From: Nitrospirales bacterium
GTDB lineage: Bacteria; Nitrospirota; Nitrospiria; Nitrospirales; UBA8639
Reading direction: 5' to 3'
Length of the DNA: 32,442 nucleotides
NCBI GenBank assembly: GCA_021604105.1
Contig: BQIW01000052.1
Location: forward strand, 1-32,442
Shown here: positions 1 through 32,442 of the stretch, in pieces
Layout of the letters: each line of letters begins with the position of its first letter
How positions within the stretch are numbered: the stretch's first letter is position 1
Translations under genes and position numbers: made by a program
The notes under the pieces: generated by a model
The model's input: only the letters and a program-made list of their open reading frames with translations
Databases searched by the model: none
What the model was told of the DNA's origin: nothing

Positions 1-112
1 AAAAAAGTCCGTCCAGCAAGGCCGCAGCCGTTTTTTCGCGCGGAGCGTACGCGTAGTACGTGAGCACGGGAAAAGGGCGAGAACGCCGCTGGCGGCTTTT
101 TTCAACAGACCC
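1..112 (+). repeat. Dispersed repeat, copy 1 (short form, cut by window edge)
   Basis: This is the right-hand part of a repeat present four times in the window (also at 4112-4325 on the minus strand, 16623-16815 and 18367-18582). It contains the shared core around GAGCGTACGCGTAGTACGTG and ends with GCCGCTGGCGGCTTTTTT followed by CAACAGACCC. The GC-rich inverted repeat plus T-run looks like a rho-independent terminator on the + strand, though the hairpin is small. The left end lies outside the window. Confidence 0.9.
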
Positions 113-286
113 ATGGTGAATAACAACCGCTTCGGCAAAATACCAAGCGCGCCACAAATGACACGCGAGTATAGCCCAGGGTAGGGGTATTCTCAAGAAA
201 CCAGCGGCATAAGGTTGCGGGGAAATTTCAGAAAAGAGTAGACTGGGTGCCTTGCTGAACCATCCAAGGAGACGAGCCTTCAACGC

Positions 287-688
287 ATGAAAAAATCGCA
301 CAATTCTTCAAAATCAGGCTATTCGGAACGGCATGCCAAGAGCGGGATTGCCGATAAATTGCCAAAAATCGAAACCTGGCCGAATCAATATCCAGGCTAT
401 GAAATTACCATTGAAATTCCTGAATATACGGCTATTTGTCCCAAAACAGGACTCCCTGATTTTGGCACGATCCGGTTGACCTATGTGCCGGACAAATCCT
501 GTCTTGAATTAAAATCCCTCAAAATGTATATCCACGCCTATCGAAACCTGGGAATCTTTTATGAAAATGCGGTCAACAGAATCCTGGCCGATTTCGTCAA
601 AGCCTGCCGCCCGGTCTCGGCAACTGTGACTGGGGAATTCACTGCCAGAGGCGGACTCCGTAGCGTCATCCGAGCCAGCTATCCTTAG
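287..688 (+). CDS. queF: NADPH-dependent 7-cyano-7-deazaguanine reductase QueF, short (unimodal) type
   Basis: QueF reduces the nitrile preQ0 to the amine preQ1 with NADPH in the cytoplasm, a late step of queuosine synthesis for tRNA. The 133-residue product has the family signatures. CPKTGLPDF (residues 51-59) holds the nucleophilic Cys51 and the acid Asp58. ELKSLK (74-79) is the QueF motif, and Glu93 lies in FYENAVNRI. The His that often precedes this Glu is Tyr92 here. The length fits the single-domain class and not the two-domain E. coli form. An AAGGAG at 266-271 precedes the ATG with rather long spacing of about 15 nt. The gene stands alone: no other queuosine genes are visible nearby. 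Confidence 0.95.
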   Translation: MKKSHNSSKSGYSERHAKSGIADKLPKIETWPNQYPGYEITIEIPEYTAICPKTGLPDFGTIRLTYVPDKSCLELKSLKMYIHAYRNLGIFYENAVNRILADFVKACRPVSATVTGEFTARGGLRSVIRASYP

Positions 689-899
689 TCGCTTTTCTCT
701 CCTCTCCATCCTAGGACATAGACGTGCCACGTTAATGCCATCTGCTTCATTGAAAGAGTGCGTTTCGGCAACCCAATAGGCCAGGATGCCCGATTGAGCT
801 CCGGGAAAAGAAGGTAGAGGGAGGCAGAAATTCTTGGATTGAGAGCGCGGCGAGATGACTAGCACATTTCAGTTCCAGCAGTAGTATATTTTTTCTTCG

Positions 900-1214
900 T
901 CATGGCTGCCACTGCGAAAAGTTCAGGACATCGCGACTGCCATGTAGCACACGCACGATACGAATCCGATCAGTCAGAATCCGATAGAACACCACATGCT
1001 GTTCTTTGACCAGACTTCGTAAACCGACGCGGATGTCTTTTCGGTGTTTCCCTACATGGGGAGTGTTGCAAAGTTGCTGAAAAACGGCTTCAAAACCGGA
1101 GACATACCCTCTCGCCTGATTCCGACCAAAGTGACTCTCGGTGTAATCAAAAATATCTTCGAGATCGCGGTCCGCTTCCTGAGACAGTTCGTAAAAGATA
1201 TTGGGCGAAGCCAT
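900..1214 (-). CDS. parE: ParE/RelE-family toxin
   Basis: This is the toxin of a type II toxin-antitoxin pair; ParE proteins typically poison DNA gyrase. The 104-residue product matches the ParE pattern: DLEDIFDYTESHFG near the N-terminus, QARGYVSGFEAVFQQL in the helical hairpin, then GKHRKDIRVGLRSL, HVVFYRI and RIVRVLHGSRD at the C-terminal strands. The start lies 3 nt beyond the stop of the upstream parD, so the two are one transcript, probably translationally coupled. Repression by the ParD or ParDE complex at the promoter upstream of parD is expected from the family. A RelE-type RNase activity cannot be excluded from sequence alone. Confidence 0.9.
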   Translation of the reverse strand: MASPNIFYELSQEADRDLEDIFDYTESHFGRNQARGYVSGFEAVFQQLCNTPHVGKHRKDIRVGLRSLVKEQHVVFYRILTDRIRIVRVLHGSRDVLNFSQWQP

Positions 1215-1217
1215 CTC

Positions 1218-1451
1218 CTATGATTGGCTCGCCTTTGCTTTGGCACGAATAATATCGTGCACCTTCCTGGGACTGGCTGGTCCCTCCCACCCTTTCGCCA
1301 TTTCTGCCCTAAGTTCTTCAATGACACGGTGCCGATAGACCTCATGCAAGCGTAAGGCATCCCGGACAACCTCGCTCGCGTTTTGATAATCCCCTGTTTT
1401 CAGCTGGGCTGAAATATATTCTTCCTGTTTTTTCGTAAAGCTGACGTTCAT
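1218..1451 (-). CDS. parD: ParD-family antitoxin
   Basis: This antitoxin and transcriptional autorepressor neutralises the adjacent ParE. The 77-residue product begins MNVSFTKKQEEYISAQ, a typical ParD/CopG ribbon-helix-helix start, followed by TGDYQNASEVVRDALRL, the conserved second-helix segment. The C-terminal half is charged and would be the toxin-binding tail. The frame is open further upstream, but the ATG at 1451 has a strong AGGAGG about 6 nt before it, which decides the start. Two direct repeats of CTAAAAT lie in the promoter region just upstream. Confidence 0.92.
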   Translation of the reverse strand: MNVSFTKKQEEYISAQLKTGDYQNASEVVRDALRLHEVYRHRVIEELRAEMAKGWEGPASPRKVHDIIRAKAKASQS

Positions 1452-1480
1452 CGGTGCCTCCTCCTTTTTGGCCTGTTTGC

Positions 1481-1511
1481 CTAAAATATCAATTATGTCT
1501 AAAATTGCCAA
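1481..1511 (-). promoter_or_regulatory. Predicted parDE promoter with direct-repeat operator
   Basis: On the minus strand TTGGCA (1506-1511) and TATTTT (1483-1488) are separated by exactly 17 nt and resemble sigma70 -35 and -10 boxes. On the plus strand CTAAAAT occurs at 1481-1487 and again at 1499-1505, 18 nt apart, overlapping both boxes. ParD-type repressors bind such repeats, so an autoregulatory operator is likely. Confidence 0.5.
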
Positions 1512-1519
1512 ATATAGCC

Positions 1520-1790
1520 ATAGACAGCATCGAATCCTTCACATCTAACATATCGGATGATGGAACCATTCGTGTTCTTCTCGATGCGCCTGCCGAGCCT
1601 TTCATATTTATAGGTAATCGTCGTGCTGTCCGGCCGATCAATTTGACTCAATTGATCTTACGCATCCCAATGATAGGTAGTCACTGCGGAACTGCGGAAG
1701 TCGTTTTAATCGTCTTGGTCGTCAGATTCCCATTGTTGTCGTAGCTGTAGGTGAATTGATCGTCTTCCAACAACCGGTTCAAGATCGTTA
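1520..1790 (-). pseudogene. Decayed RHS/YD-repeat protein fragment
   Basis: Minus-strand translation gives recognisable RHS repeat text in pieces: YDNNGNLTTKT near 1710-1750, then YHWDA, DQLSQIDRPDSTTITYKYE and RLGRRIEKNTNG. A 2-nt frameshift near 1690 separates the first piece from the second, and a TAA interrupts the second piece right after YHWDA. There is no start, and no core or toxin domain. This is a remnant of a once large cell-surface or polymorphic-toxin type gene. It sits directly upstream of the parDE promoter, so parDE may have inserted next to, or replaced, its 3' part. Confidence 0.7.
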
Positions 1791-1854
1791 TGGATATGTA
1801 TAGGGGTCATTAGGGGTCAAATCTTTTGTTGAATAATTGCTGTCTCCACCTGCT

Positions 1855-2166
1855 CTACCTAGCTCTTGAAGCGGGAGTCGCTGAGCCGTTTCGCCCGGAC
1901 CTGCGCACAGGCCCACCCACGGTCCTATAAAACAGGAAATTTTTATGCAAGGGTCTAGAGCAAGCAGGACAGTTAACTTTTTGAAATTTCCAATTCATAT
2001 ATTTTCCACTTTTTCCTCCAGATCCACTTCCGACTCCCCCCGGACCGCCAGGCCCACTTCCGGCACCACCTGGAGGTCCAATTTTTGTATAGCCCCCAGA
2101 AACGTCCTCTAACGCGATGGTGTAGGTCCGGCCAGTCAGCCGGGAAAGGGGAATAAATACAGGGGT
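1855..2166 (-). pseudogene. Start-less ORF with Gly-rich linker and CPAC motif
   Basis: On the minus strand, just after a TAG, an open frame of 103 codons encodes a beta-rich stretch (FIPLSRLTGRTYTIALEDV), a glycine/proline/serine-rich linker, then KVNCPACSRPLHKNFLFY. There is no usable start codon before the internal Met of KYMNWK. This looks like a decayed 3' fragment of a surface or phage-related gene. Its proximity to the RHS remnant suggests both are debris of one variable region. I do not recognise the family. Confidence 0.35.
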
Positions 2167-2215
2167 CTAAATCAAAGACCCTTCAGGAAACTAAATTGGG
2201 AAGGAGCCTTTTTTC

Positions 2216-2635
2216 TCACATGATGCGAGATTTAACAATCAACGACCCCACATTAGAGCCGTATAAGGCCCTCACCATTGGGGAGAAACTAAAGTAGAGA
2301 ATCCAAAGACCATGAATAAGGATGGCAGTAATCAGCTCAGATACTCTCGAAGGCAAAAAAATGGGATGGGCCACAAGAAATAGTTGATACAGTTGAGCCA
2401 ACAGCGGACTCCAGCGAACTTTGAAAATTAAGAAAAGCCCTATTAGCAAAGAAGCCATGTGAAGTATGCCCATGTATATCTCAGGACCGATATTAAAAAA
2501 CACTTCCCAAGGTGGGTCGCTGAAAAAGATCGTGGTCCATTGAAACAACCGAATGAAAATATAAAACGTGAGAATATTATGCCCTAAGTGGGGATAATAT
2601 TCGAAAACATTCCCAAAGAAATCATTTTTTTTCAT
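2216..2635 (-). CDS. Hypothetical integral membrane protein
   Basis: The 139-residue product is strongly hydrophobic, with about four predicted membrane segments: NILTFYIFIRLFQWTTIFF, IYMGILHMASLLIGLFLIF, LYQLFLVAHPIFL and ITAILIHGLWILYFSF. Short polar loops separate them. I recognise no family motif. The ribosome-binding site before the ATG is weak. Codon use is more A/T-rich than in the aminotransferase to its right, and it lies beside the RHS debris, so it may belong to the same accessory region. It could be a small uncharacterised inner-membrane protein; function unknown. Confidence 0.6.
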   Translation of the reverse strand: MKKNDFFGNVFEYYPHLGHNILTFYIFIRLFQWTTIFFSDPPWEVFFNIGPEIYMGILHMASLLIGLFLIFKVRWSPLLAQLYQLFLVAHPIFLPSRVSELITAILIHGLWILYFSFSPMVRALYGSNVGSLIVKSRIM

Positions 2636-2870
2636 ATCACTCGCTTAATATCCAGGCATATTCTTCGGCATTTTTGCGTCCATACCCGAATATCTTGGAA
2701 TCCTAAGCTTCCCTTATTTTTAAAAACCTAAATTTGGCACATCCTCCATAAACAAAATGAAAATGATAGGAACCACTTCCAATTTCTTAAAAGGACATAG
2801 GGTTGCCCGCATGACACAAGCCGTATTCCGTCCTCATACGGGAACACGCCAGCTTCAATTCTGACGGCAT

Positions 2871-3986
2871 CTATTTATTTAAAAAGGCTTTAATCGTGTC
2901 GACCACATACTGGAGTTGATCCTGGGTGAGTTCCGGATAGATGGGAAGAGAAAGCACCTCTTGGGAGAGCTGTTCCGAGACCGGAAAATCGCCTTTACGA
3001 TACCCGAGATCCTGGTAACATTCTTGAAGGTGAAGAGGGACAGGATAATAAATGCGATTGCCTATTCCATGGTGGGTTAGGTAGGCACTGAGTTCGTCTC
3101 GCTGCCGCGTGCGAATGGTGAACTGGTTGTAAACATGACTATTGCCTGATGCCACGATCGGCACAGTCACCCGCTCATCAAGACCGCATGCCTGAAACAG
3201 CTGCCGGTAAGAGGCCGCATGCGCTTGGCGCTTCGCGGTCCACTCGGCCAAATACTGAAATTTCACGTGAAGGATGGCCGCTTGTAGCGCATCCAACCGA
3301 CTGTTCATCCCGATGAGATGATGGTGATATTCTGAACGGCTTCCATGGACCCGTAAGAGTTGCAGTCGTTCGGCCACCAATGGGTCCCGGGTAGTTATCA
3401 ACCCGCCGTCCCCAAATCCCCCTAAATTTTTCGACGGAAAAAAACTGAAGCCCCCCGTGCGTCCGAAGGCTCCGGCCCGGACACCGTTTCGAGCCGCACC
3501 GATGGCCTGGCAGGCATCCTCAATGACCGGGATCCCCCGGGCATCGGCAATCTGAAGAATCGTTTCCATATCCGCGCATTGCCCAAAGAGATGGATCGGA
3601 AGAATGGCTTTGACGTCTGACGTGAGGCTATCCGCTAACCGTGTGGAATCGAGATTAAACGTATCAGGCGTCACATCGACAAACACCGGACGCGCATGAA
3701 GCCGGGAAATCACTCCTGCAGACGCAAAAAATGTAAAGGGGACTGTCACGACACGATCGCCCGGTTGAACCCCAACTTCCATCAACGACAACAATAACGC
3801 ATCGCTTCCTGATGCCACCCCAATCGCATGGTCTGTACCGATATATGATGCCAGGGTCTGCTCCAGGTTCTGAACATGGGTGCCCAGAATAAGACTTTGT
3901 TCCTCACACACCTCTTCCAATACCACCTGGATGTCCTGTTTGATGCTGGCGTATTGGGATTTCAAATCAAGAAGGGGAACGTTCAC
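2871..3986 (-). CDS. DegT/DnrJ/EryC1/StrS-family PLP-dependent sugar aminotransferase
   Basis: Family members transfer an amino group, usually from glutamate, to a keto-sugar nucleotide, giving amino sugars for surface polysaccharides. The 371-residue product has normal family length. It starts MNVPLLDLKSQYASIK, has SGSDAL (59-64) for phosphate binding, EDACQAIGA near 156 with the cofactor-binding Asp, and the Schiff-base Lys186 in SFFPSKNLGG. The start is GTG at 3986, supported by the conserved N-terminus although no clear Shine-Dalgarno is visible. No other polysaccharide genes flank it, so the exact sugar cannot be inferred. The nearest related activities would be WecE- or WlbE-like. Confidence 0.93.
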   Translation of the reverse strand: MNVPLLDLKSQYASIKQDIQVVLEEVCEEQSLILGTHVQNLEQTLASYIGTDHAIGVASGSDALLLSLMEVGVQPGDRVVTVPFTFFASAGVISRLHARPVFVDVTPDTFNLDSTRLADSLTSDVKAILPIHLFGQCADMETILQIADARGIPVIEDACQAIGAARNGVRAGAFGRTGGFSFFPSKNLGGFGDGGLITTRDPLVAERLQLLRVHGSRSEYHHHLIGMNSRLDALQAAILHVKFQYLAEWTAKRQAHAASYRQLFQACGLDERVTVPIVASGNSHVYNQFTIRTRQRDELSAYLTHHGIGNRIYYPVPLHLQECYQDLGYRKGDFPVSEQLSQEVLSLPIYPELTQDQLQYVVDTIKAFLNK

Positions 3987-4111
3987 GATATCACGATTCC
4001 ATAATTGTCTGGGGACTCTAAAGGAATTGACCGTATGGACAGCAATTTATCAAAAAGGAGGCAATTGAGAGGCAAGGGCAACCATACCAACAACGTTTTC
4101 TGAATGCTATA

Positions 4112-4325
4112 GGGGTCTGTTGAAAAAAGCCGCCAGCGGCGTTCTCGCCATTTTCCCGTGCTCACGTACTACGCGTACGCTCCGCGCGGAAAAACGGCTG
4201 CGGCCTGGCTGGACGGACCCTTCGGGAAGACTCAGGGCATGCTTTTTTGAACCGACCCGGAGCCTTTGATGAGGAATCTCATCCTGCGCAAATTGGCCCT
4301 TGAACATCCTTATTATTCAACACTC
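4112..4325 (-). repeat. Dispersed repeat, copy 2 (long form)
   Basis: This full-length copy reads on the minus strand from GAGTGTTGAATAATAAGG to CAACAGACCCC. It contains the hairpin GATGAG-ATTC-CTCATC, then a central segment with GGTTCAAAAAAGCATGCC that is missing from copies 1 and 3, the conserved core with GAGCGTACGCGTAGTACGTG, and the terminal GCCGCTGGCGGCTTTTTT. It lies 24 bp downstream of the yqaA stop in the same orientation, so the terminal hairpin with T-run could end the DUF2835-yqaA transcript. Confidence 0.93.
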
Positions 4326-4349
4326 GCTATAGGCAAACGCCTGCGTCCT

Positions 4350-4787
4350 TCACCCGCCACTGTTGGGTAACAACGCGAACAAGACCACATACCGGCACCC
4401 CTTGCCAATCCCAATACACAATAGGGAACGCATCCAGCCCATCCCCACCCATCCTGCGGCGATACACAGCGGATCCCCAATGACCGGCACCCAGGACAAT
4501 AGCAGCACTGGACTGCCCCACTTACGAACCCGTTCCACGGCGAGATGGTGGGCCGGCTTGGTGAACTCATGGAGTGGATACCACCACCCAATAAACCACC
4601 CCAAGGCCCAGGAACTCATCCCACCCAGGGTATTGCCTGCCGTCGCCGTAGCAAGCAGACTCCAGGCCGGAAGATGCCCCTGTGCGGCCAGAATGAGGAA
4701 GACGACCTCAGAGCTCCCCGGTAATACGGTTGAGGAAAGAAACGCACTCAGGAATAATCCGACAAGGGAATACTCATCTCCAGTCAT
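4350..4787 (-). CDS. YqaA-type VTT-domain (DedA-related) inner membrane protein
   Basis: The 145-residue membrane protein resembles the YqaA branch of the VTT/SNARE-associated superfamily, relatives of DedA proteins implicated in membrane-lipid handling. Visible signatures are FLSSTVLPGSSEVVF (17-30) with the re-entrant-loop Pro-Gly, GNTLGGMSSWALGWFIG (51-67), and SWVPVIGDPLCIAAGW (98-113) towards the C-terminus. The ATG at 4787 is chosen because the conserved domain begins there; the frame continues far upstream but only as the shadow of the DUF2835 gene. The start lies 11 nt after the DUF2835 stop, so they are co-transcribed. A dispersed repeat with terminator-like end follows. Confidence 0.85.
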   Translation of the reverse strand: MTGDEYSLVGLFLSAFLSSTVLPGSSEVVFLILAAQGHLPAWSLLATATAGNTLGGMSSWALGWFIGWWYPLHEFTKPAHHLAVERVRKWGSPVLLLSWVPVIGDPLCIAAGWVGMGWMRSLLCIGIGKGCRYVVLFALLPNSGG

Positions 4788-4798
4788 AGCGGCAGCAT

Positions 4799-5029
4799 TC
4801 ACCTGTCGTCCTGTGCCAGACGAATCGAATGAAACTTCAAATCTGCATCGAAGGTAATCTCGAAGGTCCCCTGGACCCCCTGATGGGAGACAAAGGGACG
4901 AAGCACTCTGGCGGGGAATTGGATCGTCCGACCATCGATTGACTGTGCCACCACAGATTCCGCCACTCCCTGGTAATAGGCCTGAAAGCGTTCTGGTGAA
5001 ATTTTCAGCCTCACGGTCACGGTTTGCAT
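4799..5029 (-). CDS. DUF2835 family protein
   Basis: This small 76-residue soluble protein matches the DUF2835 pattern: a first beta strand TVRLKIS, FQAYYQGVAESVVAQS, then DGRTIQFPARVLRPFVSHQGVQGTFEI. Residues around the FPARxLRPFVxHxGxxGxFE segment are the most conserved part of that family. No catalytic residues or known function are established. It is the first gene of a two-gene unit with yqaA. A GGGGAG some 20 nt upstream is too distant to be an obvious ribosome-binding site, so the start is assigned from the conserved N-terminus. Confidence 0.85.
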   Translation of the reverse strand: MQTVTVRLKISPERFQAYYQGVAESVVAQSIDGRTIQFPARVLRPFVSHQGVQGTFEITFDADLKFHSIRLAQDDR

Positions 5030-5249
5030 AGTAGGCCCCGGAAATTCTCCCCACGCCTCATTCCAGGCACCCGGATCTTTTCATTCCCCAACTCCCATAC
5101 AGCCTATCTAGCCTCCGACGCACCTCTCATGCTATGAACTGATAGGCCCGATGCCCTAAGCGCACTCCACATTTTATCGATGGTCTCGGGTACAATATCA
5201 AGAGAGAGGATTGACTTCATATTGCCGATGCACCACATCCATTTTAACT

Positions 5250-6038
5250 ATGACTGATTATCGCCAGGAACTCTCCATCATCCGACAGGCCCTGCTCCGC
5301 GCAAGTGGTCGCCTTCACAGAATCCAGTATGAAGGATTAGCCGTCCGGATCAAGCCGGACGGATCGCCAGTAACCAATGGCGACTTGGAAGTCAATCGTA
5401 TCGTTCAGGAAGCCTTGTTTGCCGTTTATCCTGATGATGGCTGGCTCTCGGAAGAATCGCCTGACAACCCTATCAGACTGAAAAAAAACCGTGTGTGGAT
5501 CCTGGATCCCATTGATGGGACCAAACCCTTTATTAAATACCTCCCACAATTTGCGATCTCCCTGGCGCTCATTGACCATGGACAGGTTTCAATCGGGATT
5601 ATCTTCAACCCCGCCACCCGGGAATATTATTGTGCCGTACGAGGTGAACCGGCTACCGTAAATGGCTGCCCTATTCATGTCGGCCAGGCCACCGGACACC
5701 GCTTATCGTTCTTGGTAAACACGGGCCCCATGGACCGCTCGATCATTCGCTCATGGCGAGAAACCGCCAATTGCCGCCCGCTTCTGGGTTCCATTGCTTA
5801 TTCATTGGCACTGGTAGCTGCCGGACAGATTGACGGAGTGATCAATTTTGGCCTACAAAACGAATGGGATATCGCGGCTGCCGTCCTCCTGGTTCAAGCG
5901 GCGGGAGGGATCGTCGTGGACAGAGGCCTGAAACCCATTCAATGCAACCAACCTCAGCCCACCGTCAATGGCATTGTCGCCGCTCGCCCTGATGCCATCC
6001 CGGTAATCAAACAACTTCTCGGTCACCTCCCTGACTAG
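5250..6038 (+). CDS. Inositol monophosphatase-family phosphatase (SuhB/CysQ/HisN-like)
   Basis: These Mg-dependent enzymes hydrolyse small phosphomonoesters such as inositol-1-phosphate, PAP (3'-phosphoadenosine 5'-phosphate) or histidinol phosphate. The 262-residue product shows the metal-site signatures: GDLEVNR (44-50), SEES (67-70) with the first Glu, LDPIDGT (85-91) with the two catalytic Asp residues, and NEWDIAAAVLLVQAAGG (204-220) with the C-terminal Asp. ATG 5250 is preferred because the fold starts there. A TTG at 5211 is in frame, but the AGAGAGGA just before it is too close. Substrate cannot be told from sequence; the neighbourhood has no cysteine or histidine genes. Confidence 0.9.
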   Translation: MTDYRQELSIIRQALLRASGRLHRIQYEGLAVRIKPDGSPVTNGDLEVNRIVQEALFAVYPDDGWLSEESPDNPIRLKKNRVWILDPIDGTKPFIKYLPQFAISLALIDHGQVSIGIIFNPATREYYCAVRGEPATVNGCPIHVGQATGHRLSFLVNTGPMDRSIIRSWRETANCRPLLGSIAYSLALVAAGQIDGVINFGLQNEWDIAAAVLLVQAAGGIVVDRGLKPIQCNQPQPTVNGIVAARPDAIPVIKQLLGHLPD

Positions 6039-6312
6039 CATATTCCATCACGCCACAGGCGTATCTTTATCTCCACCCATAGGGGAGAAAGAGTATTCCT
6101 ACTCTGCTTGAATGTTTCATGTTTGTTCAACCTGTATGAGATTCACGCGTTTTGGTGTATCATTTTTCAGCGTAATGAGCCCCACTCCATTCTGCAATCA
6201 TTCGAAAATGTCCAGGCCTCGGCATTCTCCTCTCCCATCTTCTTCATCAAAAATCTTTCCCGGCCGGTTTCCTCTTAATCTCAGCAGGATTCAACCGAAA
6301 AAACAGAATGAC

Positions 6313-6330
6313 CAACACACGTATGTGTTG
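6313..6330. promoter_or_regulatory. Perfect inverted repeat upstream of the receiver-like gene
   Basis: CAACACA (6313-6319) and TGTGTTG (6324-6330) form a perfect 7-bp inverted repeat around CGTA, about 78 nt before the start of the receiver-like gene. Its position suggests a binding site for a dimeric regulator, but no promoter boxes can be assigned with confidence. Otherwise the 369-nt gap 6039-6407 holds no gene I can support. Confidence 0.35.
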
Positions 6331-6407
6331 TCGTATATCAGACGTCAATCCTTCACCAGACTAAAGTGTGAACAGCCTGCGTCAACCAGGAAGATGAGCA
6401 TCGGATC

Positions 6408-6860
6408 ATGCGCGGAGCCGTCAAAAACACGTTTAAGATTTTGACCATCGAGGATGATATCGCTCAGATAGAAGCCCTCAAAGAAGCCCTGACGGTGGCG
6501 CAAATCATCTGCGTGGAAATTCTGGAGGCCGAAGACGGCGAACAAGGCATGGCCTTTTTAAATCAGGAGTATCCCTTCATGGATGCCCCACAACCCGACC
6601 TGATTTTTCTCTCCAATCATCTCCCTGATGTGTCGGGAGAAGAGATTATAAAGGGACTTCAACGCGACCGCCGCTTACGGTCGATTCCGGTGGCCTTATT
6701 TTCGGAAGAGCCTCCATCTCAATCGAAAGATTTTTCCTTCCCTCCCAATTGCCATCTTTTCAAACGACCGAAGACTTGCGACGAATGGATTTATGTGCTG
6801 CGATGCATTGAAGATGTCTGGGTTTCGCTCTTAAACATGGCAGGGAAACCTCTCATTTAA
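6408..6860 (+). CDS. Stand-alone receiver-domain protein lacking the phosphoacceptor Asp
   Basis: The 150-residue product has the CheY-like receiver fold. KILTIEDD (10-17) carries the acidic Mg-binding pair, PDLIFLSNHLPDVSGEEI (63-80) is the beta3/loop region, VALFSEEP (95-102) contains the Ser/Thr position, and LFKRP (117-121) contains the conserved Lys119. In PDLIFLSNHLP the usual phosphoacceptor Asp is Ser69, so normal Asp phosphorylation is not possible. The domain layout resembles Rcp1-type single-domain regulators, with no output domain. Such pseudo-receivers usually act by protein interaction. The start ATG has only a distant AGGA. The 3' end overlaps the convergent rlmL gene by 8 nt. 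Confidence 0.85.
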   Translation: MRGAVKNTFKILTIEDDIAQIEALKEALTVAQIICVEILEAEDGEQGMAFLNQEYPFMDAPQPDLIFLSNHLPDVSGEEIIKGLQRDRRLRSIPVALFSEEPPSQSKDFSFPPNCHLFKRPKTCDEWIYVLRCIEDVWVSLLNMAGKPLI

Positions 6861-8040
6861 GGCCTGATTTGTTCAATGCCTGTTGCCTGGCCTGCCTTGC
6901 CGGTTTCCGGTTACCTCCGGCCACCATCTGAAATTCATACAGCCTCGATTCCAACGGACCATTGAACAGAGGGATTTTGCGTGACGGCGCCAAATGAATC
7001 AGTTTAGGCAGACGCGAATCGGCTGTGAGCACATAGACCCCCCACCCCGCAAACTGCTGTTTCAACAGATTCCCAAATTTCGGATACCACTCCTCCAGTT
7101 CCGACCGGTCTCCCATTCTCACTCCATAGGGAGGATTGGTCACCAGAAAACCTTTCGGGCCGGGAGGTGTCATATCCAATACGTCCACCTGATCTAATCG
7201 AATATCTTCAAGACCTAAACCTTCAAGATTTCTTTTTGCCATAGTCAAGGCATTCGCATCCTCATCATACCCAATAATAGATGGACTCGGACCGGGGAGG
7301 ATCGGTTTGATCGACTCTTGGCGTACATGATCCCAGGTTGTGGAATCAAAATTCTTTAGGTGCCGAAAGGCAAATTCCCGTCCACGGCCTGGGGCAATCC
7401 CTTTGGCCATCAAGGCCGCCTCAATTAAAAAGGTGCCGGCGCCACACATCGGATCAAGTAAAACCCGCTCACCGGTCCAACCTGTAAGCCTGAGGATGCC
7501 GGCCGCCAGATTTTCCCGTATCGGCGCTTCTCCCGCCACCTTCCGCCATCCACGCTTAAACAGCGGATCTCCGGAGGTATCGATATACCACACCACATGA
7601 TCGACAGCGACAAAGACCACAATTTGAATATCGGGGTGTCGTTTACTGACCTCGGGGCGCGCATGTGTTACCCGGACAAATCGGTCACAAATGGCATCTT
7701 TCACGCGTAGCGTCGCAAACTCCAGACTCTTCAGCGGAGAATGTTGAGCAATCATGCGAACTTTGATATGACAGTCCACGGAAAAATAGTCGGGCCAGGG
7801 AAGACTTGAGGCAAGGCGATACAGGTCTTCCTCATCCCGGTACCACCCCTGCCCAACCCGCCACAGAATACGGCTGGCGATCCGACTTTCCAAGTTGAGC
7901 CGGTAGCAGAGAGGAAAAACCCCTTGACATTCGACGCCACCGGGAGTCGATCGAATCTCCTGCCCGCCTAACTCTTGAAGTTCTTGGCTTAGAACGTCTT
8001 CTAAACCACGAGGACACGTTGCAAAAAACTTTTCCATCAT
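6853..8040 (-). CDS. rlmL: THUMP-domain 23S rRNA guanine-N2 methyltransferase, RlmL-type
   Basis: This S-adenosylmethionine-dependent enzyme probably makes m2G at the position equivalent to 2445 of 23S rRNA. The 395-residue product starts with the ferredoxin-like/THUMP part (MMEKFFATCPRGLEDVL to about residue 155). The Rossmann methyltransferase domain follows, with DPMCGAGTFLIEA (196-208) for cofactor binding, GYDED (247-251) and the catalytic TNPPYG (291-296). In E. coli RlmL is fused to RlmK; here only the RlmL half exists, as in Bacillus YpsC-type proteins. The basic C-terminal tail after residue 375 may bind RNA. It converges on the receiver-like gene with an 8-nt overlap. Confidence 0.9.
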   Translation of the reverse strand: MMEKFFATCPRGLEDVLSQELQELGGQEIRSTPGGVECQGVFPLCYRLNLESRIASRILWRVGQGWYRDEEDLYRLASSLPWPDYFSVDCHIKVRMIAQHSPLKSLEFATLRVKDAICDRFVRVTHARPEVSKRHPDIQIVVFVAVDHVVWYIDTSGDPLFKRGWRKVAGEAPIRENLAAGILRLTGWTGERVLLDPMCGAGTFLIEAALMAKGIAPGRGREFAFRHLKNFDSTTWDHVRQESIKPILPGPSPSIIGYDEDANALTMAKRNLEGLGLEDIRLDQVDVLDMTPPGPKGFLVTNPPYGVRMGDRSELEEWYPKFGNLLKQQFAGWGVYVLTADSRLPKLIHLAPSRKIPLFNGPLESRLYEFQMVAGGNRKPARQARQQALNKSGLK

Positions 8041-8149
8041 AAGAATGTACGCGCGAGGTATGGTGACCGGTTCAGCTTAGCAAGAATTGGGAATGAAGAA
8101 TATTCCTCAAATCGAGTTCCATTGATGTCCCAATCCCATTCCGGCTACC

Positions 8150-8461
8150 TCATTCCGGGAGGATCAAGTTTAATTTATAAGGATCGGGCGGTTCCGGGTG
8201 GTGGAAGCTGAATCCAGCAGTTTCTTCATAATCTATCGTGACGCCCTCCAAACGTGGTGCACAGGATCCGTCTATGGCGATGATGAGCCCTTCAATGTCT
8301 AAGACCGAATCCTCCTGTGTCACGGCATCTTCAAGGGTAATGGAAAAAACCAGGGCTTTGTCATCCCGATCACGAACGGCCAAACGAACAATGGGATCCT
8401 CGGGGTGTTCCTCGATCAAGCCTTTTAATTTTTCGACGGCCGGTGGTGTGATGTGGATCAT
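8150..8461 (-). CDS. A-type Fe-S carrier-like (HesB/IscA fold) protein without cluster cysteines
   Basis: The 103-residue product has the HesB/IscA layout: MIHITPPAVEKLKGLIEE at the N-terminus, a VRLAVRD strand, FSITLEDAV, then VLDIEGLIIAIDGSCAPRLEGVTIDYEE and GFSFHHPE. Authentic A-type carriers bind clusters with three cysteines, one near residue 35 and a C-terminal CxC. None of these is present. The only Cys is Cys67 in a different place. The protein therefore probably does not carry a cluster itself and is better compared with the degenerate A-type domain of NfuA. ATG 8461 is chosen because AAGGAG lies about 6 nt before it. Confidence 0.8.
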   Translation of the reverse strand: MIHITPPAVEKLKGLIEEHPEDPIVRLAVRDRDDKALVFSITLEDAVTQEDSVLDIEGLIIAIDGSCAPRLEGVTIDYEETAGFSFHHPEPPDPYKLNLILPE

Positions 8462-8570
8462 GATCTCTCCTTTTGACGAAACAGCCAATCGTCAGAATGA
8501 CCTGCAAGGTCTCGCATATCATTGAGCTCCCTTCTCTGTGTAAACAATCATCTATCAATTTTCTTGAGAT

Positions 8571-9677
8571 TCATACCATCCCGGTCTCGGAACTGCGTGA
8601 CACCGGGTAGACTTCAGAATTCACACAGTGTGGAAGTGCGTCTCCACGTAACCCGGCAAGGATATTCTCAGCGGCAATGCAGGCCATTCTGGTCCTCGTC
8701 GCCACAGACGCACTCCCCAAGTGTGGGATAACCAGACAGTTGGGAAGCGTAAGGAGCGGGTGTGACACAGGAATGGGCTCAGGATCAGTCACATCTAGAG
8801 CTGCCCCACCAATATGGCCATGTACTAAGGCGTGGTACAAGGCCTTTGGATCAACTACCCCTCCACGAGCTGTATTAATCAGAATACTTGATGGCTTCAT
8901 GACTCGAAACTCAGCTTCCCCAATCAAATGATGCGTGTGAGATGTCAGCGGTACATGCAGACTCACAAAATCCGCCCGTGCTAATGCTTCATGCAAATCA
9001 ACCTCGTGGAAGAACGCTCCCACCGACTCGTCCTGGCTGGCCTCTTCCAAAGAGCCCTTCCGGTCCATTTTCGGTTGAGCAATGAGCTGAGTGCCTGCCT
9101 CTGGTGAGACCAAAGACTGTGGCGACCCGCTCACACCATGTGGTGACCGCACCGCCAGCACATCCATCTGGAATCCTTGCGCACGCCTGGCCATGGCCTG
9201 CCCAATCCGTCCAAATCCCACAATGCCTAACGTCGCACCATATACATCCTGTCCCAGCAAGAGATCGGGGCTCCAGGTTGTCCACTGTCCCTGTCGCACA
9301 TATTCCACTCCTTCAACTATTCGTCTGGCTGCAGAAAGGAGTAAGGCAAAAGCCAGATCCGCCGTTGTTTCAGTTAAAATACCCGGCGTGTGCCCAACCG
9401 GAATGCCGCGGGCTGTACAGGCTCCCACATCGATATGGTCATATCCGACAGCCATGGTGCTGACGACCCGAAGCCGTGCTCCAGCTTGAAGCACCTCCCG
9501 GTCAATCCGGTCCGTCAACAGGCAATACAGACCCTCCGCTTTGGGAAGATGATCCAACAACCATTTCCGATCAACCGGGCAATCTTGCTCCCAGCATACA
9601 AGATCGGCCTGGGTCCCCAATATCTCCCAAGCCTGTTGCGGGATACGTCGCGTAACAACAACTATCGGAAGGGCCAT
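8571..9677 (-). CDS. D-isomer-specific 2-hydroxyacid dehydrogenase (glyoxylate/hydroxypyruvate reductase-like)
   Basis: This cytoplasmic NAD(P)H-dependent enzyme reduces 2-oxoacids such as glyoxylate or hydroxypyruvate. The 368-residue product has the substrate-binding VGYDHID (77-83), the nucleotide motif GFGRIGQ (154-160) and the catalytic set Arg271 (NTARGGVVD), Glu300 (DPEPI) and His319 (IPHLGSA). Between the second strand of the Rossmann domain and HEVDLHEALARADFVSLHVPLT there is an unusual insertion at about residues 178-224, rich in Ser, Gly and Gln, roughly 25 residues longer than normal. The start ATG has only a weak AGAGAA. It precedes the SprT/tadA region without an obvious functional link. 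Confidence 0.9.
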   Translation of the reverse strand: MALPIVVVTRRIPQQAWEILGTQADLVCWEQDCPVDRKWLLDHLPKAEGLYCLLTDRIDREVLQAGARLRVVSTMAVGYDHIDVGACTARGIPVGHTPGILTETTADLAFALLLSAARRIVEGVEYVRQGQWTTWSPDLLLGQDVYGATLGIVGFGRIGQAMARRAQGFQMDVLAVRSPHGVSGSPQSLVSPEAGTQLIAQPKMDRKGSLEEASQDESVGAFFHEVDLHEALARADFVSLHVPLTSHTHHLIGEAEFRVMKPSSILINTARGGVVDPKALYHALVHGHIGGAALDVTDPEPIPVSHPLLTLPNCLVIPHLGSASVATRTRMACIAAENILAGLRGDALPHCVNSEVYPVSRSSETGMV

Positions 9678-9731
9678 CGTTATTCTCTTTTTCTTTTCCT
9701 CATATTGCTTGAAAAAATCACAGACCAGGCA

Positions 9732-10736
9732 TTACCAGAAGAGTACCGAGAACACAAACACCAGGTAACACAGCCCGTTCAAAACCAAGTGAATGGGCTT
9801 CAACGCGCCCCACCGCACCACCCAGGTCAAATATGAGGCCGCCACCAACGTCATGGCCATTCCCATGAGAATTTCATGTTGCGGCACCCAGGCGGTCAGC
9901 AGAATTCCCAAGGCCGGCAATAAACTCCCTTGAAAGACCATGGCCCCGGTGATATTCCCCACAGCCAAGGTATCCCGATTGCGCCGGATCCAAATAATAC
10001 TGTTCACTTTTTCCGGCAATTCGGTTGCAATCGGAATAATGAGAAGAGATAGGGCTAAGGCCGAAATTTCCCACAGAGGGGCGAGTTGTTCAATGCCGTA
10101 CACAAAACCTTTTGCCCCTAACCCAATGAGGCCGAGACCGCATCCCACCTGAAACAAGATCGCTATTAAATTATCGGGAAGCCCCACTTTGGTCATAAAA
10201 AGGGGGTGATCCGCCTCGGTCCCATGTCCATCATCCACCAAATTGGCAGAACATCGAATAGTTTGATACAGATATCCCACATACAAGGTAACCAGTGCAC
10301 CCGCAATGACAGGCCTCACCCACCCCCACTCTTGGGGAACAAATACGGCAATCACTCCCAGACAAAACGCCCAATTAAACCAGAGTAGGTCACGGGCAAA
10401 TCCGGTTGGCTCGGGATTTAATGTGCCATGCCACCCTCTTTTCCGTGCGGCAAAAAACCCCATTAAAAAGAAGGCTAATGTGGCCAGCATCAGGGGGGCT
10501 CCGAGAATGGCCCCCACACCAACTTCATGCCGCAGCGTTTCAGAACCCGATGACAACAAGATGGCAAAAACCGGCACCAACGTTTCCGGTAATGCCGTTC
10601 CCACCGCTGCAAACACCGAACCGGTGACGCCTTCCGAAATCCCGAGACGCTCTCCAAAATGTTCTAAACTGTTGGTGAACGCCTCCGCCCCTAACAAAAT
10701 GACGACCAAAGATGCGAAGAGAATCAAGATGTCCAT
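9732..10736 (-). CDS. Sodium/calcium exchanger family (CaCA) membrane protein
   Basis: This is a secondary transporter exchanging Ca2+ (or another cation) for Na+ or H+ across the inner membrane. The 334-residue, ten-helix-type product contains the two inverted alpha repeats of the family. Repeat 1 is GISEGVTGSVFAAVGTALPE (32-51), and repeat 2 is IPIATELPEKVNS (234-246) followed by GNITGAMVFQG (260-270). The acidic Glu in each GTALPE/ATELPE signature belongs to the cation site. The middle loop with DDGHGTEADHP is short, unlike eukaryotic NCX. Closest named bacterial relatives are YrbG-like proteins. The gene stands 54 nt upstream of the dehydrogenase gene on the same strand and may share its transcript. 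Confidence 0.88.
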   Translation of the reverse strand: MDILILFASLVVILLGAEAFTNSLEHFGERLGISEGVTGSVFAAVGTALPETLVPVFAILLSSGSETLRHEVGVGAILGAPLMLATLAFFLMGFFAARKRGWHGTLNPEPTGFARDLLWFNWAFCLGVIAVFVPQEWGWVRPVIAGALVTLYVGYLYQTIRCSANLVDDGHGTEADHPLFMTKVGLPDNLIAILFQVGCGLGLIGLGAKGFVYGIEQLAPLWEISALALSLLIIPIATELPEKVNSIIWIRRNRDTLAVGNITGAMVFQGSLLPALGILLTAWVPQHEILMGMAMTLVAASYLTWVVRWGALKPIHLVLNGLCYLVFVFSVLFW

Positions 10737-10895
10737 AGGGAAAAGGTACGATCACGTTTTAATATGGAGCAATTCCAATGGGCATGCTAATTTTCATAAT
10801 ATTTTCATATAATTACGCACACCAAAGTCATTCAAATTTTCTTCAGGGCCCGCCCACCGTTCCCAAGACGCCTCCCCATCTTGCCATCTGGAAAT

Positions 10896-11747
10896 TTATT
10901 CTTCTACACTCCCCTTATGGACAACATCACAACAGGTCTCTTGCTCGTCATAAGTACCATTGTGATCTATGCTCTCATCATTCGTTGGTGGCGCCATCGC
11001 CGAGCCGCCAAACTCGCCGACAAACTCCTCGCAGAAGTCATCCGGGGTAAAGACGCCTTTCGCCGATAAGGCTTCGCCATCTCTTATTCCATTCACACAC
11101 AACATCTGCCCGGCCGGTTCATCCTTTGTCCGATGCGCTCCGCGATTCACCCCTTGCCGATCCATTGATTCCTCATAGGATTTTTGAGTGTTATGTAACT
11201 CAACTTCGACAAGTTTTCCTCGACATCGGCTACAAATATGTCGAGCCGGAATAATCGTTCGTCGTTGCCGATGGTAGGCCATTCCACATTGAAGACAGTG
11301 CCAGGCATAGCGATGATGTCGTTGAACGGCCACAGTCAACTGATGGCAAACGGTTACCCCAAGTCCCGCCGCATTCATCCGGTGCATCATCTCTCGGAAT
11401 TCGGTCCCATGGGACGGGCGATGCCTTCGAATATCAAACTGCCATTGATGAATCATTTCATGTGCCAACGTGCGCCGTATCTCTTCTTCGGGTTGATCGC
11501 GAAGCAAGGGGGCGGACAGCCGAATCACTCGAGCCGCACCCTGTCGATACTCACGGGAGGCCCACCAACTTCTTGGGCCAATCTGACTCACAAACAGCCC
11601 AGCCGATGCGGTTAATCGTGAACTCCACTCAATGGTAATCAGGGGTAACCGATTCTCAAAAAAGTGGTGCGCAAGACTCTGCCACATAGCCTGCAGCTTT
11701 TCCAAAGGAACGAGGCCCTGACGCATGCTGATGGCAGGAGAGTTCAC
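10896..11747 (-). CDS. SprT-like zinc metallopeptidase-domain protein
   Basis: The 283-residue product has an SprT/Spartan-type protease fold. LAHEMIHQW (94-102) gives the HExxH-like zinc site (His95, Glu96, His99), and HGTEFREMMHRM (113-124) contains the third ligand. A C-terminal zinc ribbon follows, with CLQC (151-154) and CSRC (172-175). Eukaryotic Spartan cuts DNA-protein crosslinks; the role of bacterial relatives is less clear. The predicted start is GTG at 11747. Residues after about 190 are low-complexity and polar and do not belong to the fold. They are antisense to a possible small membrane-protein gene, so the true 3' boundary of selection is uncertain. The gene is divergent from tadA. 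Confidence 0.85.
   Translation of the reverse strand: MNSPAISMRQGLVPLEKLQAMWQSLAHHFFENRLPLITIEWSSRLTASAGLFVSQIGPRSWWASREYRQGAARVIRLSAPLLRDQPEEEIRRTLAHEMIHQWQFDIRRHRPSHGTEFREMMHRMNAAGLGVTVCHQLTVAVQRHHRYAWHCLQCGMAYHRQRRTIIPARHICSRCRGKLVEVELHNTQKSYEESMDRQGVNRGAHRTKDEPAGQMLCVNGIRDGEALSAKGVFTPDDFCEEFVGEFGGSAMAPPTNDESIDHNGTYDEQETCCDVVHKGSVEE
10917..11069 (+). CDS. Possible small single-span membrane protein, antisense to the SprT-like tail
   Basis: A 50-codon frame gives a clean membrane-anchor layout: about 18 hydrophobic residues (GLLLVISTIVIYALIIRWW) followed by a basic amphipathic tail (RHRRAAKLADKLL). Codons are C-rich at third positions, as in neighbouring genes. However, there is no good ribosome-binding site. 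It is also fully antisense to the tail of the SprT-like gene in opposed codon register, which tends to turn polar codons into hydrophobic ones. It may be a real small protein or a by-product of the complementary frame. Confidence 0.4.
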   Translation: MDNITTGLLLVISTIVIYALIIRWWRHRRAAKLADKLLAEVIRGKDAFRR

Positions 11748-11764
11748 AAGAATTTCCAGGTGGG

Positions 11765-11793
11765 TTGGCTATACATCAGGTAGTGGCTATGTT
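11765..11793 (+). promoter_or_regulatory. Possible tadA promoter
   Basis: In the 117-nt divergent gap between the SprT-like gene and tadA, TTGGCT (11765-11770) and TATGTT (11788-11793) are spaced by 17 nt. Each matches four of six sigma70 consensus positions. The -10 lies about 70 nt before the tadA ATG. The match is modest, so this is a tentative call. Confidence 0.3.
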
Positions 11794-11864
11794 AACCTTT
11801 TTTTTTCCCTTTCGGAACAAAAACTTTCACTCACACAAAACATCCGTCGAGTTCACGTTTTGAT

Positions 11865-12359
11865 ATGACCATGGACGTCTTGGATCCAACCACGGATAGC
11901 CAATTTATGCGAATAGCGTTGGACTTGGCGAAACACGCCTTTCGTGCGGAGGAAGTCCCGGTTGGAGCGGTGCTGGTTCAGAATAAAAAAATCCTCGCGA
12001 CGGGCTTCAATCAACGGGAGAGCACACAAGATCCGACCGCCCATGCCGAACTCATGGCCATTCGGTCCGCCTCCTTGGCACTGGGGTCCTGGCGTCTGAC
12101 AGACACCACTCTCTATGTGACATTGGAACCCTGCGCCATGTGTGCCGGAGCCATCATTCAGGCCAGAATTGCCCGTGTCGTATTTGGCACATGGGATCCC
12201 AAGGCCGGCGCCTGCGGGTCCATTTGCAATCTCACGGCAGAAACCAGGTTTAATCACTGGGTGAGAGTCGACTCAGATATCCTGGCAGATGATTGTCGAG
12301 CGATCTTACAGAAATTTTTTCAGCAACTACGGAGTACCCAACCGGTTCCTACCGCATAA
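11865..12359 (+). CDS. tadA: tRNA-specific adenosine deaminase TadA
   Basis: TadA converts adenosine 34 of tRNA-Arg(ACG) to inosine, allowing wobble decoding; it acts as a zinc-dependent dimer. The 164-residue product has the zinc/catalytic motif HAE (His60, Glu62) and PCAMC (89-93, with Cys90 and Cys93). Other family landmarks are FRAEEVPVGAVLV (26-38) and the dimer/tRNA segment FGTWDPKAGACGS (107-119). The length is normal. An ATG two codons further in is also possible. It is followed after 13 nt by tRNA-Ser, so both may be read from one promoter. Confidence 0.95.
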   Translation: MTMDVLDPTTDSQFMRIALDLAKHAFRAEEVPVGAVLVQNKKILATGFNQRESTQDPTAHAELMAIRSASLALGSWRLTDTTLYVTLEPCAMCAGAIIQARIARVVFGTWDPKAGACGSICNLTAETRFNHWVRVDSDILADDCRAILQKFFQQLRSTQPVPTA

Positions 12360-12372
12360 CATAAACGAACAC

Positions 12373-12461
12373 GGAGAGGTGCGAGAGTGGCCGATTCGGA
12401 CGGTCTCGAAAACCGTTGTCCTCACAAGGGACCGTGGGTTCAAATCCCACCCTCTCCGCCA
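12373..12461 (+). tRNA. tRNA-Ser(CGA)
   Basis: Acceptor arms GGAGAGG (12373-12379) and CCTCTCC (12451-12457) pair fully, with discriminator G and an encoded CCA at 12459-12461. The anticodon stem ACGGT/ACCGT encloses CTCGAAA, giving anticodon CGA (reads UCG). A long variable arm (GTCC/GGGAC type) is the class II hallmark of tRNA-Ser. The T arm is GTGGG-TTCAAAT-CCCAC. Near copies of its 3' half occur again at 12654-12676 and 14668-14690, and an exact inverted copy of 17 nt lies at 12528-12544. Confidence 0.97.
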
Positions 12462-12527
12462 GCCATTGCCGCAGCATAAGAACAACAAGCGGAAAGCGGA
12501 GCAACCAAATCAGGAACTCACATCAAA

Positions 12528-12742
12528 GAGGGTGGGATTTGAACAGGGGTTTTGAAGGGGATATTTCCCCTTCAAGGGGTGACCGGAGCCATGCGAAGGC
12601 ACGAGGGGGGCTGGCCCCTTCGTGGGAGTGCGGGGCTAGCAGACCCGCACGACTTCAAATTCCCACCCTCTCCGTCAAATCAGTGTACACCAAAATCAGC
12701 TCCTCCCCGCATTTCGGAAATACTCCTAACACGTCCGCGGGG
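12528..12742 (+). repeat. Structured tRNA-Ser-tail element, copy A (candidate RNA or integration-site element)
   Basis: This non-coding stretch has a dense set of stem-loops. H1 is TTGAAGGGG/CCCCTTCAA (12552-12560 with 12567-12575). H2 is CACGAGGGG with CCCC-T-TCGTG (12600-12624). H3 is GTGCGGG/CCCGCAC (12628-12634 with 12644-12650). H4 is CCCCGC/GCGGGG (12705-12710 with 12737-12742). GAGGGTGGGATTTGAA (12528-12543) can pair with TTCAAATTCCCACCCTC (12654-12670), closing H1-H3 into one multibranched unit. A further stem ATGATCG/CGATCAT follows at 12760-12786. The segment TTCAAATTCCCACCCTCTCC copies the tRNA-Ser 3' half. Copy B at 14566-14754 preserves H1-, H3- and H4-like stems. Confidence 0.7.
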
Positions 12743-12984
12743 TAGGCTCCCTTTGCGCCATGATCGAGTGGCTCTCCCGCGATCATCCCCTTCTGATTGT
12801 TCTCTTTTTCATGCAAATCTCTCTGGCGAGATTTTGGCGGTCCCACTGCGCATTTCTGTGGGGGACCGAGAGAGCCCGTGGCCTGATTGCCCTTAGGCAA
12901 CCTTATTCTCTTGAGAAAACGGTGTGGTTGGTAGTTGGGTATCGGCTTTGTTGTGCAGCGCAGTCAGCCAAACCCCCATTAAAT

Positions 12985-14067
12985 TCACAATACACGCGTC
13001 AGCAATACCCCCAAAGAAATGAAATGAAACTCGTAGCGCTCAGGGTCGGCCGCGAATCGCTTCGTCATTCGAGCGTACAACTCGTCGATGAGCTCTGGCC
13101 GATCCGGGGTGTTTGGCAAGCCAGACGTCACAACGGGCTCCGAGAACGCGCGGATGAACCCGGCGTAGCTTTCGGCCCAGGAGCGGGGGTCCCCACTGCG
13201 GGCGAATTCCTCGTTGAAGGGGACTCGGCAGTCGCGGGCCTCGGCCTTATCGACACTAAACGCCGGCGGCTCCCCGTTTTCTCCGGTCGGCGGCAACAAC
13301 TCTGAAAGCGATCGATAGTATACCGGGAAAATGAAGTTCTCGTAGACGTCGCGCGTCAGGCGACCCTCCTCCACCATGTCCAGCATCGCATCGCTTAGAC
13401 CGTCAATAATTCCATTTGCGGTGTCGTGTTCGTCGTTGCGCCCGAAGACTTGAACGAGTAGCTTTCCGCCGGACTTCAGCTCGGCGGCACGAGCCCGATA
13501 GAAACTCAGGATGTCTTCATGGGCTTGTTTAGTGAAAGCCGCTCTTTCTTCCGGGCTCACAGATACGCCCTCGCGAAACGCACGCTGCGCGGGTGGGGAG
13601 GGGGAGATGAACCGAGGCAGGCGCGTCTGAGGTAAGCCGGACATCCAGCCCACCGCATTGAAGGTCGTCGCGATGTCGATGCTCGAAGCCGGTGCGACCC
13701 GCTCGAAAAGCGACCCGCCGACGGCAGCCGGATAAATACCGGCTATGCGACTCGAAGATGTCGCATCGGGAAAAAGGTTGGCGAAGAGTTGATTGAAGTC
13801 GTTCGTCGGCAGATCATCGAAGAAAGTCCAGATGTCGGCTTGAGAGCGATCACGCAGCGCCTCGATGATCGCCCCTACCGCATGAATCGCGTTGGCCCCT
13901 TCCGACGAACCAAGGTCAAGCAGCGCGATCGGCGTGCCGTTCGTCGGTAAGGGCAAATCTGCCATGGCGTCTACAATCCAGGGAAGGAACTCGTCCATCG
14001 CCGCGCGCTGCCCCGATGAGTGCGCATCGTAGAAGCCTCTCCCTCTCATACCAGTTGTGCTCGCCAT
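12985..14067 (-). CDS. SABATH-family S-adenosylmethionine-dependent carboxyl methyltransferase
   Basis: SABATH enzymes, best known from plants (salicylate, benzoate, jasmonate, indole-acetate methyltransferases), methylate carboxyl groups of small acids to give methyl esters. The 360-residue product has the family order of motifs. GRGFYDAHSSGQ near the N-terminus corresponds to the SYxxNSxxQ element. ALLDLGSSEGANA (48-60) is the cofactor-binding site, and TFFDDLPTNDFNQLF (81-95) matches the LNDLPxNDFNxLF signature. SLFERVAPASSIDI and TFNAVGWMSGLP (119-146) match the SFYxRLFPxxSLHF...WLS region. ATG 14067 follows AGGAG by 8 nt, whereas an upstream ATG has none. The gene is visibly G+C-richer than its surroundings and is flanked by the structured element copies, which suggests lateral acquisition. 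Substrate unknown. Confidence 0.85.
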   Translation of the reverse strand: MASTTGMRGRGFYDAHSSGQRAAMDEFLPWIVDAMADLPLPTNGTPIALLDLGSSEGANAIHAVGAIIEALRDRSQADIWTFFDDLPTNDFNQLFANLFPDATSSSRIAGIYPAAVGGSLFERVAPASSIDIATTFNAVGWMSGLPQTRLPRFISPSPPAQRAFREGVSVSPEERAAFTKQAHEDILSFYRARAAELKSGGKLLVQVFGRNDEHDTANGIIDGLSDAMLDMVEEGRLTRDVYENFIFPVYYRSLSELLPPTGENGEPPAFSVDKAEARDCRVPFNEEFARSGDPRSWAESYAGFIRAFSEPVVTSGLPNTPDRPELIDELYARMTKRFAADPERYEFHFISLGVLLTRVL

Positions 14068-14111
14068 GCTCAGGTCTCCTGCCCATTGCGGGACATTATT
14101 CATTTAACTTG

Positions 14112-14123
14112 ATGTGATCACAT
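14112..14123. promoter_or_regulatory. Palindrome upstream of the SABATH gene
   Basis: ATGTGATCACAT is a perfect 12-bp palindrome, 44 nt upstream of the SABATH start. It could be an operator. It holds TGTGA and TCACA half-sites, but without the 6-nt spacer of a CRP site. The rest of 14124-14540 shows no gene that I can support. Confidence 0.35.
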
Positions 14124-14565
14124 TGAGACAAGTTTTTTTCTCACCCCTTATGCACCCACCGATTCCTTTCAGACCTGAAAGGCCTGGCTGCACAGTAGGC
14201 GATAATTGACCGCCTGCATTGGAATCCCTCGGAGGTGCCAAGTATCACCCGGACGGTCTTGTCGTTTCTTGAGCTTGCCTGCATAGACAGGGCAAAACTT
14301 CTAACATCATGGGGGAAGGGTTTTATAGCTGGCGATAATGAATCGTTTAACTAGAAGCTCCTTCACTTCCCAAAACCTCAAAAAGAATCGACGGCACAGC
14401 CACATTACATGACGTATAATTTCGGTCGGCGATAGCCAGGCGTTTCGAATTTCATGACCCCGAGTGTGCCAAACATGCGTTTAATTGACAAATCTGCAAG
14501 AACCACTGAGTTTGCACACTACATCCAGACCGTTTCGGGAAGGGGGTTCGCAAAGAAAAGGTTTT

Positions 14566-14754
14566 GGTCATGGGAAAATTTTCCCCTCATGGGGTGACCG
14601 CAACTGGCAATGGCACGATGGGCATGGGCCCCTAGTGGGAGTGCGGGATGAGCCAGGCCTGCACGAATTCAAATTCCCACGCTCTCCGTCAACCAATCTA
14701 AGCAGAGCACCCCTCTCCCTGCATTGCTGGCATACTCCTAACAAGTCCGCAGGG
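14566..14754 (+). repeat. Structured tRNA-Ser-tail element, copy B
   Basis: This is the diverged second copy, about 2.0 kb to the right of copy A. It shares GGGGTGACCG, GGCACGA, GTGGGAGTGCGGG, TTCAAATTCCCAC, CTCTCCGTCAA, ATACTCCTAACA and GGGTAGGCT in the same order. H1 is now GGGAAAATTTTCCC (14572-14585) within GGTCA/TGACC. H3 is GTGCGGG/CCTGCAC (14641-14647 with 14658-14664, one G-T wobble). H4 is CCCTGC/GCAGGG (14717-14722 with 14749-14754), a compensatory C-G to T-A change relative to copy A. The long closing stem of copy A is not evident here. Confidence 0.7.
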
Positions 14755-15194
14755 TAGGCTTCCTTAGGGCCACGGTTGGCGCTCTCTCCAACGATTCTAG
14801 TCTTTAGATGACATAACATTTGACACGTTGGCCCAACTGGAGGCCATGCTGAAAACCATGGGGAAAAATTTGTGGACGAGGAGGATCGGAAACAGTCTGG
14901 TTCCAAAACAAAATCTGCACTCCCATACTTTCTGGTTTGGGGCTTGCTAAGAAAACATCTAGGGTCGCGCAGCAATTTTCGGCCATCCTAGATAATGTGC
15001 GGGAGGAGATGGCCATCCTATACAAAGACATCCAGCCGTAGACGGAACAGCATCGGGCGAAGGCGTCCGAAACTTTTCTTTCATGACCTATTTGATGAAT
15101 TGCCTTTAATTGCCAATCTTGCCAGGTTATCCCCTAATCCAAATGACAGGCCATTTTGGGAACATCTTTTTCCCTTTTACAGGAGGACGACCGC
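14755..15194. other. Gap without a supported gene
   Basis: Just after copy B, GTTGG/CCAAC forms a hairpin near 14782-14800. Further on, a start-less plus-strand frame ends at a TAG near 15042 with text such as QQFSAILDNVREEMAILYKDIQP, which looks like a coding remnant of unknown family. Nothing else here can be supported. Confidence 0.3.
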
Positions 15195-15518
15195 ATGCGA
15201 GCAATAATATTCTTTGGGTGTTTCCTGGGTATGGCAGGGAGTACCTGGGCCCAATTTGGCGAAGATCCCTGGCGACCGACTTCACAGCTTCACCCGACTC
15301 CCCCAAGGTCCTTCTATGATGACCAATCTTCTGTCCAATCTATCCCAAAATCATTGCAAAGCTTCGATGCGTGGTTCCAACAACAGCGGGAACAACAACG
15401 GCAACAACACGATCGTTACCAGCAGGAGGCCCGACAGCATGAATTGAACCAAACGAACCGGCTACGGACGTATGATCGACTGCATTGGGGGCCTCTGCAA
15501 CCGTATTCACCCTATTGA
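15195..15518 (+). CDS. Small secreted Gln-rich protein
   Basis: The 107-residue product begins with a signal peptide (MRAIIFFGCFLGMAGSTWA, probable cleavage before QFGEDPW). The mature part is polar and proline-containing, with a glutamine-rich helical stretch (SFDAWFQQQREQQRQQHDRY) and ends LHWGPLQPYSPY. ATG 15195 is decided by a perfect AGGAGG at 15181-15186. I recognise no family. It is probably a small periplasmic or exported protein with a helical Q/R-rich core. Confidence 0.75.
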   Translation: MRAIIFFGCFLGMAGSTWAQFGEDPWRPTSQLHPTPPRSFYDDQSSVQSIPKSLQSFDAWFQQQREQQRQQHDRYQQEARQHELNQTNRLRTYDRLHWGPLQPYSPY

Positions 15519-15836
15519 GTTGTAACGGACGGGCTCTTTCTCTACCATCTTCCTCTCTGCCTGGGCATAAGGAATCGTTAATTGCCTCTGACAAAGCGTG
15601 ACTCTGGGAGAGGTTTTGATACCCTAAGTCAACTTGGGCAGATTTTCCACCTCGGTTCAGTAATCTGAAGTTGATCAATCAACGAATGCTGAATTTGTGT
15701 GTTCCTAACTTTTTGAACCTGTCCACTTAATTTGACCATACTCACTCAATACTCATGAGGGTATGATTACCAAGGTTGCCTCAGGGGCTCAATGCGCTTT
15801 CAATAGTAAGCCCTTGCCCGTTTTTAAAATGCACCC
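15519..15836. other. Gap without a supported gene
   Basis: This region lies between two convergent small exported-protein genes. I see no ORF with coding character and no clear terminator. A partial inverted repeat around CTCATGAG near 15750-15760 is the only structure noticed. Confidence 0.4.
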
Positions 15837-16226
15837 TTATCCTTTGCACAAGTTTTTGGTTTGATCGGCCCACTGTCCTGTATACGTCCATCCACACACA
15901 ACGCCATTACTGTCGTAATAGAAAATACGTTTGGGGTGGAAAGAATCATCTGTTGAATCCCCTGAATCCACCCAATGGCAGAATTCTCCATGTTCGTCCC
16001 ACAGCATGCACATCACCGGATCACCCATTTTTTGGATTTGCTCTTCCTTGCTTTTCCCCAGCCACATGTCCAAATCCTTCTCAACACCGGCAAGGGTGGC
16101 GACCCCCTCCATTTCGTAGTACATACGGCAACCAAAAAGAGAAAAACCCAAAAGGGTAAGGCTCAACACGTTGGTTCCTATCCGAAGCAGAGAGAAATTC
16201 TGACCCCGGCATAATTTCGTATCCAT
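15837..16226 (-). CDS. Hypothetical lipoprotein
   Basis: The 129-residue product has a lipoprotein signal: basic start, hydrophobic VLSLTLLGFSL, then the lipobox LFGC with Cys33 as the lipidated residue. The mature domain contains LDMWLGKSKEEQIQKMGDP, a pattern seen in small lipoproteins where a short helix (LGxSxxEQIQKMGDP) precedes beta strands. Paired cysteines follow (CMLWDEHGEFCHW and VVCGW). ATG 16226 follows GGGAGG by 5 nt, which is better than the upstream in-frame starts. Function unknown; an SmpA/OmlA-like or similar small outer-membrane lipoprotein fold is possible but unproven. Confidence 0.75.
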   Translation of the reverse strand: MDTKLCRGQNFSLLRIGTNVLSLTLLGFSLFGCRMYYEMEGVATLAGVEKDLDMWLGKSKEEQIQKMGDPVMCMLWDEHGEFCHWVDSGDSTDDSFHPKRIFYYDSNGVVCGWTYTGQWADQTKNLCKG

Positions 16227-16372
16227 CAGGACCTCCCCGCCGTGACCGATTTCTTTACCGGCGACGCCTGGACCATGTTTGGCTTGGGGACCTCTTCCAT
16301 CTTGTTTTTTCCCAGGTGGGGCGTCGGAAGATACACATTGCCGGAATAACCAGACATCCCAAGGGGTTAAAG

Positions 16373-16606
16373 ATGACACAAATGGGACGCAATTCGACCA
16401 TGGTAGAGTGTGCCTTCCTGATTCCCGGTCAGCATCTGCTCTGCGTCAGTGTTACCAAGTTCTGCCACACCTTTCAAGAGACCATGAAGGCGGATGGGGT
16501 CACCCTCTTCAAATTTCGATCACGCAGTCCGCCTGAATTTCCATGCCGAACGCTGGGTGAGGCCTATGAAGAAGGAAGTCCGGTCAGGGGTCATCCACTT
16601 TGGTGA
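16373..16606 (+). CDS. Hypothetical small protein
   Basis: A 77-residue frame starts at an ATG that has AAGGGG six nt upstream. It encodes MVECAFLIPGQHLLCVSVTKFCHTF and then a basic, proline-containing C-terminus. I recognise no family. Supporting it are the ribosome-binding site and its position in an otherwise empty 400-nt gap, directly before dispersed repeat copy 3 on the same strand. Against it are its short length and lack of domain evidence. Confidence 0.4.
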   Translation: MTQMGRNSTMVECAFLIPGQHLLCVSVTKFCHTFQETMKADGVTLFKFRSRSPPEFPCRTLGEAYEEGSPVRGHPLW

Positions 16607-16622
16607 AAACGTCATCCTAAAA

Positions 16623-16815
16623 GGGAGTGTTGAATAATAAGGATGTTCAAGGGCAAATTTGCGCAGGATGAGATTACTCATCAAAGGCTCCGGGTCGGTT
16701 AAAAAAAAGTCCGTCCGGCAAGGCCGCCGCCGTTTGTACGCGCGGAGCGTACGCTGAGTACGTGAGCACAGGAAAATGGCGAGAACGCCGCTGGCGGCTT
16801 TTTTCAACAGACCCT
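16623..16815 (+). repeat. Dispersed repeat, copy 3 (short form)
   Basis: This copy runs from GGGAGTGTTGAATAATAAGG to CAACAGACCC. It has the hairpin GATGAG-ATTA-CTCATC. The central segment with AAAGCATGCC found in copies 2 and 4 is absent, replaced by a run of A residues before GTCCGTCC. Its end, GCCGCTGGCGGCTTTTTT, is intact and would act on + strand transcripts. Confidence 0.93.
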
Positions 16816-17016
16816 AAAAGTGTTCAACGATTGGTACCCGTTATCATCGGAAATGCTATAGGTGAAGAATGGGGTGATTGTATGTGAGGAACACTTGATT
16901 TTTAAACTGAGGGAAGTAAAGTAGGGGAGGTTGAATTGTGGGGATTAGATGCCCTGGCTTCTCTGATGAGGAAGTCGTTATGAATACAAGTTCGGGAAAA
17001 AAAGGAGTTGTGGAAT

Positions 17017-18189
17017 ATGGCCATACCAAAATGCTTAATGAAATTCGTCTTTTTACTTTGCATTTTATTGATAGGTTTAGGTTACGAAATTTCAAGGGCA
17101 GACGGTTTGACACCACGAGAAGAATGCGCTCCGGAACAATCGGAATCATTGATACCTGAACCCTGTACCGTTCGGTTTCTGTCTTACAATGTTCACGGAA
17201 TTTCTCCGATCCTGAATTCCATGTATGTCGGGGTAGATGTGAGGAATGATGATACCCGAAGTGGCCTGATGGCCTGGTTGCTCATGGATTATGATTTCAT
17301 ATTATTACAAGAGGATTTTGAATTTCACCGGCAAATTGTCCATGAATTCACCTATGAGCTCGTCGAACAGGGGAACGGGCCACGGATAGCGCTGGCCCCA
17401 TTATGGCTGGTAACCCTTCCCATTAAAATCGTCAATGTTGGTTTTCAGTTATTTAATAGTCCTGGCATTCCTTTCCGTGTCCCCTATGGGTCGGGGCTGA
17501 CTATAGCTTCACCCTACTATAAAGCTGTGGAAGGGGGCGTCACACAGGCCCCGCTTCCAGATTGTGAAGGATGGTTGAGTAGGAAAAATGATTGCTGGTC
17601 GACCAAGGGGCTTCTTCGAGTGCCCGTTCGTCTTCCGAATGGCGCAGAATTTGACGTGTACAATACCCACCTGGATGCCGGGAGAGATGAGGAAGACCGA
17701 TCCGTTCGCAAAAAACAGATAAAATTCCTTGCAAAATGTATCAAGAAATTATCGAAAGATCGGGCCTTCATTTTGGGAGGTGATTTCAACTCACAATATG
17801 ACCATGGGGGAAATGAGGCCTCAGGAAAAGACTATGAAATTTTAAAAACCTATCTCATTGATGAGTTAGCGCTCAACGACAGCAAGGCCCGTCCAGAACC
17901 CAATGGCTACTGGAAAAATCGAGTGGACTACATTTTCTATCGAGGGGGTCAAGGAGCGAGGATTGAGTTAATCGGCCCTGGAGGAGAAGATCAACGTTTC
18001 CGGCATCCTGTTAACCGAGGCAGACAATCTCCTAATGAAAAGTACGAAGATCTTCTTAGCGACCACCCTGCCATTCGCGCAGAATTCAAAATCTTACCCT
18101 CGCCACTCTCCGCGCATGCTTCACGGGATGGGGAAAGAGATTCGTGTGCAGAAGAACCTGTGAAGGAGGAGATGGAGGTGGATTGGTAG
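17017..18189 (+). CDS. Secreted endonuclease/exonuclease/phosphatase-family protein
   Basis: The 390-residue product belongs to the Mg-dependent EEP superfamily (DNase I, sphingomyelinase and inositol-phosphatase types). Visible motifs are LSYNVHGI (55-62), LLQED (96-100) with the metal-binding Glu, NTHLDAG (216-222), GGDFN (254-258) and SDHPAI (348-353) with the catalytic Asp-His. A signal peptide (CLMKFVFLLCILLIGLGYEIS) indicates export. ATG 17017 has AAAGGAG about 10 nt before it; a TTG three codons earlier is less likely. The sequence between residues 120 and 170 is hydrophobic and could contact membrane lipid, so a sphingomyelinase- or phospholipase-like role is as possible as a nuclease. 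The acidic C-terminus is odd. Confidence 0.88.
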   Translation: MAIPKCLMKFVFLLCILLIGLGYEISRADGLTPREECAPEQSESLIPEPCTVRFLSYNVHGISPILNSMYVGVDVRNDDTRSGLMAWLLMDYDFILLQEDFEFHRQIVHEFTYELVEQGNGPRIALAPLWLVTLPIKIVNVGFQLFNSPGIPFRVPYGSGLTIASPYYKAVEGGVTQAPLPDCEGWLSRKNDCWSTKGLLRVPVRLPNGAEFDVYNTHLDAGRDEEDRSVRKKQIKFLAKCIKKLSKDRAFILGGDFNSQYDHGGNEASGKDYEILKTYLIDELALNDSKARPEPNGYWKNRVDYIFYRGGQGARIELIGPGGEDQRFRHPVNRGRQSPNEKYEDLLSDHPAIRAEFKILPSPLSAHASRDGERDSCAEEPVKEEMEVDW

Positions 18190-18366
18190 GACCAGCTGTT
18201 GTGGTCAGAAGAGGGTTAACCCCATTTTGAAAATCCCAATGCGATATCAGGCTGTGCAAGTTGATTTTTTTGAGTAACGGTTGGCGTAAGTCGGTACGAA
18301 GTATGAAATGACGATTAAAGTAAATATATCAACAGATTTTGTCTCGGATGATGTGATTTGTCTTAT

Positions 18367-18582
18367 GGGAGTGTTAAATAATAAAGATGTTCAAGGGCAA
18401 ATTTGCCCAGGATTAGATTCCTCATCAAAGGCTCCGGGTCGGTTCAAAAAAGCATGCCCTGAGTCTTCCCGAAGGGTCCGTCCAGCAAAGCCGCAGCCGT
18501 TTTTACGCGCGGAGCGTACGCGTAGTACGTGAGCACGGGAAAATGGCGAGAACGTCGCTGGCGGCTTTTTTCAACAGACCCC
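18367..18582 (+). repeat. Dispersed repeat, copy 4 (long form)
   Basis: This full-length copy begins GGGAGTGTTAAATAATAAAG, carries the central GGTTCAAAAAAGCATGCC segment and the conserved core, and ends CAACAGACCCC. The terminal hairpin here is GTCGCTGGCGGC, so one pair is weakened, and the T-run is intact. It lies about 180 nt after the secreted EEP gene in the same orientation. Confidence 0.93.
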
Positions 18583-18905
18583 TTATGGTCAAAAAATACG
18601 AACTCGGTGTTTCTCGAAAGGGTATCTCATAAACTCAGCACTTCTCTCCCCCCTTGTCTTTCACCCTGCAGGAAGGCTTTTCTGAAGACCCTGGAGAAAA
18701 ATGTGGGCCGCATACCCAACACCGACATCCAGGTCCGCCGAAGCATGAAATGAAACGATAGCGTCCCCTTTTCCTCGGCCTCTCAGGAATCAAGGCTGCA
18801 TTATGCCACTGTGTGGACAGGCCTCCCATCCGAACCAACAGAACTATCCACCGATGGAGCCGTCGCCTTCGAATCGGAGCCATCGTGGAACTGAACGGAG
18901 ATCGA
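18583..18905. other. Gap without a supported gene
   Basis: No gene is supported between repeat copy 4 and the end of the multicopper oxidase gene. A weak pairing CGATGG/CCATCG near 18849-18888 downstream of the oxidase stop lacks a T-run, so it is not a convincing terminator. Confidence 0.4.
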
Positions 18906-20432
18906 TTAATTTTTCACAACTTCCACGACGGCCATCATGCCATTGTCCTCATGGGCACCAATATGACAATGCGCAACAAACTTGCCGACGATAATAGGGT
19001 CTCGGAAATCAATCAGCACCTTGACTTCTCCAGGGACGTCTCCTGTTTGAAATGGAATATTCACCGTATCCTGATGGCCGATGAATTCCTGTCGCACCCC
19101 GTTTATTTCTACCACCTGGAAATCCGTTTGGTGAATATGAAAAACATGCCATTCTTTTGTCACATTTTGAATCGTCCACTCTTCAATAAACCCGACTGGA
19201 ATCGTAAAGTCGACCCGATTGATATTGAATTGTTTCTCGTTCACAAAAAACGAGTTCCCGTCGTTGTCTTCAGAAAAGACGAAGGATCGTCGCTTGCCTG
19301 GCGGTATCGGCTGAGCATCCCTGAAGTCTTCCACTGGAGGCAAGTCTCTGGGAATTCTCACCCTATAATCTGGATGTCCTGAGGAAACCAATGTGGCCAG
19401 CGTCGCCTCCGGATATTGATCTCCGGCAGGCCCGGTGGTCAGGGCCTGGGTCCGCAAGGTATACATTCCAGGTTTCCCCCCTCGAACGAAAAACTCGACA
19501 CGGGAACTCGGTGGCAATAAGATCTCTTCACGGCGCCATATTCTGTTCTGACGATTCCCGTCTCTCGCAATTTGAAACAATTCATGGCGGTCTAGGGTCA
19601 ATTTGTAATAAATGTCGGGGCCAATATTTCCGACCCTCCAGAACTGCAACTCGCCAGGACGGATTTTCATGCGTGGGTTAACGAGACCATTCACCATGCG
19701 CGTGGTACCGGCGTTGCTATCGATTTGCAGAGGAATGGTGCCTTCATCGGTAATCTGGATGTCCTTAAGAAGAAGGATTTGTTCCTTGATTCCCTGTAAT
19801 TCCGGGAAAGGGTCCAGAATGCCATCGACAATAAGTCCTCCCGACATTCCACTCATGATTTGGAATTCAGTATTTCCCTTCGTTGGCGCGTCGGGGTTAA
19901 GTTGTGGCAAATGTCCATGCGGGTGATACCAGAACAATCCTTGAGGATGGTTTTTCGGAACGAATATGCTGTAATTGAATTGCCCGTCAGCCGGGACTTG
20001 CATAAAAATGTCATCACTGCCGGGTTGTGGGGAAACATTCCATCCATGGGTATGGAGATTGGTTTGTTCAAGAAGATCGTCGGACAATTGATTGATCAGG
20101 CGGAGATAGAGGGTATCGCCGGGCTTGACTCTTAACGTCTGCGGAATATACAGCCCATTATACGATCGCAGCAGAACGTTTCGGCCTGCGATAACTTTTT
20201 CATGTCGGTTAACAACCAGCTCTGCATCGAGTACGCCGCCAATGCTCGACTCCTGGGGGGGATTGGCAAATTTTGGCTGAGTGATTTGGTCGCCCTCGCC
20301 ATTATGATGTCGATGCCGATCATGATGGCGGTTTTCAAATTCGGAACCGGCTGACGACGAACCCGCAAACAAGAAAATCAGGAGGAACAATACCTGTACA
20401 TTGTGTAATACCGTTTGTCTGGGATTTTTCAT
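18906..20432 (-). CDS. Multicopper oxidase (periplasmic)
   Basis: The 508-residue enzyme couples oxidation of a substrate (Cu+, phenols or metals) to reduction of O2 to water. All copper-ligand motifs are present: HTHGW (127-131) and YHPHGH (169-174) for the type 2/3 centre, HVFHIH in the last domain, and HCHIGAHEDNGMM (488-500) with the type 1 ligands Cys489, His494 and an axial Met. An N-terminal signal (VLFLLIFLFAGSSSA) and a His-rich segment HHDRHRHH (36-43) follow the start. ATG 20432 follows AGGAG by about 7 nt, whereas in-frame codons further upstream have no such site. It resembles laccase-like and copper-resistance oxidases; the His-rich stretch may bind copper. A promoter is visible at 20564-20592. 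Confidence 0.93.
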   Translation of the reverse strand: MKNPRQTVLHNVQVLFLLIFLFAGSSSAGSEFENRHHDRHRHHNGEGDQITQPKFANPPQESSIGGVLDAELVVNRHEKVIAGRNVLLRSYNGLYIPQTLRVKPGDTLYLRLINQLSDDLLEQTNLHTHGWNVSPQPGSDDIFMQVPADGQFNYSIFVPKNHPQGLFWYHPHGHLPQLNPDAPTKGNTEFQIMSGMSGGLIVDGILDPFPELQGIKEQILLLKDIQITDEGTIPLQIDSNAGTTRMVNGLVNPRMKIRPGELQFWRVGNIGPDIYYKLTLDRHELFQIARDGNRQNRIWRREEILLPPSSRVEFFVRGGKPGMYTLRTQALTTGPAGDQYPEATLATLVSSGHPDYRVRIPRDLPPVEDFRDAQPIPPGKRRSFVFSEDNDGNSFFVNEKQFNINRVDFTIPVGFIEEWTIQNVTKEWHVFHIHQTDFQVVEINGVRQEFIGHQDTVNIPFQTGDVPGEVKVLIDFRDPIIVGKFVAHCHIGAHEDNGMMAVVEVVKN

Positions 20433-20563
20433 ACACGTTCTCCTTTCCCAAGGCCATGCCAAGCATTCTTTCCTTTGTGAGAAGTCCAGGATTTTCGAGC
20501 CGCCGTGTGACAACAATGCCCGTCAACAAAAATGACGTCAAATGAAAGGGAAAGCAAAGGAAC

Positions 20564-20592
20564 GTAATAGAATACAGGTTTGGGAATGTCAA
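20564..20592 (-). promoter_or_regulatory. Predicted promoter of the multicopper oxidase gene
   Basis: On the minus strand the perfect -35 box TTGACA (20587-20592) and TATTAC (20564-20569) are separated by exactly 17 nt. Transcription would begin near 20557, giving a leader of about 125 nt. The palindrome TGACGTCA (20533-20540) lies within this leader and could be an operator. Confidence 0.55.
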
Positions 20593-21140
20593 GCTGACTG
20601 AGGTTTGACGGGCTAGTGTGCCGTTAATCAAATACCCCTCTTTTGGGGGATATTCTCTCATCATGAAAAAAACCGGGAGGGGGAAAATGGGCTCTGTCGC
20701 AAGAAGAGTAAAAAGACTGAAGGATGAATTTTGTTAAGGAAGTTGAAGGGATTGCTGCTTCAGCTTGTCCAGATTACGTAGTGGAATCGCTGAGCACGAT
20801 ATGGCCGTTTTTTCCCAAAGACACCGAGGATAAACCTTCCAGATCCCGTTATCTGGCGACCTTCATTCTCTGGCCAATAAGACAAATCCTGGCTATATTA
20901 AAATAAATAGCCGTTAAGGCCTGTTTACTGCTCACGTGCTTTTGGATTGCCTTGATGCCCTGGCACAGAAAGTCAACGTTTTCATTCAACCCCAATCTGC
21001 CAGAAACCGGTTTTTGAAGAACAGGTATCAAGTACATTCGTGAGTGTCGAAGCAGAGAGGGAAAAAGACTTCATGCCGATGATGTCTCATCATGAATCTC
21101 CTTGTGCGGACAACCTACTCCTTCCTTGTGGAGGTTGTGT
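20593..21140. other. Gap with only doubtful short ORFs
   Basis: A 60-codon plus-strand frame at 20724 (ending PIRQILAILK) and minus-strand text such as SKQALTAIYFNIARICLIGQ around 20860-21000 may be remnants of a decayed gene. No start with a good ribosome-binding site, no domain motif and no inverted repeats of an insertion sequence are visible. A CCCC-loop-GGGG hairpin lies near 20635-20650. Confidence 0.3.
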
Positions 21141-21893
21141 ATGGGGTTTTTAAAAACCTTACGAGGTCTGTTCAATCGTAGAAAACCAATATCCCCCAAC
21201 CCACTGTATGAGATAGCTCTAACCCATATTCAAAAAGATATCCATGAATCACCCCATGATTGCATTCAACAACTTTCTGAAGCATCGAAGAAAAAAATCC
21301 TTCAGGAAATTCACACTGTGACAGAAACTCTATGGCAGGCTTCCGATAGAGTATTGGCCAACCGTGAAGGGTTGCTTGAGTCCATGTTGCACCAGGTGGA
21401 TTGCGAAATATTTATGATTGAGCCTGGCCATAAGCTATCCGGTTTTCATGGTATTTCTGGCGAATTGAAAGACTTCCTGCCTGAATTTGCCAAAAAACGT
21501 ATAGACACCGGCGAACTGGACTGGAAACAAAAAACAAGCCCTACGCAAGATGAGGCCTATACGTTGGTGTGTGGCAAATGGTTGAGGGCCAATCATTATT
21601 GCAAAATATTTAATGAAATACGGATGTATTTAAAAGATTATCATTCCAATCAGGAACGAGACTGGTTCTTTCCCCTTCAATGTGCCTCGGCAGCTTTTGC
21701 AGAATATCATTTTCGCAAAGAATGTGGCCTCACACAGATCATTGATGGTGCCCGAGCCCTACAATATGGCTCTTTTCTTGAAATCGTTTCAAAAGGTCAC
21801 AAAGACCCCTTAGAAGAATGGGAAACCACCTATCAAGAAATATTTCCTCTACATTTTTCGTCGTATGCGGAGTCCAGGAAAGGGAAAGACTAG
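21141..21893 (+). CDS. Hypothetical soluble protein
   Basis: The 250-residue product starts MGFLKTLRGLFNRRK and is mostly helical and charged, with no signal peptide or membrane segment. Recurrent helical stretches include HDCIQQLSEASKKKILQEI and RIDTGELDWKQK, and a C-terminal half rich in aromatic residues (DWFFPLQCASAAFAEYHF). Cys residues are spread without zinc-finger spacing. ATG 21141 is preceded by GTGGAGG at 6-nt spacing, which decides the start. I recognise no family. It stands alone between the multicopper oxidase and the lectin-like lipoprotein genes. Confidence 0.75.
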   Translation: MGFLKTLRGLFNRRKPISPNPLYEIALTHIQKDIHESPHDCIQQLSEASKKKILQEIHTVTETLWQASDRVLANREGLLESMLHQVDCEIFMIEPGHKLSGFHGISGELKDFLPEFAKKRIDTGELDWKQKTSPTQDEAYTLVCGKWLRANHYCKIFNEIRMYLKDYHSNQERDWFFPLQCASAAFAEYHFRKECGLTQIIDGARALQYGSFLEIVSKGHKDPLEEWETTYQEIFPLHFSSYAESRKGKD

Positions 21894-22091
21894 TCCAATA
21901 ATTTCCTCAGCTAATAAAACAAGTCACCAGCAAACAAATATCCCTCCATCCACCTTCATCTGCTCCCTCTTGCCCGTTTCTCCAAAAACTGCCTCATATC
22001 CATATGATGAATAATGAAATCCCTTACAAATTTTTGCAGACGGTGAGTCTATAGTTTTGATTTATCAATGGGTGGCATCACCAGGAGTGGC

Positions 22092-22829
22092 TTAACCACC
22101 ACGTCGTGAAGGAGGGATGAGGTGACGGCGTGGGGCAGGTCGCGATGGGAAGCGTTGGGGATCGGATGTCACAATAATGTCACCGATAGAAAATTTTCCA
22201 TTAACCCCATCATCATTCGTCATATCTCCAAAGCCGATCCTGGGTATACCCACCCAGTCATTTCGTTTCAAAGCCAGCTTTCCATCAACGTACACCTTGG
22301 CAAATCTTCCACCCTGAACCGTTAACGTGTAGGTGTGAAAGGTATCAGTCGTATCCATTTTAAACGTCCCTTTCTCGTCTCCCCATCCAATGGCATCCTC
22401 ATCAAAAAAAATCATATGACTTCGTGGTCCTTCGGCGAAGATCCCATCGGAGATATCGACCGAACCGTGAAACATAATGCCCGAATCAAGATAATTATGC
22501 GGTTGCTCCACTTTGTGCACTTGCAACGTAAACTCAATGGAGAACCCGTATTCAAAGTCGAAAGGAATATCTTTATAAAACCACATGAACGCTTTCCCTG
22601 GAAGCTGGTCGACCGCTCTGAGAACTCCAATCGTGTTGAGCGTGACATGACTCCCGTTTGTCACCACGTCCAATGGAGAAACAGCGTTGGTGGAAACCTT
22701 CCAACGTTGCTTTTCCGGCAATTGGGCACCTTTCAAAACGGTCTTTTGTCCCGACTGCACTCCTCCACATCCGGTAAGGAGAAACATTGTGACGAGCGTC
22801 AATTGCATGGTGACTTTTTTAATCGGCAT
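22092..22829 (-). CDS. Lipoprotein with a probable concanavalin/LamG-like beta-sandwich domain
   Basis: The 245-residue product has a lipoprotein signal ending LLTGC (Cys21 lipidated). The mature part is beta-rich, with FSIEFTLQVHKVEQPHNYLDSGIMFHG, FKMDTTDTFHTYTLTVQGGRFAKVYVDGKLAL and IPRIGFGDMTNDDG. The strand-turn-strand motif FxKVYVDGKLAL is typical of laminin-G/concanavalin-type domains that bind or cleave glycans (DUF1080-like 3-keto-glucoside hydrolases are relatives). No catalytic acid pair can be assigned. The C-terminus after residue 225 is proline/arginine rich. The start has AAAGGGG about 7 nt upstream. It sits 0.7 kb left of the sugar block on the same strand. Confidence 0.75.
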   Translation of the reverse strand: MPIKKVTMQLTLVTMFLLTGCGGVQSGQKTVLKGAQLPEKQRWKVSTNAVSPLDVVTNGSHVTLNTIGVLRAVDQLPGKAFMWFYKDIPFDFEYGFSIEFTLQVHKVEQPHNYLDSGIMFHGSVDISDGIFAEGPRSHMIFFDEDAIGWGDEKGTFKMDTTDTFHTYTLTVQGGRFAKVYVDGKLALKRNDWVGIPRIGFGDMTNDDGVNGKFSIGDIIVTSDPQRFPSRPAPRRHLIPPSRRGG

Positions 22830-23070
22830 GACAGACCCCTTTGCAAGAAGGCTCAGTAAAAAGGCAACGCTACCGGAAACGGCCTCTGGTTCTTTCCGGG
22901 CTTTACATCACGCCAGCGATGTCCATGCCCTCCTCTGCATCCGTTTGCCACATGTCCCATAGATGGCCCCGATTCACTAACCATTATAGATACTGGCACA
23001 CACATACAAAAATTCCCACCCATTCCTGGCTTATGACAATGGATTCTACTATAGATCGCGCAGATTAAAC

Positions 23071-23493
23071 ATGACCAATTTCCGATGGAGATGGACATTG
23101 AAATACCCGACCTTCTTCCCAATACATCCACCTATACCTGACCCGATATCCGCTCATTGCCCAACAGCACCCTCGGCTCTCCCTGAGATAAAGGAATTAG
23201 GACAAAAAATGGTATCGGATGAATCGTCGTTGGAAAAGCATTGGGAAATGTAGGATGAAACGGTATTCGAAAATGAACAAAAGGAGCGGGGATATTCGGC
23301 CGAATGCAAGGCCAGCCGATCGAACAATAAAAAGATGTTCCACCAACCGCCGAACGACGACTACACGGGCTGGTTCACTGATCCCACCGTATGGCTTCTC
23401 GTCAAGCGCAAGATCACCTTCAATGGCACTCGCGAATTCAGGGGCAAAAACACCCGATGGCCGGATACAATGACCCTTTGGCTTTTCTACTGA
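23071..23493 (+). pseudogene. ORF interrupted by an in-frame amber codon
   Basis: A single plus-strand frame of 140 codons runs from ATG 23071 to TGA 23493 with one TAG at 23251-23253. The part before (ending SDESSLEKHWEM) and the part after (DETVFENEQKERGYSAEC, then DYTGWFTDPTVWLLVKRKI) both read like protein. The downstream half from Met 23335 is rich in Trp and Thr. It overlaps the 3' end of the convergent propeller gene by 7 nt. A decayed gene is most likely; a sequencing error or stop-codon readthrough is possible. I recognise no family. Confidence 0.4.
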
Positions 23494-25988
23494 CTCGGAA
23501 GCTCGGCCTGGTTGTGGATCACAAAATAATCCAATTCCAACGTTCTGGTATTTGATTGCACCTCTAAGGTGATCGTATGGGAACCGGCGGAGAGCGCCTG
23601 TGATAATCGCATCGCTTGCGTCACCTCATAATCACCCAGGGTGCCCCCATCCTCCATCTCGATCGTCGCCTGGCGCCGGCCATCCACAGAGATCGTGACC
23701 TGATCACCGGCACTCTTGCCCTTTGTATATCTCAGACGAATACTCGGATTCGCAATGTCCTCGCTCAGGTGCACCATATAGTTTGCGTCCCCCGTCCCTC
23801 GTATCGTGTGTCCACCGGACGCCGTCTTGCGAGGGGATTTCAGCAACGTACCCGAGCGATAGTCTTCAGCCTGCCGGGTCACAAAGTAGCCGAGTGGTCG
23901 CAGCACATCAACTTTGAAAATCGGACTCGAAGTATTGTGCCGTGAATAAGCCGGCCGGTCGAAAATCCAGGAATCGCCTGGGATCGCTGTCCATTCCTCA
24001 TGCGTCGGATCAATCGGATACGTCTGCACGAGACCGGACGACGAAAGGGCCTGGATACGGGAGATATCGCTATTATCATCGGCCACCCACATGGAACGCA
24101 TGGTGACAAACGGAGCCGTGAGGGTGTCATACGTCACATCCGTCACACGCACCGTCGTCTTGCCCGGTTCGGCTTGGAGCTGCAATACCGCGGACGATCC
24201 GTTTTTATATCGCACGTTGATGGTCATCCTTTGCGGATCGATATCCAATTTCTCGATCGGTATGAACGGAAACAAGGCGTCCTCTGCCGCCGGCCCGATA
24301 ATCATCGATGATCCAAAACACACCCGTTCCTCCCGTCCCACCGGGGGTTGCGTGATAATCCGTGAATATCCATTCGCATAGAGCACAAATATTTGCGGGG
24401 GTGCATGATGGTCGTCCGTCCGTTTAAGAAACTGGATAAAATCGTGGTCCGGCTCCGATTGTCCACCCACGATATTCACGGCCATCCCCGATTCATAAGG
24501 CCACCCGGATACATCCATCACTCGAACCGCGACGTCGCCGTCGTTATAGATGTCCTTCCCGTCGAGATCCGCGATGTCCACAAAACCCGAGGTCACCAAA
24601 CTCGCATACTGCACGGCAGCACCGGAGGCGATGACCTGAGGGTTATCCCACTGCGGCGTGGTCGTTTTCGTCTTCGCCAGAAATTTTAAACTCTGGATAT
24701 CTGCATCGTAATAGGCAATATTCGGATATCCTCTCGCCGTTACCCCCAGCGAGGCAAACCGGCCAACATCCCCCTCCGCATCAAGAACGATCCCCGCCGG
24801 CCATGGGGCGGCGGCGGATTCTTTATAAAGATATTTTAAATCCTTATTCGTGGCATCATAATACGCCACATGCAGATCCCCCGCAGGACCAAACGCCGTC
24901 GACGTATATTGACCGACATTTCCCGCCGCATCCAACACCTCCGGTGCCGACCACCCCTGTGTATCCTGATAAAGGTATTTTAAATTTCCGTTGCTCGCAT
25001 CGTAATACGTGATATGCGGATAATGCCCTTCATACGCCCCGTTCATTTTCTCTGTCCACCCCTCATAGTACACGCTCATTGAAGCGTAGGTGCCGACATC
25101 CCCGACGGCATCCAGGACCACGGGCGCCGACCATCCATGGGCGTCATCGTTGGTAACATATTTCAAATCCTTCGCATCCGCATCGTAATACACCACGTGC
25201 AGGCTGCCCCTGGGACCTATCGCCATGGCCGCATGCTGCCCGACATCCCCGCTTGCGTCCAGGATCGTTGGGGTGGCCCATCCACCCACCATATCCGGAT
25301 TGGGCTTATAGGTATATTTTAAATTTCCATGATCCGCATCGTAATAGACCACGTGATGTCGCCTATCCCGACTAATACGCAACGAGACGTATCTCCCGAC
25401 ATCACCGGTGGAATCGACAATCTCCGGCTCGCGCCACTTCCCCTTTTCATCCCGGACAATATACATGAGGTTTTGTTTGTGCGCGTCATAATAGGCCATG
25501 GCCGGTGGTGCACCTAAGCCCACCCAATACCGGTCTGTCGGGGGATAAGCCAGCGACACATATTGTCCAACATCCGCATTGTTCGCGTCCGGCGTCTCAA
25601 TCGGATACCAATAGAAGCCGGGCGACTGCCAGACAAATTTCAATTTGCGTTGCACCGCATCGTAGTATGCGATCTGCGCTGTCGGCCGCATGTCCCACGC
25701 CTGTTCGCAGTTGGTGAGATCCCCGACACAGAGATCCTGCTGCCCGCGCTGGAGTGGATAATAGGATGGAAAGTTCGCGGTGATTTGATAGTCGGAGACA
25801 AAGCCGCCATAGATCGGAATATTGATATTGTCTTCTTCCGCGCACTGTGACGGAAAGCTCATATTCTTGGCGTGACGCACGGTGGTTGCTCCCGCAGCAT
25901 GAATGCTCTGCAGGCCTACCACGACCACACACAGCATCCCGACAATCGCCAGATTTTTTGTCTTACACGTACGCCAAGCCATAACCAT
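23487..25988 (-). CDS. Secreted seven-bladed beta-propeller protein with C-terminal carbohydrate-binding-like domain
   Basis: The 833-residue product has a signal peptide (residues 1 to about 32). Between residues 108 and 440 there are seven repeats with the core YYDAxxxxLKY, at 108, 166, 215, 268, 329, 377 and 426. Several are followed by GW-x-P-x-VLDA-x-GDVG-x-Y; seven repeats fit one closed propeller. A middle region (450-690) is beta-rich and unassigned. The final 130 residues (RQAEDYRSG to ELDYFVI) resemble CBM6/35-type carbohydrate-binding domains. No enzyme residues are evident, so a glycan-binding surface or exported protein is likely. ATG 25988 follows GAGGAG by 8 nt. Two inverted repeats lie just upstream. 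Confidence 0.85.
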   Translation of the reverse strand: MVMAWRTCKTKNLAIVGMLCVVVVGLQSIHAAGATTVRHAKNMSFPSQCAEEDNINIPIYGGFVSDYQITANFPSYYPLQRGQQDLCVGDLTNCEQAWDMRPTAQIAYYDAVQRKLKFVWQSPGFYWYPIETPDANNADVGQYVSLAYPPTDRYWVGLGAPPAMAYYDAHKQNLMYIVRDEKGKWREPEIVDSTGDVGRYVSLRISRDRRHHVVYYDADHGNLKYTYKPNPDMVGGWATPTILDASGDVGQHAAMAIGPRGSLHVVYYDADAKDLKYVTNDDAHGWSAPVVLDAVGDVGTYASMSVYYEGWTEKMNGAYEGHYPHITYYDASNGNLKYLYQDTQGWSAPEVLDAAGNVGQYTSTAFGPAGDLHVAYYDATNKDLKYLYKESAAAPWPAGIVLDAEGDVGRFASLGVTARGYPNIAYYDADIQSLKFLAKTKTTTPQWDNPQVIASGAAVQYASLVTSGFVDIADLDGKDIYNDGDVAVRVMDVSGWPYESGMAVNIVGGQSEPDHDFIQFLKRTDDHHAPPQIFVLYANGYSRIITQPPVGREERVCFGSSMIIGPAAEDALFPFIPIEKLDIDPQRMTINVRYKNGSSAVLQLQAEPGKTTVRVTDVTYDTLTAPFVTMRSMWVADDNSDISRIQALSSSGLVQTYPIDPTHEEWTAIPGDSWIFDRPAYSRHNTSSPIFKVDVLRPLGYFVTRQAEDYRSGTLLKSPRKTASGGHTIRGTGDANYMVHLSEDIANPSIRLRYTKGKSAGDQVTISVDGRRQATIEMEDGGTLGDYEVTQAMRLSQALSAGSHTITLEVQSNTRTLELDYFVIHNQAELPSQ

Positions 25989-26013
25989 TAAGCAATCTCC
26001 TCGCGTCTCATGT

Positions 26014-26031
26014 ATGAATATGACTATTCAT
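26014..26031. promoter_or_regulatory. Perfect inverted repeat before the propeller gene
   Basis: ATGAATA-TGAC-TATTCAT is a perfect 7-bp inverted repeat lying 25 nt upstream of the propeller start, in the position of an operator or a leader hairpin. A regulator of the sugar block could bind here. Confidence 0.35.
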
Positions 26032-26053
26032 GTTGACCGGGTGTTGACAACCT

Positions 26054-26068
26054 GGTGTGATCCACACC
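26054..26068. promoter_or_regulatory. Second inverted repeat before the propeller gene
   Basis: GGTGTG-ATC-CACACC (26054-26068) is a 6-bp inverted repeat with 3-nt spacer, 66-80 nt upstream of the propeller start. It is also within the gap downstream of the large glycosidase gene. Its role is uncertain. Confidence 0.25.
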
Positions 26069-26219
26069 CACACGCCCGGCTCCCACAATGTTCGTTTTCC
26101 CTTGGCATGCGGCAGCAGGATTCTTCCACAAGATAGTATATGCCCAGGAACCTACTGTCTTTCATCCCACTCCTTTCGCCTCACGCCTTACTCTGGACTC
26201 CTTACACCAAACCGGCAAT

Positions 26220-29200
26220 TTACCATTTGGCCATCAACGTGAACGTATTCCCTAACAGCCAGATCCCGTGATCATCCACACGGAAACTATCATCGCCCTC
26301 AACGACCACATGCTTAGGCTTACCCTTCACATGGATAGGCCAGCGAACATAAATTGTTCGTTCCGTGTCTTTTGGCATATCCACATCCAGATTCAGTCTC
26401 TGGTCGTTGTCATCCCACGTCGCCTGCATGGTCAGGTTTCCGAAATGCGTGGGAAAATTCGAAAGAGCAATGCCATCGCCCACAAGCCATTCGCGTGGTG
26501 TCCCAAACAGCAGGTTCAAAATTTTACTTTTATCCTCCTCCATCACGATGAGGCCCCGGACCGAATTCACATAACCCGCCCCGACCCAGGTATGTGGCAT
26601 ATCACCGATATACACACCCTTGCGGCTGTCGGACAGAACAACCTCGGCAAACTCATTCCAACTGGCCGGACGCCTGCCCTTGAACAAAATTTCATGCAGG
26701 TCGAAGGCTTCCTTACGATACCCGAGCGTTGCGAGAGCCAGAATATTCCGCACCTCGTAAGGCGTATAGGAATAGGGCGTCGAACTGGCATCCCGTTCCT
26801 TCACCATCCGGTCATAGTTCCGGAACGTCCGGTCCAGGATATCTGCCGGCAGCACGTGCCAGGCTTCCGTGGGAAACATGGCTATGGCAATGGAGGTCGG
26901 ATCAGGAGTGCCTTTGTCCGCATCCACAGGAATATAGTCCAGAGACTTCCAGGCGATAGTTTTTTCAATGGACTCCCTGACGCTTGTGGTGAATTTTTCC
27001 GACTCGGTCCTCGCCCAGTCGGCCAAGAATTCCCGTCCCAGGATTTCCGCCATTTCAATTCCGTCCGCCCAACCGCGAATCGCCCAGAAATCATCCCAAT
27101 AACTATGCATCGGGGTTATGAAACCTTCATGGCTGATGGACGGGGGCAAAATACCCTTCAGGCGTTCGCCGGCCTCAAGATGCTCATAATGTTTCGGATC
27201 AAGCGTACGCTCCCGCAACGTGACAATATACTTCATCGCCCGGTGAACAGCATCAAAATGCTTTTCCAGGAAGTCCCTGTCACCCGTAAAACGATAGTAC
27301 TCCATGATCGCATAGATAAACTGACCCTGGCTGTCCCATTCGATATTCCTCCCCCAACCGTCATACACTTCACCGCTGGTGAAGAGAATAGGAGGCACAA
27401 GGCCATCAGGCTCCACACGTTCGGCATACCAGTTCAGAAAATCCCTGACCTCTTCGAAAAAACCAAGCCGCATGAGGGTAGCGGAAATGACCGCGCCATC
27501 CCGCATCCAGGTCCGGTTGTAGGAGCGCGCGCCTGGCTGGATGACCACGCCATCGTTGTTCAACAGGATATAGGCAATCTGCGACTTCACGGTATTGACG
27601 ACGGCCTTGTTGGCAAGCTCGAATCCCACACGGTTCAGCTTGTCGGTCCAGAAGGTCACATACTCCTGCCGCAACGTCTCGAAATCCTCGGCCGTTTTCA
27701 GATGTGACAGGGTATCATGCAGGGGAGCCGCAAACACGACCTCCTTGGATTCACCGGGTTTCAATTCGAAGGGATAAGTCCAGGCTGCCGAGAGCAGACC
27801 GGTCCCGGTCTGGTCCTCGATTGATTTGGCATCGTCCTTTCCGTCTGCACCGGCGCTCAGCATGACCCCGCCTCGCAGATGGTTGGCAATATCCCCGTGA
27901 GCATATTGCAAGCCAAGAAAACTGTCGGCAGGCGAAAGGGCCAGATAGGTATTTTTGTCGTTGATCATGATCAGTTTTCCGGTTTCATGCACGTACCTGA
28001 TCGAATGGATCGGCGACAAACCGCCATGTTGCCACTTGGGATTGATCTGGGCGGGCCTGACCGTGACGATGAGATCGCCTTTCCGTACGGTATCGGAACG
28101 ATTTTCAAGCCGATGTCGCACATAGGTCATGCTGGCATCGACAGGGCCACTGGTAATAGCCTCGGATCTGAAGTGCAGTCCATTCCCCGTCTCCCATTTC
28201 ACAATAGGAGCCGGCAGATACCCGTCCTGCAATTCCTGGCGTATGTTCGCTGCAACAGCAGCCGAATACAGATTGTCACCCTCTTTGACATAGGGCATCA
28301 GAATGGGACCGTCGCGCCGGGGTTCCAGATTGCCATACTCATCAAAGAGACTTTCTTCGCTATCGATGGGGAGGCCAACCAGAGTCCAGTAGGTCTGATA
28401 GCCCCTGACATGTGGGGGATAATCACCGAAAGGAGCCCGCCGGGCATCAAACTGATACCGGATATACGGCGTGAACACTTCCTTGGGACCACGCAATGAA
28501 ATATCGCTAATCCCGAAACCGCCCCCGGCCTTCATAGGATCACTCAGCACAAGCCTGATGTAGCGGACCTCTGATGGATCTTGCGGAACAAAATCGGACT
28601 GCCCCTGTGATCCCGCCGAGACGGAAATAGAGGAAACCTCCTTCCATGCCTTGCCATCCAACGAAATGGCCATATCGACCGAACCGGCATATTGATCCCC
28701 CCAGTCGATACGTAATCCGGATATCGGCCTGGACTTGCGCAAATCCAGAAGCAATTCTGCCCGGTCAACCGCCTCGCTTTTCCAGACGGTATCTTTGCGG
28801 CCATCCATCAGAGCCGTGGTATTCGCTCCACCCCCGGCGATCACCGAGATATCGACAATCTCGTCGGTCCCTTTGATATCAAATTCCCAGAGGGAATTCC
28901 CCCAGGTTGTCGCTCGCTCCCGTGTATCCAGCCGGACATATCTCGCCGGAACGGGCCGGATATAAATATCATCCATCTGCCCGTCACCCTCGTCGTTGAT
29001 ATACACCGTCGTCCACACCTGGGCATCGGTCGAAACCAGGAGGTTGTATTTGCTCGAATACCCGTTCTCCCAATGCAGGGTAAAACCCGCGATCTCCACG
29101 ACCTTCCCAAGGTCAATGAGGGCCCACTCCTCATCCTTTGCCTGACTGGACCAGCGGGTCGTCATGTCATTATCCGCCAGATAACCCGGTAGAAATTCAT

Positions 29201-29339
29201 CGCTCTGAATCGAAGATGCGGTCACCTCCCAGGTGTCCTTTGCCGGGATATTCGATGTGGCCAGCGCGCCTGTCGCGGGCACCATCAACAGAACCAGAAT
29301 TGACAACAATATCAACACACGTCTTTTGTTAAAGGTCAT
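26220..29339 (-). CDS. Large exported glycosidase: two discoidin domains plus (alpha/alpha)6 glycosidase-like domain
   Basis: The 1039-residue product begins with a signal peptide (LILLSILVLLMVPATGALA). Two F5/8 type C (discoidin) domains follow: residues about 32-158 (SSKYNLLVSTDAQVWTTVY, RYVRLDTRE) and about 162-286 (VDMAISLDGKAWKEVSS, VRYIRLVLSD). After a beta-rich linker, an (alpha/alpha)6-type domain from about 560 contains SYNRTWMRDGAV (606-617) and NIEWDSQGQFIYAIMEYY (665-682), as in GH15/GH63-like glucosidases. IGDMPHTWVGAG lies near the C-terminus. It likely trims an oligosaccharide outside the cytoplasm. ATG 29339 overlaps the ATPase stop by 1 nt (TGATG) and follows GGGAG. Its exact CAZy family is not certain. 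Confidence 0.8.
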   Translation of the reverse strand: MTFNKRRVLILLSILVLLMVPATGALATSNIPAKDTWEVTASSIQSDEFLPGYLADNDMTTRWSSQAKDEEWALIDLGKVVEIAGFTLHWENGYSSKYNLLVSTDAQVWTTVYINDEGDGQMDDIYIRPVPARYVRLDTRERATTWGNSLWEFDIKGTDEIVDISVIAGGGANTTALMDGRKDTVWKSEAVDRAELLLDLRKSRPISGLRIDWGDQYAGSVDMAISLDGKAWKEVSSISVSAGSQGQSDFVPQDPSEVRYIRLVLSDPMKAGGGFGISDISLRGPKEVFTPYIRYQFDARRAPFGDYPPHVRGYQTYWTLVGLPIDSEESLFDEYGNLEPRRDGPILMPYVKEGDNLYSAAVAANIRQELQDGYLPAPIVKWETGNGLHFRSEAITSGPVDASMTYVRHRLENRSDTVRKGDLIVTVRPAQINPKWQHGGLSPIHSIRYVHETGKLIMINDKNTYLALSPADSFLGLQYAHGDIANHLRGGVMLSAGADGKDDAKSIEDQTGTGLLSAAWTYPFELKPGESKEVVFAAPLHDTLSHLKTAEDFETLRQEYVTFWTDKLNRVGFELANKAVVNTVKSQIAYILLNNDGVVIQPGARSYNRTWMRDGAVISATLMRLGFFEEVRDFLNWYAERVEPDGLVPPILFTSGEVYDGWGRNIEWDSQGQFIYAIMEYYRFTGDRDFLEKHFDAVHRAMKYIVTLRERTLDPKHYEHLEAGERLKGILPPSISHEGFITPMHSYWDDFWAIRGWADGIEMAEILGREFLADWARTESEKFTTSVRESIEKTIAWKSLDYIPVDADKGTPDPTSIAIAMFPTEAWHVLPADILDRTFRNYDRMVKERDASSTPYSYTPYEVRNILALATLGYRKEAFDLHEILFKGRRPASWNEFAEVVLSDSRKGVYIGDMPHTWVGAGYVNSVRGLIVMEEDKSKILNLLFGTPREWLVGDGIALSNFPTHFGNLTMQATWDDNDQRLNLDVDMPKDTERTIYVRWPIHVKGKPKHVVVEGDDSFRVDDHGIWLLGNTFTLMAKW

Positions 29340-30463
29340 CAGTGATCTCCCTGACATGTCATGAGGTTTCCGGAAGGTTTGTGGCGAAGTTCCTTTCCGT
29401 CTTTCCCGAAAAGATGGCAGTGGTCCGCCGCAAGACATACCGTCAGCCGGTCTCCCTTCGCGAAACCGAACTCGCCGGATGCGCGGAGGATCAGCAGGTC
29501 CTCGGCATCCGGCGTTTCCAGATAGACATAGGAATGGCTGCCGAGCGGCTCCACCAGCTTGATCTGCGTCTCGACGAGGTTGTGATCATCCCCTGTCGCC
29601 AGATGCTCGGGACGAATGCCAAGCGTAACCGGAGTATCAGGGGGCAATGCTCCGGCAACGCCATTCACCAGGATCGTCGCTCCGCTTTGCAGTCGGACCG
29701 TTGTGGTATCCTGGCGGCGATCGACCACGACCCCGGCCAGGAAATTCATGGCCGGCGATCCGATAAAGCCGGCAACAAAGCGGTTGGCAGGATACTTATA
29801 CAGTTCATGGGGGGAACCAGTCTGTTCGATACATCCATCTCTAAGGACCACGATCCGATCCGCCAACGTCATGGCCTCGACCTGGTCATGCGTGACATAG
29901 ATAATTGTCGTTTCAAGCGTCTCGTGCAGCCGTGCAATTTCATGACGCATCTTCACACGAAGCGAGGCATCCAGATTGGAAAGCGGTTCATCAAAAAGGA
30001 AGATTCGCGGACGCCTGACGATCGCCCGGCCAATAGCCGTGCGCTGGCGCTGTCCACCGGAAAGTTCTTTCGGTTTCCGCTCAAGCAGCGGGGTCAGGCC
30101 GAGCGTCTCGGCAGCCGCGCGCACCGCCTGATCAATTTCTGCGGCTGAAGCTCCGGCAATTTTCATCCCGAAGCTCATGTTGTCATAGACAGTCATATGC
30201 GGATACAGCGCATAGGACTGAAACACCATCGCAATACCGCGCTTGGAAGGCGGAAACCTCGAGACATCGGTCTCACCGATTTGGATGGTTCCCGTATCGA
30301 TCTCTTCGAGGCCCGCAATGGTACGCAACAGCGTTGACTTGCCGCAACCCGAAGGACCGACAATCACCGCAAACTCGCCATCGGCGACATCAAGGTCAAT
30401 TCCCGACAACACGGCCGTCTTGCCAAAACGTTTATGAATATTTCGCAGGGTCAGACTGGCCAT
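29339..30463 (-). CDS. Sugar ABC transporter ATPase, MsmK/UgpC/MalK type
   Basis: This ATPase energises import of sugars through a membrane permease pair. The 374-residue product has Walker A GPSGCGKST (36-44), the Q-loop Gln82 (VFQSYALYPHM), the signature LSGGQ (134-138), Walker B FLFDEP (155-160) and THDQVEAMTLADRIVVL with the switch His. The C-terminal TOBE-type regulatory domain follows (GSPAMNFLAGVV, LGIRPEHL, EPLGSHSYVYLE). ATG 30463 starts one nt after the GH1 stop (TAACATG); its stop overlaps the glycosidase start by 1 nt. The three genes are translationally coupled. Matching permeases and the binding protein are not in the window and are expected to the right. Confidence 0.93.
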   Translation of the reverse strand: MASLTLRNIHKRFGKTAVLSGIDLDVADGEFAVIVGPSGCGKSTLLRTIAGLEEIDTGTIQIGETDVSRFPPSKRGIAMVFQSYALYPHMTVYDNMSFGMKIAGASAAEIDQAVRAAAETLGLTPLLERKPKELSGGQRQRTAIGRAIVRRPRIFLFDEPLSNLDASLRVKMRHEIARLHETLETTIIYVTHDQVEAMTLADRIVVLRDGCIEQTGSPHELYKYPANRFVAGFIGSPAMNFLAGVVVDRRQDTTTVRLQSGATILVNGVAGALPPDTPVTLGIRPEHLATGDDHNLVETQIKLVEPLGSHSYVYLETPDAEDLLILRASGEFGFAKGDRLTVCLAADHCHLFGKDGKELRHKPSGNLMTCQGDH

Positions 30464-30464
30464 G

Positions 30465-31844
30465 TTACGTATGCACGGAAAGAGGCAGAAAGGGTTCGTC
30501 CAGAACCGCACCATTGGTTTCGATAATCTTCGCATAATACCGGGCTGTATCCTTCGGCGTGCGCTCAAGAGTCTCAAAATCGACATGAACAATGCCGAAT
30601 CGCTTGGCATATCCAAAGGACCATTCATAGTTGTCCATCAGAGACCACGCCATATATCCCCGCACATCAACGCCGTTCTCAATCGCGGTCCGGACCGCGC
30701 ACAGATGCTGGTTCAGGTAATGCATCCGTACCGGATCAATAACCCGTCCATGCATCGCTTTCGGCGGATCAAAAAAGGCCGAGCCATTCTCGGTGATATA
30801 CAGCGGCATCTCACCATACCGTTTCTTGAGCCAGAGCAGCGTGTCGGACAGCCCCTTCGGATAGACCTCCCAGCCGGTTTCCGTATAGGTCTTGTGAGGC
30901 TGGCGAACGGTCCTGGCTCGGACAGGCAAACAGTCCGGCCCATCACCTGTCACGGCACGCGTGTAATAATTCAGCCCGACAAAATCGATCTTCTGACAAA
31001 TAAGGTCAAAGTCCTTGGCAGGCCATTCAGGCCAGGCGTCACCGAAGATCTCCGTCATTTCCTCCGGATAGGATCCCAGGAGCGCGGGGTCAAGAAACTG
31101 GCGGTTCATATACGCATCCGCCCGATTGGTAGCCGCCAGGTCTTTCGCATCATCCGACGCCGGATACTTCGGCTCGATATTCACCACCAGGCCGATTTCA
31201 TGCGCCCCCACAGCACGATAGGCCTGAACGGCCGCACCATGGGCGCGCATCAGATGATGGGCGGCAACCGGCGCTTCATAGTGAGAGGAATGCCCCGGGG
31301 CCAGGACGCCATGCAAATACCCGCCATCCGTGACCACCCAGGGTTCATTGAGTGTCGTCCATTTTTTAACCCGCCCATCCAACCGCCGGTACATCGCTTC
31401 GCCATAATCGGCAAACCAATGCGCAATGTCCGGATTCAGCCATCCGCCAAGATCGTCCAACGCTGCGGGTAAATCCCAGTGATACAATGTCAGGAGCGGT
31501 TCAATCCCGGCTTCCAGAAGGCCGTCCACAAGTCTTTCGTAGAAATCCAGGCCTTTCTCATTCAGGCGTCCTTTGCCTTCAGGAAAAATACGCCCCCAGG
31601 CCACCGAAAACCGATAGGCCTGCAATCCCAGCTCCTTCATGAGAGCGATATCCTCGCGCCAGCGATGATAATGATCACAGGCAACGTCGCCGGTATCGCC
31701 ATTCAGGATATTCCCCGGCGTGTGGGCAAAACGCTGCCAGATGCTTGGACCTGCCCCATCGGCCAGCGGTGCCCCCTCAATCTGGTAGGCCGATGTGGCT
31801 GCACCCCAGAGAAAACCATCGGGAAATGTCGCGTGTTTTTTCAT
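30465..31844 (-). CDS. GH1 beta-glucosidase
   Basis: The 459-residue cytoplasmic enzyme hydrolyses beta-glucosides or related beta-glycosides. It has the GH1 N-terminus FPDGFLWGAATSAYQIEGA, the acid/base motif TLNEP (164-168, Glu167) and the nucleophile motif YITENG (349-354, Glu352). The active-site Trp motif is visible in AWSLMDNYEWSFGYAKRFG. The length fits bacterial BglA/BglB. There is no signal peptide, so it would act on imported disaccharides brought in by the ABC transporter whose ATPase follows directly. The start has AAAGGA about 10 nt upstream. It is the first gene of the coupled group after a 245-nt gap. Confidence 0.93.
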   Translation of the reverse strand: MKKHATFPDGFLWGAATSAYQIEGAPLADGAGPSIWQRFAHTPGNILNGDTGDVACDHYHRWREDIALMKELGLQAYRFSVAWGRIFPEGKGRLNEKGLDFYERLVDGLLEAGIEPLLTLYHWDLPAALDDLGGWLNPDIAHWFADYGEAMYRRLDGRVKKWTTLNEPWVVTDGGYLHGVLAPGHSSHYEAPVAAHHLMRAHGAAVQAYRAVGAHEIGLVVNIEPKYPASDDAKDLAATNRADAYMNRQFLDPALLGSYPEEMTEIFGDAWPEWPAKDFDLICQKIDFVGLNYYTRAVTGDGPDCLPVRARTVRQPHKTYTETGWEVYPKGLSDTLLWLKKRYGEMPLYITENGSAFFDPPKAMHGRVIDPVRMHYLNQHLCAVRTAIENGVDVRGYMAWSLMDNYEWSFGYAKRFGIVHVDFETLERTPKDTARYYAKIIETNGAVLDEPFLPLSVHT

Positions 31845-31973
31845 CTACTCTCGTCCTTTATGATAAATATGGCTCTCCCAAGGTTTTCGTGGGTACATCC
31901 TGTATCCCTGGGTCGTTCAAATTCACTTTGTGCCCCGCCCCTCCTTGAGAAGGTATCATCCAGAGCCAACGGC

Positions 31974-32022
31974 GAAGGATCTGTGTCCAGGTTGAAGATG
32001 CGACGGCTCGGCGAGATCCTTC
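31974..32022. repeat. Inverted-repeat element GAAGGATCT/AGATCCTTC
   Basis: GAAGGATCT (31974-31982) and AGATCCTTC (32014-32022) are perfect 9-nt inverted arms around a 31-nt interior, followed by CGGTCCCCTCAGGATGACATC. This style of dispersed element recurs in many bacterial genomes, but no second copy exists in this window, so its mobility cannot be shown here. It sits in the gap before the GH1 gene, on the promoter side. Confidence 0.5.
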
Positions 32023-32089
32023 GGTCCCCTCAGGATGACATCACCTTGCCGTAAATGTTTGCACGCAATCCCATTCCCAGCAGCCGGTT

Positions 32090-32442
32090 TTACGGGGACA
32101 CCTCAAGGTCCTCCATAGGGGATCCATTAACTGTCAGCCTGACATCCCCTTTCAGGGAAGGCGGCAGGACATAACCACCGGGTGGCATAGTCGATCCTAC
32201 CAGATCAACGCGTACCTGCCCGTCTTCATCACGCGCCGTATAGGACACTTCGCCATACGGAGTTCTCAGCCCATGCACCCGGATGCCTTCACCCTGAAAC
32301 CAACTTCGCGGCAGACCCGCGCCGATAACCAGTGAACCGGTTTCTGTATCAGCATACACAAACAGATCAAGCACCGCCCGGATGAAATCCGATCCCACCC
32401 AGGTATGGGGCATATCACCAATGAAACGCGGATCCCGTTCAA
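32090..32442 (-). CDS. C-terminus of a second large glycosidase (partial, cut by window end)
   Basis: The open frame continues past the right edge. Only the last 117 codons are visible. ERDPRFIGDMPHTWVGSDFIRAV matches RKGVYIGDMPHTWVGAGYVNSV of the large glycosidase at 26220-29339. The following beta-rich tail (GLPRSWFQGEGIRVHGL, LTVNGSPMEDLEV) aligns with FGTPREWLVGDGIALSNF and its tail. It is therefore a paralogue, with the C-terminal beta domain after the (alpha/alpha)6 barrel. The N-terminus and any discoidin domains are outside the window. It is likely transcribed before bglB in the same direction, with a 245-nt gap. Confidence 0.85.
   Translation of the reverse strand, partial: ERDPRFIGDMPHTWVGSDFIRAVLDLFVYADTETGSLVIGAGLPRSWFQGEGIRVHGLRTPYGEVSYTARDEDGQVRVDLVGSTMPPGGYVLPPSLKGDVRLTVNGSPMEDLEVSP

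Follow-up and report, generated by a model that had tools for sequence, protein, structure and literature searches.

Directly behind the intact tRNA-Ser(CGA) gene in a 32,442-nt stretch of Nitrospirales DNA (hereafter the window), we have found a 216-bp non-coding insertion, copy A (12462-12677), which is one member of a family of structured elements in Nitrospirota. Members share a common architecture, leave the tRNA intact, carry arms matching the adjacent tRNA of any isotype and have a fold that is under selection; orthologous loci occur filled and empty, and at least one transfer has crossed families. We consider it probable that copy A is a non-coding, non-autonomous mobile element, which inserts directly behind the 3' CCA of tRNA genes by means of an enzyme provided in trans and whose RNA is transcribed together with the tRNA.

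The tRNA-Ser(CGA) gene (12373-12461; this and the following parts lie on the forward strand), found by ARAGORN and with the Rfam tRNA model, is both the target gene and the source of the arms. According to ARAGORN, it ends 66 nt before the start of copy A as delimited by the initial annotation (12528-12742). The left end of the insertion is a leader of 65 nt (12462-12526), assigned from leader lengths and the empty-site comparison; in most copies behind Ser and Leu tRNAs the leader measures about 60 nt. It is followed by the antisense arm (12527-12544), the 5' side of the closing stem P1, whose 18 nt (AGAGGGTGGGATTTGAAC) exactly match the reverse complement of the tRNA-Ser(CGA) 3' end, covering T-loop, T-stem and acceptor. 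The core has four hairpins: P2 (GAAGGGG/CCCCTTC, 12551-12575), in which six of seven pairs are doubly changed among 23 copies; P3 (CCGGAGC/GCGAAGG, 12583-12599), which is missing from many copies of family f3; P4 (CACGAGGGGGG/CCCCTTCGTG, 12600-12624), in which one pair alternates between A-U, G-C and C-G; and P5 (GTGCGGG/CCCGCAC, 12628-12650), which covaries in the alignments. The right end is the sense copy of the tRNA 3' end (12654-12677), the 3' side of P1, reading TTCAAAT(T)CCCACCCTCTCCGTCA with one extra T behind the T-loop. The closing stem of copy A is thus a pair of antisense and sense tRNA arms. Between A and B the window contains a carboxyl methyltransferase gene on the opposite strand (12985-14103; PF03492, 4.5e-42), an orthologue of which adjoins the element in genome G019 and, split in two pieces, in G011.

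The initial annotation had paired copy A with a second, diverged copy B (14566-14754). The two are indeed homologous (75% identity over 213 nt, E=3.8e-30), have the conserved block order in common and encode no convincing protein, and the closing stem of A is, as had been noted, not present in B, in which the tail of a GIY-YIG coding sequence takes the place of the left arm. Where copy A has its antisense arm, this left edge of B (14529-14567, TVSGRGFAKKRFW) carries a remnant of the C-terminal end of a GIY-YIG nuclease (SGRGFAKKRFW). Decayed core hairpins (14568-14667) follow, then the 3' end of tRNA-Ser copied in sense orientation (14668-14691, TTCAAATTCCCACGCTCTCCGTCA) and a second copy of a block that we call module 2 (14692-14812), all on the forward strand. 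Single-sequence folding supports the structure for copy A (z -2.7) and does not do so for decayed copy B (z +1.4). Copy A is a complete solo element and copy B what decay has left of a GIY-YIG/core hybrid, and the two are not a functional pair.

Module 2 behind copy A (12678-12800, forward strand) contains the H4 helix and tail hairpin on which much of the earlier case for structure had been built. Since it lies directly behind tRNA-Ser in relatives (2-5 nt behind tRNA-Ser(CGA) or tRNA-Ser(TGA)), it is the original tRNA flank which copy A entered and not a part of the element, and no structure is supported in it. The proposed compensatory change in H4 (C-G to T-A) does not generalise, because over 13 copies of this right-hand block H4 pairs no better than in shuffles (65.8% vs 65.3%). 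The tail hairpin (ATGATCG/CGATCAT) gave 69.2% vs 69.8% over 13 copies, and RNAalifold predicted no fold in the block as collected from 13 places, including 12678-12800 and 14692-14812. Module 2 itself is a conserved 120-nt block, found behind tRNA-Ser(CGA) or tRNA-Ser(TGA) in several relatives and also behind copied tRNA tails (both places in the window, L204, L205, L206, L207, L208, L028 and L210); it carries the inverted repeat CCTAAC/GTTAGG and is perhaps a recombination site.

A BLAST search of relatives' genomes with copy A found copies in 31 of 60, nearly always on the same strand and just behind tRNA-Ser or tRNA-Leu. A covariance model was built from 23 copies and run on 296 Nitrospirota genomes, 66 of which had matches; a core-only model (R2), in which the P2 helix was mis-set, was weaker than R1. 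Among 89 distinct model matches examined, 69 lie at most 150 nt behind a tRNA, and the host tRNAs are of six isotypes, mostly Ser, but also Leu, Gly, Thr, Ala and Arg. The unit runs from the leader through the antisense T-arm/acceptor arm and the hairpin core to the sense copy, whose last bases are CCA. In the copies behind tRNAs, those at Gly, Thr, Ala and Arg tRNAs included, both arms copy the T-arm and 3' end of the tRNA next to them, one in antisense and one in sense orientation. When 78 elements were compared with 42 distinct tRNA ends, the sense copy scored 22.2 on its own tRNA, 18.4 on different ends of that isotype and 8.9 on other isotypes. The tRNA's own end was unbeaten for the sense copy in 65 of the 78, and the same count was obtained for the antisense arm; strict tracking within one isotype is therefore only moderate, which counts against the explanation that we prefer.

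The family is, as far as tested, confined to Nitrospirota: no match was obtained in 48 genomes reached via other matches, a set that had no positive control and included one Nitrospirales genome, and 198 genomes of the phylum of locus L161 gave two matches, both without tRNA context. More distant variants, in which the P3 hairpin is longer and the motif CCTAGGGG..CCCCTGGG occurs, were seen at L228, L229, L230 and L031; that at L230 has no tRNA nearby, and these variants may lead to a wider family.

The initial annotation had proposed selection on structure, and this holds for 12527-12677, where covariation is strong, and fails for the H4 and tail hairpins. When 23 copies were aligned without regard to structure, the paired cells amounted to 89.7% vs 83.7% in shuffled alignments, double changes are found in 22 of 47 pairs, and the covariation score is 0.239 vs 0.135 for shuffled and 0.05-0.09 for slid alignments. 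For 93 distinct copies aligned with the covariance model, an alignment biased towards that model, the values are 92.3% vs 73.2% shuffled, 42 of 47 pairs with double changes and a covariation score of 0.416 vs 0.145. The fold is under strong selection. An ordinary intergenic repeat or pseudo-tRNA, free of structural constraint and with a compensatory change that arose by chance, would agree with the failure of H4 and the tail hairpin on more copies, but this reading is refuted, and its probability is negligible, in view of the strong covariation of core and closing stem and the systematic placement behind tRNAs.

Which nucleic acid folds is suggested by the non-canonical pairs. An excess of G.T over A.C is expected for a selected RNA fold and unexpected for DNA without strand preference, and on the tRNA-sense strand of the core helices the G.T to A.C cells number 21:8 and 70:23. 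This points to RNA read in the tRNA direction, although the evidence, coming from related sequences, is no more than suggestive; the folding strand would then be an RNA co-transcribed with the tRNA. The other possibility is a folded single-stranded DNA recombination site, comparable to the attC site, in which the arms mimic a double-stranded tRNA end with one extrahelical base and a tyrosine recombinase acts. Integron attC sites are folded palindromes with one or more extrahelical bases, and the present element is likewise a folded palindromic site with such a base; its arms are palindromic copies of the target, and an extra base stands at a fixed stem position in 36 of 49 Ser copies, where it is the only gap, on the 3' side of the T-loop (arm positions 23-25). 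The combination of an intact tRNA with a distal 3' fragment, as in integrative elements, also agrees with a DNA site. We nevertheless regard it as improbable: the G.T excess in the core helices points to RNA, the extra base is mostly missing from Leu copies, and the complete genome G030 encodes no tyrosine recombinases beyond two of about 330 aa, which are presumably XerC/D. In ten copies behind Gly, Thr, Arg and Ala tRNAs the extra base occupies arm position 15. A further difference from attC is that the target is a tRNA end, and neither an integron integrase nor a cassette was seen. For the mobile element proposed here, the extra base would keep the sense copy from being a second perfect T-arm and perhaps protects it from re-cleavage.

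Mobility is indicated by two orthologous loci with precise empty sites, by a patchy distribution and by a cross-family transfer. The tadA-tRNA-Ser(CGA) locus is empty in G008, G011, G019 and G007, in which synteny of tadA was confirmed and the tRNA is joined directly to the flank that follows the element in the window; the same junction is present in G006, where tadA is outside the available stretch. This direct junction in relatives means that the window holds a precise insertion of 216 bp. The tRNA-Ser(GGA)-ffs locus is empty in G174 and G184, filled in G054 and G038, and occupied by a decayed element in G169, and there the sequence after the element agrees with the empty flank from the very start. 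A long target-site duplication was rejected as a general rule: although the leader recurs behind the element in 9 of 82 copies, it shows no homology to the empty flank at the ffs and window loci, and the leader repeats are therefore better read as partial tandem units. Elements behind tRNA-Ser(CGA) in genus g15 have 88-90% identity to those of family f1 but no more than 72% to the remaining copies of their family, and no other f3 copy exceeds 75% identity to f1. This indicates at least one transfer between families, which could partly reflect assembly contamination, though three genomes agree. Three near-identical tandem units behind tRNA-Gly(GCC) in G030 (L219:468-999) represent a recent amplification.

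An origin of these patterns in a host function is unlikely, although some copies are old and seem to have been kept vertically, which a host function would explain too. The element would in that case be a cis-acting or small RNA made from tRNA-transcript tails, serving the host by controlling tRNA maturation or level, with an antisense arm that competes for the tRNA's T-arm, and would be inherited vertically and often lost. The strong structural selection, the excess of G.U on the sense strand and the long-kept copies behind tRNA-Ser(GGA) in family f3 are all in accordance with this, and so is the finding that same-tRNA copies are closest across genomes. Evidence against a needed host role comes from empty loci within one genus, from tandem copies, from the between-family transfer and from the majority of genomes of the phylum, which are without the element. 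As regards mobile spread, the nearest relative of a core lies behind the same tRNA of a different genome in 28 cases vs 3, a ratio which fits homing-like spread or inheritance and not jumping within a genome. The unit may spread in a homing-like manner, chiefly to cognate tRNAs in other genomes; it would enter through recombination inside the shared block at the tRNA 3' end, and the enzyme that breaks or recombines the DNA would presumably be supplied in trans.

The leading candidate for this enzyme in the genus is the GIY-YIG nuclease fused to some copies. Its gene is not present in A, is a remnant in B and is intact in a few hybrids; fuller GIY-YIG/core hybrids were found at L023, L032 and L042 (Pfam PF01541, 8.8e-16). 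Elements are also found in 11 of 12 relatives bearing GIY-YIG, a count confounded by genus membership. Related GIY-YIG genes are located directly behind tRNA-Ser in other phyla and start at a junction of CCGCCA with GCCTTCGC; the tRNAs at this junction are Ser in 24 of 25 cases, a number that is biased because the search pattern contains a Ser-type tail. A GIY-YIG unit that starts at the tRNA-Ser CCA with this junction and continues to GGCTTCGGCTGGC was observed at L023:1087-1500, L040, L041, L043, L105, L117, L150 and L164, and this separate unit, present in several bacterial phyla, appears to be a nuclease element in its own right, widespread and targeting tRNA-Ser. At L282:522-1207 (G277:C38), a GIY-YIG gene of another kind follows tRNA-Ser(CGA) and a structured element, which places a second nuclease type beside the family. 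Apart from L282 and a type-1 copy at L284, the other free-standing GIY-YIG genes found by the PF01541 search are unlinked to tRNA. A short sequence ending in CACACCGCCA or CACACAGCCA was seen before displaced tRNA-tail flanks with no tRNA nearby (L046, L010, L037 and L215), and is probably the far end of an element integrated in tRNA-Ser.

A GIY-YIG nuclease as the sole obligatory mobiliser is unsupported, as the complete genome G030 has tandem copies and neither a free-standing GIY-YIG gene nor a reverse transcriptase. Since carriers are without reverse transcriptase (PF00078 was not found in G000, G011, G019, G030, G242, G329, G237, G286 or G110), a mechanism based on that enzyme was also rejected.

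The family is apparently undescribed. Rfam 15, HEARO and group I introns included, has no match to the core at gathering score and, up to E 1, none of proper length and place; phage and plasmid collections have no match to the family, and the exact core motif is absent from IMG/VR. A published description was not found in a search that left preprints and most subscription papers outside. The initial suggestion of a new RNA or an integration-site element therefore survives in both halves, the first in a covarying family absent from Rfam and the second in the tRNA 3'-end insertion with precise empty sites, for reasons that differ from the original ones.

Several known systems share single features with the family. 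Integrative elements targeting tRNA genes (integrative islands, tycheposons and phage satellites) also insert at the tRNA 3' end, with an intact tRNA on one side and a 3'-end copy on the other, but the present element has 216 bp, no integrase or other gene, an antisense arm, a hairpin core and usually an extra base in the sense copy; because its own integrase is missing, we have not classed it with them. A role in breaking tRNA-containing sequence and in amplification via microhomology has been ascribed to SegB of T-even phages, a free-standing GIY-YIG homing nuclease that acts near tRNA genes (PMC13096335). Here too a GIY-YIG gene is beside or fused to the element, whereas most copies lack a nuclease and the elements are chromosomal and structured. 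REP/REPIN repeats, scattered palindromes mobilised by a RAYT transposase, and MITE-type repeats are likewise short, non-coding, palindromic and non-autonomous, but the present elements are bound to tRNA 3' ends and not scattered, take their arms from the neighbouring tRNA and have no fixed terminal repeat. In Methanopyrus kandleri, a fixed short palindrome, CGTTA(N)9TAACG, occurs just behind many tRNA genes (PMC5217627), a similar location with an unrelated sequence.

We tentatively propose, as a possibility short of an even chance, that the family is a new class of selfish structured RNA, encoding no protein, which has a conserved core and arms copying the resident tRNA in both orientations and homes to the 3' ends of cognate tRNAs in other genomes. 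If this is true, it would be a tiny gene-free parasite for which tRNA genes serve as safe landing sites and whose ends are fitted to the resident tRNA in at least six isotypes. Structured RNA, homing and tRNA-gene integration would then be linked in a natural system in which copying the target writes the target specificity. Even if the element has a host function, it would be a new, strongly covarying RNA family behind tRNA genes, and tRNA maturation in Nitrospirota would need to be re-examined.
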